Shown here piece after piece: positions 1-64,000 of a DNA stretch of 64,000 bases. The DNA comes from Melioribacteraceae bacterium (lineage in GTDB: Bacteria > Bacteroidota > Ignavibacteria > Ignavibacteriales > Melioribacteraceae). The stretch covers positions 1 to 64,000 of the forward strand of contig WGCV01000062.1 of assembly GCA_015493615.1 (NCBI GenBank). The letters run 5' to 3'. Under the pieces are notes generated by a model. It ran no database searches, was not told the DNA's origin, and worked only from the letters and a program-made list of their open reading frames with translations. Position 1 is the first letter of the stretch. Each line of letters opens with the position of its first letter. The position numbers and the translations under genes were made by a program.

Positions 1-123
1 CCGGCTCCTAAATCGAATGAGAACTTAAAAACAATTGTTGACCAACATATGTCAATGTTGCAAAACAATAGCAAGAGAGTTAAAAAATATTTCAACCATC
101 CGGAAATTAACTATGCCGCTTAA
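1..123 (+). CDS. C-terminal end of an unidentified protein (partial)
   Basis: An open frame enters from the left edge and runs 40 codons to a TAA at 121-123. The visible tail is basic and rich in Lys, Asn and His and ends Asn-Tyr-Ala-Ala. I do not recognise the family from this fragment. The stop codon lies directly against the left arm of an attC-like site (124-199), the usual layout of an integron cassette gene, so it may be a cassette ORF. The start lies outside the window. Confidence 0.5.
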   Translation, partial: PAPKSNENLKTIVDQHMSMLQNNSKRVKKYFNHPEINYAA

Positions 124-199
124 TAACGGTTTTTTATCGCCGGATTAATATGAAGGATGGTGCAATAAATCCCGCCACTACTCATACACATAACCGTTA
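124..199 (+). other. Possible integron attC-like recombination site
   Basis: Between two short genes there is a 76-bp imperfect inverted structure. The outer arms are TAACGG (124-129) and CCGTTA (194-199). The inner arms are GGATT (142-146) and AATCC (168-172). Two nested short arms around a variable centre, touching the stop codon of one ORF and lying 9 bp before the start of the next, is the arrangement of attC sites in cassette arrays. The spacers between outer and inner arms differ in length (12 and 21 nt), which is unusual, and there is no integrase or second site in the window, so this is tentative. Confidence 0.3.
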
Positions 200-208
200 C
201 CAAATATT

Positions 209-484
209 ATGAGAAAATTTATATCATTTATATTATTAATAATCTTTCTATTCATTAGCGATGGCTATTATATTTTTTTTGAATATTTACGATATAATTT
301 ACATCAAGAAATTAAACACGATATAAAAAACGGATTAGAGGAGAAACAACTTTCACTTATAGTTGTACCTTTTAATGTTGAAAAAGAAATTTTCTGGATT
401 AAAAAAAATAAAGAATTTCGATACAGAGGGGCAATGTATGATGTTGTCAGAATTGAAATTAAAGGTCGGAAAAAGCATTACTAG
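209..484 (+). pseudogene. Small secreted/anchored hypothetical protein, truncated by a repeat element
   Basis: A 91-codon frame begins with a hydrophobic segment (residues about 5-25, signal peptide or membrane anchor) followed by a charged region. Residues around 70-90 (FRYRGAMYDVV, then a basic stretch) resemble a small Bacteroidetes hypothetical family whose members, as I recall them, continue further. Here the frame stops at TAG 482-484, and the G of that stop is the first base of the element at 484-674. The natural C terminus therefore seems to have been lost by the insertion. The protein may still be made in shortened form. Its function is unknown. Confidence 0.5.
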
Positions 485-674
485 AAGGCTTTGCATAACC
501 CCGAAATTTGTCATTCTGATCCTCCGCCACGGCGGAGCGGGAGAAGAATCTCAGTACCGGTTATTATACCGGATCTCGAGATATTTCGGACGGCTTACAC
601 TCCTCCTCCTCCGCTTTGGCGGATTGGCGGATTGGCGGACTCAATATGACAAATTTAGGTTTTGTAAAGGTCTC
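484..674 (+). repeat. MITE-like element, family A, copy 1
   Basis: 191-bp copy with left end GAAGGCTTTGCATAACC and right end GGTTTTGTAAAGGTCTC. It carries a palindromic CCGCCACGGCGG module in the left arm and an extended GGCGGATTGGCGGATTGGCGG module in the right arm. The flanking 5-mers (TACTA and GCTTA) do not match well, so any target duplication has decayed. The left end supplies the last base of the stop codon of the preceding ORF. Confidence 0.8.
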
Positions 675-680
675 GCTTAA

Positions 681-1244
681 TCAATCCATCCAGGGCCACA
701 TTCTTGCTTCAAGACTGTCGGGATATTTTTCTACAAGTTCTTTGAGCGAGGCGCGGAAAGTTTTGTTGTCCCAAGTCATCAGGTAACCGGCTTCTCCTTT
801 TATCAACATAAGTTTCGGCGCAAGGAGGTTTTCAGGGAAAAGCTCCAACCCTTTTTCCATAAGTTCGATTGCCTCTTTATATTTTCCTCGCGGAAGCAGA
901 TAGTTGGCAAGCGCAATTCTTAAAATTAATCTGAAATCCTCGGAATTGTAATAACCTTCGGTCTTGTAATAAATTTTTTGATTTCTGTCCGTTACGTAAA
1001 ACGATGGCGTCCAAACGGCGGAAAAGTGGGAGCGTATTTTATGGTCTTCCAAAATCTGAAGTTTAAGCGGAACAAACCATTCGCTCAATTCTTTTATTAC
1101 ATTCTCGTCCGTGTAAGTAAGCGCGTCTAATTTGCGGCATCCTGAACATTTTTCACGTTCGAACTGGAGCAAAATCGGTTTTCTTTCTTTTATCGAACTT
1201 TGTTTAGCTTGTTCAAAATCCGTTATCCAATTTATATTCGTCAT
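681..1244 (-). CDS. Thioredoxin-fold protein with C-terminal TPR-like region
   Basis: 187 residues. The N-terminal half is a thioredoxin-like domain with a CSGC redox motif (Cys33-Cys36) after a hydrophobic strand, and a WTPSFYV segment that looks like the cis-proline loop. It resembles the Thioredoxin_7/DUF255-type proteins that reduce partner disulfides. The C-terminal half (about 115-185) has helical repeat character (YKEAIELMEKGLELFPEN is TPR-like). There is no signal peptide, so a cytoplasmic location is likely. It sits 3 bp downstream of rmuC on the same strand and is probably cotranscribed with it. The substrate is unknown. Confidence 0.75.
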   Translation of the reverse strand: MTNINWITDFEQAKQSSIKERKPILLQFEREKCSGCRKLDALTYTDENVIKELSEWFVPLKLQILEDHKIRSHFSAVWTPSFYVTDRNQKIYYKTEGYYNSEDFRLILRIALANYLLPRGKYKEAIELMEKGLELFPENLLAPKLMLIKGEAGYLMTWDNKTFRASLKELVEKYPDSLEARMWPWMD

Positions 1245-1247
1245 TTA

Positions 1248-2564
1248 TTACTCTCCTTCGTCGTCTGTTATCAGTTTACTCGTTTCTGAAGCGGGAAGCT
1301 CTTCCACTCCGCGCAGCTTGCGTTCAATTGTTCTTGTTTTCCGGGTAGCTTCGCCGATGCTGTTGCTGGCGGTTTCCAGCTTCTTTTGAGTTTTCTCCAG
1401 AATATCGCCGAATTTGCCGAACTCCGTTTTGACCGCGCTTAACAGCTTCCACACTTCGCTGGAACGCTTTTCAATCGCAAGCGTTTTGAATCCCATTTGC
1501 AAACTATTTAAAAGCGCGAGTAAGTTTGTCGGTCCCGCGATTGTTATCCGGAAATCCCTTTGCACCGAATCGGCAAGACCCGGAATCGAGAGAATTTCGG
1601 CGTAAAGACTTTCCAGCGGAATAAACATAATCCCGAAATCAGTCGTTTCCGGAGGAGATAAATATTTGGTCGAAATATCCTTAGCGAAAAGTTTAATTGA
1701 TTGTTTCAATCCTTTTCTCGATTCGGCAATTTCGTTGGTATCTGCTATTTCCTTGGCGTTCATTAATCTTTCAAAATCTTCTTTGGGGAATTTCGAATCG
1801 ATGGGCAGCCAAACAATCTCCTCTTTTCTATCTCCTTTGCCCGGAAGCTTAACGGCAAACTCCACGCGCGCGTCGCTTCCTTTTTTTGTGGCAACGTTAG
1901 TTTCATATTGACTCGGCGTTAAAATCTGCTCGATTAAATGCCCGAGCTGAAATTCGCCCCACGTCCCGCGTGTTTTAACATTTGTAAGGACGCGCTTCAA
2001 ATCGCCCACGCCTGTCGCGAGGTTTTGCATATCGCCCAATCCTTTATGAACCGCTTCAAGCCGTTCGCTAACCTGCTTAAATGATTCGCCTAATCTTTTT
2101 TCAAGCGTTGCGTGAAGTTTTTCGTCAACAGTTTGGCGCATCTCTTCCAATTTTTGTTCGTTGTTCGTTCTGATGTCCGTCAGGTTTTTCCCGATTCTCT
2201 CTTCGATTTTATCCAATCTTTCTTCCGAAGACTTAATCGATTTTTCCAAACGCTTCTCGAATTTTTCAAAATGCTCGGCTTCCTTTTTGGAAAAATCCTC
2301 AAAACGGTTAAACAACTGATCTCCGAGAAGTTTTAACGCGCCGGTTAATTCCTGACGCTGATCTCGCAGAGCTTCGCCCGTTTCTTTTCTGTTGGCGGAA
2401 AATTCATCGCGGAGAAGGGCATTATTTTCTTTTATCAACGAATTTATTTTCTCGTTTATTTCGTCGGCTGCTGAAACGTCGTTCTTTTCGCGCAAAAGTT
2501 TGATTTGAAGCAATATCGCTACCAGAATAAGGAGCGTAATCAGCGGTAAAAGGATATTAATCAT
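1248..2564 (-). CDS. rmuC: RmuC family DNA recombination protein
   Basis: 438 residues: an N-terminal membrane anchor (about 1-22), a long coiled coil (about 30-190), then the RmuC domain with the signature TRGTWGEFQLGHLIEQIL and later FGIMFIPLESLYAEIL. RmuC proteins limit DNA inversions at short inverted repeats in E. coli and have a predicted nuclease-like fold. The length and domain order are normal. It is the first gene of a two-gene leftward unit with the thioredoxin-like protein. Upstream lies repeat copy 2, which separates it from a divergent gene. Confidence 0.9.
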   Translation of the reverse strand: MINILLPLITLLILVAILLQIKLLREKNDVSAADEINEKINSLIKENNALLRDEFSANRKETGEALRDQRQELTGALKLLGDQLFNRFEDFSKKEAEHFEKFEKRLEKSIKSSEERLDKIEERIGKNLTDIRTNNEQKLEEMRQTVDEKLHATLEKRLGESFKQVSERLEAVHKGLGDMQNLATGVGDLKRVLTNVKTRGTWGEFQLGHLIEQILTPSQYETNVATKKGSDARVEFAVKLPGKGDRKEEIVWLPIDSKFPKEDFERLMNAKEIADTNEIAESRKGLKQSIKLFAKDISTKYLSPPETTDFGIMFIPLESLYAEILSIPGLADSVQRDFRITIAGPTNLLALLNSLQMGFKTLAIEKRSSEVWKLLSAVKTEFGKFGDILEKTQKKLETASNSIGEATRKTRTIERKLRGVEELPASETSKLITDDEGE

Positions 2565-2696
2565 CTTCCTGTTTTTCCTTGATTATGATAATTTTATAAA
2601 AGAATAAATATAAATTTATTACGATATAAAAGGAAAGGAATTCTTTCAAATCAATATAAATGTCATTAAATTACAACTCAATTTTTTTTACTATAA

Positions 2697-2856
2697 GAAT
2701 GCTTTGCATGACCTGGCAATATGTCATTCTGAATGAAGCGAAGCGGAGTGAAGAATCTCCGAACCGGTAATTTTTCCGAATTTAGAGATATTTCGGACGG
2801 CTTACACTCCGCCATGGCGGACTCAATATGACAATTTTAGGTTTTGCAAAGGTTTA
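2697..2856 (+). repeat. MITE-like element, family A, copy 2
   Basis: 160-bp copy flanked by an exact 5-bp target duplication, TATAA (2692-2696 and 2857-2861). The left end is GAATGCTTTGC and the right end GCAAAGGTTTA, both slightly diverged from consensus. It contains the GAAGCGAAGCGGAGTGAAG module on the left and CCGCCATGGCGG on the right. It lies in the 313-bp gap between the divergent rmuC and DUF6165-like genes. The rest of that gap is AT-rich with nothing further that I recognise. Confidence 0.88.
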
Positions 2857-2877
2857 TATAATTAAAGGAGAAAAAGT

Positions 2878-3252
2878 ATGAAAGTCGAAGTTTCCAACGG
2901 AGAATTAGTTGATAAAGTTTCGATACTGTGGATAAAAAAGAGAAGAGTTAAAGACGAAAAAAAACTTGTTAATATAAATAAAGAGTATGATGAATTATTC
3001 GCAACAATGAAATCTTTGGGAATTGACGAGAACGACGCCGATTTTCTTAAATTAATAGAAGTTAACGGAACTCTCTGGGAAATCGAAGATAAGATCAGAA
3101 GAAAAGAGGCAAAAAAAGAGTTTGACGCCGAATTCATTGAACTTGCGCGTTCGGTTTATTTCAACAATGATGAAAGATTCGCAATTAAAAACTCAATTAA
3201 TATGCGCACAGATTCCGATTTAAGAGAAGAAAAAGAATACGTTAAATATTAA
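2878..3252 (+). CDS. DUF6165-like protein
   Basis: 124 residues, starting at an ATG with a good AAAGGAG ribosome site. The N terminus (KVEVSNGELVDKVSILWIKKRR) matches the pattern of DUF6165 proteins, which begin with a similar EVS-GEL-DK-SIL motif. The rest is highly charged and helical, with no Cys cluster or membrane segment, so the protein is probably cytoplasmic. The function of the family is not established. It lies 28 bp upstream of the penicillin-acylase gene and may share its transcript. The promoter must lie within or just beyond repeat copy 2. Confidence 0.6.
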   Translation: MKVEVSNGELVDKVSILWIKKRRVKDEKKLVNINKEYDELFATMKSLGIDENDADFLKLIEVNGTLWEIEDKIRRKEAKKEFDAEFIELARSVYFNNDERFAIKNSINMRTDSDLREEKEYVKY

Positions 3253-3279
3253 TTTTTTAAGTAATAAAAAGAGGCGGGA

Positions 3280-5697
3280 ATGGGTAGAATTATAAAAATC
3301 ACACTTTCTGTTTTGGTATCATTTGTTCTGCTTGTCATGGTAGTAGCAGCGGTGGCTTATTTTATGTTAAACCGTACGCTTCCGGAATACAGCGGAAATG
3401 AAAAGGTTAACGGAATAACTTCAACCGTTAAGATATATCGTGATTCCCTTGCCATTCCCTACATCAAAGCCAACGACGAAGAGGACGCCGCATTTGCGCT
3501 CGGCTATCTTCACGCGCAGGAACGCCTTTTTCAAATGGATTTAATGCGCCGCGCGATAGAAGGACGCTTAAGCGAAGTTATCGGCGATAAAACCGTAAAG
3601 TTCGACAAGATGTTTCGTACATTCGGATTTTACCGGAACAGATTTAAATACTACAATAACGTTCCCGCGCAAGTTAAACGGAGTTTAATCGCTTATTCAA
3701 AAGGCGTTAACGCTTTTTTGAAAAGTCACGAAGGGAAACTTCCCGTTGAGTTTACTTTGCTAAATTATACTCCGGATAAATGGAAGCCGGAAGAATCCGT
3801 GTTGATTTCCAAACTTTTAGCTTATCAATTAAATATCAGCTGGTGGACGGATGTCGCGTTCAGTCGCTTGGTTCAGAAACTCGGAGAGGAAAAAGTAAAA
3901 TTGCTTCTTCCGGATTTTCCCGAAAACGCTCCGACAATTATTCCGAAGCGGTTAAAAGAGACGCCGTTAATTTCGGACGCGCTGATAAAAACCGACAGAG
4001 AGTTCAGACAATTCATGGGATTTACCGGCACGCACATCGGATCGAACAATTGGGTCGTAAACGGTAAGATGTCCGAAAGCGGCTTCCCGATTATTGCAAA
4101 CGACCCGCATCTTGCGCACCAGCTGCCGGGTTTGTGGTATCTTGCCGTGATTAAATCTCCTACGTGGGAAGTTGCCGGAGTAACGCTTCCCGGCGTCCCG
4201 GGCGTTGTAATCGGCAAGAACAACAACATTTCGTGGGTTCTTACAAATGTTATGGCGGATGATTCCGATTACTACATCGAAGAGTTGGACTCGAGCAAAT
4301 CGCATTACAAATTGGACGGAAAATGGAAACCGCTGAAAGTTTACGCCGACACAATTAAAGTTAAAGATAAACCCGACGTTATCGTTGAAGAATATTATAC
4401 GCATCGCGGTCCGATTATCAACGGGATTCATCTTTTTACTGAAGATGGCAATTCGCCTCCGATTAGTATGCGCTGGACAGGATTGGACTTAAGCAATGAA
4501 GTCGCCGCTTTAATAAATATTAATAAAGCTAAAAATTGGGAAGAGTTCAGAAACGGCGTTAAGCTCTTTTCGGCTCCGGGACAAAATTTTGTTTATGCGG
4601 ACAGACTTGGAAATATCGGCTACATCTGCGGAGTAAAACTCCCGATTAGAAGAACCAACAGTCCGACATTAGTTTTTGACGGAACTACAAGCAAGAGCGA
4701 CTGGAAAGGTTTTGTCCCGTTTGACAAGCTGCCTCAGTTTTACAATCCTTCGCAAAATTTTATTGCTACGGCAAACAACAAAGTAATTAAAAATTACAAG
4801 TATCATATTTCAAATGTTTGGGAACCGGCGTCGAGAATTGAAAGAATTACCGAATTGCTGAAATCAAAAGAGAAGCACTCGGTAAAAGATTTTCAGAAGT
4901 ACCAGATTGATCAGGTTTCGCCGTACGCCCGCACGCTAACGCCCTATATTCTCGCGGCGTTTTCTTCCGCCGATTCGCTTGCCCCGAACATGAAAACGGC
5001 GCTGGAGTTACTGAAAAACTGGGACTTCAATATGAGCAAGGAAAGCCAAACTCCGGCGATATATTCCGAATTTTACAATGAATTTCTGAAAAATATTTTT
5101 GAAGATGAAATGGGACATGAGCTTTTTGAAGAGTATATTTTTATGGCAAACGTTCCTTACAGAAAAGTCCTGGAGATGATAGGGAATAATCATCATCCTA
5201 TTTTTGATAATGTAAATACGAAACCGGTTGAAACGAGAGACGATATAATCAGAGAAAGTTTAAAAAACGCCGTTTCCGATTTGGAAAAGAAATTAGGAAA
5301 AAATCCCGCCCGCTGGCAGTGGGGTAAATTACACTACATCATTTTCAAGCACGCTCTGCACGGGGCTTCCGGCATACTCGATAAAACTTTTGACGCGGGC
5401 CCGTACGAGATCGGCGGCTCGGGGACGACAATTTTTAACACGGAATATTCTTTCCGTAAGCCTTACGCCAATATTCTCGGACCTTCGATGCGCTTCATAT
5501 TTGATTTTGCGAAACCGAACTCTTTTTATATAGTTTTGCCAAGCGGAGAATCGGGGAATTTTATGAGTCCCCACTACAAGGAAATGATTCCGAGTTGGCT
5601 TAACGGAAAATATTACAGAGTGAGAACGGATTTTACTATTGATTCGAGAAAAGGAAATTCACTGCTGACTCTCACGCCGGCTAATCAAAAATTATAG
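3280..5697 (+). CDS. Penicillin acylase family protein (Ntn hydrolase)
   Basis: 805 residues, the normal size for an unprocessed peptidase S45 precursor. An N-terminal membrane helix (about 7-29) directs it to the envelope. The alpha-chain region contains DEEDAAFALGYLHAQERLFQMD. The nucleophile of the mature beta chain is Ser255 in HIGSNNWVV; autocleavage before it is expected from the family. Further family motifs are NDPHL, GKNNNISWVLTN and GESGNF near the C terminus. Such enzymes hydrolyse amide bonds of acylated compounds such as beta-lactams, acyl-homoserine lactones or cyclic lipopeptides; the substrate here cannot be told. It lies 8 bp upstream of metF on the same strand. Confidence 0.9.
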   Translation: MGRIIKITLSVLVSFVLLVMVVAAVAYFMLNRTLPEYSGNEKVNGITSTVKIYRDSLAIPYIKANDEEDAAFALGYLHAQERLFQMDLMRRAIEGRLSEVIGDKTVKFDKMFRTFGFYRNRFKYYNNVPAQVKRSLIAYSKGVNAFLKSHEGKLPVEFTLLNYTPDKWKPEESVLISKLLAYQLNISWWTDVAFSRLVQKLGEEKVKLLLPDFPENAPTIIPKRLKETPLISDALIKTDREFRQFMGFTGTHIGSNNWVVNGKMSESGFPIIANDPHLAHQLPGLWYLAVIKSPTWEVAGVTLPGVPGVVIGKNNNISWVLTNVMADDSDYYIEELDSSKSHYKLDGKWKPLKVYADTIKVKDKPDVIVEEYYTHRGPIINGIHLFTEDGNSPPISMRWTGLDLSNEVAALININKAKNWEEFRNGVKLFSAPGQNFVYADRLGNIGYICGVKLPIRRTNSPTLVFDGTTSKSDWKGFVPFDKLPQFYNPSQNFIATANNKVIKNYKYHISNVWEPASRIERITELLKSKEKHSVKDFQKYQIDQVSPYARTLTPYILAAFSSADSLAPNMKTALELLKNWDFNMSKESQTPAIYSEFYNEFLKNIFEDEMGHELFEEYIFMANVPYRKVLEMIGNNHHPIFDNVNTKPVETRDDIIRESLKNAVSDLEKKLGKNPARWQWGKLHYIIFKHALHGASGILDKTFDAGPYEIGGSGTTIFNTEYSFRKPYANILGPSMRFIFDFAKPNSFYIVLPSGESGNFMSPHYKEMIPSWLNGKYYRVRTDFTIDSRKGNSLLTLTPANQKL

Positions 5698-5705
5698 GTT
5701 TTAAA

Positions 5706-6659
5706 ATGAAAGTAATAGAACATCTCGAAAAAGCGAACGATACAATAATTAGTTTTGAGATTATTCCGCCCAAAAGAGGCGGCGATCTGAACCAGCTTTT
5801 GTCGGTGCTCGACGTATTGGCGAAATACAATCCCCCTTTTATCGATATAACGAGCCACGCCGCCGAAGTGATTTACGAGGAAACCAACTCGGGAGACTTC
5901 CGCGTAAAAGTTAAACGGAAGCGCCCGGGCACGCTTGGGATTTGCGCTCTTATTCAGCACAAATATAATATCGACGCAGTGCCTCATGTAATCTGCAACG
6001 GCTTTACTAAGGAGGAAACCGAGGATTTTCTGATCGAGCTTCACTATCTCGGAATCAGCAATCTTCTTGCAATTAAAGGGGATAACAGCGCATTCCAAAA
6101 GCCGGTTTCCTTCGGACGTTCGATTAACCGCTACGCCGTTGATTTGGTTCAGCAAATCGATAATATGAACAAGGGAATTTACCTCGAAGAGGAATTGCTT
6201 GACGCTTCCCCTACACGTTTTTCGGTTGGGATTGCAGGTTATCCCGAAAAACATTTTGAAGCGCCTAATTTGCTGACCGACTTAAAATATACGAAACAGA
6301 AAATTGACGCAGGTGCGGATTATATCGTAACACAGATGTTTTATGACAATCAAAAATATTTTGAATATGTGAAAACAGCCCGCGAAATCGGTATTGACGC
6401 TCCGATAATTCCCGGCATTAAAATTTTGACGTCGAAAAAACAACTTACTTCGGTGCCGCGAAACTTTTACATCGATTTGCCGGAAGACTTGATTGAAGAA
6501 GTAATGGCTGCGGATGATAAACATACCGTAGATATTGGAGTTGAATGGGCTTATAAGCAGGTGACGGAACTGCTCGACAACGGTGTGCCTGCGCTTCATT
6601 TTTATGTTATGCAGCGTTCCGCTCCCATTAAAAAGCTGATGAAAAAATTAGGATACTAA
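5706..6659 (+). CDS. metF: Methylenetetrahydrofolate reductase
   Basis: 317 residues with the MetF TIM-barrel pattern: SFEIIPPKRGG near residue 16, GDNSA around 120, ADYIVTQMFYDN around 205, and PIIPGIKIL around 235. It reduces 5,10-methylene-THF to 5-methyl-THF using FAD, supplying methionine synthesis. The start follows a weak purine stretch. Its stop codon is directly followed by the ATG of the next gene (TAA then ATG at 6660), so expression is probably coupled. The length matches bacterial MetF. Confidence 0.93.
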   Translation: MKVIEHLEKANDTIISFEIIPPKRGGDLNQLLSVLDVLAKYNPPFIDITSHAAEVIYEETNSGDFRVKVKRKRPGTLGICALIQHKYNIDAVPHVICNGFTKEETEDFLIELHYLGISNLLAIKGDNSAFQKPVSFGRSINRYAVDLVQQIDNMNKGIYLEEELLDASPTRFSVGIAGYPEKHFEAPNLLTDLKYTKQKIDAGADYIVTQMFYDNQKYFEYVKTAREIGIDAPIIPGIKILTSKKQLTSVPRNFYIDLPEDLIEEVMAADDKHTVDIGVEWAYKQVTELLDNGVPALHFYVMQRSAPIKKLMKKLGY

Positions 6660-7640
6660 ATGAAAAAACCTAAACTGATTAAGTTAAAGTGGGGAGTCGC
6701 CGGAGGCGGCAGAATTACGGAAAATAGATTTATCCCCGCTATGAAAGTATTGAAGAGAAGTACTCTGCTCGCCGTTTACAGTTCATCGTCAGAGCGTGCA
6801 AAATTTCTGGCTTCCGAATGCGTAAATGCCAAACCGTTTTCCGATTTCGACGAATTCATCAGCCGGGACTTTAACGCGGTTTATATCGCGGGAGCAAACG
6901 ACACGCATTACGAACAAGTGTTAAAAGCCGCCAAAGCGGGCAAACATATTCTTTGCGAAAAGCCCGTGGCTCTTACGGCGGAACAAGCCGAAGAGATGTA
7001 TGATACTTGTAAATCCAACAATGTGCTTTACGGCGTGGATTTTATTTTTCGCTATCATCCGCTGATAAAAAAATCAAAAGAACTCATTGCAGCCCAGTTA
7101 ATCGGAAAAGTTATTTCGGTAAACACAGATTTTTTTATTGATTATCTTCCTACTGATAATTACCGCTTTTTGCCTGAAAAGGGAGGCGGAGCTTTGCGTG
7201 ATTTGGCTTCTCATCTGATTGACCTGCACCGATATTTCGGCGGCGAGATTGAAGAAATATACGGCGAAAAAGGGAACGTTATTTATCAATCCCCCGTGGA
7301 TGATTTTTCAACGGGAATAATTAAATTTAAAGAGGGCGGCTTCGGGAAGTTCTCTGTCGGATTCAGCGCGAAAACGGCTCCCAACAGAATTGAAATTATC
7401 GGAAGCAAAGGCTCGATTTGTATTGAGAAACTGCTCGGCAGCGAAAAGCCCGCAAAGCTGGTAATTAATGTGGAAGGTGAGCCGCGCCGAGTTTTCCGGC
7501 GACGCACAAACAAATTCTTAAAAATGATGCGCTCGGTTCAACGCTCCTTCAGCGCGGGAAAAGAACCGCTGGCGACGGGATATGACGGAATGATAAACAT
7601 GAAATTAATTGAGGAGTTTGAACGCTCATGCAAACGCTGA
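6660..7640 (+). CDS. Gfo/Idh/MocA family oxidoreductase
   Basis: 326 residues. The N-terminal Rossmann motif WGVAGGGRIT (11-20) and the dinucleotide-site signature ILCEKPVAL (EKP at 100-102) are clear. A DLASHLIDLHRYF segment carries the usual catalytic-region His residues. It is an NAD(P)-dependent dehydrogenase of sugars, inositols or related polyols; the substrate is not predictable. It starts immediately after metF, and its 3' end overlaps the aldolase gene by 13 bp, so the two are probably translated together and may act in one sugar or polyol pathway. Confidence 0.88.
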   Translation: MKKPKLIKLKWGVAGGGRITENRFIPAMKVLKRSTLLAVYSSSSERAKFLASECVNAKPFSDFDEFISRDFNAVYIAGANDTHYEQVLKAAKAGKHILCEKPVALTAEQAEEMYDTCKSNNVLYGVDFIFRYHPLIKKSKELIAAQLIGKVISVNTDFFIDYLPTDNYRFLPEKGGGALRDLASHLIDLHRYFGGEIEEIYGEKGNVIYQSPVDDFSTGIIKFKEGGFGKFSVGFSAKTAPNRIEIIGSKGSICIEKLLGSEKPAKLVINVEGEPRRVFRRRTNKFLKMMRSVQRSFSAGKEPLATGYDGMINMKLIEEFERSCKR

Positions 7641-8290
7641 GAAAACGTCTTGCCGATATTTGCCGCCGAGTCGCTGAGAAGGAGTTTGTTTCGGCGTACG
7701 ACGGAAATATTTCCGCTCGCGCCGAGGAGAATAAAGTTCTGATAACCCCTTCGGGTAAACCGAAAGGAGAAGTTAAGCCGGAAGACTTTTTACTTATCGA
7801 CTTAAGCGGCAGACTTTTGGAAGGGGAAGGAAAAATCAGCACGGAATCTAAAATACATTTGCTTGCGTACAATCACAGACCGGAAATAAACGGCGTTGTC
7901 CACGCACATCCTATTTACGCAACTACGCTTGCCGCCACAAACATTGATGTTAATCAACCGTTGTTTGCCGAAGCGCTGTTAATATTGGGGAAGATTGCCA
8001 AATGCGAATACGGAACTCCGTCAACGGATGAAGTCCCCGACAGTCTTCTTCCGTATATTGATTACGCGTTTGCGTTTCTGCTCGGGAACCACGGAGCGAT
8101 GACAATTTCCGGAACGGTTGAAGATGCGTATTATAAGATGGAGAAGTTGGAATCGTACTCGAGGCTAATATTCAATTTGGAACTACTCGGGAAGAAGAAA
8201 ACAATTTCTGCTGAAAAAGTTGAACGCCTTTATTCCATTGCCGAATCGACTTACGGAATAAAAATTGATGAAAGGAATAAAATAATCTAA
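7628..8290 (+). CDS. Class II aldolase/adducin family protein
   Basis: 220 residues resembling L-fuculose-phosphate aldolase and related enzymes. The zinc ligands are His92 and His94 (VHAHPIYATTLA) and His155 (GNHGAMT), with an acidic residue Glu73 in the position of the catalytic Glu. SGKPKGEVKPEDF around residue 42 is the phosphate-binding region. It may cleave a phosphorylated sugar or carry out a related epimerase or dehydratase reaction. The start overlaps the preceding oxidoreductase gene by 13 bp. The next gene, ddl, begins 2 bp after it. Confidence 0.85.
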   Translation: MQTLRKRLADICRRVAEKEFVSAYDGNISARAEENKVLITPSGKPKGEVKPEDFLLIDLSGRLLEGEGKISTESKIHLLAYNHRPEINGVVHAHPIYATTLAATNIDVNQPLFAEALLILGKIAKCEYGTPSTDEVPDSLLPYIDYAFAFLLGNHGAMTISGTVEDAYYKMEKLESYSRLIFNLELLGKKKTISAEKVERLYSIAESTYGIKIDERNKII

Positions 8291-8292
8291 GT

Positions 8293-9297
8293 ATGGAAAG
8301 GAACAGAATTACAGTCGGATTGCTTGCGGGAGGAATTTCGGAAGAAAGGAAGGTGTCTCTTGAAACGGGAAAATCTGTCTATTCGGCATTGCTTCAGCTC
8401 GGTTATAAGGTTAAATTAATCGACCCCGCTTTCGGGATGAATCAGATTTCTTCGGATAAAGAATTTTTCACGCAGCAAACAAGCAAGAGTTCCGGACAAA
8501 CTTTTCTGGAAACATTTAACGCGAAAAATTTTTCCGGTATCGATGTTGTTTACAATGCAATGCACGGACCTCTCGCCGAAGACGGCGTAACGCAGACGCT
8601 TCTTGATTTATTGGGGTTAAAGTATGTAGGAGCGGACGCGTCGGCAAGCGCAATAGGGATGGATAAATGGCTTTCCAAAATATTGTTTGATAAGGCGGGC
8701 GTTAAGACTCCGAAAGGCTTGTTGGTTACCCGCAACAATTATTCCGAAAAGGACGCGAAATATTTTATTGAACAAAATCTTTCGGTTCCTTTTATCGTAA
8801 AGCCGAATAATCAAGGCTCGACTATCGGATTAACTCTTTGTAAAGATATTACGCTGTTAAACGATGCAGTAGAAAAAGCTTTTTCCGTTTCCGACAAAGT
8901 TTTAATTGAGGAATTTGTCCCCGGCAGAGAACTGACCGCGGCTGTGATTAACGGAAAAGCTTTTCCGGTTTTGGAGATAGTTCCCAAGTCGGGACTTTAT
9001 GATTTTGAAGCCAAATATGAAAGCGAGGACACTGATTTTATTGTGCCCGCTGAAATTAAAAGTCGGGACGCCGTTACGATTCAAGAGTGGGCGGTAAAAG
9101 CCTTTGAAGCAATCGGCTGCCGCGATTACGGAAGAGTTGATTTTAAGCTGACGGAAAACGATGAAATTTTCTGCCTTGAAATAAACACGCTCCCCGGAAT
9201 GACTAATCACAGTCTTGTTCCTAAAATGGCTCAAGCCGCGGGAATAGGATTTAACGAACTTGTTGACGGCTTAATTATAAACGCGCTTGAAAGATGA
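8293..9297 (+). CDS. ddl: D-alanine--D-alanine ligase
   Basis: 334 residues of the ATP-grasp family. Seen: GGISEERKVSLETG at the N terminus, YNAMHGPLAEDG, the ATP-lid region PFIVKPNNQGSTIG, EEFVPGRELTAAV, and the metal-binding C-terminal motif EINTLPGMTNHSLVPKMA. It makes the D-Ala-D-Ala dipeptide of peptidoglycan precursors in the cytoplasm. Its stop overlaps the next gene's start (ATGA), so it is translationally coupled to a septum protein, fitting a cell-wall and division unit. Confidence 0.95.
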   Translation: MERNRITVGLLAGGISEERKVSLETGKSVYSALLQLGYKVKLIDPAFGMNQISSDKEFFTQQTSKSSGQTFLETFNAKNFSGIDVVYNAMHGPLAEDGVTQTLLDLLGLKYVGADASASAIGMDKWLSKILFDKAGVKTPKGLLVTRNNYSEKDAKYFIEQNLSVPFIVKPNNQGSTIGLTLCKDITLLNDAVEKAFSVSDKVLIEEFVPGRELTAAVINGKAFPVLEIVPKSGLYDFEAKYESEDTDFIVPAEIKSRDAVTIQEWAVKAFEAIGCRDYGRVDFKLTENDEIFCLEINTLPGMTNHSLVPKMAQAAGIGFNELVDGLIINALER

Positions 9298-9572
9298 AAA
9301 AGAGTATTGCCGCAATAATCATACTAATATCCTTTGTCGTTTTGGCGGCGTATCTTTTTTTTAACGAAAACGGATTTCTAAAAGAAATAAAAGTTAATAA
9401 GGAAATCAGCCGTATTCAATCCGCGATAGATTCGACAAATTCAAGAATCGAAAATCTGAAAAAAGAAATTGATTCCCTAAAAACCAACAAGAACAAAATT
9501 GAACACGTCGCGCGGGAACGATATAACTTTCGCGCAAAAGATGAAAAAGTTCTGGATATTGAAGTAAAATAG
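9294..9572 (+). CDS. FtsB/DivIC-type septum formation initiator
   Basis: 92 residues: a very short cytoplasmic N terminus, one membrane helix (about 4-22), then a coiled coil (about 35-75) ending in the DivIC/FtsB-like EHVARERYNFRAKDE motif. FtsB/DivIC proteins form a complex with FtsL and FtsQ at the division site. It overlaps ddl by 4 bp and precedes rarA by 1 bp, so it is expressed as part of the same transcript. The size and topology are normal for the family. Confidence 0.85.
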   Translation: MKKSIAAIIILISFVVLAAYLFFNENGFLKEIKVNKEISRIQSAIDSTNSRIENLKKEIDSLKTNKNKIEHVARERYNFRAKDEKVLDIEVK

Positions 9573-9573
9573 A

Positions 9574-10863
9574 ATGAAAGAAATTCCCCAAATACCTCTC
9601 GCCGAAAGAATCCGCCCGAAAAGTCTTGACGATTTTGTAGGTCAAAACCATCTTATCGGGAAGGGCAAACCGCTTCGGCGGATGATTGAATCAAACAGGC
9701 TCAACTCCTTTATTTTATGGGGACCTCCGGGGACAGGCAAAACGACAATCGCTAAAATAATCGCTGAAGCGACCGACGCAGAGTTTTTTAAGCTGAACGC
9801 AGTTTCCGCCGGAGTAAAGGACGTGCGTGAAATTATCGCAATTGGAAAGACTAATCTCGATTACTTCAAAAAAACAATTTTGTTTATTGATGAAATTCAC
9901 AGGTTCAATAAAGCTCAGCAGGACGCTCTTCTTGCCTCAGTGGAAGCGGGCGAGATTATTTTAATCGGCGCGACGACGGAAAATCCTTCGTTTGAAGTAA
10001 TTCCCGCGCTTCGGTCAAGAATGCAGATTTTTGTTCTGAAAGAACTGGACAAAAAAGATTTGGAGCGGATTGTTGATCAAGCTCTGGAAAAAGATGATTT
10101 TCTGAAAGGATTGAATGTTTCCGAGATTGACAAGGATTTTTTAATCTTTGTCTCCGGCGGCGACGCGCGAAGACTGCTGAATACTTTGGAGGCGGTAGTC
10201 GTTAATCAAATCGATAAAAAAGAAATTACAATTACCGAACAAATTATCCGAGATGTGATTCAAACAAAGTCGGTTAACTATGATAAGGACGGAGAAGAAC
10301 ATTACAATGTGATTTCCGCTTTTATTAAAAGCGTACGCGGAAGCGATCCGGACGCCGCGCTTTACTGGCTTGCTCGGATGCTCGAAGGAGGGGAAGACCC
10401 GATTTTTATCGCTCGGCGGCTTATTGTTTTGGCGGCTGAAGATGTAGGAAACGCTTCTCCGAACGGACTTGTGTTAGCCGAAGCGGCTTTCAGCGCGGTT
10501 CAAAAAATCGGAATGCCCGAGGCAAGAATTATTCTCGCCCAATGTACGACGTATCTTGCGGGCGCGCCTAAAAGCAACGCCGCGTATCTCGGTATTGACG
10601 CGGCGTTGGAATTTGTAAGAGCAAATCCAGATTTTCCCGTTCCGCTTCATCTGAGAAATGCTCCGACCAAGATGATGAAAAATCTCGGTTACGGAAAAAA
10701 CTACAAGTATCCGCACAGTTTTGAGAACGATTTTACCATTCAAAAATATTTGCCGAAAGAAGCCGAAGAGAAACAATTTTATAATCCAACCGAGAACGGT
10801 CAGGAGAAAATTATCAAAGAGAGACTGAAATTTTTCTGGAAAGATAAAAAGAAATACGACTAA
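9574..10863 (+). CDS. rarA: Replication-associated recombination protein RarA (MgsA)
   Basis: 429 residues of the AAA+ clamp-loader-like family. Walker A is GPPGTGKTT (50-58), Walker B is LFIDEIHRF near 103-111, and sensor 1 (ILIGATTENPSFEV) follows. The C-terminal tetramerisation region includes KSVRGSDPDAALYWLARML and YGKNYKYPH. RarA acts at stalled replication forks. It is the last gene of the rightward cluster and converges on dprA, overlapping its end by 4 bp, so the two transcripts must terminate into each other. Confidence 0.94.
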   Translation: MKEIPQIPLAERIRPKSLDDFVGQNHLIGKGKPLRRMIESNRLNSFILWGPPGTGKTTIAKIIAEATDAEFFKLNAVSAGVKDVREIIAIGKTNLDYFKKTILFIDEIHRFNKAQQDALLASVEAGEIILIGATTENPSFEVIPALRSRMQIFVLKELDKKDLERIVDQALEKDDFLKGLNVSEIDKDFLIFVSGGDARRLLNTLEAVVVNQIDKKEITITEQIIRDVIQTKSVNYDKDGEEHYNVISAFIKSVRGSDPDAALYWLARMLEGGEDPIFIARRLIVLAAEDVGNASPNGLVLAEAAFSAVQKIGMPEARIILAQCTTYLAGAPKSNAAYLGIDAALEFVRANPDFPVPLHLRNAPTKMMKNLGYGKNYKYPHSFENDFTIQKYLPKEAEEKQFYNPTENGQEKIIKERLKFFWKDKKKYD

Positions 10864-11975
10864 GTTTTTACGAAGTACTTGCCCGGAAGCTGTTCGACGA
10901 TTCCTTTAAATTCCAAACTAAGCAGATGGATTGAACAATCAACGACAGATAATCCGCTTTTTGCTGAAATAGAATCAATATGGAGCGGTTCGTCAGTCAG
11001 AGATTCATAAATTTTTTGTTCAAAAAGATTAAGCTGTGAAATATCAACTTGTTTTACTTTTTTCTCTTTTTCCTTCGGAGCAGCGATATTCAGCTCTTCG
11101 AGAATATCGGAAACTTTGAGGGTTATTTTCGCTTCTCCCCGTTGAATAAGCAGATTTGTCCCCTCGCTTGTAGTCGCTCCGAGATTCCCGGGAACGGCAA
11201 AGACTTCGCGTCCTTCGTTAAGAGCTATTGACGCCGTGTTCAAAGCGCCTCCGCTTGTTTTGGTTTCTATGACGAGCGTCCCGAGCGTAAGTCCCGCTAT
11301 TATTCTGTTTCTCTGCGGGAAATTTTTACCGTCCGGTTTTGTCCCTAATTTATATTCGGATAAAATTAATCCTTTCTCAGCAATCTCAAGAAAAAGCGAT
11401 TTATTTTCGGGAGGATAAATCCAGTTTAATCCGGAGCCTGTTACCGCGACTGTTTTCCCGCCCGATTTCAGGCACGCTCTGTGCGCCGCCGAATCAATTC
11501 CTCTCGCCAAACCGCTTACTATTACAAGTCCGTTTTCCGTAAGCTGCTCGGAAAAATATTCCGCTTGTTTTATTCCGTAACGCGATGGTTTCCTTGTGCC
11601 TACAATAGCGATAGAATTTGAATTGAGAAGCGAGACATCCCCAATGTAGTAAAGTAAAACAGGCGGAGAATAAATGTTTCTCAATCTTTCCGGATACTCA
11701 TCATCCGACACGGCAAGTATTTTTCCGCCAAGTTGACTGAGCTTCTCCGCTTCCTTCTTTAACTCGCCCAATGTTTCGCGGTAGTTGGATTTTGCTTTTA
11801 AAATTTTCTGCGCCATACCAACGCTTACTCCCGTAACCTCGACGAGTTCGTCCAAGCGCGCTGCGAAAATTTCTTCGGGAGTATTAAAATTGGCAAGGAG
11901 TTTCAAAAGCATACGAGAGCCGATTCCCTCTACGCTTAAAAGCGAGGATAATATAGCCGTTGATTTTAATTCCAA
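10860..11975 (-). CDS. dprA: DNA processing protein DprA
   Basis: 371 residues. There is a helix-hairpin-helix-like N-terminal region (GIGSRMLLKLLANF), then the Rossmann-like DprA core with GTRKPSRYG, VSGLARGIDSAAHRACL, GSGLNWIYPPEN and FPQRNRIIAGL, and a C-terminal winged-helix segment (about 310-371). DprA loads RecA onto incoming single-stranded DNA during transformation. The start is a TTG at 11975, 2 bp after the stop of the EutN-like gene, so translation is likely coupled. The length is normal. Confidence 0.94.
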   Translation of the reverse strand: MELKSTAILSSLLSVEGIGSRMLLKLLANFNTPEEIFAARLDELVEVTGVSVGMAQKILKAKSNYRETLGELKKEAEKLSQLGGKILAVSDDEYPERLRNIYSPPVLLYYIGDVSLLNSNSIAIVGTRKPSRYGIKQAEYFSEQLTENGLVIVSGLARGIDSAAHRACLKSGGKTVAVTGSGLNWIYPPENKSLFLEIAEKGLILSEYKLGTKPDGKNFPQRNRIIAGLTLGTLVIETKTSGGALNTASIALNEGREVFAVPGNLGATTSEGTNLLIQRGEAKITLKVSDILEELNIAAPKEKEKKVKQVDISQLNLFEQKIYESLTDEPLHIDSISAKSGLSVVDCSIHLLSLEFKGIVEQLPGKYFVKT

Positions 11976-11977
11976 AT

Positions 11978-12253
11978 TTATTCAGTTACTTCGTAATCGT
12001 CCACCACCGCAACAATCATTGTGTTGACGGGAGCGTTTTTATGCCCCAGAATTTGCTGAACAGCCGCGCCTTCTTTTACCACCAAAACCGTATCGCCGAT
12101 TCCGGCGTCGGCGGAATCAAGCGCAATGTGTTCTTTGGTATTTAAAAATTTTCCTTCCAAATCCACCGGCTGAACAACAAGAAGTTTATGCCCCGTAAGA
12201 TACCTGTTTTTGTGAGTTGAAACTACGTTTCCTTTAACTTTTGCCAGGAACAT
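11978..12253 (-). CDS. EutN/CcmL family microcompartment vertex protein (orphan)
   Basis: 91 residues matching the pentameric vertex proteins of bacterial microcompartments end to end: a GNVVSTHKNRYLTGHKLLVVQPVD opening strand-loop-strand, then DAGIGDTVLVVKEGAAVQQ, and finally APVNTMIVAVVDDYEV. In shell systems five copies cap a vertex. No hexameric shell protein (BMC-H/T) and no encapsulated enzyme are encoded anywhere in this window. It overlaps the preceding small membrane-protein gene by one base (TAATG) and precedes dprA by 2 bp. Either the shell genes lie elsewhere or the protein has another role. Confidence 0.88.
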   Translation of the reverse strand: MFLAKVKGNVVSTHKNRYLTGHKLLVVQPVDLEGKFLNTKEHIALDSADAGIGDTVLVVKEGAAVQQILGHKNAPVNTMIVAVVDDYEVTE

Positions 12254-12531
12254 TATTTTTTATGCCTGTAAAAAATTGCAACCGGAAAAATGACAAGGTA
12301 AGCAATTAGTAAAACAATCGGAGAAAAAGTGAGCGAAGTGGGGTTATCCCACGGACCGAAGGACATTAAATAAAATCCGAGAATTAAGACTGCAAAACCG
12401 GTCAGTAAAATTATGGAGTTCGTTTTCGTCCAGTAGTCTTTGAAAAATACTTTTGCTCCAATACTTTTTGATTTATTTCCGGCTGTTTGTTTATTCTTCT
12501 TTTTTTTATCAACGCTTACAATTTTTGTCAT
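12253..12531 (-). CDS. Small two-helix membrane protein, DUF3098-like
   Basis: 92 residues: a basic N terminus (about 1-25), a segment KDYWTKTNSIILLTGFAVLILGFYLMSFG (first membrane helix about 37-56) and a second helix about 68-86, ending in basic residues. The GFYLMSFG turn and the short size resemble DUF3098 proteins; assignment is by eye. Its function is unknown. It is first in the leftward three-gene unit with the EutN-like gene and dprA, and shares one base with the EutN start codon. Confidence 0.6.
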   Translation of the reverse strand: MTKIVSVDKKKKNKQTAGNKSKSIGAKVFFKDYWTKTNSIILLTGFAVLILGFYLMSFGPWDNPTSLTFSPIVLLIAYLVIFPVAIFYRHKK

Positions 12532-12578
12532 GGAGTTTACCTGAACAATTAATATTATTATTTTGATTATAACATATT

Positions 12579-12607
12579 AATATAGATTAAAACCTAAATT
12601 TTGTCAA
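12579..12607 (-). promoter_or_regulatory. Candidate promoter of the DUF3098-like/eutN-like/dprA unit
   Basis: On the minus strand, TTGACA (12602-12607) is followed after exactly 17 nt by TATATT (12579-12584). This has the classic -35/-10 form rather than the TAnnTTTG form used elsewhere in the window. The TTGACA lies in a stretch (AACCTAAATTTTGTCAAT on the plus strand) that looks like a decayed end of the family A element. The first start codon is about 50 nt downstream. Confidence 0.4.
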
Positions 12608-12648
12608 TGCCGGAATTATATTTCAAAGATTCAGAACTTAGTTTTTTT

Positions 12649-12723
12649 TAATCCCGAAAGGATTATATATCTATAGAATTTCGTTCACATTAAGTTTATT
12701 CGACCCCGTTGGAGTCGCATATA
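12649..12723. repeat. Two-hairpin dispersed repeat (REP-like)
   Basis: Two short palindromes, AATCCCGAAAGGATT and CGACCCCGTTGGAGTCG, are separated by an AT-rich linker. I recall similar paired sequences as dispersed intergenic repeats in Bacteroidetes-group genomes, but could not search. Only one copy is present here. It is part of the 861-bp gene-free block 12532-13392, which also holds two family A elements and a nested element. Nothing coding is seen in that block. Confidence 0.5.
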
Positions 12724-12730
12724 ATTATTA

Positions 12731-12880
12731 GAGACCTTTGCAAAACCTAAAATTGTCATATTGAGGACGGTGAGAGCCGTCCGAAATATCTCTAAACTCG
12801 GTACTATTACTGGTTTTGAGATTCTTCATTCCGCTTCGCTTCATTCAGAATGACAAATTTCGGGGTTATGCAAAGCCTTC
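12731..12880 (-). repeat. MITE-like element, family A, copy 3
   Basis: 150-bp copy in reverse orientation (GAGACCTTTGCAAAACC on the left, GGTTATGCAAAGCCTTC on the right). It has an exact 5-bp target duplication, TATTA, at 12726-12730 and 12881-12885. It carries the GAATGAAGCGAAGCGGAAT module. It is a close match to the copy at 58661. Confidence 0.9.
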
Positions 12881-12955
12881 TATTAACTAATTCTTCTATT
12901 AATCCGCCTTGGCGGAATGAATCTTTCGGATTCAGTTGTTAATAATTAAATTTTA

Positions 12956-13260
12956 GAAGGCTTTGCAAAACCTAATTTATATGTTATTCTGCTCCCGCCT
13001 TGGCTCAACTTAAGAGTTTTTTATAATTAACCCATTGCTTCAGCAATGGGGTTAGAACGCAAAATAAATGAAGTTCAACCGGTTTACCGGTTTCCTTAAC
13101 TCTACGGCACATAAACCGGTTAACCGGTTACAGCAATTATGGTTATCCTTTTACCCACTGATGAATCAGTAGGTTAATCGGAATTATTATTTTCTTAAGT
13201 TGACAGCATTGCCCGATTAGGCGAACTCTATATGCCAGGTATAGGTTATGCAAAGGTTAT
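12956..13260 (+). repeat. MITE-like element, family A, copy 4, interrupted by a nested element
   Basis: The left end GAAGGCTTTGCAAAACC (12956) and right end GGTTATGCAAAGGTTAT (to 13260) belong to family A. The flanks TTTTA and TTTCA agree in 4 of 5 bases. The interior is replaced by a different sequence, 13005-13203, bounded by its own inverted repeats. The outer copy is also more diverged than the others, so it is probably an old insertion. Confidence 0.72.
13005..13203. repeat. Nested palindrome-cluster element inside copy 4
   Basis: 199 bp bounded by a perfect 10-bp inverted repeat, TCAACTTAAG (13005-13014) and CTTAAGTTGA (13194-13203). Inside are four successive small palindromes: CCCATTGCTTCAGCAATGGG, AACCGGTTTACCGGTT, AACCGGTTAACCGGTT and an imperfect one around CTGATGAATCAG. 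Such chains of hairpins look like clustered REP sequences. No coding frame is evident. Other copies are not present in the window. Confidence 0.6.
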
Positions 13261-13392
13261 TTTCAACGCTGATTTTCTGCTATATTTAGAAGCCGGTAAT
13301 TGGGAACCATGGAATTATTTAAAAAGAATTAGTGCAATTGTTCCGTCGAATAAATATTTTTCGGTATGAAAATTTCTTAAAGAGGTGATAAA

Positions 13393-14958
13393 ATGATACC
13401 GTTGTTTACAGCCGAACAAAATCGCAATGCAGATAAATATGCAGTAGAAACTCTCGGACTTCAGGGCCCGATGCTGATGGAAAACGCTTCCCGCTCGGTT
13501 TTTATCGAGACGCTGAAAGCTTTTCCGGAACTGAATAATATGATGACAATAGGCGTGGTAGCCGGAAAAGGTAATAACGGCGGAGACGGATTCACAACCG
13601 CGCGGCATTTTATTAACAACGGATATTATGTTAAAATTATTACTCTTGCCGATGAAAAAACACTAAAAGGAGATGCGCTCCTTAACTTCACAGCTACAAA
13701 AAATCTTATCTCCCAAACTAAGTCCGGAGAGATTACCCTTTACAAATCACGACGCGATTTAAATAAGCTGAAAGACTGCACGGTGATTTTTGACGCGCTT
13801 CTCGGCACCGGCGCGCAGGGAAAACTGAAACCTCCTTACGATTCAATTATCTCATTCTTAAATTCGCTTGAAGCTTTCCGTGTGGCTATCGACGTTCCGA
13901 GCGGACTTAACGCCAATACCGGCGCGGGTGAAACGGTTTTCGACGCCGATTTGACTGTTGCGCTCGGCGGGTTTAAGCAAGGGCTTTTCTTTGAAAAAGG
14001 TAAAGCGTTTTCCGGCGAGGTTGTTAAAGGATATATCGGAATCGGAACCGAGTATTTTGAGTCTCTTGAAACGGATACTTATCTCCTTGAGCCTGAAGAC
14101 GCTTACGAAGGTTTACCGGTTAAAACCGTCGATATGAATAAATATTCCGCCGGTAAAGTTTTTACGATTGCAGGCTCCGGTAAGTATGTCGGAGCGGCAA
14201 TGTTTTCCTCCCTTTCGGTCTTTTATTCGGGCGGAGGCGCTTCGGTGTTAACCGTGCCGAAGAATGTCCGCAATCTTTTTCATGATGAAAACGTCGGACT
14301 GATTATTACTCCTTACAACAAAGGGGAAAAAGAATTCTTAACTCCGGAAGATATTCCCGATTTCGAAGATAAATTAAACTGGGCAGATGTAACAACAATC
14401 GGTCCCGGACTTGGAAGAGAACCGGAAACGGTGAAAGCCGTTGAGGAATTAATAAAACTTTTGAAAGGCAAAAATGTTGTGATTGACGCTGACGGATTAT
14501 TTCCTTTCCGCAACGGCAATTACAAAAATTATAATTTTAGTAATTTCGTTTTAACTCCTCATCAGAAAGAGTTTGCCGATTTGCTCGGAATACCGCTTGA
14601 AGAATTAAAGGAAGATGTTCTGCGATACGGCGGAAAGTTTTCGCTTGAAACCGGAGCATATCTTATCCTTAAAGGGGCGCCGACTATTATTTTTAATCCG
14701 CGCGGAGAGGCGTTTATTAATTCTACGGGAAACGCCGGGATGGCGAAGTTCGGCAGCGGAGACGTTTTAAGCGGAGTAACGGCTTCGTTTATTGCGCAAT
14801 CAAAAGAAATTGAAGAGGCGGTAATTGCGGCGGTTTATATTCATTCACTTTCGGCGGACCTGTTGCGAACCGAGAAAACAATTTTCGGTTTAACGGCTAA
14901 AGATATTATGACAAACATTCCCGAAACAATCAAGTTTTTAGATGCTTCGATTATATAA
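13393..14958 (+). CDS. nnrDE: Bifunctional NAD(P)H-hydrate epimerase / ADP-dependent dehydratase
   Basis: 521 residues with two fused domains. The N-terminal epimerase (about 1-215) has GKGNNGGDGFTTARHF (58-73), DALLGTGAQG and DVPSGLNANTG. The C-terminal ribokinase-like dehydratase (about 230-515) has TIGPGLGREPE, DADGLF, LTPHQKEFADLL, and the ATP/ADP and catalytic region GNAGMAKFGSGDVLSG. Together they repair hydrated NAD(P)H. The ATG at 13393 has a good AGAGGTG ribosome site. Its 3' end overlaps the vanZ-like gene by 17 bp. Confidence 0.94.
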   Translation: MIPLFTAEQNRNADKYAVETLGLQGPMLMENASRSVFIETLKAFPELNNMMTIGVVAGKGNNGGDGFTTARHFINNGYYVKIITLADEKTLKGDALLNFTATKNLISQTKSGEITLYKSRRDLNKLKDCTVIFDALLGTGAQGKLKPPYDSIISFLNSLEAFRVAIDVPSGLNANTGAGETVFDADLTVALGGFKQGLFFEKGKAFSGEVVKGYIGIGTEYFESLETDTYLLEPEDAYEGLPVKTVDMNKYSAGKVFTIAGSGKYVGAAMFSSLSVFYSGGGASVLTVPKNVRNLFHDENVGLIITPYNKGEKEFLTPEDIPDFEDKLNWADVTTIGPGLGREPETVKAVEELIKLLKGKNVVIDADGLFPFRNGNYKNYNFSNFVLTPHQKEFADLLGIPLEELKEDVLRYGGKFSLETGAYLILKGAPTIIFNPRGEAFINSTGNAGMAKFGSGDVLSGVTASFIAQSKEIEEAVIAAVYIHSLSADLLRTEKTIFGLTAKDIMTNIPETIKFLDASII

Positions 14959-15367
14959 TTTAATAGCCGATAATCCGCGGAAGTATGTTCTCAGACCATT
15001 AATTTTTTATTGGGCGCTGATTTTTATTCTTACTACAATTCCGGGAAGCATGCTTGTGCATACGATAAAGTTAAGCGATAAAATCGAGCATATTCTTGCA
15101 TATTTCGGCTTGGCTTTTTTGCTTAGTTTTGCCGTCAGATTTTTAAGAGAAAAGTATTTTATTCTTTCGAGAGTTTTTATCACGCTCGGAATAGCTTTCG
15201 CGTACGGAGCTTTCGACGAACTTCATCAAATGCTTATTCCCAAACGTCAAGCGGACTTTCTGGATCTAATGGCGGACACGCTCGGCGCGATACTGGGAAT
15301 ATTGATAGCGGAATTAATTATATATTTGGGCGACAGCCGGAGAAAGAAAAACAATCGAATAGTTTAA
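14942..15367 (+). CDS. VanZ family membrane protein
   Basis: 141 residues with four predicted membrane helices (about 20-36, 48-66, 78-95, 112-132). The family features are IPGSM in the first loop, LSDKIEHILAYFGLAFLL and FGAFDELHQMLIPKRQADFLDLMADTLGA (here YGAFDELHQ). VanZ-like proteins are membrane proteins of uncertain biochemical role; the founding member raises teicoplanin tolerance. The start lies inside the end of nnrDE, suggesting cotranscription. The 159-bp gap after it includes a low-complexity stretch of ACTTTTTACTTT-like repeats (15378-15421). Confidence 0.85.
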   Translation: MLRLYNLIADNPRKYVLRPLIFYWALIFILTTIPGSMLVHTIKLSDKIEHILAYFGLAFLLSFAVRFLREKYFILSRVFITLGIAFAYGAFDELHQMLIPKRQADFLDLMADTLGAILGILIAELIIYLGDSRRKKNNRIV

Positions 15368-15486
15368 TTTAACTCCATACTTTTTACTTTAGACTTTTTA
15401 CTTTTAACTTGAAACTTTTTTCCTTCCGGATTATCTAATAAAATTAAAAAAGATTTATAAGTTTGAATTTTAATTTTTGTGAATTA

Positions 15487-15503
15487 TTATTGAAGTTCAA
15501 TAA
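15487..15503. promoter_or_regulatory. 17-bp perfect palindrome upstream of a redox operon (candidate operator)
   Basis: TTATTGAA-G-TTCAATAA is a perfect 8-1-8 inverted repeat ending 23 bp before the ATG at 15527. It has no T-run and lies in the promoter region, so it looks like a protein-binding site rather than a terminator. The spacing does not fit the usual FNR/CRP consensus. The regulator is unknown. Confidence 0.35.
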
Positions 15504-15526
15504 TTTTTGAATATTGAGAAGGAAAC

Positions 15527-15733
15527 ATGAACAAAACCTTTTTGTTAAAGCGAGTTTTGCCGGTAATCGTCGGCATAGCGCTGGGTTACGCTTACTACTA
15601 TTTTATCGGGTGTAACAACGGGCATTGCTTAATCCAGAGCAATCCATACTATTCGATGTTATACGGCGGAGCGGTCGGACTTATTATGGCTATTCCTTCG
15701 AAGAAAAAAGTTAAGGAGAAAATTGATGAATAA
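15527..15733 (+). CDS. DUF6132 family small membrane protein
   Basis: 68 residues with two membrane helices (about 9-26 and 43-57) around a conserved loop, GCNNGHCLIQSNPYYSMLYGG, which contains two Cys residues and is typical of DUF6132. The C terminus is basic and charged. The family is often found with redox or cytochrome-related genes, and here it precedes a DUF1858 gene and a TlpA-like thioredoxin. Its function is unknown; the conserved Cys pair suggests a disulfide or metal site. It overlaps the next ORF by about 8 bp. Confidence 0.8.
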   Translation: MNKTFLLKRVLPVIVGIALGYAYYYFIGCNNGHCLIQSNPYYSMLYGGAVGLIMAIPSKKKVKEKIDE

Positions 15734-15938
15734 AATTACGAAAGATATTGAGATTGAAGACTTGGTGGATTTGCTTCCCGATTCGGTAACATATTTAATG
15801 GAGCAAGGGATTCGCTGTCTGCGATGCGGCGAGCCTATTTGGGGAACGCTTGAATCGGCTGCAAAGGAAAAAGGTTTCAACGACGACGATATAAAAAAAT
15901 TTGTTGAAGAATTAAATAAAATGCTTGAAAACGCTTAG
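15726..15938 (+). CDS. DUF1858 domain protein
   Basis: About 70 residues. Starting at the ATG at 15726, after the GGAGA ribosome site; an overlapping ATG three bases upstream is possible. It has the DUF1858 pattern: TKDIEIEDLVDLLPDSVTYLMEQGIRCLRCGEPIWGTL, with the CLRC pair around residues 34-37. This domain is associated with hybrid-cluster and other anaerobic redox proteins, where the CxxC pair is thought to be redox-active. It overlaps the DUF6132 gene, and a TlpA-like gene follows 8 bp later, so the three form an operon. Confidence 0.82.
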   Translation: MNKITKDIEIEDLVDLLPDSVTYLMEQGIRCLRCGEPIWGTLESAAKEKGFNDDDIKKFVEELNKMLENA

Positions 15939-15946
15939 GAGAACAA

Positions 15947-16597
15947 ATGTCTAAAAAAAATAGAAATAAGAATAAAAACGAACAGCCCGAGAAAAAGAAG
16001 AAAGGTTATACCGGACTTAATAAAAAACAGCGAAGCCGCGTTTACACTGCTGCATTTATAATTATCATAGGATTATTTATTATCCTGAATAACAGCGACG
16101 GCGCGCCCGATCACGGACCTTATCCGCCGCATTACAAAGTTGAAAACGGAAAAATGCTTAAGCTTTCCGATTACAGAGGTAAAGTAGTTGTGATTGACTT
16201 TTGGGCGACTTGGTGTCCGCCTTGCCGGAAGGGAATTCCCGATTTAATTGAACTGAAGAAGGAATATAAAGGGAAAGATTTCGAAATAATCGGCGTCTCT
16301 TTGGACAGAGTTACGCGAGGAGGGAAAACCGCCGAAGATGTAATTCCGTTTATGGAGAAGATGGGAATAAACTATCCGATAGTTTGGGGCACGCTTCAAA
16401 CGCCTCAGGCGTTCGGAACTGTACGAGCAATTCCCACAACATTCTTCCTGGATAAAAATGGAAAAGTCAGAAAGAAAATAGAAGGTTTGGCAAGTCTGCA
16501 AACATTGGAAAGCGAAGTTGACTTCCTTCTTTCGGAGCCGATGATTAAGGACTTTAAGGATTCTGTTCCGGATTTTGAACTTCCTCTTGTAAAATAA
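15947..16597 (+). CDS. TlpA/ResA-like membrane-anchored thioredoxin
   Basis: 216 residues: a very basic N terminus (1-32), one membrane anchor (about 33-48), then a thioredoxin domain with the motif FWATWCPPCRKG (Cys90, Cys93). The AIPTTFFLDKNGKV cis-proline segment is also clear. Such proteins reduce disulfides in the periplasm, for example during cytochrome c maturation. It is the last gene of the DUF6132-DUF1858-tlpA operon. A second mobile-element family follows directly. Confidence 0.9.
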   Translation: MSKKNRNKNKNEQPEKKKKGYTGLNKKQRSRVYTAAFIIIIGLFIILNNSDGAPDHGPYPPHYKVENGKMLKLSDYRGKVVVIDFWATWCPPCRKGIPDLIELKKEYKGKDFEIIGVSLDRVTRGGKTAEDVIPFMEKMGINYPIVWGTLQTPQAFGTVRAIPTTFFLDKNGKVRKKIEGLASLQTLESEVDFLLSEPMIKDFKDSVPDFELPLVK

Positions 16598-16620
16598 TTT
16601 TTTGAACAATTTAAATTAAT

Positions 16621-16847
16621 CCCAAAATTGTCATTATGCTAAAAATCCCTAATGACCGCCTTTAGGGAAAAGTTAGGAAAAAATCGCGTAAGAAAATCTT
16701 ACATTCTATTTGTAGCACAGTCCGCCGCGGCGGACTGTGGATTCAGCGTAACGTATGTTTTCGCAGATTGCAAGCAATCTACGCTACATAAAAAGCGTTT
16801 TGTAATTCTATTTTTTCTGGCAAAAATATTCTAATGACAATTTTGGG
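16621..16847. mobile_element. MITE-like element, family B, complete copy
   Basis: 227 bp bounded by perfect 16-bp terminal inverted repeats, CCCAAAATTGTCATTA (16621-16636) and TAATGACAATTTTGGG (16832-16847). The flanking 5-mers are identical, TTAAT at 16616-16620 and 16848-16852, which marks a target duplication. The interior has palindromes CAGTCCGCCGCGGCGGACTG and AGATTGCAAGCAATCT but no convincing gene. It fills most of the gap between the tlpA-like and DUF1460 genes. Confidence 0.85.
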
Positions 16848-16861
16848 TTAATGATAAATAA

Positions 16862-16886
16862 GCTGTTCTGCGGAGCAGCCTTTTTT
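16862..16886 (+). terminator. Hairpin terminator, probably bidirectional
   Basis: GCTGTTC-TGCG-GAGCAGC (16862-16879) forms a 7-bp stem with a 4-nt loop and is followed by C and six T residues. On the minus strand it lies just after the DUF1460 stop codon and is followed by a T-rich stretch, so it may end both the rightward tlpA transcript and the leftward dnaB unit. Confidence 0.65.
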
Positions 16887-17763
16887 ATTTTCCTTCCGGA
16901 GGTAAAATTCTCGCTACCATAATTCCCGTTTGATGTTTATGCGATTTAATATATTCGGAAAGCGGCAAAGAAGAAATTTGAACTTTTTGCCCTACGTTAG
17001 GAGCGTGCAGGATATGTATTCTGCCGTCGTTCATTCTGATAGCAATCGCGGTGTGCGAAATATCCAGCCCGGGAATGTCGGTAGTTATTCCGAGAATATC
17101 TCCGGAGATTATTTTATTCTCGCATTTCTCAATTGATTCCTGCGGGATGAAAAAATAATGCCTCCCGCTGATTTCAGATTCAATGTTTTCAATTGAATCA
17201 ACATAAGCGGGATGTTTTCTCAGCTCAGGATACGCGCCGGAATGAGAACTCATAAAGTTAATCTTTTTCGTGTAAGGAACGCCGCCGATTTTTCCGGTAA
17301 CATCTTCTATTATTTCTCTCCGTGAAAGATCGTAAATCCAATCTGAAAAATAATGCAGCCGGGATGTCCAGCCCGATAATTTACCGTCGCGGTAGCGGAG
17401 AAGCTCGATTTCATTAATGTACTTCTCAAAGCTATAATTATTCTCTTTTATTAATCGGGCTATGGCGAGTGAAGATTCGATAAATGTGTAGCAATCCAAT
17501 CCGGAGAGATGAACTTTTACGATTTCCGTATCGGGCGTTTCGATTGTGTGTGAGGCGTAGGGCGTTCCGATAAACGATTTTGCAACTTCTATAAATACTT
17601 TGTTAATCGGTAATCCGGAAAGGGAATCGGCGCGAGCAAAACGGAATTTACTCAGACAAACCAGACTGTCGCTTTTTTCGTACGCGTTTTGCGAAAAAGT
17701 TATTGTGGAAAAGAGGAGTAAAAAAAGTACGAGTTTAGAAAGGAATATTCTTACCGGCGTCAT
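16885..17763 (-). CDS. DUF1460 family N-acetylmuramoyl-L-alanine amidase-like protein
   Basis: 292 residues with a signal peptide (about 1-25). The catalytic-type Cys91 is in LSGLDCYTFIESSLAIARL, and the partner His lies in DISHTAIAIRMNDGRIHILHA near residue 236. Conserved WIYDLSRREIIEDVT and SSHSGAYPELRKHPAYVD segments match DUF1460, an NlpC/P60-related fold acting on peptidoglycan fragments. It is exported and its start overlaps the end of dnaB by 29 bp, so it is the last gene of the leftward yicC-dnaB unit. Confidence 0.85.
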   Translation of the reverse strand: MTPVRIFLSKLVLFLLLFSTITFSQNAYEKSDSLVCLSKFRFARADSLSGLPINKVFIEVAKSFIGTPYASHTIETPDTEIVKVHLSGLDCYTFIESSLAIARLIKENNYSFEKYINEIELLRYRDGKLSGWTSRLHYFSDWIYDLSRREIIEDVTGKIGGVPYTKKINFMSSHSGAYPELRKHPAYVDSIENIESEISGRHYFFIPQESIEKCENKIISGDILGITTDIPGLDISHTAIAIRMNDGRIHILHAPNVGQKVQISSLPLSEYIKSHKHQTGIMVARILPPEGK

Positions 17764-19192
17764 TGCCTTCCTCTATCTGGGGCGGAACGTCTTTGTACTC
17801 CAGCGAGCGATTTTCAAATCGGGCGTATTCTTTCATAAACTGAATAGGAACAACGCCTACAGGACCGTTACGCTGTTTGCCGATAACAATTTCGGCGTAA
17901 CCTTCGGTCGAATCGCCGTCCTGCGTCTGTGTGATTCCGTAAACCTCGGGACGGTAAAGGAAGAGGACAACGTCGGCGTCCTGTTCAATGGAGCCGGATT
18001 CGCGCAAGTCGGAAAGCATCGGACGTTTGTCATGGCGCTGTTCAACCGAACGGTTTAACTGTGCAAGAGCGACAACGGGAATATTCAATTCTTTAGCCAG
18101 AGCTTTAAGGGACATTGAAATTGAAGAAATTTCGCGTTCGCGGCTTTCCATTTTCGAAGAGGACGTCATAAGCTGCAAATAGTCGATTACAATCATTTCA
18201 ATTCCGTGCTCCACTTTCATTCTTCGCGCTTTGGCTCGTATTGCCATTACGTTTTGTCCGGGAGTATCGTCAATGTAGATAGGGGCTTTCTGCAATTTGT
18301 GAACCGTCTTACTGATTTTCTGTCCTTCTTCGGCTCTGAATTTTCCCGTACGAATACTGTGCGCGTTAATTCTCGATTCGGCGGAAATTAATCTTGTTAC
18401 AAGCTGAATTGTTGACATTTCAAGACTGAAAACCGCAACCGGCTTGTTCTTTTCAACCGCGGCGTTTCTTGCGATTGAAAGCGCAAGAGCGGTTTTACCC
18501 ATCGAAGGACGAGCCGCAATAATAATCAAATCCGATTTTTGAAAGCCGCCGAGCATATTGTCGAGTTCGTAGAAACCTGTTGGCACCGCAAATGATGATA
18601 AATCCTTATGATGAATCGCCTCAATATAATCCAGGGTTTCGGGCACCGCTTTATCCATCCCGACGTACGATTCCTTTAATCCTTCTTCGGCAATCGCGAA
18701 GATTGTTTTTTCCGTTTCGTCGAGAATGTCAAAAACATCTTTGTTTGAGATAAACGCCTTTTCAGCCATTTCGATTGAGCTTTTTATTATTTTGCGAAGA
18801 ATCCATTTTTCCAACACGATTCTTGCATTGTAAGCGACATTGATTGCCGAAGTGATATCCTGCGTAAGTTCGTTAAGATAAATCGGCCCGCCGATTTCGT
18901 CAATCACTTCCATTTTATCAAGCTCTTGAAAAAGCGTTACTACATTTACAGGTTGGTTATCTTCAAAAAGATGAACCATTCCTTCAAAAATTTTCTGATG
19001 TCGTTCGTCGTAAAAGTTTTCCGGTTTTAAAACCTCAAACGCTTTGGAAATTGCGTCCGGTTCCAAAAGCATCGCGCCGAGTACTTCCTTCTCAGCGTCA
19101 ATGGCATTGGGCATTTCCCGCTTTCGGAGTTTTTCGAGAGTCTCTTTTTCTCTGCGCTCTTTCAATATTTGATTATAATCTCTTTTAGGCAT
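17735..19192 (-). CDS. dnaB: Replicative DNA helicase DnaB
   Basis: 485 residues. The N-terminal domain (about 25-130) begins with PNAIDAEKEVLGAMLL. The RecA-like C-terminal domain carries Walker A RPSMGKTALALSIA (near 210), IVIDYLQLM for Walker B, and the conserved SDLRESGSIEQDADVVLFLYRPE motif. It is the replicative fork helicase. There is no intein and the length is normal. The start overlaps the upstream uracil-DNA glycosylase gene by 8 bp and the 3' end overlaps the DUF1460 gene by 29 bp, indicating a tightly packed operon. Confidence 0.96.
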   Translation of the reverse strand: MPKRDYNQILKERREKETLEKLRKREMPNAIDAEKEVLGAMLLEPDAISKAFEVLKPENFYDERHQKIFEGMVHLFEDNQPVNVVTLFQELDKMEVIDEIGGPIYLNELTQDITSAINVAYNARIVLEKWILRKIIKSSIEMAEKAFISNKDVFDILDETEKTIFAIAEEGLKESYVGMDKAVPETLDYIEAIHHKDLSSFAVPTGFYELDNMLGGFQKSDLIIIAARPSMGKTALALSIARNAAVEKNKPVAVFSLEMSTIQLVTRLISAESRINAHSIRTGKFRAEEGQKISKTVHKLQKAPIYIDDTPGQNVMAIRAKARRMKVEHGIEMIVIDYLQLMTSSSKMESREREISSISMSLKALAKELNIPVVALAQLNRSVEQRHDKRPMLSDLRESGSIEQDADVVLFLYRPEVYGITQTQDGDSTEGYAEIVIGKQRNGPVGVVPIQFMKEYARFENRSLEYKDVPPQIEEGNDAGKNIPF

Positions 19193-19946
19193 CTCCGCTT
19201 CCGGCTTTTACTTTTTCGTCATACATTTTGCGGAATTTCTGAACGTCTTCCCAAACGGGGCGTTTCCAGTTCGGATTACGCAAAAGCGCAGCCGGATGGA
19301 ATGTAGCCATCATCGTTACTCCGTGAAATTCATGAACACTCTCGCGGAGCTTTGTAAGAGACTCGTTAGCGCCGAGAAGCGTATTGGCGGCTATGCGCCC
19401 GAGGCATAAAATCATTTTCGGTTTAATCAAATCAATCTGTTTAAGCAGATAAGGCATACACGCAGCGCGCTCTTCCGGTTTCGGGTCGCGGTTTTTGGGA
19501 GGACGGCATTTCAAAATATTGGCTATGTAAATTTCCTCTCTTTCAAGATTAATCGCCTTTAAAATATCGTTAAGCAATTTTCCGGCTCGCCCGACAAAAG
19601 GAACGCCCGCTTTATCTTCTTCGGCGCCCGGCGCTTCGCCTATCAGCATAATATCCGCGTCGGGATTGCCCGCGCCGAAAACAAACTTCGTTCTCGTATC
19701 GCCCAAAGGGCAAAGTCTGCATCCTTTAATTTGATTGTAAAGTTCATCCAAACTTTCAGAATTCATAAAATCCCCGACGGGAACAACCGTTTCAGGCTCC
19801 GGAGCTTGAGCGGCGGAGCGTTGAATATTTTCGGTAATTTCTTTTTTCTTCACTTTTACCTTTACGGATTGATATAACAAATCCCCGAAAATCTCCTTTT
19901 GATTTTCAAGGGAATTAACTGCAAGTTTGGTTATTTCATCAGACAT
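19185..19946 (-). CDS. Uracil-DNA glycosylase, family 4 type (Fe-S)
   Basis: 253 residues: a roughly 70-residue charged N-terminal extension, then the family 4/5-type UDG core. The core has CRLCPLGDTRTKFVFG (first two cluster Cys), IGEAPGAEEDKAGVPFVGRAG, IANILKCRPPKNRDP with another Cys, and a later Cys in ERAACMPYLL. The C-terminal MMATFHPAALLRNP carries the conserved HPA motif. It removes uracil from DNA. It sits between rpoZ and dnaB in the leftward operon. Confidence 0.92.
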   Translation of the reverse strand: MSDEITKLAVNSLENQKEIFGDLLYQSVKVKVKKKEITENIQRSAAQAPEPETVVPVGDFMNSESLDELYNQIKGCRLCPLGDTRTKFVFGAGNPDADIMLIGEAPGAEEDKAGVPFVGRAGKLLNDILKAINLEREEIYIANILKCRPPKNRDPKPEERAACMPYLLKQIDLIKPKMILCLGRIAANTLLGANESLTKLRESVHEFHGVTMMATFHPAALLRNPNWKRPVWEDVQKFRKMYDEKVKAGSGDA

Positions 19947-19956
19947 CTTAAAGATA

Positions 19957-19980
19957 AAGCTCCGTTGAAGAAACGGAGCG
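19957..19980 (-). terminator. Small hairpin between rpoZ and udg
   Basis: On the minus strand, CGCTCCGTTTCTTCAACGGAGC forms a stem (GCTCCGTT with AACGGAGC) followed by TTTATCTTT. It lies just after the rpoZ stop codon and before the udg start. The T-run is interrupted, so it could be an attenuating rather than a complete terminator. Confidence 0.45.
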
Positions 19981-19985
19981 TCTAA

Positions 19986-20279
19986 TTAAAACTCTTCGGT
20001 TCTGTATCTGAATTTAATTTCGCCGTTTATCAGTTCGTTTAAGGCGCGAACATGAGGTTTATCCTTTTTCTCCATCTCAAGAGAAAACTTCAAGAGTTCC
20101 GGGTTTCCTCTGTCTTCAAATTCATCGTCAAATTCGGCGGAAATACTTTTGACATGTTCGAATTCAATTTTAATTTCGTCGTTTATGATTCTGGCTCGCT
20201 TTGCGGCGACAACAGTTGCCTCATAAACATTGTTTGTGTACTTTGTTAATTTTTCCTGATCAATAGGATGAATTCCCAT
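19986..20279 (-). CDS. rpoZ: DNA-directed RNA polymerase omega subunit
   Basis: 97 residues from the ATG at 20279, chosen because GAGAGG lies 5 nt upstream; a GTG two codons earlier at 20285 is the alternative. The sequence GIHPIDQEKLTKYTNNVYEATVVAAKRARIIND matches the omega N-terminal region that clamps beta prime. The rest is acidic and charged as in Bacteroidetes-type omegas, ending LNELINGEIKFRY. It follows gmk in the operon, the common gmk-rpoZ order. Confidence 0.88.
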   Translation of the reverse strand: MGIHPIDQEKLTKYTNNVYEATVVAAKRARIINDEIKIEFEHVKSISAEFDDEFEDRGNPELLKFSLEMEKKDKPHVRALNELINGEIKFRYRTEEF

Positions 20280-20281
20280 TA

Positions 20282-20845
20282 TCACCTCTCTATTTCTTTT
20301 AATATAATTTCTTTCGCTTCTTTTTTTGCTCTTTCAAGTTCGTCATTTACGACTAAATAATCAAACTTTTCTTTAAATCCCAATTCCATCTCTGCGCGCA
20401 GAATTCTTTTTCTGAAATCTTCCTCGGTTTCCGTATTCCGTTTTGCGAGACGATTCCGGAGTTCCTCCATACTGGGGGGCGCAATAAAAATTGTTACCGC
20501 ATCGGGATATTGTTTCTTAATCTCCAAAGCTCCTTTAACGTCAAGCTCGAGGAGAATATTTTTCCCTTCGTTCAAATCTTTTTCAACCACGTCGCGGAGC
20601 GTGCCGTAATAATAATCATAAAATTCACCCCATTCGATAAACTCGTTATTTTCGATTTTCTTTTTAAATTCCTCTTCGGTAATAAAAAAATAATCTTCCC
20701 CGTGTTTTTCATTTGCGCGGGCTTTACGCGTTGTGGCGGAAACCGAAAATTTTAACTCCGGCAAAATATTCAGCAAATATCTTACTATTGTTGTTTTCCC
20801 GGTACCGCTCGGCGCCGAAAAAACAAATAACTTCCCCTTTTTCAT
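20282..20845 (-). CDS. gmk: Guanylate kinase
   Basis: 187 residues. The P-loop is APSGTGKT (11-18). Guanylate-binding motifs SATTRKARANEKHGEDYFF and EWGEFYDYYYGT follow, then LLELDVKGALEIKKQYPDAVTIFIAPPS and the lid region. It phosphorylates GMP to GDP. The stop overlaps the rpoZ ribosome-site region, and the start lies 2 bp after yicC. The length is within the normal range. Confidence 0.95.
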   Translation of the reverse strand: MKKGKLFVFSAPSGTGKTTIVRYLLNILPELKFSVSATTRKARANEKHGEDYFFITEEEFKKKIENNEFIEWGEFYDYYYGTLRDVVEKDLNEGKNILLELDVKGALEIKKQYPDAVTIFIAPPSMEELRNRLAKRNTETEEDFRKRILRAEMELGFKEKFDYLVVNDELERAKKEAKEIILKEIER

Positions 20846-20847
20846 TC

Positions 20848-21723
20848 TTACTCAATATTTTGAATTTGTTCTCGAATCTTCTCCAGTTCTTCCTTTATCG
20901 CCAGCGCTTTGTAGGAAATATCGGTGGAGATTGATTTACTGTTTATTGTATTTGCTTCTCTGTTCATTTCCTGAACTATAAAGTTAATTTTTTTCCCGAT
21001 TTCTTTTCCGTTATTCAGAATATCCCGGAACTGTTTTATGTGGCTTTTCAATCTAACGATTTCTTCCGAAGTATCGTATTTTTCCGATAGAAGAGCCAGC
21101 TCGACGCTCAGTCTGTCGTCGTATTTTGAAAAATCGGCGACAAGCTCTTTGGCGCGTTCTTTTAATTTGTCAAAATATTCATGAACCGAAGAAGTTAAAA
21201 GTTTTTCAATTTCGTTTACGTTTTCTTCAATAAACAGAAGGCGTTCAAGCATATCGTTTTTAAGTTCTTTTCCCTCTACGGCTCTCATTTCGTTCATCTT
21301 TTTTAAAGCGTCCAAAACAACGGATTCGATTTCGGAGTATTCCTCATCCGTAAGCTCAACCATGTCGTCCATAAAAAAGTGCTGTAAACTGAGTAAGTGT
21401 TCAATAGTTATTTCATCTTTAACGCCGGAAATAGATTTTATCCGCTTGAGGAGGTTCAAGGTTGTTTCAAGTCCGGCTTCGTTGAACGCGCTTATGTCGG
21501 CTCCGGAATCGTTAAGTTTAAGCGAGATAGTCAGATAAACCTTTCCGCGCGTTACTTCCTTTTTTACAAGGTTGCGCAATTCAAACTCTCTGCTGTAAAG
21601 CTCTTTCGGCAACCGCAGCGATAAATCGGAATAGCGATTATTTAAACTTTTTGCTTCAACTTCGACTTCATATTTTGAGACTGTTTTGCGGGATTTTCCG
21701 TATCCCGTCATACTCCGAATCAT
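20848..21723 (-). CDS. yicC: YicC family endoribonuclease-like protein
   Basis: 291 residues, beginning MIRSMTGYGKS as in nearly all YicC proteins. The C-terminal DUF1732 part carries SEKYDTSEEIVRLKSHIKQF and GKKINFIVQEMNREANTINSKS, which are highly conserved. YicC from E. coli is reported to be an endoribonuclease. It is the first gene of the leftward unit yicC-gmk-rpoZ-udg-dnaB-DUF1460, and yicC-gmk is a common bacterial pair. Confidence 0.94.
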   Translation of the reverse strand: MIRSMTGYGKSRKTVSKYEVEVEAKSLNNRYSDLSLRLPKELYSREFELRNLVKKEVTRGKVYLTISLKLNDSGADISAFNEAGLETTLNLLKRIKSISGVKDEITIEHLLSLQHFFMDDMVELTDEEYSEIESVVLDALKKMNEMRAVEGKELKNDMLERLLFIEENVNEIEKLLTSSVHEYFDKLKERAKELVADFSKYDDRLSVELALLSEKYDTSEEIVRLKSHIKQFRDILNNGKEIGKKINFIVQEMNREANTINSKSISTDISYKALAIKEELEKIREQIQNIE

Positions 21724-21801
21724 AACCTTTTTCCTAAAAAAAATTGACTTTTAAAATAAACAAATAAGTTCGATTTTCAAAGGAATGAAATTCCCAAAAC
21801 T

Positions 21802-21833
21802 TTTGTGAAAATTTTACCGCTATTTTATCTTTG
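21802..21833 (+). promoter_or_regulatory. Bacteroidetes-type promoter for the saccharopine gene
   Basis: TTTG (21802-21805) and TATCTTTG (21826-21833) are spaced 20 nt, matching the TTTG/TAnnTTTG pattern of the primary sigma factor in the Bacteroidetes group. The start codon at 21949 lies about 115 nt downstream, leaving a leader with no obvious structure. Confidence 0.65.
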
Positions 21834-21948
21834 CGGCGGATTTTCCCGAATTATCTTGCATCGGATTAATTTAAATGTGGAGAATTCTTTCCCCTCTATT
21901 TATATTATAAATCTTGATTAAAATTATTATTGAAAAATGAGGTTACTT

Positions 21949-23247
21949 ATGGAAAAACTTGTTGGATTAAGAAGGGAAGATAAGAATATTTGGGAAAGAA
22001 GAGTTCCTCTTACGCCGAAACACGTTAAAGAATTAAAAGATAAAGACTATATTGAATTTATTGTTCAGCCCTTTGAAAGAAGAGCGTTTGCTGACGATGA
22101 GTTCAGAGAAGCGGGAGCGGAGATTGATGAAAATATAAATCGCGCTCCTTTTATTTTTGCAGTGAAAGAAATTCCGATTAATCTGTTGGATGAAAATAAA
22201 ACTTACATGTTTTTTTCGCATACGATTAAAGGGCAGTCCTACAATATGCCTCTGCTGCAGAAGCTGCTTGATTTGAACTGCACATTAATTGATTATGAAG
22301 AAATTAAAGATGAACGGGGACGCCGGCTTGTTTTCTTCGGGCGTTTTGCCGGACTCGCGGGAATGATTGACGCGCTTCATATTTACGGAGAGCGGTTAAA
22401 GTATCTCGGTTACGAAACGCCTTTCCTGCATGTTAAGCCTTCCTACTCATACGGCGATGTTAATCATGCAAAAGAAGATGTTCAAAAGCTCGCAGACGAA
22501 TTAAAGACTTCCGATTTGCCGGATGAATTTGCTCCTTATATTGTAGGGTTTACTGGTTACGGAAATGTTTCCAAAGGCGCGCAGGAAATATTGGATATTT
22601 TGCCCGTTGAGGAAATTGCGCCGGATGAAATTCAAAATGTCGTGGATGAAAAAAGAAAGGGAATCTTTAAAGTTGTTTTTAAGGAGGAAAATATGGTTGA
22701 GCCGAAGGATAAATCGCAACCGTTTGAACTTCTCGATTACTACAAGAATCCCGAAAAATATTCTCCGATATTTGAAAAATATTTAGTTAATCTTTCCGTC
22801 CTGGTTAACGCGGTTTATTGGGATGAAAAATATCCGAGGATTGTCAGTAAAAAATTCCTAAAGGAAAATTACGGTAAAATGCGTTTGCAGTTAATTCAGG
22901 ATATAAGCTGCGATATTAACGGCGGAGTGGAAATAACTTATAAAGCGACAGAACCCGACGTTCCCGGATATGTCTATAATCCGAAAGATGATTCGTTCAC
23001 GGATGGGTACGAAGGAGAAGGAGTTGTAAACTTAGCGGTTGACAATCTGCCGACCGAATTACCGAAAGACAGCTCCGTCGCATTCGGCGACGCTCTTGAG
23101 CCATTTGTGCCGGGCATTGTAAACGCAGATTATGAAAAAAGTTTTGAAGAGATAAATCTCCCGCCCGAAATTAAACGGGCAGTTGTTGTTTATAAGGGAG
23201 AGTTAACTCCGGACTATAAGTATCTAAACGAGTTTTTAAAAAAATAA
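21949..23247 (+). CDS. Lysine-ketoglutarate reductase (saccharopine-forming) domain protein
   Basis: 432 residues from the ATG at 21949, which has a GAGGT site upstream; four codons earlier an in-frame ATG overlaps that site. The N-terminal part (GLRREDKNIWERRVPLTPKHVKEL, FFSHTIKGQSYNMPLL) and a Rossmann segment (VGFTGYGNVSKGAQEILD) match the LKR half of animal alpha-aminoadipic semialdehyde synthase. It condenses lysine with 2-oxoglutarate to saccharopine. The saccharopine dehydrogenase half is not fused here. The ALDH7-type gene downstream supports lysine degradation. Confidence 0.85.
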   Translation: MEKLVGLRREDKNIWERRVPLTPKHVKELKDKDYIEFIVQPFERRAFADDEFREAGAEIDENINRAPFIFAVKEIPINLLDENKTYMFFSHTIKGQSYNMPLLQKLLDLNCTLIDYEEIKDERGRRLVFFGRFAGLAGMIDALHIYGERLKYLGYETPFLHVKPSYSYGDVNHAKEDVQKLADELKTSDLPDEFAPYIVGFTGYGNVSKGAQEILDILPVEEIAPDEIQNVVDEKRKGIFKVVFKEENMVEPKDKSQPFELLDYYKNPEKYSPIFEKYLVNLSVLVNAVYWDEKYPRIVSKKFLKENYGKMRLQLIQDISCDINGGVEITYKATEPDVPGYVYNPKDDSFTDGYEGEGVVNLAVDNLPTELPKDSSVAFGDALEPFVPGIVNADYEKSFEEINLPPEIKRAVVVYKGELTPDYKYLNEFLKK

Positions 23248-23276
23248 TTGTTGTTATAAACGGGACTTTATCTTTG
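23248..23276 (+). promoter_or_regulatory. Candidate promoter for the ALDH7-like gene
   Basis: TATCTTTG (23269-23276), identical to the -7 element of the upstream gene, is preceded by TTG (23248-23250) at 18 nt. The ATG at 23358 is about 80 nt downstream. The ALDH gene may thus have its own promoter in addition to read-through. Confidence 0.5.
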
Positions 23277-23357
23277 TCGAATAACATTATTTAAGTTAAA
23301 GAATGAAGTTTCGGGTAAATTCAGAAATTAATCAAATAAAAAATAAGGAAGAGAAAA

Positions 23358-24890
23358 ATGGATTTCTTAAAAGAATTAGGAATTGAAGAAAAGAACTTCG
23401 GTTCTTCAACCGGTCTTGACTGGGTTACGACAACCGACGCCGGCGAGCTGAATATTTATTCTCCGGTTGACGGAAAATTTATCGCAAGCGTTTACCTTGC
23501 ATCGAAAGATGATTACGATAAAATCGTTGAAAAATCACAGGAAGCTTTTAAGTACTGGAGAACAGTTCCCGCGCCTAAGAGAGGCGAGATTGTGCGCCAA
23601 ATAGGTTTGGAACTGCGGAAATATAAGGAGCCGCTCGGTTCGCTTGTCTCCTACGAAATGGGAAAATCTCATCAGGAAGGTTTGGGCGAAGTTCAGGAGA
23701 TGATTGATATTTGTGATTTTGCGGTCGGTCAGTCTCGTCAGCTTTACGGTTTTACGATGCAGTCGGAAAGACCTCAGCACAGAATGTACGATCAGTATCA
23801 TCCGCTCGGTATCGTCGGAATTATCACTGCGTTTAACTTTCCTGTCGCGGTTTGGGCATGGAACGCAATGCTCGCAACAGTAGCCGGCGACGCAAATTTA
23901 TGGAAGCCTTCTTCTAAAGTTCCTCTTTCCGCAATTGCGGTTCAAAAGATTATTGCAAATGTAATTAAGGAAAATAATTTACCGGAAGGTTTGTTCTCGC
24001 TTGTTGTTGGAAAAGGTTCTTCAGTCGGCGAAAAATTATTAAACGACGAAAGAATTCCGCTGGTATCGATAACCGGCTCGATTGATATTGGACGCCACGC
24101 CGCCCAGACTGTCGCAAAACGTTTCGGTAAAACTATTCTTGAACTCGGCGGAAACAATGCAATTATCATGACACCGGAAGCCGATTTGAAAATGGCGATT
24201 CCGGCAATCGTTTTCGGCGCCGTTGGAACCGCGGGTCAGCGCTGCACCACAACGAGAAGATTAATTGTTCATGAAGATATTTACGATAAAGTTAAAAATT
24301 CGTTGATTGACGCTTACTCGAAATTAAAAATCGGCAATCCGCTTGACGAAAACAATCACGTTGGTCCTCTTACCGATAAAGCCGCTGTCGCTTTATTTAA
24401 AGACGCGCTTAAACGCCTTGAAAAAGAAGGCGGAAAAGTTCTTTTCGGCGGCGAAGTTCTTGAAGGCGAAGGTTACGAATCAGGTTGTTATGTACGCCCC
24501 GCATTGTGCGAAGCGGAAAATCATTATGAAATCGTACAGGAAGAAACGTTCGCTCCGATTCTCTATTTGATTAAATACAAAGGCGATGTTAAAAACGCGA
24601 TTGAACTTCACAACAATGTGGTGCAGGGATTATCGTCCGCAATCTTTACAAATAATTTGAGAGAAGCCGAGATGTTTCTTTCGGCTGAAGGTTCGGACTG
24701 TGGAATAGCTAACGTTAACATCGGCACTTCCGGAGCGGAAATCGGCGGAGCTTTCGGCGGTGAAAAACATACCGGCGGCGGAAGAGAGTCAGGTTCGGAT
24801 GCTTGGAAAGCTTATATGAGACGCCAGACAAATACAATCAATTACGGAACGACTTTGCCGCTTGCACAAGGGATTAAGTTCGATATTTAA
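23358..24890 (+). CDS. Aldehyde dehydrogenase, ALDH7A1-like (aminoadipate semialdehyde dehydrogenase)
   Basis: 510 residues. The catalytic Cys296 lies in [17 protein letters not shown], a signature of the ALDH7/antiquitin branch. The general-base Glu is in [12 protein letters not shown], and the [14 protein letters not shown] and [15 protein letters not shown] segments also match ALDH7. In animals this enzyme oxidises 2-aminoadipate 6-semialdehyde. Placed 110 bp after a lysine-ketoglutarate reductase, it most likely completes lysine conversion to aminoadipate. A GGAAG ribosome site precedes the ATG. A hairpin terminator (24908-24942) follows. Confidence 0.9.
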
Positions 24891-24907
24891 TTCAAAAGTA
24901 ATATTTC

Positions 24908-24942
24908 TTAAACCTCCAAGGTTTTTAAAACCTTGGAGGTTT
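24908..24942 (+). repeat. 35-bp palindromic repeat, copy 1 (also terminator)
   Basis: AAACCTCCAAGG-TTTTTAAAA-CCTTGGAGGTTT, continuing into a T-run to 24946. It is identical over 35 bp and in the same orientation to 25622-25656. Together the two copies bracket the mazEF module. Lying just after the ALDH7-like gene, it can act as its terminator, and read from the other side it lies just after mazF. Confidence 0.85.
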
Positions 24943-24954
24943 TTTTCAAAGCGG

Positions 24955-25290
24955 TTATTCCGAAAACATTTCTACTAAAACACTGTGCATTTTGAGCCGT
25001 GCGCTTTTGCTGATCTTCCCGATTTTCTTGACCAATCTTTTTTTGTCAACGGTTCGTATCTGGTCTAAAACAATTTGTCCTTGTTTCCCTTGTACTTTAC
25101 AGTTTATTCTTGTTGGATAATTTCTTATTGTGGAAGTTAATGGGGCGACTATTAGTGTCGCTATGTTTCTGTTCATTTCATCGGGGGAAATAATTACGCA
25201 CGGACGGGTTTTCTTTATTTCCTTCCCGATTGTCGGGTCTAAGTTTACAAGGTAAACGTCATATCTTAGGAGCTCTTTTACCATGTCCAT
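24955..25290 (-). CDS. mazF: MazF/PemK family toxin (endoribonuclease)
   Basis: 111 residues with the MazF/PemK pattern: RYDVYLVNLDPTIGKEIKKTRPCVIIS at the N terminus, ATLIVAPLTSTIRNYPTRI in the middle, and GQIVLDQIRTVDKKRLVKKIGKIS. These toxins cleave mRNA at short sequences. Its start overlaps the antitoxin gene by 13 bp, the usual mazEF coupling. It is full length, with no sign of decay. Confidence 0.9.
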   Translation of the reverse strand: MDMVKELLRYDVYLVNLDPTIGKEIKKTRPCVIISPDEMNRNIATLIVAPLTSTIRNYPTRINCKVQGKQGQIVLDQIRTVDKKRLVKKIGKISKSARLKMHSVLVEMFSE

Positions 25291-25535
25291 TCTTTATCGT
25301 CCCATGAAGAACCGTGCGGAAGTTCCTTGTCGTCTAACAGTACATCATCTTTGTTTTGATGCATTTCCTTAAATGCATAATCCCAGCCTTTTCTTCTTTC
25401 CGAAACAGGCGTAATAATAATGCGGGAGTCTTGGATTTTTAATTCAACGGTTTCCTTAATTCCGCTTTGTTTAATTACTGATTTCGGCAGACGGATTCCC
25501 CTTGAATTTCCTATTTTAACTACTTTGGTAATCAT
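25278..25535 (-). CDS. mazE: MazE-like antitoxin (AbrB/SpoVT fold)
   Basis: 85 residues: an N-terminal swapped-hairpin DNA-binding domain (VVKIGNSRGIRLPKSVIKQSGI, about 4-45) and an acidic, Trp-rich C-terminal tail (WDDKEWTW) that would bind and block the MazF groove. The gene is upstream of mazF and overlaps it. Autoregulation is expected from the family; no operator was identified with confidence. The module lies between two identical 35-bp palindromes. Confidence 0.9.
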   Translation of the reverse strand: MITKVVKIGNSRGIRLPKSVIKQSGIKETVELKIQDSRIIITPVSERRKGWDYAFKEMHQNKDDVLLDDKELPHGSSWDDKEWTW

Positions 25536-25621
25536 GTGTCAACTCTTCTTTTTGTGATTACAATGTAATTACTTCTCTGGAAAAAGTCAAACTTGCTGTT
25601 TGATAAAGTCTTTGATGAATT

Positions 25622-25656
25622 TTAAACCTCCAAGGTTTTTAAAACCTTGGAGGTTT
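25622..25656 (-). repeat. 35-bp palindromic repeat, copy 2 (also terminator)
   Basis: Identical to 24908-24942 and in the same orientation. It lies 9 bp beyond the stop of the peptidase M15-like gene (minus strand), where it may terminate that transcript. A related palindrome with a different stem sequence is at 56539-56572. Confidence 0.85.
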
Positions 25657-25664
25657 GGTTAAAT

Positions 25665-26303
25665 TTATTTGTTTGTGATATCAAACTCAAAATGCTGGTA
25701 ATCCTTTCCTTTTCTCCAATCGCCGCCCCAGCTCCAACCGTAACTTTTAAAGATTTTCACTACTTGTGATTCCGCGGTTATCGTTCCCGGAATTTTGGGA
25801 TTGTAAACCGCGCCTTCAGGCTCGATGGAATTTATTTTGATATACGGATTGAGCAGCGGATTTATATCAATTGCAAGTCCGTAGGAATGCTTTGACAAAC
25901 GTTTTGTCCCTTTGATAAAGCGGTAATTAAACGCCGAAGTGTTATTGTCGAGCATCGATTTTTCATCGTCCCAGTTATACTTTGATATCGGAATAACTTT
26001 TTCAATCGGGAACTTGATGGAAAGAAGTTTCATGAAAATTGATTCAATATTCTTCTCAACTTTTTTATTTACTACTAATTCCCCCGAATGAATTTTTTCG
26101 TCGAATCCGTAATATTTTACATCTATCAGAGTGAGCTGTTCTCTGATTTTCGGGGGAATTTTTAATCCGGTAAGCGCTTCTTCAAGCGTCATCCGGGTAT
26201 CGATTACGACATTTTTGTTTTTCATTTTTTTATTTTGTCCGAAATAGGTTGAAGTAATACTCATCGAAAGTAATATTAAAACTGTGCACGATAACTTAGT
26301 CAT
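25665..26303 (-). CDS. Peptidase M15 family protein (D-Ala-D-Ala carboxypeptidase-like)
   Basis: 212 residues with a signal peptide (about 1-22). Zinc ligands in the expected order are His139 and Asp146 (KHSYGLAIDINPL) and His204 (DYQHFEF). GWSWGGDWRKGKDYQHFE near the C terminus is typical of the M15C/VanY-like endopeptidase group that cuts peptidoglycan stem peptides. It acts in the periplasm. The start overlaps the end of the AlaX-like gene by 8 bp, so the two are cotranscribed. Confidence 0.87.
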   Translation of the reverse strand: MTKLSCTVLILLSMSITSTYFGQNKKMKNKNVVIDTRMTLEEALTGLKIPPKIREQLTLIDVKYYGFDEKIHSGELVVNKKVEKNIESIFMKLLSIKFPIEKVIPISKYNWDDEKSMLDNNTSAFNYRFIKGTKRLSKHSYGLAIDINPLLNPYIKINSIEPEGAVYNPKIPGTITAESQVVKIFKSYGWSWGGDWRKGKDYQHFEFDITNK

Positions 26304-26739
26304 TTGCGATTAACTTAAATCTGACTCTCAAAATTCCGTTGTTGAAATTAGCGGAGGTTAGTTTGAATTCGCCTATTTCGGAAGTGTTTTTAACATGGCT
26401 GCCGATGCAAGGGCAAGCGTCGTAATTACCGACTTTGATGATTCTGATTTCATCATATTCGCCTTCGGGAAGACGGGAGAGATTAAATTTTTCTTTTGCT
26501 TCTTCAAGCGGGATGAAACTTTCCGTCACATCCAAGTTTTGTTTTATTACTTCGTTAACTCTTCTTTCGATTTCTGCAATTTCATCTTCCGTCAAATTCC
26601 GTGTGAAGTTTTTGTAATCACATTTGGACTTTTTCTTTTCGACGTGAGAGCTGAAAGCCCTTCCATTATTGAACATCTTAACCATTGTGCCGTTTAAAAT
26701 ATGTTCTGCTGTGTGCATTCGCGGGTCGTATGTTTTCAT
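26296..26739 (-). CDS. AlaX-like alanyl-tRNA editing domain protein
   Basis: 147 residues. The zinc-site motifs of the AlaRS/ThrRS editing domain are present: HTAEH (His9, His13) and CIGSH (Cys111, His115), the HxxxH and CxxxH pairs. It lacks the aminoacylation core, so it is a free-standing editing factor that hydrolyses mischarged tRNA (probably Ser- or Gly-tRNA(Ala)). The window also encodes a full ThrRS, but this protein is separate. It is first in a two-gene leftward unit with the M15 peptidase. Confidence 0.85.
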   Translation of the reverse strand: MKTYDPRMHTAEHILNGTMVKMFNNGRAFSSHVEKKKSKCDYKNFTRNLTEDEIAEIERRVNEVIKQNLDVTESFIPLEEAKEKFNLSRLPEGEYDEIRIIKVGNYDACPCIGSHVKNTSEIGEFKLTSANFNNGILRVRFKLIAND

Positions 26740-26802
26740 TTATTATCCGTACTTTTATTAACTTTATAAAATTAAATAAATTTTTTAATCGGGAGAAGAA
26801 AA

Positions 26803-28509
26803 ATGAAGCAAATTAATTATTATGATGTTCCGCAGTATAAAACGCTTCAGGAAATGTTGATCAATTCAGCGGCGGATTTCGGCGATAAACTTGCTTTGGA
26901 AGATATTAAGGAAACTCCGATACAGCGCGCTACATATAATGAACTTCTCGATTATGTTTTGAGATTCGGCAAAGCCCTTCGAGATACCGAGTTGTCAGAG
27001 CGAACGCACGTCGCTTTGATTGGGGAAAACCGCGTTCAATGGGCTATCGCTTACTTAACTGTTACGGCGTTTAATATGGTTGTTGTCCCGATTGATAAAA
27101 ATTTACATGAGAACGAAATTTTAAATATTATCCATGAATCCGACGCCGAAGCCGTTATTTTCTCCGACACATATTCATCTCTTTTTTCGGAAGAGCATTT
27201 TGCGCTGAAAAGAATTAAAACGTTTGTCTGCATGGATGAAACCGACGCCAACGAAAAGTTTATGATTATGAAAGAAATGATTGATTCGGAAGAAAACGTT
27301 GATAAATCAATCTTTCCTGAAATTAACGACGAGGAGGTAAGTGAAATTATTTTTACATCCGGTTCTCTCGGACATGCCAAAGGAGTAATGCTAACTCAGA
27401 AGAATTTGGTTTCCAACTTACACGATATGCTGGCTATGATTCAAATGCTTCCGAGCGACAGATTTTTATCCGTTCTTCCGATTCATCACACCTACGAATG
27501 CACGTGCGGAATGCTTTGCCCGCTTTACAGCGGCTCATCGGTGCATTACACGCGTTCGCTTAAAACCATTGTCGATGATATGAATAAAGTTCACGCCACG
27601 CTTATGCTCGGCGTTCCGCTTCTTTTCGATAAAATGTACAAGGGAATTACAAAAGCGATTGAAGCCGATAAAACAAAGTCGAAGGTTGTGCCGGTTTTGC
27701 AAAAAGTCACAAATGTTGCCGAAAAAATAGGCTTTAAATCCGTGAAGAAAAAAGTCTTTAAAGAGGTGCATGATAAATTCGGCGGCTCTATCAGGTTGTT
27801 TATCGCCGGCGGCGCCGCTCCCGATCCCGCTGTGGCAAAGGGTTTGCGCGAGTTCGGCTTTAATTTTCTGCAGGGGTACGGATTAACGGAAACTTCCCCG
27901 ATCCTTGCTGTTAACCGTTTGGATGCTTTTAAAGACGACGCGGCGGGACTTCCGTTGCCGAGCGTAAAGCTTAAAATTAACAATCCCAATCCCGATGGAA
28001 TAGGCGAAGTTTTTGCAAAGGGTCCCAATGTAATGAAAGGTTATTATAAAAATGAAGAGCTGACAAAAGAAGCGTTTGAGAACGGCTGGTTCAAAACGGG
28101 AGATATCGGGTTTATTGACGAAGACGGTTTTCTCCACATAAACGGAAGAGCTAAAAATGTAATTATTTCCAAAAGCGGGAAAAATGTTTTTCCCGAAGAA
28201 ATTGAGGAACTGCTTAACAGAAGCGAGTTTATTCTGGAATCCGCCGTTTACGGAGCCAGGGATAAAAAGCAAGGGGAGCTGATTACGGCGCAGATTGTTC
28301 CTGATTCGGAGGCGTTTATGAAGTATGCCGAAGAAAACGGAATTAAGCTTACTGACGAGGTCATCTACAACAAAATAAAAGAGGAAGTCGATGCTGCAAA
28401 TCGGATTTTAACTTCATATAAAAGAATTCAGAAATTCATTGTTCGGGACCATGAATTTGAAAAGACGACGACTCATAAAATTAAAAGGCATTTGCTAAAC
28501 AAAGATTAA
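26803..28509 (+). CDS. Long-chain fatty-acid--CoA ligase (AMP-binding)
   Basis: 568 residues of the ANL adenylating superfamily. The P-loop-like motif is IIFTSGSLGHAKGVMLTQKN, with QGYGLTETSPILAVN as the A5 motif and FKTGDIGFIDEDGFLHINGRAKNVIISKSGKNVFPEEIEELL for the hinge region; the catalytic Lys is near TTTHKIKRHLL at the C terminus. It activates fatty acids to acyl-CoA, probably at the inner membrane. An AGAAG site precedes the ATG. It is followed 9 bp later by a lipoprotein gene. Confidence 0.92.
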   Translation: MKQINYYDVPQYKTLQEMLINSAADFGDKLALEDIKETPIQRATYNELLDYVLRFGKALRDTELSERTHVALIGENRVQWAIAYLTVTAFNMVVVPIDKNLHENEILNIIHESDAEAVIFSDTYSSLFSEEHFALKRIKTFVCMDETDANEKFMIMKEMIDSEENVDKSIFPEINDEEVSEIIFTSGSLGHAKGVMLTQKNLVSNLHDMLAMIQMLPSDRFLSVLPIHHTYECTCGMLCPLYSGSSVHYTRSLKTIVDDMNKVHATLMLGVPLLFDKMYKGITKAIEADKTKSKVVPVLQKVTNVAEKIGFKSVKKKVFKEVHDKFGGSIRLFIAGGAAPDPAVAKGLREFGFNFLQGYGLTETSPILAVNRLDAFKDDAAGLPLPSVKLKINNPNPDGIGEVFAKGPNVMKGYYKNEELTKEAFENGWFKTGDIGFIDEDGFLHINGRAKNVIISKSGKNVFPEEIEELLNRSEFILESAVYGARDKKQGELITAQIVPDSEAFMKYAEENGIKLTDEVIYNKIKEEVDAANRILTSYKRIQKFIVRDHEFEKTTTHKIKRHLLNKD

Positions 28510-28518
28510 AGGTAATTT

Positions 28519-29037
28519 ATGCGTAACTTCAAATTAATTTTATCCGCGTTTTTACTTACTCTCGTTATTGCCGGATGTTCTCACACGGTTAAGATTACAA
28601 AAAAAGTCAAAGATAATAAATCGGATTATTACACAGTTGCGACGGATATGTTTTACGCCAAACCTTACTCAAATGAAATTCCTTTTGAAATTTACTTCCA
28701 ATACAGTTATGAAAAGGATAGGCTGGGCGATAAATTTGTTTTTGCCGTTAAGTTTGTTAATTACGGCATCACACCGAGGATTTCAACCGTAAAATTAAGC
28801 GTTGACGGCTATGAGCAAAACTGTAAAATGGATCGGTTTCCGGTAATTCAGCGGGAAGGAGTTAGAGGTGTTTCCGAAACGGTTTATTTCCGAGTCCCGA
28901 GAGAAATGATTGAGGAGATGATTGCCACAAAAAGCGGTTATTTGGATTTTGACGGTTTCCGCAGATTCCGGTTCTTTATTCCACGGGACGCAATTGAAGT
29001 GCTAAGCAATTTTTATGATAAGGTTGAAGGAGATTAG
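28519..29037 (+). CDS. Putative lipoprotein of unknown function
   Basis: 172 residues with a lipoprotein signal peptide ending in IAGC (Cys20). The mature part is a beta-rich domain with YFQYSYEKDRLGDKFVFAVKFVNYG and a Tyr/Phe-rich middle. No known family was recognised. It follows the acyl-CoA ligase gene by 9 bp and probably shares its transcript, suggesting an envelope or lipid role, but that is only inference. The 338-bp stretch after it (29038-29375) holds no gene and includes the promoter at 29333-29364. Confidence 0.6.
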   Translation: MRNFKLILSAFLLTLVIAGCSHTVKITKKVKDNKSDYYTVATDMFYAKPYSNEIPFEIYFQYSYEKDRLGDKFVFAVKFVNYGITPRISTVKLSVDGYEQNCKMDRFPVIQREGVRGVSETVYFRVPREMIEEMIATKSGYLDFDGFRRFRFFIPRDAIEVLSNFYDKVEGD

Positions 29038-29332
29038 AGCGCGCTTCGCGGCAATCGGCTTAGTCTAAACTTGTTGAATTGTTCTGAGTCAAACTAAGTT
29101 CAAACGCATTTAATATATTTGACCGGAAAATGACGAATTACCGATAAATTTCGAGTTGGAGTTGTAAAGTATTTTTCATTTAAGCGTGATTTTATCTCCG
29201 TTTCTTGCTCGTGTGAGAGCTGATAACAATCTTATTTCAGCATAAATTTTTCTTTTTTAATTAAAGAAATTTCAAGGAATTTTAAAAAAAATTCTTATTT
29301 TTAGAATCTTAAATCGAAAAAATATGCTTCTG

Positions 29333-29364
29333 TTTGCAGAAGATTAAAGTTCTTTTTATATTTG
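29333..29364 (+). promoter_or_regulatory. Bacteroidetes-type promoter for the tRNA-Leu/tRNA-Val unit
   Basis: TTTG (29333-29336) and TATATTTG (29357-29364) with a 20-nt spacer, a perfect fit to TTTG/TAnnTTTG. The mature 5' end of tRNA-Leu is 11 nt downstream of the -7 element, so transcription probably begins at or just before the tRNA. Confidence 0.75.
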
Positions 29365-29375
29365 TTATTCGTTTT

Positions 29376-29461
29376 GCCGGGGTGGCGGAATTGGTAGACG
29401 CACAGGACTTAAAATCCTGTGGGAGTTTTCTCCCGTGTCGGTTCGAGTCCGACCCTCGGTA
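29376..29461 (+). tRNA. tRNA-Leu (anticodon TAA)
   Basis: Class II tRNA with a long variable arm (GGGAGTTTTCTCCC). The anticodon loop CTTAAAA gives TAA. The acceptor stem pairs GCCGGGG with CCTCGGT using G-U pairs. The T arm has GTTCGAGTC. The 3' CCA is not fully encoded (ACAC follows). Confidence 0.95.
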
Positions 29462-29530
29462 CACTTAACGAATTAGGCAGATAATTGATTTTTCGGAAAT
29501 TTTATGATTTCCGGATTCAATTATCTTCCC

Positions 29531-29604
29531 GGGTTCTTAGCTCAGTTGGTTAGAGTGTCTGCTTGACGTGCAGAAGGTCAGAGGTTCGACTCCTCTAGAA
29601 CCCA
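29531..29604 (+). tRNA. tRNA-Val (anticodon GAC)
   Basis: The acceptor stem GGGTTCT pairs with AGAACCC. The anticodon stem TCTGC/GCAGA encloses the loop TTGACGT, giving GAC. The T arm is GTTCGACTC. It lies 69 bp after tRNA-Leu in the same orientation and is followed by a terminator. Confidence 0.94.
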
Positions 29605-29613
29605 CGAATAAAT

Positions 29614-29636
29614 CGGAGTTTACTCCGTTTTTTTTT
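29614..29636 (+). terminator. Rho-independent terminator after the tRNA pair
   Basis: CGGAGT-TT-ACTCCG (29614-29627) followed by about nine T residues. It separates the tRNA transcript from the thrS operon, whose start codon is 17 bp downstream. Confidence 0.8.
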
Positions 29637-29652
29637 AAATTAAAAAATTAAG

Positions 29653-31578
29653 ATGAATAAAATAAAAATTACATTACCCGACGGTTCGGTAAAGGAATAT
29701 GATTCCGGCGTAACTCCTTTGGAAATTGCCAAATCGATTTCTTCTCGATTGGCTAAGGAAGCGCTGGTCGCTAAAATTAACGGTGAGGTTAAAGATCTTA
29801 ATACGCCGATTAACGAGGATTCCGAAGTCGCTATTTTTACATTCAACGATCCCGAAGGACGCCACGCTTATTGGCATTCCACTTCGCATCTTATGGCGCA
29901 CGCAATTCAAGCGCTGCATCCCGAGGCGAAATTTGGAGTTGGCCCCGCAATAGACAACGGATTTTATTACGACATTGACATCAATGATCAATTGACCGAA
30001 GAGGACTTGCGGAAAATAGAAGAAAAAATGGTCGAGCTTTCAAAGGAAGATAATCCTTTCTTAAGAACAGAGCTGCCAAAAGCGGAAGCCGTTAAGTTTT
30101 TCGAGAAAAAAGGGGATAATTACAAACTCGAAATTTTGAGCGAATTGGACGACGATAACGAAGTTATCAGCATTTACGACGAAGGCGATTTTACCGATTT
30201 ATGCACCGGACCTCATGTCCCTTCAACTGGTAAAATTAAATATATAAAATTGTTAAACCTTTCCGGTTCATATTGGAGAGGCGACGAAAAACGAAACCGT
30301 ATGCAGAGAATTTACGGAATCTCTTTCCCGAAAAAGAAAATGCTTGAAGAACATCTTGAGATGCTCGAAGAAGCTAAAAAAAGAGATCACCGTAAATTAG
30401 GAAAGCAGCTTGACTTGTTCAGCATTCACGAAGAAGCGGGAGCCGGTTTAATTTATTGGCATCCGAAAGGAGCGAGAATCAGGAACGAAGTAGAAACTTT
30501 TTGGAAGGACGCTCATTTCAAAGCGGGTTACGAATTGCTTTACACTCCTCATGTAGGTAAATCTTGGCTGTGGGAAACAAGCGGGCACTTGAAACATTTT
30601 AAGGAAAATATGTTCGCTCCGATGCAGATTGACGAGCAGGACTACTACGTTAAACCGATGAACTGTCCGTTCCACATTATGATTTACAAATCGAGTCTCC
30701 GTTCTTACAGGGATTTGCCCCTTCGCTGGGCGGAACTTGGGACCGTTTACCGTTACGAAAAGAGCGGCGTGCTTCACGGACTTTTGCGCGTTCGCGGATT
30801 TACCCAGGACGACGCTCACATATTCTGTACGCACGAACAGATTGAAGATGAAATTATCGACGTGATTAAGTTCTCGCTTTATATTTGGAAATCTTTCGGT
30901 TTTGAAAAATTAAAGTTTTATGTTTCAACACGTCCTGAAAAAGCCGCCGGAAATGACGATTTGTGGGAAAAAGCGACTTATTCCTTGGAAAATGCTCTTC
31001 GTCATGAAAATCTTGATTATGAGATTGACGAAGGAGGCGGAGCTTTTTACGGACCTAAAATTGATATTAAAGTTAAAGATGCTTTGAACCGCGAATGGCA
31101 GATGAGCACAATTCAGTTCGATTTTAATTTACCCGAACGTTTTGATATGACTTACGTCGGAGAAGACGGCAAGGAACACAGACCATTTATGGTGCATCGC
31201 GCTTTGCTCGGTTCCCTCGAAAGATTTATGGGCGTAATAATCGAACATTACGGCGGAGCTTTTCCTGTTTGGCTTGCTCCTGTTCAAGCGGCTGTTATTC
31301 CCGTTTCGCAGAACTTTTTGGATTATGCCCGCGAAGTTCGCGACAAGTTGCGGGAAAATGGAATCAGAGTTGAGTTAGACGAACGAAATGAAAAAGTCGG
31401 CTATAAAATTAGAGATTGGGAAACACAGAAAGTTCCTTATATGTTGATCGTAGGGGAAAAGGAAGTTGCGGAATCCCAAGTTTCCGTTAGAAAACATAAG
31501 TCCGGAGATGTCGGTAAAATGGCAACTTCTGAATTCATCGAAAAGATTTCTTCGGAAATTAAGAATAAAAATCAATAA
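29653..31578 (+). CDS. thrS: Threonine--tRNA ligase
   Basis: 641 residues with the full bacterial architecture: TGS domain (about 1-62), editing domain (HSTSHLMAHAIQ with HxxxH near 78), catalytic core with the zinc Cys in VKPMNCPFHIMIY, motif 2 around RYEKSGVLHGLLRVRGFTQDDAHIF, and motif 3 with MVHRALLGSLERFMG, then the anticodon-binding domain. It leads the operon thrS-infC-rpmI-rplT-pheS-pheT. No T-box is visible upstream. Confidence 0.97.
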   Translation: MNKIKITLPDGSVKEYDSGVTPLEIAKSISSRLAKEALVAKINGEVKDLNTPINEDSEVAIFTFNDPEGRHAYWHSTSHLMAHAIQALHPEAKFGVGPAIDNGFYYDIDINDQLTEEDLRKIEEKMVELSKEDNPFLRTELPKAEAVKFFEKKGDNYKLEILSELDDDNEVISIYDEGDFTDLCTGPHVPSTGKIKYIKLLNLSGSYWRGDEKRNRMQRIYGISFPKKKMLEEHLEMLEEAKKRDHRKLGKQLDLFSIHEEAGAGLIYWHPKGARIRNEVETFWKDAHFKAGYELLYTPHVGKSWLWETSGHLKHFKENMFAPMQIDEQDYYVKPMNCPFHIMIYKSSLRSYRDLPLRWAELGTVYRYEKSGVLHGLLRVRGFTQDDAHIFCTHEQIEDEIIDVIKFSLYIWKSFGFEKLKFYVSTRPEKAAGNDDLWEKATYSLENALRHENLDYEIDEGGGAFYGPKIDIKVKDALNREWQMSTIQFDFNLPERFDMTYVGEDGKEHRPFMVHRALLGSLERFMGVIIEHYGGAFPVWLAPVQAAVIPVSQNFLDYAREVRDKLRENGIRVELDERNEKVGYKIRDWETQKVPYMLIVGEKEVAESQVSVRKHKSGDVGKMATSEFIEKISSEIKNKNQ

Positions 31579-31594
31579 TTAAGTAGGAGGAAGT

Positions 31595-32125
31595 ATCGCA
31601 AAAGTTAGTTACCGTATCAACGAAGAGATTAGAGTTCCAAAGGTTCGTTTGATTGACGAAGAAGGAAAACAAGTCGGAATCGTTAATACTAATGAAGCTT
31701 TAAGACGAGCGGAAGAACATAATTTGGATTTGGTTGAAATTGCTCCCCAAGCTGTTCCGCCGGTTTGCAAGATTATTAATTACGGAAAATTTGTTTACGA
31801 TCAACAGAAGAAAGAGAAGTTACAGAAAAAAAATCAGCATGTAACCGTTCTTAAAGAGATTAGATTACACCCAAATACCGACACTCATGATTTTGAGTTT
31901 AAACTGCGTCATGCAATCGGTTTTTTGGAAGATGGCAACAAAGTTAAAGTTTCGGTTTTCTTCAAAGGAAGAGAAATGGCTTACAAGGAACACGGACAGC
32001 ATTTGCTTGAACGTTTTATTGAAAGATTGGAAGAATACGCAAAGTTGGAACAGAATATAAAATCCGAAGGAAGAACGATGCATGCCATTGTTTCTCCTAA
32101 AAAAACTAAAAAGAAACAAAAATAG
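31595..32125 (+). CDS. infC: Translation initiation factor IF-3, with AUC start codon
   Basis: 176 residues if translation begins at the ATC at 31595, which lies 4 bases after AGGAGG (31585-31590). The sequence from there ([25 protein letters not shown]) is the normal IF-3 N terminus; the next usable canonical-type codon is a TTG at 31649 that would delete 18 conserved residues. Rare AUU/AUC starts are a known feature of infC and allow IF-3 to repress its own translation. Both domains are complete ([12 protein letters not shown] and [22 protein letters not shown]). Confidence 0.93.
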
Positions 32126-32135
32126 GGTTATAGTT

Positions 32136-32330
32136 ATGCCAAAGATGAAAAGCAATCGAGGTGCAGCAAAAACCTTTAAGGTTACGGGTACAGGAAAAAT
32201 CAAGAGACATAAAGCTTACAAGTCTCACATCCTGAACAAGAAAACCAGAAAAAGGAAGAGAAACTTAAGAAAGGCTACTTTAGTTTCCGCTGCAGATTCG
32301 AAAAGAGTAAACATAATGATTCAAAAGTAG
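32136..32330 (+). CDS. rpmI: 50S ribosomal protein L35
   Basis: 64 residues from the ATG at 32136: [32 protein letters not shown], the typical L35 opening, followed by a Lys/Arg-rich tail. An upstream in-frame extension into infC is not part of the protein. It lies 10 bp after infC and 12 bp before rplT. Confidence 0.95.
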
Positions 32331-32342
32331 TGAGGAAAAAAA

Positions 32343-32690
32343 ATGCCTAAAACAAACAATCGTGTAGCTTCGAGAGCTAAAAGAAAAAAGATACTGAAAC
32401 AAGCCAAAGGATATTGGGGCTCTCGCAGTAAAGTCTATACTGTCGCCAAAGGCAGTGTCGAAAAAGGCTTACAACATGCTTACGCTCACAGAAAACTGAA
32501 AAAGAGAGAATTCAGAAGATTGTGGATTGTAAGGATTAACGCAGCCGCAAGAGAAAACGGAACGACTTATTCCAAATTAATTAACGCAATGCATAAAAAA
32601 GGCGTTAATGTTAACAGAAAAGTTCTTGCCAGCCTTGCAGTTGAAAATCCGCAAGCTTTTGCTGAAATAGTAAAATTTGTAAGTAACTAA
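32343..32690 (+). CDS. rplT: 50S ribosomal protein L20
   Basis: 115 residues: basic N-terminal helix ([44 protein letters not shown]) and a globular C-terminal half with [14 protein letters not shown] and [12 protein letters not shown]. It assembles early into the 50S subunit; in some bacteria L20 represses this operon through leader RNA, but no such structure was identified here. A hairpin terminator or attenuator follows it. Confidence 0.96.
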
Positions 32691-32696
32691 TATTCG

Positions 32697-32747
32697 CCCT
32701 CCGGGAATAGCGTGTAAAACTCTATTCTCGCGAGGGTATATTTTTTT
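32697..32747 (+). terminator. Hairpin terminator/attenuator between rplT and pheS
   Basis: CCCTCCGGGAATAG (32697-32710) pairs with CTATTCTCGCGAGGG (32722-32736), a 14-bp stem with one bulge, followed by TATATTTTTTT. It stands within the 75-bp gap before pheS. It could end the ribosomal-protein transcript or attenuate entry into pheST. I see no Phe-rich leader peptide. Confidence 0.65.
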
Positions 32748-32765
32748 AAACTTTTTGTAGCAGCC

Positions 32766-33755
32766 ATGTTAAATAAAATTGAAAAAATAAAAGCTGAACT
32801 ATTAGACGAACTGAAAAATATCGATTCAGTTGAAAAAGCGGAGGAAATCCGCTTAAAATATTTTAGCCGGAAAGGAAAGTTTGCAAATCTTTTTGAGGAA
32901 TTCAAACAGCTTCCCAAAGAAGAAAAACCGAAAGTCGGACAGTTCTTAAATCAAGTCAGGGGCGAACTGACTAACCTTTTTGAAGAGACGCACGTCTCGT
33001 TAAAATCTTCTTCCAAATCTATGGAGAATTACATCGATTTAACTCTGCCCGCCAAAAGACAGAAGATTGGAACGGTGCATCTTCTTAATCAGACTTTGCG
33101 TGAAATCAAGGATATTTTCAAGTCGCTCGGATTTTCCGTTTACGAAGGACCCGAGCTGGAATCGGACCATTTTAATTTTGAATCGTTGAATTTTCCTCCG
33201 GATCATCCGGCGCGCGATATGCAGGATACATTTTTTGTGAATCCGAATTTTCTTCTACGCACTCACACTTCCCCCGTGCAGGCAAGATTGATGCAAAAAA
33301 CGGAGCCGCCGATTCGCGCGATAATTCCTGGCAAAGTTTATCGCAATGAAGCGATTAGCGCAAAAAGCTACTGCTTGTTTCACCAGGTGGAAGGTCTTTA
33401 CGTCGATACGGACGTAACATTTGCAGAGCTTTTCGGAACCCTGGTTTCCTTTGCAAAAACTTTTTACGGGGATGATGTTAAATACAGATTCCGCCCCAGT
33501 TTTTTCCCTTTTACTGAGCCAAGTTCCGAAGTGGATATTTGGTGGGAACCGAAAGGAAAAGAAGGAAGATGGCTCGAAATATTGGGCTGCGGAATGGTTG
33601 ACCCGAATGTGCTTGAGTTTAACGGAATAGATTCTGAAAAATACACAGGTTACGCCTTCGGACTCGGAATCGAAAGAATGACAATGCTTAAATACGGAAT
33701 TGACGATATTCGGGTTTTCTTCGATAACGATAAAAGATTTTTAGAACAGTTTTAA
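32766..33755 (+). CDS. pheS: Phenylalanine--tRNA ligase alpha subunit
   Basis: 329 residues: N-terminal coiled coil (about 1-80), then the class II catalytic core with HLLNQTLREIKDIFKSLGFSVYEGPELESDHFNFESLNFPPDHPARDMQDTF, motif 2 VYRNEAI, and the motif 3 region GYAFGLGIERMTMLKYGI. It forms the alpha2beta2 enzyme with pheT, 11 bp downstream. The length is normal. Confidence 0.96.
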   Translation: MLNKIEKIKAELLDELKNIDSVEKAEEIRLKYFSRKGKFANLFEEFKQLPKEEKPKVGQFLNQVRGELTNLFEETHVSLKSSSKSMENYIDLTLPAKRQKIGTVHLLNQTLREIKDIFKSLGFSVYEGPELESDHFNFESLNFPPDHPARDMQDTFFVNPNFLLRTHTSPVQARLMQKTEPPIRAIIPGKVYRNEAISAKSYCLFHQVEGLYVDTDVTFAELFGTLVSFAKTFYGDDVKYRFRPSFFPFTEPSSEVDIWWEPKGKEGRWLEILGCGMVDPNVLEFNGIDSEKYTGYAFGLGIERMTMLKYGIDDIRVFFDNDKRFLEQF

Positions 33756-33766
33756 CGGAGTTTGAA

Positions 33767-36163
33767 TTGTTAGTTTCATTAAAATGGTTAAATGATTATA
33801 TAAATCTCTCCGATGTTTCCGTTGAAGAGGTTGAAGATAAACTTACTTCAAGCGGTTTGGAAGTAGAGGAAATAATCGACTTACGGAAAAAATATGAAAA
33901 TATTGTAGTTGGTTTTGTTGAGGAAAGCGAAAAACATCCCGACGCGGATAAACTTTCCGTCTGCAAAGTTAACGACGGCGAAAAAGTTTACGATGTGGTT
34001 TGCGGTGCGCCTAATGTAGCTGCCGGACAGAAAGTTGCTTTTGCTAAAGTCGGAGCCGTAATCCCCGGGGGAGGATTTAAAATAAAAAAAGCTAAAATCC
34101 GCGGCGCAGTTTCCGAAGGAATGATTTGCGCGGGAGACGAACTTGAGATAAACGACGACCATACCGGAATATTAGTCCTTGACGAATCACTGAAACCGGG
34201 AACTGCGATTGCAGAAGTTTTAGGACTTGATGATGTAATTTTCGATATAGCGATTACTCCGAATCGTCCCGATGCGTTAAGTCATATCGGGATTGCAAGA
34301 GATTTAGCCGCCCTCTTCAACAGGGAACTTAAAACTCCAAGTTTTGAATTGGTTGAAACCGGCGAAGAAGCCGCTTCGGCAGCTTCGGTTGAAATAGAAA
34401 ATCCGGATGCGTGCCCGCGGTATTCCGCAAGAATTGTGAAAAATGTTACGGTTAAAGAATCTCCGGACTGGCTGAAAGAGAAGCTGAACGCTGTCGGTCT
34501 GCGTCCGATTAACAATATTGTTGATATAACAAATTTTGTCCTTTATGAAGTAGGTCAGCCGCTACACGCATTTGATTTGGATTATCTTGCGGATAAAAAA
34601 ATTATTGTAAAAAACGCTGAAGATGGCGATAAATTTATTACTCTCGATTCGAAAGAGAGAGAATTGAAAAGCAATAATCTGATGATTTGCGACGCTGAAA
34701 AGCCCGTAGCCGTTGCCGGAGTAATGGGAGGCGAAAACAGCGAAGTAACGGAAAACACAAAAGATGTTTTGATTGAAAGCGCTTACTTTGATCCTTCTTC
34801 AATCAGAAAAACAGCTAAGCAGCTCGGATTACAGACTGACGCATCCTATCGTTTTGAGCGTGGTACAAATCCGGAAATCACTACTTGGGCAGCCGACAGA
34901 GCGGCATCCTTAATGGCGGAACTTGCCGGCGGCGAAATTCTAAAAGGAGTAATTGATGTTTACCCGAAGCCGCTTGAAAGAAAAGTAATTGAACTACGAT
35001 ATGACAGAATAAATAAAATTCTCGGTTATAATGTGCCGCCGGAAACCGTCCGGTTTATTATGAAGAAACTCGATTTTGTTTTAGCGCTCGAAGAAGAAGA
35101 TTTTATCATGGTGGAAGCGCCTCTTTTCCGCCCAGATATTGAGAGGGAAATTGACCTTATTGAAGAGGTGGCGCGAATTTACGGCTATGATAAAATTCCC
35201 GAAGTAAGCAAAGTAAACGTTACGCTTCAGCGCAAAGTAGATCAGACAAAGGGGAAAGAGAAAGCGCGGGAAATTTTTACGGCTCTCGGTTACAACGAGA
35301 TAATTACAAACTCGTTGCTTAATGACAAATTAGCCGAAATGTTCGGTAAACCGATTAAGCTGATGAATCCGCAAAGCAGCGAAATGACACATCCTCGTCC
35401 GTCCCTTTTGCCGGGAATGTTGCAGACAATTTCCCGAAATATAAAAGTTAAAGAAGAAAATTTACAGCTGTTTGAAATCGGACATATATTTAATTTGAAA
35501 AATCAAGAGATAAAATCTTTTGAAGATTTTGAAGAGAACGAATCTCTCCTTTTTGCTGTTACAGGATTAAAGAGTGAAAAGGAATGGTTTACAAATCCCG
35601 TGAAATTTGATATTTTCGATTTGAAAGGAGACTTGGAACTTTTTGCCGAAAAAATGTTTTCAGGAGCAAACATAAGATATGAATATAAGAAATCGGAATT
35701 CGGCTTCTATGATTACGGCTTTGTTCTTAAAGTGAATAATAACGTTATCGGGCAAGGCGGAAAGCTGAAAGATAAAATTCTAAAAGAATTTGATATTAAG
35801 CAGGAAGTTTTTACATTTGAAACGAACTTATCCAATTTATTTGAAAGTAAAAAGCGTTCTTTCAAACCTTTGCTGAAGTATCCGAAAGTTTATCGCGATA
35901 TGGCTTTTGTTGTCGATAAAGACGTTGACAGCAGAGATATTGCCGAAGCGATACGAAAGGGAAGCGGCAAGCTGTTGAAAAACGTCAAGATATTTGATGT
36001 TTTTGAAAATAAGTCGCTCGGAGAAAACAAAAAAAGCGTAGCGTTTAAACTCGAATACTACGACGAAGGAAAAACATTGACCGAAGAAGAAGTCGATACT
36101 GTTTTTTGGAAAGTTATAGAAAAAATTAAAAAACAATTTGGCGCTGAATTAAGAGGTAGTTAA
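33767..36163 (+). CDS. pheT: Phenylalanine--tRNA ligase beta subunit
   Basis: 798 residues with a TTG start (33767) preceded by ACGGAG. An N-terminal EMAP-like tRNA-binding domain (VVGFVEESEKHPDADKLSVCKVNDG, about 45-150), B3/B4 editing domain, B5 domain, the catalytic-like core (ARIYGYDKIPE, MNPQSSEMTHPRPSLLPGML) and the C-terminal ferredoxin-fold anticodon domain (KYPKVYRDMAFVVDKDVDSRDI) are all present. The stop codon is directly followed by the start of the next ORF. Confidence 0.96.
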   Translation: MLVSLKWLNDYINLSDVSVEEVEDKLTSSGLEVEEIIDLRKKYENIVVGFVEESEKHPDADKLSVCKVNDGEKVYDVVCGAPNVAAGQKVAFAKVGAVIPGGGFKIKKAKIRGAVSEGMICAGDELEINDDHTGILVLDESLKPGTAIAEVLGLDDVIFDIAITPNRPDALSHIGIARDLAALFNRELKTPSFELVETGEEAASAASVEIENPDACPRYSARIVKNVTVKESPDWLKEKLNAVGLRPINNIVDITNFVLYEVGQPLHAFDLDYLADKKIIVKNAEDGDKFITLDSKERELKSNNLMICDAEKPVAVAGVMGGENSEVTENTKDVLIESAYFDPSSIRKTAKQLGLQTDASYRFERGTNPEITTWAADRAASLMAELAGGEILKGVIDVYPKPLERKVIELRYDRINKILGYNVPPETVRFIMKKLDFVLALEEEDFIMVEAPLFRPDIEREIDLIEEVARIYGYDKIPEVSKVNVTLQRKVDQTKGKEKAREIFTALGYNEIITNSLLNDKLAEMFGKPIKLMNPQSSEMTHPRPSLLPGMLQTISRNIKVKEENLQLFEIGHIFNLKNQEIKSFEDFEENESLLFAVTGLKSEKEWFTNPVKFDIFDLKGDLELFAEKMFSGANIRYEYKKSEFGFYDYGFVLKVNNNVIGQGGKLKDKILKEFDIKQEVFTFETNLSNLFESKKRSFKPLLKYPKVYRDMAFVVDKDVDSRDIAEAIRKGSGKLLKNVKIFDVFENKSLGENKKSVAFKLEYYDEGKTLTEEEVDTVFWKVIEKIKKQFGAELRGS

Positions 36164-36457
36164 TTGGATTCTGCAGATAAGACATATAAATTATTTATTG
36201 AAGAGTTTTCTTCCTTAGAAAAAAGTGTATATGCTCTTTTGCAGAAAAATATTGATTACAAAGATGAGTTGGAAAAACTTAAGGAAGAGAATTTAAAACT
36301 GCAGAAAGAAAACGAAGTTTTGCGTGAAACGCTTTCGCAGTTTGAAGGAAAAAGAATTAACGGCGCTTCAACAAAAATTAAAGCGGAAGATAAAGAGAAC
36401 TTGAAAAATCAAATCGATGAGTTAATTTCAAAGATTGATTTTCATTTGAAATCTTGA
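36164..36457 (+). CDS. Short coiled-coil protein (ZapB-like context)
   Basis: 97 residues from a TTG at 36164, immediately after the pheT stop and preceded by AAGAGG. The middle part (about 25-70) is a strong heptad coiled coil with Leu/Glu/Lys. It lies between pheT and zapA, a place where many bacteria keep a small ZapB-like or unnamed coiled-coil protein. Its function is inferred only from context (cell division); the sequence itself has no diagnostic motif. Confidence 0.6.
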   Translation: MDSADKTYKLFIEEFSSLEKSVYALLQKNIDYKDELEKLKEENLKLQKENEVLRETLSQFEGKRINGASTKIKAEDKENLKNQIDELISKIDFHLKS

Positions 36458-36470
36458 TGGATTAGACGAA

Positions 36471-36773
36471 ATGTCGGAAAAGAAGAAGCTTAAGATAAAT
36501 ATTTTTGGTAAAGATTATTCATTATTGGTAGATAATGAAGACGTGGCTTCCGAATTGGCTGAATATGTTAATGAAATGATGACTGATACTAAGAATGAAT
36601 TACCCGAGCAGTCCAATGAGACAATTGCTGTTTTGGCTGCTCTGAATATTGCTTATGATTTATTTTTTGAAAGGAACAAATATCGGGAATTTACGATACA
36701 AGCGACCGATAAAGTAAAGAAAGTTAAGCTCCTTTTATCCGAACAAGGCATTTCCTCTAATACATCTACTTAA
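36471..36773 (+). CDS. zapA: Cell division protein ZapA
   Basis: 100 residues: the N-terminal beta-strand region KLKINIFGKDYSLLVDNEDVASELAEYVNEMM and the long dimerisation helix with NETIAVLAALNIAYDLFFE match ZapA. It binds FtsZ and promotes Z-ring bundling. It is 13 bp after the coiled-coil gene and is followed directly by the predicted 6S RNA, an order also known from Proteobacteria. Confidence 0.9.
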   Translation: MSEKKKLKINIFGKDYSLLVDNEDVASELAEYVNEMMTDTKNELPEQSNETIAVLAALNIAYDLFFERNKYREFTIQATDKVKKVKLLLSEQGISSNTST

Positions 36774-36778
36774 ATTTT

Positions 36779-36963
36779 CCGCGCTGTTAGTTCACAAAAT
36801 GAAGAACGAACAAACATAACATGGGTTTTTGACTTACGGAGCGTATTACAGGCCTCGTTCCGGTTTTGCCGGAATCGCCGTTAAGGCGACAGTGGAAGTA
36901 AAAAACTTCGGGCATTTACCCACATTACCATGAAGAGGTTCTTCATCAGATACTAACAGCGCG
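36779..36963 (+). ncRNA. ssrS: 6S RNA (ssrS)
   Basis: The 213-bp gap between zapA and rny forms a long rod. The ends pair perfectly: CGCGCTGTTAGT (from 36780) with ACTAACAGCGCG (to 36963). Inside, TGAAGAAC pairs with GTTCTTCA, and CATGG with CCATG. A large unpaired central bubble follows, then terminal hairpins TTCCGG-TTTT-CCGGAA and TCGCCGTTAAGGCGA. A closing stem, a central bubble and a size near 185 nt, next to zapA, are what 6S RNA shows. It would sequester the housekeeping RNA polymerase. The exact ends are approximate. Confidence 0.75.
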
Positions 36964-36986
36964 TTTTGATATTTACGGAGGAAGTT

Positions 36987-38546
36987 ATGGATTTGATATA
37001 CTTGATAGTTTCAGTTGTGATTGCGGGAATTGCCTTTGCGCTCGGCTGGGTAATGAACTCGAAAATCGGCGCGGGCGGAATACAGCGCGCTAAGGAAGAA
37101 AGCGAAAGAATCCTGAAGGACGCCGAGACCGAAGCGAGAAATCTGAAAAAGGAAAAACTGCTTGAAGTTAAAGACGAATGGCTGAAAAAGAAACAGGAAT
37201 TTGACAATGAAGTTAACTCCCGCCGGCAGAAATTAAATAACTTCGAGAAACAGCTTGAGAAAAAGGAAACGGGACTCGAAAGGAAGATGGAGCTTGTTTC
37301 CGAGCGGGAAAAAGAACTCGAAGAACTTTCCGAACAAATTAAGATTAAGCAGGAACAGGTCGCTCATAAAAACGAACGTTTGGATAACTTACTAAAAGAG
37401 CAGAATAAAAGACTGGAAAAAATCGCTCAGCTTACATCCGAAGAAGCTAAGAATATGCTTATCGAAAATCTTAAGGATGAAGCCAAAACCGAGGCGCAGC
37501 AGTTTATCCGCGATATAAGAGATCAAGCTAAAGCGGACGCGAAAAAGGAAGCTCAGAAAATTGTGATTAACGCCATTCAGAAAACCGCCGTGGATCATTC
37601 AGTTGAAACTACTGTTTCCGTTGTTCAGATTCAGAGCGACGAGATGAAAGGACGAATAATCGGGCGCGAAGGAAGAAACATAAGAGCGTTTGAAGCGGCA
37701 ACTGGAATTGACGTTATCGTTGACGATACGCCCGAAGCCGTTATTTTATCGGGTTTTGATCAATACAGAAGGGAAATCGCACGAATCGCCCTTGAGAGAT
37801 TAATTTCCGACGGACGCATTCACCCTGCCAGAATTGAAGAAGTGGTTGATAAAGTTCGCGAAGAACTGGAAGATGAAATTTACAAGGAAGGGGAAAACAC
37901 AATTATTCAGCTTGGCTTGCACGGAGTTCATCCCGAACTGGTTCGCCACATCGGGAAGATGAAATATCGTTCGAGCTACGGACAGAATCTTCTCCAGCAC
38001 AGTATTGAAGTCGCCTACATAACAGGTTTTATGGCTGCCGAATTAGGGCTTGACGTAAAAATGGCAAAACGCGCGGGTCTTTTGCACGATATCGGTAAAA
38101 CGCTTGATAAGAGTATCGAAGGTCCCCACGCGCTTCTCGGTTATGAGATGACCAAGAAATATAAAGAGCATCCTATTGTCGTGAACGCCGTTGGAAGTCA
38201 TCATGACGATATTGAAATGACAAGTCCTTATGCGCCGCTTGTACAGGCGGCTGACGCAATAAGCGGAGCGCGTCCGGGCGCCAGACGTGAATCCCTCGAG
38301 AGCTACGTTAAGCGTTTGGAAAATCTTGAAAGTATTGCAAACTCATTTGACGGAGTCGCTAAAACTTATGCTATTCAGGCGGGACGCGAAATTCGCGTTG
38401 TGGTTGAGCCTGATAAAATAGACGACGATTATTCGGATCAGCTTGCTTATGATATAGCGCAGAGGATTCAGCAAGACCTTGAATATCCCGGACAGATTAA
38501 AGTTACCGTAATCAGGGAAGTAAGGAAAATAGCTTTTGCAAAATAG
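36987..38546 (+). CDS. rny: Ribonuclease Y
   Basis: 519 residues from the ATG at 36987, preceded by GGAGG; an upstream in-frame TTG inside the 6S RNA end is unlikely. Order: membrane helix (about 2-22), long coiled coil (about 30-190), KH domain with GRIIGREGRNIRAFEAATGIDVIVDDTPE, and HD domain with RAGLLHDIGKTLDKS and VGSHHDD. It is a membrane-bound endoribonuclease that initiates mRNA decay. Its stop is directly followed by the coaE ATG. Confidence 0.95.
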   Translation: MDLIYLIVSVVIAGIAFALGWVMNSKIGAGGIQRAKEESERILKDAETEARNLKKEKLLEVKDEWLKKKQEFDNEVNSRRQKLNNFEKQLEKKETGLERKMELVSEREKELEELSEQIKIKQEQVAHKNERLDNLLKEQNKRLEKIAQLTSEEAKNMLIENLKDEAKTEAQQFIRDIRDQAKADAKKEAQKIVINAIQKTAVDHSVETTVSVVQIQSDEMKGRIIGREGRNIRAFEAATGIDVIVDDTPEAVILSGFDQYRREIARIALERLISDGRIHPARIEEVVDKVREELEDEIYKEGENTIIQLGLHGVHPELVRHIGKMKYRSSYGQNLLQHSIEVAYITGFMAAELGLDVKMAKRAGLLHDIGKTLDKSIEGPHALLGYEMTKKYKEHPIVVNAVGSHHDDIEMTSPYAPLVQAADAISGARPGARRESLESYVKRLENLESIANSFDGVAKTYAIQAGREIRVVVEPDKIDDDYSDQLAYDIAQRIQQDLEYPGQIKVTVIREVRKIAFAK

Positions 38547-39146
38547 ATGAGCGGAAAAATCAAAATAGGTTTAACCGGAGGAATCGGCAGCGGCAAATCG
38601 ACCGTTGCCGATTTTTTGCGTAAAAAGGGGATTAAGGTTTTTGATGCGGATAAACTGGCGAAAGAACTGATGACCTCCGATGAAGAACTGAAGCTGGAGC
38701 TGATTAAGGAATTTGGCGAAAAGACATTTTCCGGAGGGGAGTTAAATCGGGAGTATCTTGCAAATACGATTTTTGTCAATCCGGCAAAGGTTGAAAAGAT
38801 TAATTCCATTGTCCATCCCGCCGTCAAAAATAAGTTGACATTTTTAATGAACCGAGAGCTTGAAAAAAGTAATCTTGTTGCGGCTGAAGCGGCATTAATT
38901 TTTGAATCCGATATGACGGAAATGTTTGATTACATCTGGGTTGTTACCGCCGACGAAGAAATCAGAATCAAGAGAGTTATGGAACGAAGCGGATTATCGC
39001 GCGAGGAAATTATCAAGAGGATGGAAAATCAAATACCGGAAAAGGAGAAAATCAGCCGCGCGGATTTTGTTTTCTACAATAATGATTCGATAGAAAAACT
39101 CGAAGAAAATGTTTCATTTATGCTTTCCATTATTCAAAAAATTTAA
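38547..39146 (+). CDS. coaE: Dephospho-CoA kinase
   Basis: 199 residues: P-loop GLTGGIGSGKSTVADFL (8-24), the substrate region FDADKLAKELM, IVHPAVKNKL and VAAEAALIFES, all typical of CoaE. It phosphorylates dephospho-CoA to CoA as the last step of the pathway. Its start follows the rny stop directly, so translation is probably coupled. The 366-bp gap after it (39147-39512) holds repeat copy 5. Confidence 0.93.
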   Translation: MSGKIKIGLTGGIGSGKSTVADFLRKKGIKVFDADKLAKELMTSDEELKLELIKEFGEKTFSGGELNREYLANTIFVNPAKVEKINSIVHPAVKNKLTFLMNRELEKSNLVAAEAALIFESDMTEMFDYIWVVTADEEIRIKRVMERSGLSREEIIKRMENQIPEKEKISRADFVFYNNDSIEKLEENVSFMLSIIQKI

Positions 39147-39261
39147 GCGGTTTTTATTCCGCTCTTAAATGTTAATTTTGTAATTTTAAGAATGTGTTTG
39201 TAGTTTTATGGTTTTTGAGGTTGTTCATTATTGGTAACTCAGCTAAGCTGAATTTTATTGA

Positions 39262-39441
39262 GAAGGCTTGCATTTGTCATTCTGAGCCTCCGCCACGGCG
39301 GAGCGGGAGAAGAATCTCAGGACGGTGAATCAGACTAAGGTTGAGATTTTTCGTACGGCTTGTATCTCCGCCCCTAACAAAAAGCAGTTAGAGTAAGCTT
39401 AGCGGACTCTAAATGACAATATTAGGTTTTGCAAAGGTCAA
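39262..39441 (+). repeat. MITE-like element, family A, copy 5
   Basis: 180-bp copy with the left end shortened (GAAGGCTTGCATTTGTCATT) and the right end GGTTTTGCAAAGGTCAA. It contains the CCGCCACGGCGG module on the left and an unusual right-arm insertion (CCCCTAACAAAAAGCAGTTAG-like). The flanks ATTGA and TTTAA agree in only 3 of 5 bases. Confidence 0.75.
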
Positions 39442-39512
39442 TTTAATTAAATTAATTTATTGAAACACGGTCTTTATTTGGGACAACTGATGAATTATTA
39501 CGGAGATTAATC

Positions 39513-40412
39513 GTGAATATCGTGAACAGAGCAATTGTAAATTTCGTTAAACTTTTACCTAAATCAACAGTTTATTTTTTCGCCAAAAAGTATGTCGCCG
39601 GAACGCGTCTGCAGGATGCAATGAATGTAGCCAAGGATTTGAACTCAAAAGGGATTCTGGCAACAATCGATGTGCTTGGCGAAGCGATAACTAATCTTGA
39701 CGAAGCGGCTGAAACTCAAAAAGCCTGCATTGAAGTGTTGGATGCAATTGAGAAAAACAAAGTCAATTCAAATTTGTCAATCAAACCTACCTCGCTGGGA
39801 CTTGCAATCAACAAGGATGTTTGCTACAATCTCGTTGAAGGAATTGTGCAGAAGGCGGCTGAGTATAATAATTTTGTCAGAATCGATATGGAAGATTCTC
39901 CATATACCGATTTGACTATTGAGCTTTACACTAAGTTGCATGAAAAATTTCCTAATGTGGGAATTGTTGTTCAGGCTTATCTGAAAAGGACTTACTCCGA
40001 TGTTGAAAACTTGAACCGGCTCGGAACCAATTACCGTTTGTGTAAAGGAATTTATGTGGAACCTGCCTCAATTGCTTACAAATCCCGTGAGGATATTCGC
40101 AAGAACTATATTAAGATTTTAGATAAAATGCTTACCGACGGCAATTATGTAGGCATCGCCACGCATGATGAGTTTCTGATTAACAAAGCTTACGGAATGC
40201 TTCGTGAAAAGAATGTGCCGGAAGATAAATATGAATTCCAAATGCTTTACGGCGTAAGGGAAGATTTAAGGAATAAGATTGTTGCAGACGGGCATAAAAT
40301 AAGGGTTTACGTTCCTTTCGGAGAAAAGTGGTACGAGTATTCGATGCGCCGTTTTCAGGAAAATCCGGAACTGGCTTGGTATGTAGCAAAAAGCGTTTTT
40401 TCATTTAAGTGA
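39513..40412 (+). CDS. Proline dehydrogenase (FAD-dependent)
   Basis: 299 residues from a GTG at 39513 preceded by ACGGAG. A monofunctional PRODH barrel: VRIDMEDSPYTDLTIELY, VGIVVQAYLKRTYSD, RLCKGIYVEPASIAYKSR, GIATHDEFLI and VYVPFGEKWYEYSMRRFQENPELAW, the last carrying the substrate-binding Arg pair. It oxidises proline to pyrroline-5-carboxylate. The P5C dehydrogenase is not fused and not nearby. It stands alone between two family A elements. Confidence 0.9.
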   Translation: MNIVNRAIVNFVKLLPKSTVYFFAKKYVAGTRLQDAMNVAKDLNSKGILATIDVLGEAITNLDEAAETQKACIEVLDAIEKNKVNSNLSIKPTSLGLAINKDVCYNLVEGIVQKAAEYNNFVRIDMEDSPYTDLTIELYTKLHEKFPNVGIVVQAYLKRTYSDVENLNRLGTNYRLCKGIYVEPASIAYKSREDIRKNYIKILDKMLTDGNYVGIATHDEFLINKAYGMLREKNVPEDKYEFQMLYGVREDLRNKIVADGHKIRVYVPFGEKWYEYSMRRFQENPELAWYVAKSVFSFK

Positions 40413-40455
40413 TTTTAGAATTTTTTAACATATCGTTTTTTGAAATTAACTTAGA

Positions 40456-40605
40456 GAAGGCTTTGCATAACCCTGTAAAATGTCATTCTGAATGGAGCGG
40501 AGCGAAATGAAGAATCTCAAAACCGGTAATTATACCGAATCTAGAGATATTTCGGACGGTTTCCACCGTCCTCAATATGACAAATTTAGGTTGTGCAAAG
40601 GTCTC
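40456..40605 (+). repeat. MITE-like element, family A, copy 6
   Basis: 150-bp near-consensus copy (GAAGGCTTTGCATAACC left, GGTTGTGCAAAGGTCTC right) with the left module AATGGAGCGGAGCGAAATGA. The flanks TTAGA and TTATA match in 4 of 5 bases. It ends 26 bp before the tsaD start codon, so the tsaD promoter must lie within or upstream of it. Confidence 0.83.
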
Positions 40606-40631
40606 TTATATACCAACAGAAAGGAAACCGC

Positions 40632-41654
40632 ATGAATATTGTCGGAATAGAGAGTTCGTGTGATGAGACATCCGTTGCAATTATTTCGGATGGAAAATTA
40701 GTATCCAATCTTATCGCTTCTCAGGATTTTCATACTCAATACGGCGGAGTAGTGCCGGAGCTTTCAAGTCGCGCGCATTTGCAGATAGTCTCTCCTCTGT
40801 TTAAACAGAGTTTGAAAGAGGCGGGGCTGGAAATAGCTGATATTGATGTTGTTGCGGCTACCGCGGGACCGGGATTAATCGGAGCATTGCTGGTCGGTTT
40901 TTCTTTTGCAAAAGGTCTGGCGTATTCACTTAATGTCCCATTTATTCCCGTTAACCATATCGAAGGACATATTTTTTCAGGCTTTTTGATGAAGGAAAAA
41001 CCTGAGTTCCCATTTCTCGGAGTTGTGATTTCCGGCGGGCATACTTTGCTTCTGTTAGTTAAAAGCGAACTCGAGATTTATAAACTCGGCTCTACTATTG
41101 ACGATGCAGCCGGCGAGGCGTTTGACAAAGTAGCAAAGATGCTGGGACTCGGCTATCCGGGCGGACCAAAAATTCAACAATATGCCATTGAAGCCGAACC
41201 GAGCGAAATACGCTTTCCCGTTGCTCGGACAAAATCCGAGTTTGATTTTTCGTTCAGCGGACTTAAAACTTCCGTCCTTCGTTATCTGCAGGAAAACTTT
41301 CCCGATAATAATATTCCGGAAAAGGAAAAAAGAAAAGTTGCAAAAGCTTTTCAGGACGCGGTTGTTAAAGCTCTTTCAAAACGGGCGGAAAAAGCTCTCA
41401 AGAGATTTGACGTTAAATCAATTTCCGTTGTCGGGGGAGTAGCCGCAAACAGCGGAGTTAAAGATGGTTTTTCCATGCTCGCAAAAAAATACGGAAAAAC
41501 TCTTGTGATTCCTTCATTGGAATATTGCGGAGATAATGGAGCCATGATTGCTCTTAGAGGAAAACAGCTTTTTGAAGCGGGCAAAAAATTCGGATTTGAG
41601 ACTAATGCATTTCCCGCTTTACCGCATAATCATTTTCTACAATCGGATGTTTGA
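40632..41654 (+). CDS. tsaD: tRNA N6-adenosine threonylcarbamoyltransferase TsaD
   Basis: 340 residues from the ATG at 40632 (AGAAAGGAA upstream); the upstream extension that reads through the end of repeat copy 6 is spurious. Motifs: GIESSCDETSVAI, PELSSRAHLQ, NHIEGHIFSGF (metal His pair), ISGGHTLLL, DDAAGEAFDKVAKMLGLGYPGGP, and VVGGVAANSGV. It makes t6A37 in ANN-decoding tRNAs. Its stop shares one base with the mltG start codon. Confidence 0.95.
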   Translation: MNIVGIESSCDETSVAIISDGKLVSNLIASQDFHTQYGGVVPELSSRAHLQIVSPLFKQSLKEAGLEIADIDVVAATAGPGLIGALLVGFSFAKGLAYSLNVPFIPVNHIEGHIFSGFLMKEKPEFPFLGVVISGGHTLLLLVKSELEIYKLGSTIDDAAGEAFDKVAKMLGLGYPGGPKIQQYAIEAEPSEIRFPVARTKSEFDFSFSGLKTSVLRYLQENFPDNNIPEKEKRKVAKAFQDAVVKALSKRAEKALKRFDVKSISVVGGVAANSGVKDGFSMLAKKYGKTLVIPSLEYCGDNGAMIALRGKQLFEAGKKFGFETNAFPALPHNHFLQSDV

Positions 41655-42697
41655 TGAAAGGTTTTTTTAAGTCATTTGAATTTTACGCGGCTGTAGCTCT
41701 GTTTGTTTTTATCCTTTTTTTCGGATATCTCTATTTATATACTCCGAATTATTTTAAAAATTCTTCCGTTCGGGAGTTTACAATTAAGGAGGGAGAAACT
41801 CTTTCGCATGTTATTGACAGACTATACCGGAAAGGATTAATAAGAAACCGAGGAGGGATGAAACTTGCCGCGTATATTACAGGTTCAGCCGATAAAATTC
41901 GCGCGGGCAAATTTATGCTCCACACCGGCTCTACTTTTTTTGAAATGCTTAACGAGTTTACCAGCGGCGGAACGGGGCATCAAACTAAGGTTACAATTCC
42001 CGAAGGCATTTGGCAGAATAAACTTGCAGGACTTTTACACCGTGAGCTAAAACTTGATTCAACAAAAATTATGAGACTTTCGTTCGACAGAAAATTTCTT
42101 AAGTCACTCGGATTGCGTGTAAAGAAACTGGAAGGTTATCTTCTTCCCGATACTTATTTTTTTGATGATAACTGGGATGAGCGGGAAGTCCTCGGAAAAC
42201 TTAAATATGAAAATGATAAAATCTTTAAGTTGTCGAGAGTAAAAAAACAGATGCAAAAATTAAATATGTCCCGTCATGAAATTCTTACGCTTGCCTCTAT
42301 TATAGATGGAGAATCGAATAAAACTTCCGAGTTTAAACTCATCTCGGCGGTTTATCATAACCGTTTGAAAAAGGGGATGGCGCTTCAGGCTGACCCGACA
42401 ATACAATATCTAATTCGCAACCGAAGAAGGCATAACAAAATTTATTATAAAGATCTTAAAATTAATTCGCACTATAATACTTATAAATTTGCGGGACTTC
42501 CGCCCGGTCCGATTAACAATCCGGGGCGCGATGCAATTTTTGCGGCGCTCTTTCCCGCCGATGTTGATTATCTTTACTTTGTCGCAGACGGAAAAGGAGG
42601 ACATTTGTTTGCTTCGCGTTATTCGGAGCAAGTTAAAAATGTAAGGAAGTACAGAATTTGGCGTTCTAAAAACTCAAGACATCGCGTAAGAAAATGA
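41654..42697 (+). CDS. mltG: Endolytic murein transglycosylase MltG
   Basis: 347 residues from the ATG at 41654 that overlaps the tsaD stop. N-terminal membrane helix (about 8-28), a LysM-like region (VREFTIKEGETLSHVIDRLYRKGLI), then the YceG domain with LEGYLLPDTYFF, the catalytic Glu in LASIIDGESNK, and QADPTIQYL, FAGLPPGPINNPG and YFVADGKGGHLFA. It cleaves nascent peptidoglycan at the inner membrane. It overlaps the next gene by 4 bp. Confidence 0.95.
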   Translation: MKGFFKSFEFYAAVALFVFILFFGYLYLYTPNYFKNSSVREFTIKEGETLSHVIDRLYRKGLIRNRGGMKLAAYITGSADKIRAGKFMLHTGSTFFEMLNEFTSGGTGHQTKVTIPEGIWQNKLAGLLHRELKLDSTKIMRLSFDRKFLKSLGLRVKKLEGYLLPDTYFFDDNWDEREVLGKLKYENDKIFKLSRVKKQMQKLNMSRHEILTLASIIDGESNKTSEFKLISAVYHNRLKKGMALQADPTIQYLIRNRRRHNKIYYKDLKINSHYNTYKFAGLPPGPINNPGRDAIFAALFPADVDYLYFVADGKGGHLFASRYSEQVKNVRKYRIWRSKNSRHRVRK

Positions 42698-44409
42698 TTG
42701 GCCCATTTAAAAATATTTTTGAACAGCAATTCAAGAAAAGTAATGACGTTTTATTTTTCTTCTTAGTTTTTGCTCTTTTAACTTTAATTTATTCGGGATG
42801 CGCCAAACAAGTCCCGCCCTCCGGAGGACCTGTCGATAAAACGCCTCCGACCGTTGTAGCTACAATTCCTTTCGACGGAACTACCGATTTCAAAGGGGAT
42901 GAGCTGTCCGTAACATTTTCCGAGTATATCGATAAAAACTCATTCCATAATGCTTTTTTTATTTCTCCGGTTGTACGAAACATGAAATTTGATTGGAGCG
43001 GAAGAACCGTTACAATTTCTTTACACGATTCGTTAAAGAAAAACACAACTTACAGCGTTATCATCGGAACGGTTGTGAAGGACTTAAATAACAAGAACAA
43101 AATGGCTCTCCCTTACGCATTCAGTTTTTCTACCGGAGATAAAATAGATAAAGGGAAAATATCCGGCAAAGTGTTTGATAGTAAGCCTCAGGGAATAACA
43201 ATCTTTATTTATAAAAATTTAGCCGATTCAATTTCTCCGGCAAAAGTTAAGCCCGATTATATTTCGCAGTCAGGCCAAAACGGAGAGTATCTTGTTACAG
43301 GTTTGGGCGCCGGAAGCTACCGCGTTTTTGCGGTCCGGGATAAAAACTCCAATCTTCTTTGGGATTCGGAAAATGAGGAGATAGGAATTCAATTCAAACC
43401 GATTGCGCTTGCCGATTCAAATAACATTCGGAGCGGAGTAGATTTTCAGCTTACTGTAATGGATACAAGCAAACCGGCTTTGCTCGAAGCCACAATGACT
43501 GACCGCAACCATATTCTTAGTGTTTTCTCAAAGCGGATTGACAGTTCAAAAATATCTTCAGGTAATTTCTCAATCATCGATTCGACAGACAACAAAACTT
43601 ATCCTGTTCTTTACGTTTATAATAAAAGAAGAAAGGGAAGTAATATTTTACTCGAGATTGCCGATTCTCTTAAGGATGACAAACTTTTTCTAACAAGTAA
43701 AAATATTATTGATTACTTCGGCAATAAATCCCGAAAAGAGGAAACCGAATTTTACTACAATGGAAATCCGGATACCGTTAAACCGAAGATAGAAAAAGTG
43801 ATTTTACCTTTTGATAAATATATTTCATTTACCAATCCGAGTTTTATTCTCAGATTTTCCGAAGGGGTCTGCTACGGGAATCTTGCTACATCTGTCCAGA
43901 TAAATAACGAAGCAGGGGAGAATGTTGATTTATCGGTATCGAGAGTTAACGATGCTGAATTTGTTGTTGCACTGAAGAAACAACTCCACCCGGACGAGAA
44001 AATTAACTTAAAAATTTTGATGAACCGAATCTGCGATGCCGCCGGTAATAAAGAGGATTCTACTTATGAAAAGAAAATTAATACGATAAATGATTTGGCT
44101 TTCGTTACGATTTCGGGTGAAGCTTTATATTACCCCGCTGATGTAAAAAATTATGTTGCGCTTAAAAGTTTAGATAAAAATAGAAAATCGCAAAAAATGT
44201 TGATCGGGAAAAACGGAAAATATATTCTAAAGCAGGTTTTACCCGGAAAATATTTTGTTTGGGCATTTAGCGATAAAAACTCAAACGGTAAATATGATTA
44301 CGGCAATGTAGTTCCGTTTGAATTTGCGGAACCCTTTTATTTTCGCCCCGATACTCTTATTGTCCGAAAGCGCTGGCCGATTAAAAACGTAAATATTAAG
44401 TTTAAATAA
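42694..44409 (+). CDS. Ig-like (Big_5) domain lipoprotein
   Basis: 571 residues with an unusually long N terminus (about 20 residues) before the hydrophobic signal core and lipobox IYSGC (Cys36). The mature start QVPPSGGPVDKTPPTV is typical of Bacteroidetes Ig-like envelope lipoproteins. The first domain (about 50-150) is a Big_5/SbsA-like fold, followed by a carboxypeptidase-regulatory-like domain (GKISGKVFD, GSYRVFAVRDKNSNLLWD), more Ig-like segments and a second similar domain at the end. It is probably exposed at the outer membrane. Its role is unknown; it is cotranscribed with mltG. Confidence 0.8.
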   Translation: MIGPFKNIFEQQFKKSNDVLFFFLVFALLTLIYSGCAKQVPPSGGPVDKTPPTVVATIPFDGTTDFKGDELSVTFSEYIDKNSFHNAFFISPVVRNMKFDWSGRTVTISLHDSLKKNTTYSVIIGTVVKDLNNKNKMALPYAFSFSTGDKIDKGKISGKVFDSKPQGITIFIYKNLADSISPAKVKPDYISQSGQNGEYLVTGLGAGSYRVFAVRDKNSNLLWDSENEEIGIQFKPIALADSNNIRSGVDFQLTVMDTSKPALLEATMTDRNHILSVFSKRIDSSKISSGNFSIIDSTDNKTYPVLYVYNKRRKGSNILLEIADSLKDDKLFLTSKNIIDYFGNKSRKEETEFYYNGNPDTVKPKIEKVILPFDKYISFTNPSFILRFSEGVCYGNLATSVQINNEAGENVDLSVSRVNDAEFVVALKKQLHPDEKINLKILMNRICDAAGNKEDSTYEKKINTINDLAFVTISGEALYYPADVKNYVALKSLDKNRKSQKMLIGKNGKYILKQVLPGKYFVWAFSDKNSNGKYDYGNVVPFEFAEPFYFRPDTLIVRKRWPIKNVNIKFK

Positions 44410-44421
44410 ATAGGAGGTAAT

Positions 44422-46248
44422 GTGGAAAGATTAGTTGAATGTGTCCCGAATTTTTCGGAAGGGAGAAATCCGGAAGTGATTAAACAAATAACCGATGAAA
44501 TTGAAAAAGTAAAAGGAGTAAAACTTCTTGATGTTGATCCCGGTTACGATATGAACAGAACCGTCGTAACTTTTATCGGTTCGCCGGAAGCGGTTGCCGA
44601 AGCGGCTTTCCAAGGGATAAAAAAAGCGAGCGAAGTTATTGATATGAGCGTGCATTCAGGTTCGCATCCGAGAATGGGAGCCACGGATGTTTGTCCGTTT
44701 GTTCCGGTTAACGGAGTATCGGAAGATGAAGCGATAAAGCTTGCTGAAAGCGTTGCCGAAAGAGTTGGCTCCGAGTTGAACATTCCCGTTTATCTTTACG
44801 AAAAAGCCGCACGCACACCTGAGAGAACGAATCTTGCAGTTATTCGTCAAGGGGAATATGAAGCTTTACCCGAAAAGTTGAAGGATCCGAAATGGAAGCC
44901 TGATTTCGGTCCCGCTGAATTTAACAAGCGCGCAGGAGCAACAGTAATCGGAGTAAGGGAATTTCTGATTGCTTACAATATTTCGCTCAATACTCGCGAG
45001 AAAAAATATGCTTCCGACATCGCATTTGAACTTCGTGAAAAAGGAAGGTCGGCGCGTCGCCCGGCGGGGAAACCGTTTTACTACAAAGGAGGAAAGATAA
45101 TCCGGTATCGCGAAGGGGTTTATCCCTGTGGTTCTTGTGATTTTGACGGAAAAACTATTGAGGAAACAATCGAACACTGTAAAATCGAACACGGTTATGA
45201 CTTGGTGGAATTGTTAAAACTCAATTCAATCGATCCTCTTCATCCCGAAGGAAAACCTGTTAAGAAGCCGGGTAAGTTTAAATTTGCCAAGGCAATCGGC
45301 TGGATGGTTGACGATTACGACCGCGCGCAGATCTCAATTAACCTTACAAATTATCATGTTACGTCAACTCATCATGTTTTGGAAGAAGCCCGCAAACTCG
45401 CCGCTGAAAGGGGTTTGGTTGTAACAGGCAGCGAAATTGTCGGAATGGTTCCTTTTAAAGCGCTTTATGAAACAGGTAAATATTACCTTAATGTTCAGGG
45501 ACGCTCTTCAGGAATCCCGGTGAAAGATATTCTTGAAACGGCAGTGCAATCTTTGGGACTTCGTGATGTTTCCGATTTTGATATAGAGGAAAGAGTTCTC
45601 GGTTTGCCCGGATTTGATAAAGACGCGCTTGTCGAGATGAAAGTAAACGCATTTGCCGATGAGGTTTCCCGCGAATCTCCCGCTCCAGGAGGCGGTTCTA
45701 TTGCGGCTTTAGCGGGAGCGCTCGGAGCTTCTCTTTTCTCAATGGTAAGCAATCTTACGGCGTCAAAACCCGGCAGTCAGGAAATTGATAAAATTCTTTT
45801 TGACGCCGCGGAAAAAGCTCAGCAACTAAAAGACGCTTTGATAAAAGCAGTTGACGATGACACGAACGCGTTTAATTCTTATATGGATGCGAGACGTTTG
45901 CCGAAAGCCACAGCCGAAGAGAAAGTCGCGCGGGAAAATGCGATGCAGTTGGGACTTAAAGAAGCTGTAAATGTTCCGCTCAATACGGCAAAGCTTAGTC
46001 TTGAAGCGATGAAACTTGCAAAGGTAGTTTTGGAATATGGTAATCCTAATTCAATTACGGATGTAGGTGTAGGAGCGCATATTGCCCGCACAGGTGTAAT
46101 AGGCGGGATTTATAATGTCCTAATCAATTTGAAAGATATTACGGATGAAGATTTTAATTCCGATATGAGGAACTCGTGCGATGAATTAAGAAAGGAAGCC
46201 GATATTCTTATTGAAGAAATCGAGAAAAAAGTCCTGGAGAAAATTTAG
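44422..46248 (+). CDS. ftcD: Glutamate formiminotransferase / formimino-THF cyclodeaminase (fused)
   Basis: 608 residues from a GTG preceded by AGGAGG. The N-terminal part (1-about 300) is formiminotransferase (ECVPNFSEGRNPEVIKQI, HSGSHPRMGATDVCPFVP). Residues about 300-400 continue it (QISINLTNYHVTSTHHV). The C-terminal roughly 190 residues are the cyclodeaminase domain (FADEVSRESPAPGGGSIAALAGALGASL). It transfers the formimino group from histidine breakdown to THF and releases ammonia. No other hut gene is in the window. Confidence 0.92.
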   Translation: MERLVECVPNFSEGRNPEVIKQITDEIEKVKGVKLLDVDPGYDMNRTVVTFIGSPEAVAEAAFQGIKKASEVIDMSVHSGSHPRMGATDVCPFVPVNGVSEDEAIKLAESVAERVGSELNIPVYLYEKAARTPERTNLAVIRQGEYEALPEKLKDPKWKPDFGPAEFNKRAGATVIGVREFLIAYNISLNTREKKYASDIAFELREKGRSARRPAGKPFYYKGGKIIRYREGVYPCGSCDFDGKTIEETIEHCKIEHGYDLVELLKLNSIDPLHPEGKPVKKPGKFKFAKAIGWMVDDYDRAQISINLTNYHVTSTHHVLEEARKLAAERGLVVTGSEIVGMVPFKALYETGKYYLNVQGRSSGIPVKDILETAVQSLGLRDVSDFDIEERVLGLPGFDKDALVEMKVNAFADEVSRESPAPGGGSIAALAGALGASLFSMVSNLTASKPGSQEIDKILFDAAEKAQQLKDALIKAVDDDTNAFNSYMDARRLPKATAEEKVARENAMQLGLKEAVNVPLNTAKLSLEAMKLAKVVLEYGNPNSITDVGVGAHIARTGVIGGIYNVLINLKDITDEDFNSDMRNSCDELRKEADILIEEIEKKVLEKI

Positions 46249-46271
46249 AGATATTTTAAAAACGTACAAAT

Positions 46272-46307
46272 AAAAACCTTCGAGAGATATTCCCGAAGGT
46301 TTTTTTA
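46272..46307. terminator. Bidirectional terminator between ftcD and ybjQ-like gene
   Basis: AAAAACCTTCG and CGAAGGTTTTTTT form a stem with A-run and T-run on either side, between two convergent genes. It can end transcripts from both directions. Confidence 0.8.
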
Positions 46308-46317
46308 TTTTAAATCG

Positions 46318-46641
46318 TTAGTCGGATAATTTAACAGCGGTACCGGCAGCCGTAACCATCAACATACCGTTGTGAACGCCTACGGTTTCGTAATCCAAAT
46401 CAATTCCAACAACCGCATTTGCTCCGAGTAGCGAAGCATTTTGAGATAATTCGCTAAGGGCAAGCTCCTTGGCTTTTCGCAATTCATTTTCATAAGCGGT
46501 TGATCTTCCGCCGACTATATCGCGAATATTGGCAAATAAATCTTTGAAAACATTTGCGCCCATTATAGCTTCGCCGGATACAATGCCTAAATAAGATTCA
46601 ATGTTTTTACCTTCCACTGTAGGCGTAGTTGTAAGCAGCAT
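46318..46641 (-). CDS. YbjQ/UPF0145 family protein
   Basis: 107 residues matching UPF0145: [28 protein letters not shown], then a long helix with [22 protein letters not shown] and the [13 protein letters not shown] strand. The family forms small oligomers; a metal-binding role has been suggested but is not established. It stands alone, opposite in direction to its neighbours, with a ribosome site GGAGG upstream. Confidence 0.9.
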
Positions 46642-46756
46642 ATAACCTCCATTTATTTGTGTTTATTCTTATGACGATTGCCAAATTAATTAGTTTCATA
46701 AAGATTGCAATCAAATTGCAGATTCACTAATTTTGCATACGTTCTTTAGATAATTT

Positions 46757-46829
46757 GCGGGCATAACTCAGTTGGTAGAGTGTCAGCTTCCCAAGCTGAA
46801 TGTCGCGGGTTCGAGTCCCGTTGCCCGCT
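46757..46829 (+). tRNA. tRNA-Gly (anticodon CCC)
   Basis: The acceptor stem GCGGGCA pairs with TGCCCGC. The anticodon stem TCAGC/GCTGA holds loop TTCCCAA, giving CCC. The T arm is GTTCGAGTC. CCA is not encoded. Confidence 0.94.
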
Positions 46830-46919
46830 CAATAAAATTAAGTCGTAACAGAAAAACTTGTTGCAATATATTTCGCAGATATGTATCTTATATGACTTGA
46901 TTTTTGAAAATAAAGTTTT

Positions 46920-46994
46920 GGGACCTTAGCTCAGCTGGTTCAGAGCACCTGCCTTACAAGCAGGGGGTCACAGGTTCGAATCCTGTAGGTCCCA
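46920..46994 (+). tRNA. tRNA-Val (anticodon TAC)
   Basis: The acceptor stem GGGACCT pairs with AGGTCCC. The anticodon stem CCTGC/GCAGG encloses CTTACAA, giving TAC. The T arm is GTTCGAATC. It lies 90 bp after tRNA-Gly. With the tRNA-Val(GAC) at 29531 it supplies both valine box isoacceptors in the window. Confidence 0.95.
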
Positions 46995-47001
46995 CTTTGA
47001 T

Positions 47002-47037
47002 AAACCCTTGTAACTAAATAAGTTACAAGGGTTTTTT
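47002..47037 (+). terminator. Rho-independent terminator after tRNA-Val
   Basis: AAACCCTTGTAAC-TAAATAA-GTTACAAGGGTTTTTT: a 12-bp perfect stem followed by a T-run. It separates the tRNA unit from the accessory region that starts at 47190. Confidence 0.85.
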
Positions 47038-47150
47038 GGTTTTAAAGATTTGAGGGGAATTTCGATTATAACACACTTTATAACACTTTTTGAAAATTAG
47101 CCCTATTTAAATTTGTTTCAAATCAATTTTTTTCTTTCTCCTAAATTATT

Positions 47151-47178
47151 ATATGCGTATATTTGCATATATACATAT
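47151..47178. promoter_or_regulatory. ArsR-type operator palindrome
   Basis: ATATGCGTATAT (47151-47162) and ATATATACATAT (47167-47178) form a 12-4-12 inverted repeat with 10 of 12 paired positions. It lies directly before the AGGAGA ribosome site of the ArsR gene at 47190. An AT-rich palindrome in this place is the usual autoregulatory site of ArsR/SmtB repressors. A possible -7 element, TAAATTTG (47108-47115), lies upstream. Confidence 0.6.
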
Positions 47179-47189
47179 AGGAGAATGAT

Positions 47190-47612
47190 ATGAACTTTGC
47201 AAATGTATTTAAAACATTAGGTGATGAAACAAGATTACGCCTGCTGAACCTGTTTTTGCAGAGCGACAAGAAGATCTGTGTCGGTGAAATGGTTGACGCT
47301 TTAGAACTTCCGCAGTATCAGATTTCCCGTCATCTTACCATGTTGCGGAATTTGGATTTGGTTAAAACCGAACGTGAAGGAACTTGGATTTACTATGAGG
47401 CAAATTGGGAAGCGTCCCAGTGTGTAAGCGATTTATTCAATGTTATAAAAAAACATTTCAAAGTCAGATTCCCCGAAGATATTGAACGGCTGAATGCACG
47501 ATTGGAGTTGAGGGAGGGGGACTACTGCGTAATTGGGCATTCAATGTATGAAGCAAAACATAAACCTAAAAAATTGAAAGAGGTAAAAGGCAAAAAAAAT
47601 GTTAAAAAATAA
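47190..47612 (+). CDS. ArsR/SmtB family transcriptional regulator
   Basis: 140 residues. The winged helix-turn-helix covers about 1-95: NVFKTLGDETRLRLLNLFL, then the recognition helix LPQYQISRHLTMLRNLDLV. Cys residues are at 30, 78 and 113. The classic ELCVCDL pair of arsenic ArsR is reduced here to ICVGEM with one Cys, so the effector site must differ, perhaps joining Cys30 with the C-terminal Cys113. The tail (about 115-140) is Lys-rich. It begins an operon that runs to 50877. Confidence 0.88.
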   Translation: MNFANVFKTLGDETRLRLLNLFLQSDKKICVGEMVDALELPQYQISRHLTMLRNLDLVKTEREGTWIYYEANWEASQCVSDLFNVIKKHFKVRFPEDIERLNARLELREGDYCVIGHSMYEAKHKPKKLKEVKGKKNVKK

Positions 47613-47630
47613 ATTTTAAGAGGCATCAAA

Positions 47631-48515
47631 ATGAAAAAAATTAAGGAAAGCATCCTATTGGTTATTGTTGCTGTCATGGCTTTTAGTTTTTCTGCGCAAG
47701 CACAGAAGTTATTCCCACGCCCGCCGTTGTTCGGTTTTCCGGCTAAAACTTTGCCGCAGAGCCATTGGGTGATAAGAGGATATTGGATTAACAACAATTA
47801 TGACAAAATATGGAACGGCACTGAATCTCATATGATTGACGCGCCTGAGAATATGAGTTTTTCCACGGATGTTTACTGGGGGAAAGTACGTTACGGAATT
47901 ACAAAAAATTTAACATTCATTATGAATGTGCCTTATGTGCAAAAATCGTTGAAGAAAAACGGAATTGAAAAATCGGGCAGCGGTTTGGGCGACATTATAG
48001 GGGTGCTCCTCTACAAATTTTATCATAATAAGAAAGAAAAGTTTCTGTTATCGGGATTACTCTTTACCAAAAGTCCGACCGGTAAATATCAGAATATAGG
48101 CTCAACCGAGATGCCTTTGGGCACAGGCAGTTTTGATTACGGACTTGCGCTGCTGCCTGAAAAGGAAATCGGTAAATGGGATTTCAGATTTTCGGCATTT
48201 TATCTTGTCAGGGGAAGCGGAGCCGCCGGGGAAAACTTAGGTGATTTGGTCAGTTTTGCATTGAGCAGCGCCTATAACTTCAGCAAAAAAATTATTGCTG
48301 AAACTACGGTTAATTACAAAAGGACATTTGTTAACAGAAAAAATGGCGCAGATATTTCCGACAGCGACACATACTTGCTTCAGATTATTCCGGGAATTCA
48401 ATACAGAATTGGGGACAGATTTTTTATTCAAGCCGTGGCGCCGGTTAATTTAGTTCAAAAAAGACCGTTCGGCGATTCTTACGAAACATGGCTCGGTTTA
48501 TACTATATGATTTAG
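47631..48515 (+). CDS. Outer-membrane beta-barrel protein (MetA-pathway/transporter-like)
   Basis: 294 residues with a signal peptide (about 1-25, ending AQAQ). The rest alternates short amphipathic strands with Tyr/Phe at strand ends and finishes in YYMI, the pattern of an outer-membrane barrel. Segments like LSGLLFTKSPTGKYQNIGSTEMPLGTGSFDYGLALL resemble the Phenol_MetA_deg-type barrels. A similar protein (58985-59881) heads the efflux operon. It may form the outer-membrane pore of the ArsR-controlled unit. Confidence 0.65.
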   Translation: MKKIKESILLVIVAVMAFSFSAQAQKLFPRPPLFGFPAKTLPQSHWVIRGYWINNNYDKIWNGTESHMIDAPENMSFSTDVYWGKVRYGITKNLTFIMNVPYVQKSLKKNGIEKSGSGLGDIIGVLLYKFYHNKKEKFLLSGLLFTKSPTGKYQNIGSTEMPLGTGSFDYGLALLPEKEIGKWDFRFSAFYLVRGSGAAGENLGDLVSFALSSAYNFSKKIIAETTVNYKRTFVNRKNGADISDSDTYLLQIIPGIQYRIGDRFFIQAVAPVNLVQKRPFGDSYETWLGLYYMI

Positions 48516-48524
48516 GAGGAAATA

Positions 48525-48983
48525 ATGTTTAGAAAAATTTTATATCCGACAGATTTTTCTGAAAATGCAATAAAAGCTTTGGAATATGTAAAGAAATTAA
48601 AAGAAGCCGGAACCGAAGAAGTTCTGATAGTGCATATTTACGATAAAAAGAAAATAAATGCATTGTGGGAAGTTCATGAAATAATCGATTTCGGCGATCC
48701 GAGATTGGAAGAAAAAAAAGTTCTGGATCAGCTTTTGGAACACTCGTTTAATAAATTGAAAAAATTGGAAAAAGAACTAAAAGACCTCGGATTCAAAGCA
48801 GAGATAATAGTTAAGGAAGGCGATCCCGCAACCGAGATTACAAGGATAGCGGAAGAAGAAAAAGTATCATTGATAGTTCTCGGTGAAAAAGGTGAAAGCG
48901 CTCTCGAGCAATTGTTTCTCGGAAGCACCGCCGGTAAGATTGTAAGGGATTCTCATATCCCCGTGCTTGTTGTTAAAATGTAG
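48525..48983 (+). CDS. Universal stress protein (UspA family), ATP-binding type
   Basis: 152 residues. The N-terminal FRKILYPTDFSENAIKALEY and C-terminal VLGEKGESALEQLFLGSTAGKIVRDSHIPVLVVK are typical. The latter contains the G-x2-G-x9-G-(S/T) nucleotide-binding motif, so it is the ATP-binding type. It lies between the barrel protein and the permease. One of three USPs in the accessory region (with 50440-50877 and 63685 onward). Confidence 0.92.
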   Translation: MFRKILYPTDFSENAIKALEYVKKLKEAGTEEVLIVHIYDKKKINALWEVHEIIDFGDPRLEEKKVLDQLLEHSFNKLKKLEKELKDLGFKAEIIVKEGDPATEITRIAEEEKVSLIVLGEKGESALEQLFLGSTAGKIVRDSHIPVLVVKM

Positions 48984-48995
48984 GAGATTCTTAAA

Positions 48996-49991
48996 ATGAA
49001 TATACAGAAAATTGCAAAAGGTTTCAGGTCTTGGCTGCCGTTTTGGACGATAGTAGCGTTAGTTCTCGGTTTTGTGTACGGTTTACTTCTGCCTCAGGGC
49101 GCATCAATTTTGAAAGCGTTAATTATGCCTTCTTCGTTTATATTAATTTATATGATGTGCATTCCACTGCGTATTGAAGATATGGTTGATTCAATTAAAT
49201 ATCCGAAAGAACTTTTATGGGGCTTATTGTTAAGTCTTGTACTCGCTCCGCTGCTGATGTGGCCAGGCGCAAGACTTTTGGTTTCAAATCATCCTGAAGT
49301 TCTCGCCGGACTTCTCCTTGCCGGAGTCGTGCCTCCGGGTGGGATGATAACTTTCTGGACCGGAATTTTGGATGCGGACATTTCACTTGCGATGATACTT
49401 CAGATAGTAACATTTGTTGTAAGTATTTTCTGGATTCCTTTAAGTATGCAGGTGCTTGCCGGAGCTTATGTGCCGATAAGGTATTTGCCGATGTTGAAAA
49501 ATCTGATGATAATTATTGTCGGACCCCTAATTTTAGGAGTTGTCACAAGGAAAATAATCACGTCAAAAAAAGGGGAAAAGGGAATCATAAAGGGAATTCC
49601 TTATTTTCAGTTAATATCCGGAATTTTTGCTTTGCTGCTTGTTTTTATAGCAACCGGAGTTAAAGCAAAACAGATAATGGCTCATCCGGGAATTATTTAT
49701 TTACCCGCTCTTGCAGCTTTAATATATTATTTGGTTACTTTTTGGCTGGCGGGAATAATCAACTTCAAAGTGCTGAAATTTTCTTATGAAAAATCAATAC
49801 CGTTAATTTTCGGAACGGCTACAAAAAACTTGTCGATTGCGATGGCTCTTGCGGTTACTACATTCGGACCTCAGGCGCTTCTCGGAGTTGTAGCTTGTTC
49901 ATTGTTCCAAATGCCGCTGGCGTCGTTATTCTACAAGTGGTACCTAAAATATAAAATCGAAACATCTGAAGAAACAGTAATGGAGAGCTAA
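48996..49991 (+). CDS. BASS-family permease (arsenic/bile acid:Na+ symporter-like)
   Basis: 331 residues with about ten membrane helices. The central LAGLLLAGVVPPGGMITFWTGILDADISLAMILQI and the C-terminal GTATKNLSIAMALAVTTFGPQALL segments correspond to the two discontinuous helices of the bile acid:sodium symporter/ACR3 superfamily. It lacks the Cys found in the true ACR3 protein encoded at 55157, so substrate identity is open (an anion or metalloid). It is the transporter of the ArsR-led operon. Confidence 0.85.
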   Translation: MNIQKIAKGFRSWLPFWTIVALVLGFVYGLLLPQGASILKALIMPSSFILIYMMCIPLRIEDMVDSIKYPKELLWGLLLSLVLAPLLMWPGARLLVSNHPEVLAGLLLAGVVPPGGMITFWTGILDADISLAMILQIVTFVVSIFWIPLSMQVLAGAYVPIRYLPMLKNLMIIIVGPLILGVVTRKIITSKKGEKGIIKGIPYFQLISGIFALLLVFIATGVKAKQIMAHPGIIYLPALAALIYYLVTFWLAGIINFKVLKFSYEKSIPLIFGTATKNLSIAMALAVTTFGPQALLGVVACSLFQMPLASLFYKWYLKYKIETSEETVMES

Positions 49992-49992
49992 A

Positions 49993-50412
49993 ATGAAAAC
50001 TCAACCTCAAATAAAAATATCTATTGCAAATTGTTCCGGCAGATCAAATATCGGTCAGATGTCTGCCGAGATTGCCAAGAAGTTAGATAAAACTTTACCT
50101 TACGCTAATATCAATTGTTTGCCGGCTATTTTTCCGGGACTTAAACCCGCCGGTAAATTTAAGGAAGCCGATGCGATTGTTGTAATTGACGGATGTACGG
50201 AATCTTGTGTTCTGGAAACCGTTAAACTCGGCGGTTTTGAGCCTGCTTTGCGAATTGCACCCGACGAAGACTATGGAATTGAGAAAATTCCGGGACTCGA
50301 TTATGACGAGGAAACAATGAATAAAATAGCCGACGATGTAATTAAAAAAGTAAAGGAGTTGTATGAACAATTGCTGAAAGAGAAAGAAGAACTGGATGAA
50401 ATTTTTGAATAA
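49993..50412 (+). CDS. Putative zinc-binding protein (DGC domain)
   Basis: 139 residues. The family-defining Asp-Gly-Cys lies in VVIDGCTESCVLE (Asp66-Cys68, with Cys72), and another conserved Cys14 is in IANCSGRSNIGQMS. Cys42 is also present. These four Cys residues could bind zinc or a soft metalloid. The C terminus is a charged helix. It starts 1 bp after the permease stop, so it is translated with the permease. Its function in the family is not proven. Confidence 0.85.
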   Translation: MKTQPQIKISIANCSGRSNIGQMSAEIAKKLDKTLPYANINCLPAIFPGLKPAGKFKEADAIVVIDGCTESCVLETVKLGGFEPALRIAPDEDYGIEKIPGLDYDEETMNKIADDVIKKVKELYEQLLKEKEELDEIFE

Positions 50413-50439
50413 TTTTATAAATAATATTTCGGAGCAAAA

Positions 50440-50877
50440 ATGATTAGCAGAATATTACTTCCGACAGATTTTTCCGAGCATTCCCGCAAATGCTTTGATT
50501 ATATCATTAAGTTAAAAGATTGCGGAATTGAAGAAGTGATTATCATGCATGTTGTCGATTTAAAAATCATCAGGGAAACAGATGTTATTTTTGACGGCGA
50601 GGTAGATGAAGAGCAGGTTATTGAAAGGTCGATTAAACAGGCTGAAGAAAAACTTAAAGTTTTTACGGAACCTCTGGCAGAAAACGGATTGCGAATTTCC
50701 TTTCTTGTAAAGATTGGAAACCCTTGTTCCGAAATTATCAGAGCCGCCGACGAGATGAATGTTTCGATGATTGTTATGGGACATCGCGGACATAATCTTG
50801 CGGAAGAATTGCTGTTGGGAAGCAACTCGGAAAAAGTTATACGCAAAAGCAGCAAACCGGTATTGCTGATAAAGTAA
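50440..50877 (+). CDS. Universal stress protein (UspA family), ATP-binding type
   Basis: 145 residues: ISRILLPTDFSEHSRKCFDY at the N terminus and VMGHRGHNLAEELLLGSNSEKVIRKSSKPVLLIK at the C terminus, with the G-x2-G-x9-GS nucleotide motif. It is related to the USP at 48525 but not identical. It is the last gene of the ArsR-led operon, and repeat copy 7 follows 70 bp later. Confidence 0.92.
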   Translation: MISRILLPTDFSEHSRKCFDYIIKLKDCGIEEVIIMHVVDLKIIRETDVIFDGEVDEEQVIERSIKQAEEKLKVFTEPLAENGLRISFLVKIGNPCSEIIRAADEMNVSMIVMGHRGHNLAEELLLGSNSEKVIRKSSKPVLLIK

Positions 50878-50947
50878 AGATTATGCAAAATGTTATATAC
50901 TATTGCGGATTCCAAATTGGTCGCATGTCGGGATAAATTGATTGGTA

Positions 50948-51096
50948 GAAGGTTTTGCATAACTCCGAAATTTGTCATTCTGATCCCGCCTTGGCGGGAG
51001 AAGAATCTCAAAATCGGTAATAGTACCGAATTTAGAGATATTTCGGACGGCTCCCACCGTCCTCAATATGACAATTTTAGGTTTTGCAAAGGTCTC
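50948..51096 (+). repeat. MITE-like element, family A, copy 7
   Basis: 149-bp copy with exact target duplication TGGTA (50943-50947 and 51097-51101). It carries the left module CCCGCCTTGGCGGGA in place of the more common GAAGCGAAGCGG module. It lies in the 391-bp gap 50878-51268. The rest of the gap is AT-rich, with no gene seen. Confidence 0.9.
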
Positions 51097-51268
51097 TGGT
51101 AAACAATGATAATTTTACCGAATATTGTTCCGGTTTAATTAATAAATATTCCGAACATGTAGAAAAGGGATAAAATTACAATTTAGGCAATCGGAAAGAT
51201 GATTGTTTTGTTCCGGTTGCCACTTTTTTAAATAAACTAATATATCATATAAAAAAAGGAAATAAAAA

Positions 51269-51718
51269 ATGAGTTACGGAAATAGAGAAGTAAAAGTACT
51301 TGTTACGGGTAAAAGTGAAAACCCCACAAAAATGAATTTAAAATCTGGGAAATTTAATCTGATTATTGACGAGCCTAAAATAATGGGAGGAACGGATGAA
51401 GGTCCTTCTCCCGTTCAAGTTCTGCTAATGGCTCTTGCGGGCTGTCTTAACGTTACAGGACATGAAATTGCAAAACAAAAAGGGTTGCCTCTTAACAATA
51501 TAAAAATCCGGATTGAGGGGGTTATGAATCCTTGTACATTTATCGGCTGTTCATTTGAAGAGCGCGCCGGTTTTCAGAATATCCATGTTAAGGTTGATGC
51601 GGATATGCCGGGGGTTTCTGAAAAGGATAAAAAGGAGTGGTTAGAAGAAACGGAACAACGGTGCCCGGTAACAGATAATATCAAGGCGGATACAACTGTA
51701 GATGTTCTCCTTGATTAA
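51269..51718 (+). CDS. OsmC family protein
   Basis: 149 residues with the two conserved Cys residues of OsmC/Ohr proteins: one in LLMALAGCLNVTGHEIAKQKG (about residue 63) and one in ETEQRCPVTDNI (about 130). GPSPVQVLLMALAGC is the family helix. They form a dimer that reduces hydroperoxides; the subgroup with C-(x60-70)-RCPVTDN is general OsmC-like rather than Ohr. It stands alone after repeat copy 7 and before the TauE gene. Confidence 0.9.
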   Translation: MSYGNREVKVLVTGKSENPTKMNLKSGKFNLIIDEPKIMGGTDEGPSPVQVLLMALAGCLNVTGHEIAKQKGLPLNNIKIRIEGVMNPCTFIGCSFEERAGFQNIHVKVDADMPGVSEKDKKEWLEETEQRCPVTDNIKADTTVDVLLD

Positions 51719-51860
51719 ATGGTAATTTTGTTGATTATTGACTAAAATAAACATAGTTATTTTTGAATTTTCGATTCAACATTTTTAAAGGAAAATATTG
51801 AAATGTTGTCTTCAAACAACAAAATTTGAAAATTATATTTTTTATAAGGAAAGATAAAAT

Positions 51861-52613
51861 ATGCTCTATATTATTGTGTCGCTAATAATTCTCGCCGCCT
51901 CCTTTCTTTTTTCGATGCTGGGGCTTGGCGGGGCATTAGTTTATGTGCCTGTGCTGAAATGGGCGGGATTTCCGCTAAAAGAAGTTGCAATCCCGCTTGC
52001 GTTATTACTGAACGGTTTGACAACGCTGATAGCATTAATTGCGTTTACGAAAAACAAACTGGTGGATTGGAAAGGAGGCGCCGCCATGACCGTTGCGGCA
52101 TTTATTTTCGCTCCGGTCGGCGCAATTTCCTCGGAATATATTCCGGTGAAATCATTGTTGCTCCTTTTTTCGGTAATGGTTTTGATAGCAGCCGGAAGAA
52201 TGATGTTTACATCAAAACAGCCGGAACCAAAGTCGATTATGAGTTTCAAAAAAAGAGCGATAATCGGCGCTTTGGTCGGGAGCTTCGCGGGATTTATTGC
52301 CGGTTTGCTCGGAATCGGAGGAGGATTTATTATGGCTCCGCTCTTAATGTGGATGGGATATTCCACCAAAAAAGCGGCGGCTACTTCGGCTTTTGCCGTA
52401 ACATTTTCATCTTTCTCAGGATTTCTCGGGCATGTTTCTCAAGGTCATTTTAACTGGACTTTAACAATATTGCTTACGGTTGCCGTAATACTCGGAGCAA
52501 CCTTGGGTAGTAATTTTATGGTGGCAAAAGCAAAGTCGAGCAGAGTAAAACAAATTTTTGCTCTTGTGCTTTTGGCTATTGCCGTTAAAATAATTTTGGG
52601 AATAGTGTTGTAA
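51861..52613 (+). CDS. TauE/SafE family sulfite/anion exporter
   Basis: 250 residues with about seven or eight membrane helices. Two repeats of the TauE/SafE signature are visible: LGLGGALVYVPVL near the N terminus and GLLGIGGGFIMAPLLMWMGYSTKKAAATSAF in the second half. Members export sulfite or other small organic or sulfur anions. It lies 142 bp after the OsmC gene with its own AAGGAAAG ribosome site. Repeat copy 8 follows. Confidence 0.9.
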   Translation: MLYIIVSLIILAASFLFSMLGLGGALVYVPVLKWAGFPLKEVAIPLALLLNGLTTLIALIAFTKNKLVDWKGGAAMTVAAFIFAPVGAISSEYIPVKSLLLLFSVMVLIAAGRMMFTSKQPEPKSIMSFKKRAIIGALVGSFAGFIAGLLGIGGGFIMAPLLMWMGYSTKKAAATSAFAVTFSSFSGFLGHVSQGHFNWTLTILLTVAVILGATLGSNFMVAKAKSSRVKQIFALVLLAIAVKIILGIVL

Positions 52614-52648
52614 CGCTGCCGTTACCACTTTCCCGTTTTTTAATTTAA

Positions 52649-52736
52649 AAAGACTTTGCATAATCTGGAAATATGTCATTCTGAGCCTCTGCCTTAGCAT
52701 ACTCAATATGACATTTATAAGTTTTGCAAAGGTTTC
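52649..52736 (+). repeat. MITE-like element, family A, copy 8 (internally deleted)
   Basis: Only 88 bp: left end region ACTTTGCATAATCTGG, then TATGTCATTCTGAGCCTCTGCC, and directly CTCAATATGAC and the right end GTTTTGCAAAGGTTTC. The central hairpin half (GAAGAATCTC to GAGATATTTC) is missing. The flanks TTTAA and TAAAA do not match well. It ends 38 bp before the CDF start. Confidence 0.75.
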
Positions 52737-52774
52737 TAAAAACTTATTTTGAGACTAATTTATTAGGAGATTTT

Positions 52775-53674
52775 ATGGCTCATCATCACCATCATCATGA
52801 TGAAAATATATCGGGAAGCAGATTAATAATTACGATGCTTCTAAATTTTCTTATTACAGTTGTTGAAATTATCGGAGGCATACTTTCAGGGAGTTTATCT
52901 TTAATTTCGGACGCGCTGCATAACTTCAGCGATGGGATTGCGGTTATTATCAGCTACTTTGCTCTTAAGCTTAAGGAGAAACCGAATTCATACAAACATA
53001 CATTCGGATTTAAGCGCGCTGAAATTCTTGCCGCGTTAATTAACTCTTCAGCTCTTCTTGTTATTTCGTTCTACTTATTTTACGAATCAGGCGCACGGCT
53101 GCTTAATCCTACGGAAGTGCAGGGCGGATTGATGACGCTTGTTGCATCAATCGGCTTGGCGGCAAATATTGCAGGCACGCTTCTGCTTAAAAAAGGTTCT
53201 GATTCCAGCATGAACATTAAAGCCGCATATCTGCACCTTCTTAGCGACGCCGTCTCTTCGGTCGCCGTAATTCTAGGAGGACTTGCAATTTATTATTTAA
53301 GCGTTTATTGGCTCGATCCGGTTTTAACGATATTAATTGCAGCTTATGTTTTGAAGGAGAGTTTTCACATCCTGACCGATGCGCTTCACGTTCTGATGGA
53401 AGGAACTCCCGAAGGAATTTCGCTTGAAGATATTCGGAAGAAAGTTGAAAGCTTTGAGCATGTTGTAAATATTCATCATGTGCATGTTTGGTCGGTAGGC
53501 GAGAATGATATTCATCTTGAAGCTCATATAAATATTGATAATATGATGACCGATAAAAGCGACGAACTCCGCGAAAAAATTGAAAAGGCATTGCATGATG
53601 AATTCGATATTCATCATGCCACGATTCAGTTTGAATGCGGAAAATGCATCGAAGATGGTTTAATTAAGAATTAA
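52775..53674 (+). CDS. Cation diffusion facilitator (zinc/cadmium efflux) with native His tract
   Basis: 299 residues from the ATG at 52775 (TAGGAG upstream); the longer upstream reading runs back into repeat copy 8. It starts MAHHHHHHDEN, six His residues in a row (3-8). Six membrane helices follow. The transport-site pattern SLISDALHNFSDG (Asp46, His49, Asp53) and a second HILTDALHVLMEG motif are typical of the CzcD/ZitB branch. The cytoplasmic C-terminal domain is rich in His (VNIHHVHVWSVGENDIHLEAHI). It exports Zn2+ or similar ions. Confidence 0.93.
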   Translation: MAHHHHHHDENISGSRLIITMLLNFLITVVEIIGGILSGSLSLISDALHNFSDGIAVIISYFALKLKEKPNSYKHTFGFKRAEILAALINSSALLVISFYLFYESGARLLNPTEVQGGLMTLVASIGLAANIAGTLLLKKGSDSSMNIKAAYLHLLSDAVSSVAVILGGLAIYYLSVYWLDPVLTILIAAYVLKESFHILTDALHVLMEGTPEGISLEDIRKKVESFEHVVNIHHVHVWSVGENDIHLEAHINIDNMMTDKSDELREKIEKALHDEFDIHHATIQFECGKCIEDGLIKN

Positions 53675-53688
53675 AGGTTTGTCGAGAT

Positions 53689-54675
53689 ATGAAACTTCTT
53701 ATCACATTGGCGTTATCTGTTCTGTTATTTCAATCCGGCTTTGCTCAAACCGGAAGAATCAATTATCAGTGGAACGGCTACGGACAATTTCGTCTTTATA
53801 AAAACAGCTCCGGTTCTCAAGGGTTGATGGTGCGGAGAATAAAACTGTGGGTAAAAGGAGAAGCGCCCGGATATTCAAATTTGAGATTTAAAGTTCAAGG
53901 AGATTTTGAGTATAAAGATGCCGAACAGTTTCGTTTATTAGACGCTTACGGCGATTTCACTTTTAAAAACGGCTATCTGAGATTCGGACAACAAACGCCC
54001 GAGTTCAGTTTACAGCGTCTTCAATCGGATTGGAAAATTCCACTACTCGAAAGAGCTTCGGTCATTAATTCACTAATTCCGGCTGCTCAAACTTCGGCTC
54101 GTGATGTCGGACTTCAATTCCATTTGGCTCCTTTTACAAAAATGTGGCAAATTTCATTCGGCGTTTATGACGGGAAAGGGGCAAAGATTGCCGTTGCACA
54201 GAAGCCCGATTTCCTATACACTTTTCGCAGCTCGGTTAATCTAAGTTTTTCGGAAAATTATTCGCTTCATCTCGGTTTATCGGGAATGTACCGAGATGCA
54301 CATTCTGCGGATTTCTCAAAAATTTTCGGACAAGGGAAACCTTTTACCGGAAGAGATTTAAGGTTCGGCGTGGAGTCTTTGCTGAAGTTAGCCAAGATTG
54401 AAATACAAGCCGAATATTTGGAAGCGCGCTTGAGCGACAAAAAAGCTTATGGTTTTTATACTTATGTAAATTACAACTTCTCCGGGAAAAATCAGATTGT
54501 TGTGAATGTCCAGAAGTTTGCCGATCTTAATCCAAAAACAAAGGACGATGTTTGGGTAACGGCTGGATATAATCATTTATATTTAAAAAATAAAGTTAAA
54601 CTTATGCTCAGCGGAGGAACGCAGTTTGATAATGATTACTCGATTGCCGCACAGCTGCAGATTTTCTTTAACTGA
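53689..54675 (+). CDS. Porin, phosphate-selective O/P-like
   Basis: 328 residues with a signal peptide (about 1-20). The barrel part resembles OprP/OprO-like porins: LMVRRIKLWVKGEAPGYSNLRFKVQGDFEY, FTFKNGYLRFGQQTPEFSLQRLQSDWKIPLLERASVI, and AAQTSARDVGLQFHL. It is C-terminally Phe-terminated (LQIFFN). It sits 14 bp after the CDF gene and is probably cotranscribed, perhaps giving an outer-membrane path. Repeat copy 9 follows. Confidence 0.8.
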   Translation: MKLLITLALSVLLFQSGFAQTGRINYQWNGYGQFRLYKNSSGSQGLMVRRIKLWVKGEAPGYSNLRFKVQGDFEYKDAEQFRLLDAYGDFTFKNGYLRFGQQTPEFSLQRLQSDWKIPLLERASVINSLIPAAQTSARDVGLQFHLAPFTKMWQISFGVYDGKGAKIAVAQKPDFLYTFRSSVNLSFSENYSLHLGLSGMYRDAHSADFSKIFGQGKPFTGRDLRFGVESLLKLAKIEIQAEYLEARLSDKKAYGFYTYVNYNFSGKNQIVVNVQKFADLNPKTKDDVWVTAGYNHLYLKNKVKLMLSGGTQFDNDYSIAAQLQIFFN

Positions 54676-54681
54676 TTATTT

Positions 54682-54841
54682 GAAAGCTTTGCAAAACCTA
54701 AATTTGTCATATTGAGTCCGCCATGGCGGAGTGTAAGCCGTCCGAAATATCTCTAAATTCGGTAAAATTACGAGTTTTGAGATTCTTCTCCCGCAAAGGC
54801 GGGATCAGAATGACATATAAAGTAGGTTATGGAAAGCCTTC
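54682..54841 (-). repeat. MITE-like element, family A, copy 9
   Basis: 160-bp copy in reverse orientation with exact target duplication TATTT (54677-54681 and 54842-54846). It has CCGCCATGGCGG and CCCGCAAAGGCGGGA modules. It starts 6 bp after the porin stop and ends 39 bp before the redoxin start. Confidence 0.9.
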
Positions 54842-54880
54842 TATTTGTGTGAATTAGAAAAAAAAATGTGTGACTGAAAA

Positions 54881-55156
54881 ATGGAAAATAAAGTTTTAAT
54901 TCTTAGAACCAAAAGATGCCGGAAGAGCGATGTGGTTGTAAGATTTTTGAAAGAAAACAATATTCCTCATATTATAAAATATGTTGAAGATGACGAAGAA
55001 GCGCAGAAACTCTATAAGAAATATAATTTGAAAGCTTCTCCCGGAATAATAATTAACGGGGAGCTTTTAAATCCTTATAATCTGGTTGAAAACTGTAAAG
55101 TCAAAAACCCGGAAGCGACAAAAGCGGAGTTTCTAAAACTGTTGAAAGAGAGATAA
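54881..55156 (+). CDS. Glutaredoxin/thioredoxin-like small redoxin
   Basis: 91 residues. The redox segment is LRTKRCRKSDVV (Cys13, Ser16), a C-x-x-S active site, with cis-Pro54 in KASPGIIINGELL. A further Cys72 lies near the C terminus. The monothiol motif suggests a reduction or metal(loid) transfer role, with the Cys13/Cys72 pair as an alternative. It ends exactly where the convergent ACR3 gene ends (55156/55157). No clear ribosome site precedes the ATG. Confidence 0.72.
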   Translation: MENKVLILRTKRCRKSDVVVRFLKENNIPHIIKYVEDDEEAQKLYKKYNLKASPGIIINGELLNPYNLVENCKVKNPEATKAEFLKLLKER

Positions 55157-56215
55157 TCAGAAATACTTCTTTCTTAGTTTTAACGCAACATCGACAAGCA
55201 AAATCATAACGGGCACTTCAATAAGAGGTCCGATTACGGCTGCAAAAGCTTCGCCGGAATTAATTCCGAAAACAGCAACGGATACGGCGATTGCAAGCTC
55301 AAAGTTATTGCTTGCCGAAGTAAACGACAGGGTTGCCGTTTTACTGTAATCAGCTCCAAATTTTTTCCCCATATAAAAAGAGACGAAAAACATTATCACA
55401 AAATAGAGTATCAAAGGAATAGCGATAAGGACTACATCGTAAGGAATGGAAACGATTAGCTTACCTTTTAAGGAAAACATAACGAGTATTGTAAAAAGCA
55501 AAGCGTAAAGCGTAAGTGGACTAAGCTTTGGAATAAATTTGCGTTCGTACCAATCTTTCCCTTTTTTGCGTAATAAATAATAGCGCGTTAAAATTCCGGC
55601 GAAAAATGGGATTCCTAAATATATCAATACGCTTTCCGCAATCTGCCCGATTGTAATATTTATTGAAAACGAGCGCATTCCGAGTAAATCGGGAATGAGC
55701 GTTAGAAAAAGATAAGCAAAGAGCGAATAAAATAACACTTGAAAGATTGAGTTGAATGCTACAAGTCCTGCGGCATACTCTCTGTCGCCTTCGGCAAGAT
55801 CATTCCAAACAATTACCATGGCAATACAACGCGCCAAGCCTATCATTATTAATCCCGCCATATATTCCGGATAATTCCGGAGAAAAATAACGGCAAGCAA
55901 AAACATAAGGATTGGTCCTATAATCCAGTTCTGCACTAAAGATAAAGTCAGAATTCTTTTATTTTTAAAGACATCTCCGAGTTCCTCATAACGCACTTTT
56001 GCAAGGGGAGGATACATCATTAAAATTAGTCCGGCGGCGATTGGGATATTTGTCGTTCCAACTTGAAAATGGCTCCAGAATCCAGCGATTTTCGGATAAA
56101 TATAACCGGAAAAAACACCTATAAACATTGCGAGAAAAATCCATAGTGTTAAAAATCTATCCAAAAATTTTAATTTCTTCTTTCCCAATTGGTAGTCCTT
56201 TGATATAAGTTCCAC
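55157..56215 (-). CDS. arsB: ACR3 family arsenite efflux transporter
   Basis: 352 residues with about ten membrane helices. The ACR3 signature [31 protein letters not shown] contains the essential Cys130, and [20 protein letters not shown] forms the second broken helix. It expels arsenite using the proton gradient. The start is a GTG at 56215 by length; an in-frame TTG a few codons later with AAAGGA before it is an alternative. It converges on the redoxin gene. No arsC or arsR lies next to it. Confidence 0.9.
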
Positions 56216-56449
56216 AAAACAGCATTAATTTGTTGAGTAAGCTATAACCGATTTTTACAGTGGCTTTAATATATTGTAATCGTTTTTCCTGTCCAAAAAA
56301 TTTGCCGATAATGAAAAAGTTTTCAGGAATAATCTATGCGCATCGTATATTCGGCAACTAAAGAGTGGAATTAGCTCAAGAAGCAATAATTCCATTATTC
56401 GTATGATGTAATCTTTTTATCACAAAATTATCAATAGGAGATAAATTTT

Positions 56450-56465
56450 TAATGACAATTTTGGG
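56450..56465 (+). repeat. Solo end of family B element
   Basis: TAATGACAATTTTGGG, identical to the right end of the element at 16621-16847. No matching CCCAAAATTGTCATTA partner was seen between 56216 and 56620, so it seems to be a remnant. It lies in a 405-bp gap between the ACR3 and FMN reductase genes, which also contains the palindrome at 56539 and otherwise AT-rich sequence. Confidence 0.6.
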
Positions 56466-56538
56466 TTTATAAATTTGTTTCAATTCTATTGTGCTCGATA
56501 GAAATACTTACATAATAAGCGAGTATATATGGTGCGCC

Positions 56539-56572
56539 AAACCTCCGATGTTTTCAAAACATCGGAGGTTTA
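56539..56572 (+). repeat. 34-bp palindrome, related to the mazEF-flanking repeats
   Basis: AAACCTCCGATG-TTTTCAAAAC-ATCGGAGGTTTA. It has the same outer AAACCTCC/GGAGGTTT arms as the repeats at 24908 and 25622, with a different inner stem (GATG instead of AAGG). It is probably a member of the same palindromic repeat family. Confidence 0.7.
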
Positions 56573-56620
56573 AAAATAATAGTGAAAAGGGGAGAGCTAA
56601 ATTAAATCACGGGAAAAGGT

Positions 56621-57172
56621 CTATTCTTCATGATGAATTAAATAATACAACTCCACAAGCCGTTTGCCTGTTTTACGGGAATCCTTCAGCGCGAGCTTGT
56701 CGTTTTCCAGTCCGCCTTCCTCGGTAACAGTATATGCAATGGCGCCGGAGTTGCCTAAAATCATTTTATGGCGAAGCATAAAGGCGTGGAGCGTATTCAT
56801 CGTGCTTTCGGCATATCTTCTTGCGGAAACAACGTATCCGCCGATTTTATTTTTCAGCTTGCCGCGAATAGGCCAGGTTCTTTCCATAAGGGCTTTAAGA
56901 TCAACCGGCACATCGCCGAACTGACTGGAACTGGCAAAAATAATAATGTCAGCCCAGATTAAATCTTCATAAATCTGCTGCATATCGTCCATAATATCGC
57001 AGTAACCCAACTCAAGGCAATGGCGGGCTGCACAGCAACCCTGAAAATTTTTATCAGTTAAATATATTTTTCGGATTTCGGCGTTTTCGGGAAATTCCTC
57101 CAAAGCGGCATTCAGCATTTTGGCTGAGTTCCCATCTTTTCGCGGACTTCCGTAAACGGCTGCAACTTTCAT
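56621..57172 (-). CDS. Flavodoxin-fold NAD(P)H-dependent FMN reductase-like protein
   Basis: 183 residues. The N-terminal VAAVYGSPRKDGNSAKML is the FMN phosphate loop. Then a Cys-rich stretch follows, FQGCCAARHCLELGYCDIMDDM (Cys46, 47, 52, 58), at the place where iron-sulfur flavoproteins carry C-x2-C-x2-C-x5-C. Here the second cluster position is Ala49, so a normal 4Fe-4S site is not assured. ADIIIFASSSQFGDVPVDLKALMER is the flavin isoalloxazine region. It is likely a cytoplasmic reductase. Substrate unknown. Confidence 0.82.
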   Translation of the reverse strand: MKVAAVYGSPRKDGNSAKMLNAALEEFPENAEIRKIYLTDKNFQGCCAARHCLELGYCDIMDDMQQIYEDLIWADIIIFASSSQFGDVPVDLKALMERTWPIRGKLKNKIGGYVVSARRYAESTMNTLHAFMLRHKMILGNSGAIAYTVTEEGGLENDKLALKDSRKTGKRLVELYYLIHHEE

Positions 57173-57196
57173 TTCATCTCCTTCCGATTTATTTTA

Positions 57197-57383
57197 AAAA
57201 GTTTAGCAAAACCTAAATTTGTCATATTGAGTCCGCCAAGCTTTCCTCAACTGTTTGTTGTTGGGGTCGGAGTGTAAGCTATCCGAAATATCTCTAAGCT
57301 CGGTATAATTACCGGTTTTGAGATTCTTCATTCCGCTTTGCTCCATTCAGAATGACAAATAAAGTAGGTTATGCAAAGCATTA
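57197..57383 (-). repeat. MITE-like element, family A, copy 10
   Basis: 187-bp copy in reverse orientation with exact target duplication TTTTA (57192-57196 and 57384-57388). It includes an extra inserted palindromic module (CTTTCCTCAACTGTTTGTTG-like) near 57241. Its last three bases, TTA at 57381-57383, are the stop codon (TAA) of the gene to the right, so that gene was probably shortened or its end altered by the insertion. Confidence 0.88.
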
Positions 57384-57920
57384 TTTTAAGCTTCGCTCGA
57401 TTTCAGAAAGCGTTTCTTCGTCAAGATTTTTATAATAGAGAACAGGCGCTCTGAATCGCGGATCCTTTCCGGTTGAAGTCATCGGAATAAGAAGCTCAAA
57501 TTCATCACGGTAATCGTTCCAATCCATTAAAACGGGTGTTTCAAGACCATCTTTGACGCAATCATCTAAAGTCGGGACAAAATAAATTTTGGCAAAAGCG
57601 TTTTTTAATTCTCCGAGCCGGTCTTCCTTCAGATAAGTTACTACCGGTATTTGAGAAAGTTGGTCAACGGGAATTCCGGTTTTCATTTTATAAACCAAAG
57701 TTATTCCTTCCCTTAAACGCTTCTCTTTTGTATCGGGGGAAAGTTCTCTTTTCTGAGCTGTTCTCCCTATCAAGACTGCGTCTGCGTAATCGCTGCGGAG
57801 CATCCCCAATGCCTGCGCCGCGCTGCCGGCGTCAATTATTTCAACAGCGTGTGAATTTTCTTTTATCTCAGATGCGTAAGTTGCCATTGTGGGGCAAAAA
57901 GCAATCGTAATTTTTTCCAT
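57381..57920 (-). CDS. Uncharacterised protein, cotranscribed with tetR
   Basis: 179 residues, no signal peptide or membrane helix. The middle segment (AAQALGMLRSDYADAVLIGRTAQKRELSPDTKEKRL) resembles by eye the ligand-binding core of periplasmic-binding-like domains, but the similarity is weak. I do not recognise the family. The stop codon is provided by the end of family A copy 10, so the native protein may have been longer. It lies 27 bp after the TetR gene with an AGAGG ribosome site, so it is probably under TetR control. Confidence 0.6.
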   Translation of the reverse strand: MEKITIAFCPTMATYASEIKENSHAVEIIDAGSAAQALGMLRSDYADAVLIGRTAQKRELSPDTKEKRLREGITLVYKMKTGIPVDQLSQIPVVTYLKEDRLGELKNAFAKIYFVPTLDDCVKDGLETPVLMDWNDYRDEFELLIPMTSTGKDPRFRAPVLYYKNLDEETLSEIERSLK

Positions 57921-57947
57921 AATTAAACCTCTTAAACCTTTTCTAAA

Positions 57948-58535
57948 TCATTTAAGAACACTTGATAACAAATTGTACATATTAGCGCAAAACTTTTTAA
58001 CATTGAATTTATTTTTATTCAATACGGTTTCGACATTAAAGCTCAACGGAATTCCGGAATAGAGCGTGGCAACCATTTCCTCGTCAAGATTTTTATTAAA
58101 CGCTCCTTCGCTTTTTCCATCCCTAATGATTTTGGAAATCAGCAGTTTCTGTTCCTTTAATATTCCGTTTAATTGTTCCTTGATTAAAAAATCATTCATG
58201 TGCGCCGCTTCGGAAAAGAGGAGAATTGTAATTCCCTGATGTTTGTAAAGATAGTTGATGTGCGCGCAGAGGAATTTGTGAAAGCGTTCTTCCGCCGGAA
58301 TTAACTCAATTGAAATTTCTCTCAAAGTATTCTGAAGATCGATTTTAACATCTTCCATAATGCCGAGAAGAATGTCGCGTTTACTTTGGAAATGCCTGAA
58401 AATTGCGCCTTCGCTTAAGCCGACTTTTTTGGCGAGATTCCTCGTTGAAAGTTTGCTTACTCCTTCGGTAGCGATAATTTCCAGTACCGCTTTTTTAATT
58501 TCCTCTCTTCGTATTTCGGTTTTTTTTCTTTCCAT
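57948..58535 (-). CDS. TetR/AcrR family transcriptional regulator
   Basis: 195 residues from the ATG at 58535, placed after the palindrome at 58541-58568; an upstream start (58592) would run through the operator and the -7 box. The N-terminal helix-turn-helix is ISTEGVSKLSTRNLAKKVGLSEGAIFRHFQSKRDIL (about 15-55), and the rest is the all-helical ligand-binding domain. It probably represses itself and the efflux operon at 58985. Confidence 0.88.
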   Translation of the reverse strand: MERKKTEIRREEIKKAVLEIIATEGVSKLSTRNLAKKVGLSEGAIFRHFQSKRDILLGIMEDVKIDLQNTLREISIELIPAEERFHKFLCAHINYLYKHQGITILLFSEAAHMNDFLIKEQLNGILKEQKLLISKIIRDGKSEGAFNKNLDEEMVATLYSGIPLSFNVETVLNKNKFNVKKFCANMYNLLSSVLK

Positions 58536-58540
58536 AACCA

Positions 58541-58568
58541 ATTTTTGTAAATATCCGCTTACAAAAAT
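58541..58568. promoter_or_regulatory. TetR autoregulatory operator (perfect palindrome)
   Basis: ATTTTTGTAA (58541-58550), 8-nt spacer ATATCCGC, TTACAAAAAT (58559-58568): a perfect 10-8-10 inverted repeat five bases upstream of the tetR start codon (on the minus strand). It overlaps the -7 element of the tetR promoter. A related site is at 58929-58952. Confidence 0.7.
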
Positions 58569-58592
58569 ATCAAAAAAGTTGTTCCGAAACAA
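58562..58592 (-). promoter_or_regulatory. Bacteroidetes-type promoter of tetR
   Basis: On the minus strand, TTG (58590-58592) and TATTTTTG (58562-58569) are spaced 20 nt. The -7 element is overlapped by the operator palindrome, as expected for repression by occlusion. Confidence 0.6.
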
Positions 58593-58660
58593 GAAAAATG
58601 AGACTTCCCGGCGTTGAGTAGATTTATTTCCGAATCAGAATGTGTTAAATCCGATTATTA

Positions 58661-58820
58661 GAAGGCTTTGCATAACCCCGAAATTTGTCATTCTGAATGA
58701 AGCGAAGCGGAATGAAGAATCTCAAAACCGGTAATAATACCGAATTTAGAGATATTTCGGACGGCTCCCACTCCGCCTTAGTGGACTCAATATGACAATT
58801 TTAGGTTTTGCAAAGGTCTC
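58661..58820 (+). repeat. MITE-like element, family A, copy 11
   Basis: 160-bp copy close to consensus with exact target duplication TATTA (58656-58660 and 58821-58825). It carries the GAAGCGAAGCGGAATGAAG module on the left and CCGCCTTAGTGGA on the right. It lies between tetR and the efflux operon it probably controls, within the 449-bp gap 58536-58984. Confidence 0.92.
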
Positions 58821-58902
58821 TATTAGACTGAATCTGTTGAAGTTCCACTCTTTGTTTTATTTGTGAACCGTTATCTTTTATGAGAATCTTTCGAAAAAAT
58901 TA

Positions 58903-58933
58903 TTTGCATTTTTCTATTAAGAATATATTTTTG
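58903..58933 (+). promoter_or_regulatory. Bacteroidetes-type promoter of the efflux operon
   Basis: TTTG (58903-58906) and TATTTTTG (58926-58933) with a 19-nt spacer. The ATG of the first gene is at 58985. The -7 element is overlapped by the predicted TetR site. Confidence 0.7.
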
Positions 58934-58952
58934 TAAGTAAGTGATTACTTTT
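58929..58952. promoter_or_regulatory. Predicted TetR site on the efflux promoter
   Basis: TTTTGTAA-GTAAGTGA-TTACTTTT: the left half and the TTAC of the right half, with the same 8-nt spacing and the same position relative to the -7 element, match the tetR palindrome at 58541-58568. The right half is diverged. An overlapping 6-4-6 repeat, AAGTAA-GTGA-TTACTT (58935-58950), is also possible. Confidence 0.5.
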
Positions 58953-58984
58953 TATTTAACAATTTTATTAGAAAGGTTCAACGA

Positions 58985-59881
58985 ATGAAAAAAAGAGCAT
59001 TTGTGTTAATTCAATTGTTTTTTCTTCTGCCGGCAATAATATTTGCTCAGGAAAGCATAAATAATTTTACAATTGGAGGAGTCCAAAAACTTAATCTAAA
59101 AAGGAACGCTCTCTATCTTAACATTAATGGAGAATTCCCTCAGTTCATTAAAGTCTATAATTCAAAGCTCAACACGATGGTCGATTTTCCGGAAACGAAT
59201 GTAACCACGGAAGCTTACCTTAATGCATACGCGCAATACGGATTTTCGAATAAACTTAATTTCTTTATAGATATTCCCTTCAAGTGGTTAAACCATTACA
59301 ACCCGAATATTAACCAAGAAAATAAAGGGTTCGGCGATATTGAATTCGGCGCGTCGTGGCAGGCGGTGGGGAGTTCCTTAAGTGAAAAGACATTGGGTTT
59401 ACGCTTATCGGTTACAGCTCCGGTTGGAGAGCATTCAAACCTGTCGCCATTCGAACTTCCTTTGGGAGAGGGCGTTTGGCAGATAACAGCCGCTGCGGCG
59501 GGAATGATTCCGGTGAACTCATTTAGTGTCGTTTATTTTCTCGACTATACTTTGAGAACTAAAAACAGCGCTGATATTAATCTCGGCGATCAAGTTGCAG
59601 GGATGGTTGCGGCGGAAAAAGAGCTTAACACCGATTGGGGAAACTTCTCTTTGGAGTCCGGATTTGAGCTTTCAAATTATTTTGATAATTCACTGAACGG
59701 AACGAATTTACCGAACAGCTCGGAATTTGCGGCGCATATTTTCGGAGGCATCGGCTATTATTACCGCAGCAATTTAAGGTTCAGCTTTACGATGCCTTTT
59801 ACAGTTTATAAAATCGACGGCTGGCTAACCGATTACAGCGCAATCTTAAAAATTGAATATTCATTAGATATTAAAAATTAA
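58985..59881 (+). CDS. Outer-membrane beta-barrel protein, first gene of the efflux operon
   Basis: 298 residues with a signal peptide (about 1-22). Barrel-like alternation with aromatic strand ends; segments such as LNFFIDIPFKWLNHYN, GFGDIEFGASWQAVGSSLSEKTLGLRLSVTAPVGEHSNLSPFELPLGEG and RFSFTMPFTVYKIDGW resemble the MetA-like barrel at 47631. It precedes the fusion-protein gene by 11 bp. It may serve as an accessory outer-membrane pore alongside the TolC-type protein encoded later. Confidence 0.65.
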   Translation: MKKRAFVLIQLFFLLPAIIFAQESINNFTIGGVQKLNLKRNALYLNINGEFPQFIKVYNSKLNTMVDFPETNVTTEAYLNAYAQYGFSNKLNFFIDIPFKWLNHYNPNINQENKGFGDIEFGASWQAVGSSLSEKTLGLRLSVTAPVGEHSNLSPFELPLGEGVWQITAAAAGMIPVNSFSVVYFLDYTLRTKNSADINLGDQVAGMVAAEKELNTDWGNFSLESGFELSNYFDNSLNGTNLPNSSEFAAHIFGGIGYYYRSNLRFSFTMPFTVYKIDGWLTDYSAILKIEYSLDIKN

Positions 59882-59892
59882 GGAGGTACCTG

Positions 59893-60696
59893 GTGAAAGT
59901 ATCTAATTTCACAATAAAAATTTTGACAGTCCTAATTATTTTGTTTTTGGTTTCCTGTTCGGATAACAACACAAAAAAGAGCGCTGATTTTTACGGATAT
60001 ATAGAATCGACGCAATTAAATGTAACTACAAGAATGCCCGGAAAAATCACTTCCATTTCAGTTGACGAAGGCGATTACGTTAAGGAAGGTGAAGTAGTCG
60101 CGCAGCTTGATACCAAGGAACTGCTGGCTCATCGTAAGGCGCTGACCGCGCGTCTGAAAAACATTGAAGTAAATCTGAAAAGGGTTACAAATCTTTATAA
60201 CGCCGGCGCGGTGCCGAAACTGAAGTTGGATGAAATTGAAACAAATTACGAAATAGTAAAGGATAATCTGCTCGCTTTGGATACGAAATTACACGATATG
60301 TCTATTCGTACTCCAATCAGCGGCGTTGTGAATGTTCGCGTTTTGGAGGTCGGTCAAATGATGCCTCCCGGAATGCCGGTGGTAATTGTAACCGACACTT
60401 CCGCCACATACGCGAGATTTAATATTCCCGAAACCTACATTAATCAAATTAAGCTGGGTAAAGAGATTAATCTTAAAACGCTCGGTTCGGATTCGATTAT
60501 CAAAGCTAAAATTATTCAGATTGTTCCGGTTGCGGATTTCGCCACTCATACTCCGACTTCCTCGAGTGATTTAAGGGATATACGCTCCTTTGCCGTGAAG
60601 ATGAAAATTGAAAATAACCGAAGCAATCTGATGCCCGGAATGAATGTTTATTTTACTCTTGCAACGCCTCAACGGAAGGAGTTAAATAATGAGTAA
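59893..60696 (+). CDS. HlyD/MFP family periplasmic adaptor (lipoprotein)
   Basis: 267 residues from a GTG preceded by AAGGAGG. A lipoprotein signal ends in LVSC (Cys22). Next come the lipoyl-like half (RMPGKITSISVDEGDYVKEGEVVAQLDTKE), an alpha-helical hairpin (about 80-130), and the second lipoyl half (LHDMSIRTPISGVVNVRVLEVGQMMPPGMPVVIVTD), then a beta-barrel domain. It bridges the inner-membrane permease and TolC. It overlaps the permease gene by 8 bp. Confidence 0.9.
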   Translation: MKVSNFTIKILTVLIILFLVSCSDNNTKKSADFYGYIESTQLNVTTRMPGKITSISVDEGDYVKEGEVVAQLDTKELLAHRKALTARLKNIEVNLKRVTNLYNAGAVPKLKLDEIETNYEIVKDNLLALDTKLHDMSIRTPISGVVNVRVLEVGQMMPPGMPVVIVTDTSATYARFNIPETYINQIKLGKEINLKTLGSDSIIKAKIIQIVPVADFATHTPTSSSDLRDIRSFAVKMKIENNRSNLMPGMNVYFTLATPQRKELNNE

Positions 60697-61900
60697 GATT
60701 AAATCCTTTCAGTTTTTCGGGTTCTTACTTTTACGCACAATTTTAATAACGCTTGCTCTGCTTTTATTTTTCAGTATGATGGCGGGAATGTACTATAAAA
60801 GCGAACCTCGCGGCGTTAAGACCGCCATTTGCGATTTGGATCATTCCTCTTTGAGCAGGTCGATTATTTTCGGAATAAACTCATCGGAGATGTACGAGAT
60901 TGTAAATTATGCCAATGATTACAACACAATTCAAAAGCTGATTGATGAAGGAAAAATCGACTTGGGAATTGTAATTCCGGAGAACACTTACAAAAATGTT
61001 CTTAACAGAAAACCGGTGCGTATCCTTGCCGCCGTTAACGGAACGGCAAACCCGATTATTCCGAAACTATCCGTAGGGACGTTGAAAAGAATTGTAATGA
61101 CGCTCAACATGCAGTACGGAATGCACATCCCTGTCGAGAGTTTGGGAGTAATTCCGAATGTTTGTCACGGGAAAGAACCTCTGCTCGGCGTTAGTCAGAG
61201 AGTTTACTACTCGCCGGCAATGAGTATGGAATCCTCCATGCTGCCTGCGTTTATGGGATTGGCGATGCAGATTGTTTCCATGCTGATTATTCTTCTGGCT
61301 CTGCAGGCGAACTTAAAGAAAGTAAGGGGATTAATTCCCTCTATAAAATATGCCCGCCAGATACCGCTGAAAGCCATTTTGATTCCGGCGATAACTTCGT
61401 GGATTATGGTAGGCACGGCAATTTCAACGGCGTTTTTTACAACGATGTATATTTTCGGCGTACCGCTGCCGCCAAATATCTGGAATACCGTGCTGATAAT
61501 TTTCATGCTCGTTTTGGCAATGGAAAGCATTTCAATCTTTATCAGTTTGAATGTAAATAATGTAATCATCTTGACAGCGTTGCTTACATTAATTGTGCTG
61601 CCCGCGTTTATGTATTCCGGTTTTCTGATTCCGGGCGAACAGATGGCGGCGTTCCCTCATTTTATCGGCGGAATTTTCCCGCTGAGATATTATTTGCGTT
61701 CACTCTACTTGGTTTTCAATCATCAGATGCCTCTTTCGAGCGCATACGAAAACATAAATATATTATTACAATTTATTGGCGCTTTTGTTCTATTGATAAT
61801 TATCTCGATAGCCGTGGGTACGGTGCAGAGAAGAAAAATTCATATGAAAGAGAAGCTGAAAAATATGAGAACGGAAGTAACTCCGGAGGAAAATGTATGA
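60689..61900 (+). CDS. ABC-2 type transporter permease
   Basis: 403 residues: an N-terminal membrane helix (about 12-32), a large periplasmic domain (about 35-180) and five further helices toward the C terminus, with IFPLRYYLRSLYLVFN typical of ABC-2 permeases (DrrB/YhhJ-like). No ABC ATPase gene lies in the operon, so energy must come from an ATPase encoded elsewhere or the protein works differently. It overlaps both its neighbours (8 bp upstream, 4 bp downstream). Confidence 0.85.
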   Translation: MSKIKSFQFFGFLLLRTILITLALLLFFSMMAGMYYKSEPRGVKTAICDLDHSSLSRSIIFGINSSEMYEIVNYANDYNTIQKLIDEGKIDLGIVIPENTYKNVLNRKPVRILAAVNGTANPIIPKLSVGTLKRIVMTLNMQYGMHIPVESLGVIPNVCHGKEPLLGVSQRVYYSPAMSMESSMLPAFMGLAMQIVSMLIILLALQANLKKVRGLIPSIKYARQIPLKAILIPAITSWIMVGTAISTAFFTTMYIFGVPLPPNIWNTVLIIFMLVLAMESISIFISLNVNNVIILTALLTLIVLPAFMYSGFLIPGEQMAAFPHFIGGIFPLRYYLRSLYLVFNHQMPLSSAYENINILLQFIGAFVLLIIISIAVGTVQRRKIHMKEKLKNMRTEVTPEENV

Positions 61901-63282
61901 AAAGAATAAATTTTATTTTAATTGTGTTTGGTTTGTTTATACTCCTTCCTCTCAGTATGAACGGACAAAATGCCAACCATAAATTAACGCTTGACGAAGC
62001 GATTAAAATTGCAATAAAAAACAATCCGGCTGATAAAATTGCCGGGAGCAAAATCAGTGAAGCCGAAGGAAAAATCACACAGGCGCGTTCAATGTTGGTC
62101 CCTAAATTGGAGATGCTCGGGAAATATTTTTACACCAACAATCTTCCTAATTTTTTTCCGCAGCAGATGAAACAAGTTCCGGTTATGACGGCGACCGGTC
62201 CCGTTGCGGGGCAGTTTGTTCCTCTGCGTCCGCTTTCTCCGTTTCCTTCAAACAGCCGCGATGTTTTTACATTTGATTTGAACATGGTTTATCCTATTTA
62301 CACGGCGGGGAAAATTACCCACGCGAATCAAAACGCAAAAATATTAAAAAGTTTGTACGAGAATAACAAAGATCAAACCGACGCCGAAATAACATACAAT
62401 GTAAAGAAAGCTTTCTACAATATTCTTTTTCTGAATAATGTTATCGCGCTTCACAAAAAGGTGATTGCGCAGTTGAACGAACATTTGAACCTTGCGGAAA
62501 AAGCGTACGAGGAAGGCGTTCGCTCGCAGTTTGAGGTTATCAGCTTTAAGGCAAAAATAAGCGAGTTCAAAAGTAAAATCGTTGATTTGGAAGGGAAGTT
62601 GGAAGTTGCCGAGACGGGACTTAAGAATTTGTTAAACCTTCCTATGGATGATTCGGTTCAGTGCGAAGGAAATTTGACTTTGAATGAAAATGAAATAGGT
62701 AAAATTAAATCTTCCCTTATTGACGAAGTATATGAAAGCAACCATCAGCTGAAAATGCTGAAGAAAAAAGAGAAGCTGGTCGGCAATTTGGAAAAGATAA
62801 ATTCAGCCGATAATAAACCGACGCTTTTCGCTTTTGCCAATTATCATGTTTATCACGGAAAAGATTTTCCTCCTTACGATGATTCGTGGAGAAACGGCTG
62901 GGCTGCCGGAGTCGGGATTAAGATGAAGATTTTTGACGGCAACTTTACGAGCGGTAAAATTCAGGAAGCCAAAGCCGTAATTGAAGGCGTGAAAAACATG
63001 GAAGAAGGTTTGAAGCTGAAATTGAGATTTGAATTTAAGTCAACGCAAGAAAAAATTATCAGTTTGGAAAGCGAGTTGCAGGCTGTAAATAACACATTGT
63101 CCGTTGCGGAAAAGGGCTACGAAATCGCAAAGGTAAGTTACGAAAACGGAGTAATTACAAATGTTCAGTTAGATGACGCACAGCTGAATGTAGTTAGAAA
63201 CCAAACCAGAATATATCAGATAAATAAAGACCTGCTTTTGGAAAAGGCAAATCTGGATTTGATTAAAGGTCAGTTAAATTAA
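61897..63282 (+). CDS. TolC family outer-membrane efflux protein
   Basis: 461 residues with a signal peptide (about 1-23). Two OEP repeats: the first starts LTLDEAIKIAIKNNPADKIAGSKISEAEGKITQARSMLVPKLEM; the second has VGIKMKIFDGNFTSGKIQEAKAVIEG and ends with the long helix EKGYEIAKVSYENGVITNVQLDDAQLNV. It forms the trimeric exit duct for the efflux unit. It is last in the TetR-controlled operon or followed by the CMD gene 15 bp downstream. Confidence 0.92.
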   Translation: MKRINFILIVFGLFILLPLSMNGQNANHKLTLDEAIKIAIKNNPADKIAGSKISEAEGKITQARSMLVPKLEMLGKYFYTNNLPNFFPQQMKQVPVMTATGPVAGQFVPLRPLSPFPSNSRDVFTFDLNMVYPIYTAGKITHANQNAKILKSLYENNKDQTDAEITYNVKKAFYNILFLNNVIALHKKVIAQLNEHLNLAEKAYEEGVRSQFEVISFKAKISEFKSKIVDLEGKLEVAETGLKNLLNLPMDDSVQCEGNLTLNENEIGKIKSSLIDEVYESNHQLKMLKKKEKLVGNLEKINSADNKPTLFAFANYHVYHGKDFPPYDDSWRNGWAAGVGIKMKIFDGNFTSGKIQEAKAVIEGVKNMEEGLKLKLRFEFKSTQEKIISLESELQAVNNTLSVAEKGYEIAKVSYENGVITNVQLDDAQLNVVRNQTRIYQINKDLLLEKANLDLIKGQLN

Positions 63283-63297
63283 GGAAAGGAGAATAAA

Positions 63298-63657
63298 ATG
63301 GAAATAAAAGAATTATTAAAAGCAATGGAAGCGGAACTTGGAAGCGAACCGGAAACAATGGTGCTTCTTTCCAAGCTGGACGCAAAAACGGTTTTTGAAC
63401 ATGCCTCGAGCAAACAATTTGCGATGGGCGGCGAACATATTCCACCGAAATATAAACTGCTGATGAGCATCGCCATTTCCGCCGCATTAGGCGCTGAAAG
63501 CTGTATGGAAGTTTATACAAAAGTCGCGAGGAACAAAGGCGTAACTCTTGACGAGATTAAGGAAACTATTATGCTTACAAGATTTGTTAAGGGAACGACA
63601 GTCCTGAATACTTCAACAAATGCACTGAGACTTTTGTTTGAAGAAGAAGAGAAATAA
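63298..63657 (+). CDS. Carboxymuconolactone decarboxylase (AhpD-like) family protein
   Basis: 119 residues. Helical CMD fold; the segment IAISAALGAESCMEVYTKVARNKGVTLDEI holds Cys69. AhpD-type members have C-x-x-C here, but the first position is Ala66, so this protein has a single Cys and cannot use the usual dithiol mechanism. It may have lost peroxidase function or use a partner thiol. AAGGAAAGGAG precedes the ATG. It lies 15 bp after the TolC gene and likely belongs to the same transcript. Confidence 0.85.
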   Translation: MEIKELLKAMEAELGSEPETMVLLSKLDAKTVFEHASSKQFAMGGEHIPPKYKLLMSIAISAALGAESCMEVYTKVARNKGVTLDEIKETIMLTRFVKGTTVLNTSTNALRLLFEEEEK

Positions 63658-63684
63658 CTTTTTAATAACTAATCGAGTTGAAAA

Positions 63685-64000
63685 ATGATACGCAGAATAT
63701 TAACTCCGCTTGACCGCTCGGAATATACGGAAACGGCGATTACATATACTTGTAAAATTGCCGAAAAGTTGGACTCCGAAGTTTCCGGCATGGTCGTTTT
63801 AGATTCAAAAGATATTGATGATTCGGTCGGGACAATCGCCCCCGGCGGACTTGACTTGGCTGAAAAGTTGGAAGCAAAAAAAACATTGGAAGCCGAACGG
63901 CATATCAATAAACTCTTAAAAAATCTGTCGGATGAATGCTCAAAGTTGGGAGTAAAACATATCGAGGAAGAGTTTCAGGGCAGTCCGAGTTCGCGTATAA
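63685..64000 (+). CDS. Universal stress protein (partial, runs off the window)
   Basis: At least 105 residues from the ATG at 63685 to the window edge. The N terminus IRRILTPLDRSEYTETAITYTCKIAEKL is the USP pattern, followed by a helix rich in Glu/Lys. The C-terminal nucleotide motif is not within the window. It lies 27 bp after the CMD gene. Confidence 0.8.
   Translation, partial: MIRRILTPLDRSEYTETAITYTCKIAEKLDSEVSGMVVLDSKDIDDSVGTIAPGGLDLAEKLEAKKTLEAERHINKLLKNLSDECSKLGVKHIEEEFQGSPSSRI

Follow-up and report, generated by a model that had tools for sequence, protein, structure and literature searches.

An IS5-type MITE with an inverted REP-like pair whose hairpin tips are probably replaced in place in a Melioribacteraceae bacterium

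REPINs go together with RAYTs. REPs tagged with TGTC or CGTC are predominantly head-to-head dimers whose transposase is not known, and some CGTC dimers sit within longer palindromes (PMC3733652). BrickBuilt and other IS5-related MITEs have been described from Porphyromonas gingivalis (PMC4596501). In the literature on the REP motif we found no description of the element treated here, termed family A, which is a real and mobile composite of an IS5 MITE and a TGTC-tagged REP dimer.

The element under study lies in the genome of a Melioribacteraceae bacterium (GCA_015493615.1, here G000; 3.147 Mb in 67 contigs), on contig WGCV01000062.1 (C62), the analysed 64,000 nucleotides of which are referred to as the window. 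It occupies positions 58661-58820 on the forward strand, exactly one unit of 160 bp, and is bounded by TATTA on the left (58656-58660) and on the right (58821-58825); the sequence-only reading had placed it to the base. The left terminal inverted repeat, GAAGGCTTTGCATAACC (58661-58677, forward strand), is defined by a scan for the end motif and by the ends of other copies. It is followed by a REP-like arm of the form TGTCATTCTGA-tip-GAAGAATCTC (58686-58723, forward strand), which occurs in other genera without these terminal repeats, and whose exchangeable tip module is of class A among the copies (ATGAAGCGAAGCGGAAT; 58697-58713, forward strand). The central spacer AAAACCGGTAATAATACCGAATTTA (58724-58748, forward strand), recognised from the copies and from folding, holds the palindromic centre GGTAATAATACC. 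The right arm (58749-58797, reverse strand), likewise delimited by the copies and by other genera, is the reverse complement of TGTCATATTGAG-tip-GAAATATCTC; on the forward strand it reads GAGATATTTC, the right tip and TCAATATGACA, and precedes the right terminal repeat GGTTTTGCAAAGGTCTC (58804-58820, reverse strand; reverse complement GAGACCTTTGCAAAACC), set by ends and flanks. Its tip, a class P1 module (GGACGGCTCCCACTCCGCCTTAGTGGAC; 58759-58786, forward strand), was assigned from the module classes and from the comparison of shared sites.

The two inner arms are inverted hairpins that are alike without being identical, and the element as a whole bears out the long imperfect palindrome proposed from the letters alone: its arms are imperfect inverted repeats about GGTAATAATACC that fold into a single long hairpin. 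The fold is far better than those of shuffled sequences, as RNA of the forward strand (-47.3 kcal/mol, z -4.66), as RNA of the reverse strand (-56.9, z -6.83) and as DNA (z -4.59), with none of 200 shuffles matching it.

About nine fairly complete copies of family A, together with deletion derivatives, are present in the window. They include a copy at 479-678 (forward strand), with a left module of the CCTCCGCC type and a nested right module, (TCC)4/(TTGGCGGA)3; copies with target-site duplications evident from flank comparison at 12727-12885 (reverse strand, TAATA) and 50944-51099 (forward strand, TGGTA, left module of the CCCGCC type); and a forward-strand derivative at 52647-52738 that has lost its middle and kept both outer arms. 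A profile made from seed copies gave 162 hits, 91 of them full copies, in 1.257 Mb, a sample that covers 40% of the genome as stretches partly picked around known hits; a first, less biased sample, made up of the window and a further 400 kb, yielded about 30 copies. Allowing at most one mismatch, the end motif has 360 matches across all 3.147 Mb and none for the reversed control, which corresponds to roughly 200 copies genome-wide. Family A elements measure approximately 140-257 bp, leaving no space for a transposase gene, and lie mainly outside open reading frames (8 of 86 copies overlap one, as called by a crude caller at a coding density of 85%).

Two further sites are of note. A derivative of about 43 bp, consisting of the ends only, sits within a repeat (GTTTCAATTCTAATATAGTTCGATTAAAAT) of a putative CRISPR array (L073, C2:150001-170000; at about C2:169440-169700), where it is flanked by TTCTA on both sides and the intact repeats of the array represent the empty site. 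At C41:165250-165880 (L062) a 95-bp flank and a family A element are tandemly duplicated; the duplicates (C41:165460 and C41:165712) are identical over their left 110 bp and differ in their right tips, and one of the copies is flanked by TAAAA on one side and TATTA on the other, the hybrid that crossing-over between two elements would leave.

Transposition of the element is recorded in its flanks. In 61 of 85 full copies the 5 bp to the left match the 5 bp to the right exactly (shuffled mean 5.15, maximum 13), with the consensus TNNNA; this identity exists at a length of five only, other lengths being at or near chance. A sister species (G004), syntenic with G000 at about 90% DNA identity, provides empty and filled sites. 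At locus L096, G000 has a single TATTA (...AAATATTAAATAAAC...) where G004 has an element between TATTA and TATTA in near-identical surroundings; further one-sided insertions are found at L092, L086 and L168, and the window copy at 54680-54844 (reverse strand) is missing from G004, which has the empty site. The focal copy (58656-58825 with its duplications) has no counterpart in G004, in a stretch too diverged for a clean empty site. With shared terminal inverted repeats, a fixed 5-bp target-site duplication, no transposase gene, small size and high copy number, family A is an IS5-type MITE. The sequence-only reading was right about the palindrome and its modules and had overlooked this MITE nature, with its IS5-type ends and 5-bp duplication.

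The assignment to IS5 rests on the ends. The right end, GAGACCTTTGCAAAA, is identical over 15 bp (15/15) to the ends of ISNme1 of the IS5 family (PMC4596501, Table 2). An IS5 element in another genome of the same bacterial family (L101 in G059) has the ends GAATCCTTTGCAAAACCTAA, which matches family A at 18 of 20 positions, and GAGGGCTTTGCAAAAC; it encodes a transposase of 328 amino acids scoring 258 bits on NF033581 (cut-off 140), and its flanks, TATTA/TAATA, form an inexact duplication. Genus g13 has the same REP pair between other ends (GAAACCTCTGAAAAATTATTC), flanked by AATAA on both sides (L051), and an IS5 element of g13 (L110) carries GAAACCTCTGAAATATTATTC, 20 of 21 positions of which are identical to the ends of the g13 REP pair. 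These sequences suggest that more than one IS5 end type has carried the REP pair. No intact IS5 transposase with family A ends was found in G000, the sole IS5 transposase trace there being a 3' fragment (L083) where contig C5 runs out; no end of the element was recognised beside it. An IS1380-type element on C27 (L074) was discarded as the source on account of its different ends, and two DDE_Tnp_1 genes (L076, L084) were discarded as movers, as they are not bounded by family A ends. The ends of L074 (CCCAAAATTGTCA..) have the word TTGTCA in common with the inner arms of family A, possibly by chance.

Organisation as an inverted REP doublet that folds as a hairpin is also seen in REPINs (PMC3116915), and the genome has five Y1 transposase genes that could supply a RAYT. 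Family A as a REPIN moved by such an enzyme, with incidental terminal repeats, is nevertheless extremely improbable: IS5 ends and an exact 5-bp duplication are the mark of a DDE enzyme, and the count of target-site duplications and the empty and filled sites strongly disfavour it. RAYTs were rejected as movers of family A, since the Y1 genes examined (L032-L035) lie beside different REPs of their own. The repeats amid which these four genes (L032, L033, L034 and L035) each lie are of the GCTCCTACGGAGC, CTGCTTCGCAG, CCTTCAAGG and GTAGCACAG types.

As cargo the MITE carries two unlike REP-like hairpins, TGTCATTCTGA..GAAGAATCTC and TGTCATATTGAG..GAAATATCTC, arranged as an inverted heterodimer. 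Beyond G000 and G004, DNA matches mostly reduce to the left arm, and the pattern TGTCATTCTGA..GAAGAATCTC, with many palindromic tip types, occurs in 34 of 75 genomes of the family, with none for the reversed control; the REP-like cargo is thus spread more widely than its MITE carrier. By its tag, its imperfect short stem, its mostly intergenic location and its many copies, the left arm appears to belong to the TGTC/CGTC-tagged REP superfamily. That the arms pair had been seen from the letters; that each is a REP-like hairpin of other genera had not. CGTC-type REPs have been described without a dedicated transposase (PMC3733652); carriage within an IS5 MITE provides a tangible means for a REP dimer to spread.

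The tips of the two hairpins are variable. All four modules that the sequence-only reading had named were found: GAAGCGAAGC in the element at 58661, CCGCCACGGCGG at 479-678, CCCGCCTTGGCGGGA at 50944 and CCGCCATGGCGG at 2692. Among 79 parsed copies, left tips are of the GAAGC type (38), CCCGCC (22) or CCTCCGCC (18), and right tips are CCGTCC (29), nested TCCGCC palindromes P1-P3 (28), TTCGCC (12) or a second inserted palindrome (9). The repertoires are specific to the arm, with 78 of 79 left modules in classes A, B and C and 78 of 79 right modules in classes S, P, F and Q, as homologous copying predicts. Left and right module classes are independent of each other (mutual information, p=0.46), and modules are independent of backbone classes (p 0.12-0.64), with a weak residual association at p<=0.05 in 6 of 35 variable columns for the left module and 6 of 35 for the right, about 2 being expected. 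The backbone classes next to the terminal repeat and in the spacer are strongly linked (p=0.0005), and the left module lies in between. Simple crossing-over was rejected as the source of reassortment, because it would break this intact linkage at least as fast as it shifts the left module; whole-element conversion was rejected because tips would travel with their backbones, which they do not. In one pair of copies with a 100% identical backbone (115 columns) both modules differ, and nearest-backbone neighbours share modules at chance level only, so that turnover of the tips outpaces mutation of the backbone. A few fixed subfamilies, named beforehand as one half of the refuting outcome, are ruled out as an explanation of the modules.

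Modules differ at fixed sites too: six insertions are common to G000 and G004, and at five of them at least one module is not the same. At 57196-57386 (reverse strand), the two species agree in flanks, in ends and in the left tip, down to rare variants, and carry different right tips, a nested CCCC..GGGG palindrome in one species and a P2 type in the other. At 2692-2858 (forward strand, duplication TATAA), G000 and G004 have the same flanks, the same left arm with its tip and rare variants, and the same right end, and differ in the right tip. These two cases are the strongest, as their shared decayed ends are hard to reconcile with independent insertion. Modules also differ at an old copy at 39261-39440 (forward strand; the left module), at C35:42825 and at C9a:14940, the weakest case, where the ends differ too; at 40453-40609 (forward strand) they are the same in both species. 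The recombination or replacement within the arms proposed from sequence alone is therefore supported: modules reassort among copies, and they differ between the sister species where both have the element at one and the same position.

Because G004 is a fragmented, low-coverage metagenome-assembled genome (about 570 contigs, depth near 2-3), the swaps might be artefacts of short-read metagenome assembly, which we regard as very unlikely. The modules lie no more than about 60-75 bp from unique flank, within one short read; assembly mixing would scramble the linkage between the terminal-repeat-proximal and spacer classes, which is intact; and modules assort independently inside G000 alone, an assembly of only 67 contigs. 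Family A gives unusually clear evidence of hairpin-tip replacement at fixed sites, and the shared marked loci of two sister species allow tests of its timing and mechanism.

Taken as a whole, family A is probably an IS5-type MITE with an inverted REP-like pair whose tips are replaced in place by short-patch copying. An IS5-family transposase acting in trans would recognise both 17-bp ends; insertion duplicates 5 bp (TNNNA) of AT-rich intergenic DNA. With this cargo the element is one long palindrome built of two side hairpins, and in both of them in-place replacement of the tip far outpaces backbone mutation. Short patches would be copied non-reciprocally from other members of the family, by gene conversion or by template switching at a stalled hairpin, and new tip types would arise when small GC-rich palindromes land in the tips. 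The most likely route that we infer is short-patch ectopic conversion among the copies, with such palindromes, which also cap unrelated repeat families in this genome, as the supply of new tips; short-patch copying would explain the separate tip repertoires of the two arms. No donor-recipient pair for tip copying was identified. SbcD (TIGR00619), the most natural candidate for setting off repair at hairpin tips, was not detected in G000, with matches in 13 of 14 control genomes; its curated cut-off is passed by only 2 of 75 relatives. SbcCD cleavage was for this reason set aside as a trigger of tip repair, and a lack of SbcD may help to explain the tolerance of long palindromes.

Several observations could also be accommodated if the tips were tiny mobile palindromes that enter and leave hairpin tips without homology, with no role for copying between elements. 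The sampled DNA holds 27 occurrences of TCCGCCNNGGCGGA that do not belong to family A, against about 0.02 expected (for example at 12903 and 16721 in the window), and this sequence caps several unrelated repeat families (GTCATTGCGAG.., GTAGCACAG.. and CCTTCAA.. beside the RAYT gene L034). A second mini-palindrome, CCCCRAC..GTYGGGG, is found within tips; several copies also have it between TGTCA and TTCTGA, where no duplication accompanies it. The 28 P-type modules all have either as many TCC units as TTGGCGGA units or one TCC more, so that both sides of the nested stem grow together. We consider this account possible yet distinctly less probable than copying: the left and right module sets differ, CCCGCCNNGGCGGG is limited to family A (50 inside, 0 outside), homologous copying more readily accounts for a few types recurring exactly in one arm, and no transposase for such palindromes was identified, the Y1 genes L032-L035 lying amid other repeats. 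Some TCCGCCNNGGCGGA sites seem to be flanked by short direct repeats, such as GTAA. More tentative still, and somewhat doubtful, is that hairpin tips are a shared currency, with a dedicated or hairpin-specific process replacing them in place without flanking homology and the same GC-rich palindromes serving unrelated REP and MITE families. Tip replacement at the loci shared by the two sister species bears on how palindromic repeats diversify yet remain palindromic.

Pairing of the arms might instead be kept by selection for a stable RNA hairpin, protecting 3' ends or terminating transcription, with modules free to vary since only pairing matters. All module tips are palindromic and folding is strong; stop codons are close to the copies (median distance 73 bp), and of 52 copies in tandem gene contexts 38 share one orientation (p=0.0012). 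Such selection is unlikely, given that young transposed copies would look paired without it, that 10 of 73 copies lie between divergent genes, and that the 15 long-range backbone pairs, 98.9% paired, hardly vary, just 2 of 1140 cells being compensatory. The sequence-only reading had held hairpin-RNA selection possible and had looked to compensatory changes between the arms, counting their absence against it; there are none to speak of, and in so invariant a backbone covariation says nothing either way. The orientation bias and the proximity to stop codons are compatible with some secondary influence on transcripts. Against Rfam, family A has no match above the gathering score, the matches in the window being tRNAs only. 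Another palindromic repeat, TTAAACCTCCAAGGTTTTTAAAACCTTGGAGGTTT (24908-24949, 25622-25663 and 56537-56578 in the window), has compensated variation among its copies and looks like a terminator or a separate REP.

Family A can be compared with several described systems. The terminal repeats of IS5-family insertion sequences (ISNme1, ISPg1 and L101) are alike, whereas family A lacks coding capacity. To our knowledge, the description of REPINs includes neither IS5-type terminal repeats nor a 5-bp target-site duplication, both of which family A has. The likeness to REPINs lies in an inverted REP doublet with its spacer as the replicating unit (PMC3116915). With the CGTC/TGTC REPs, family A has in common the TGTC tag, a stem starting with A or T, heterodimers and variable tip length; those REPs have no known transposase, whereas the family A dimer lies within a DDE-type MITE with target duplication (PMC3733652). 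The four published CGTC families have stems of 8-9 bp and loops of 4-5 bp, with some variation allowed; family A tips are about 16-55 nt. BrickBuilt is likewise an intergenic MITE with strong predicted hairpins, near-identical IS5 ends (GAGACCTT.GCA) and an internal repeat that was trapped and spread, in its case a 23-nt tandem repeat in 19 copies with variable target-site duplications (PMC4596501). Family A, unlike BrickBuilt, carries an inverted REP-like pair in roughly 200 copies, with a regular 5-bp duplication and exchangeable tips.
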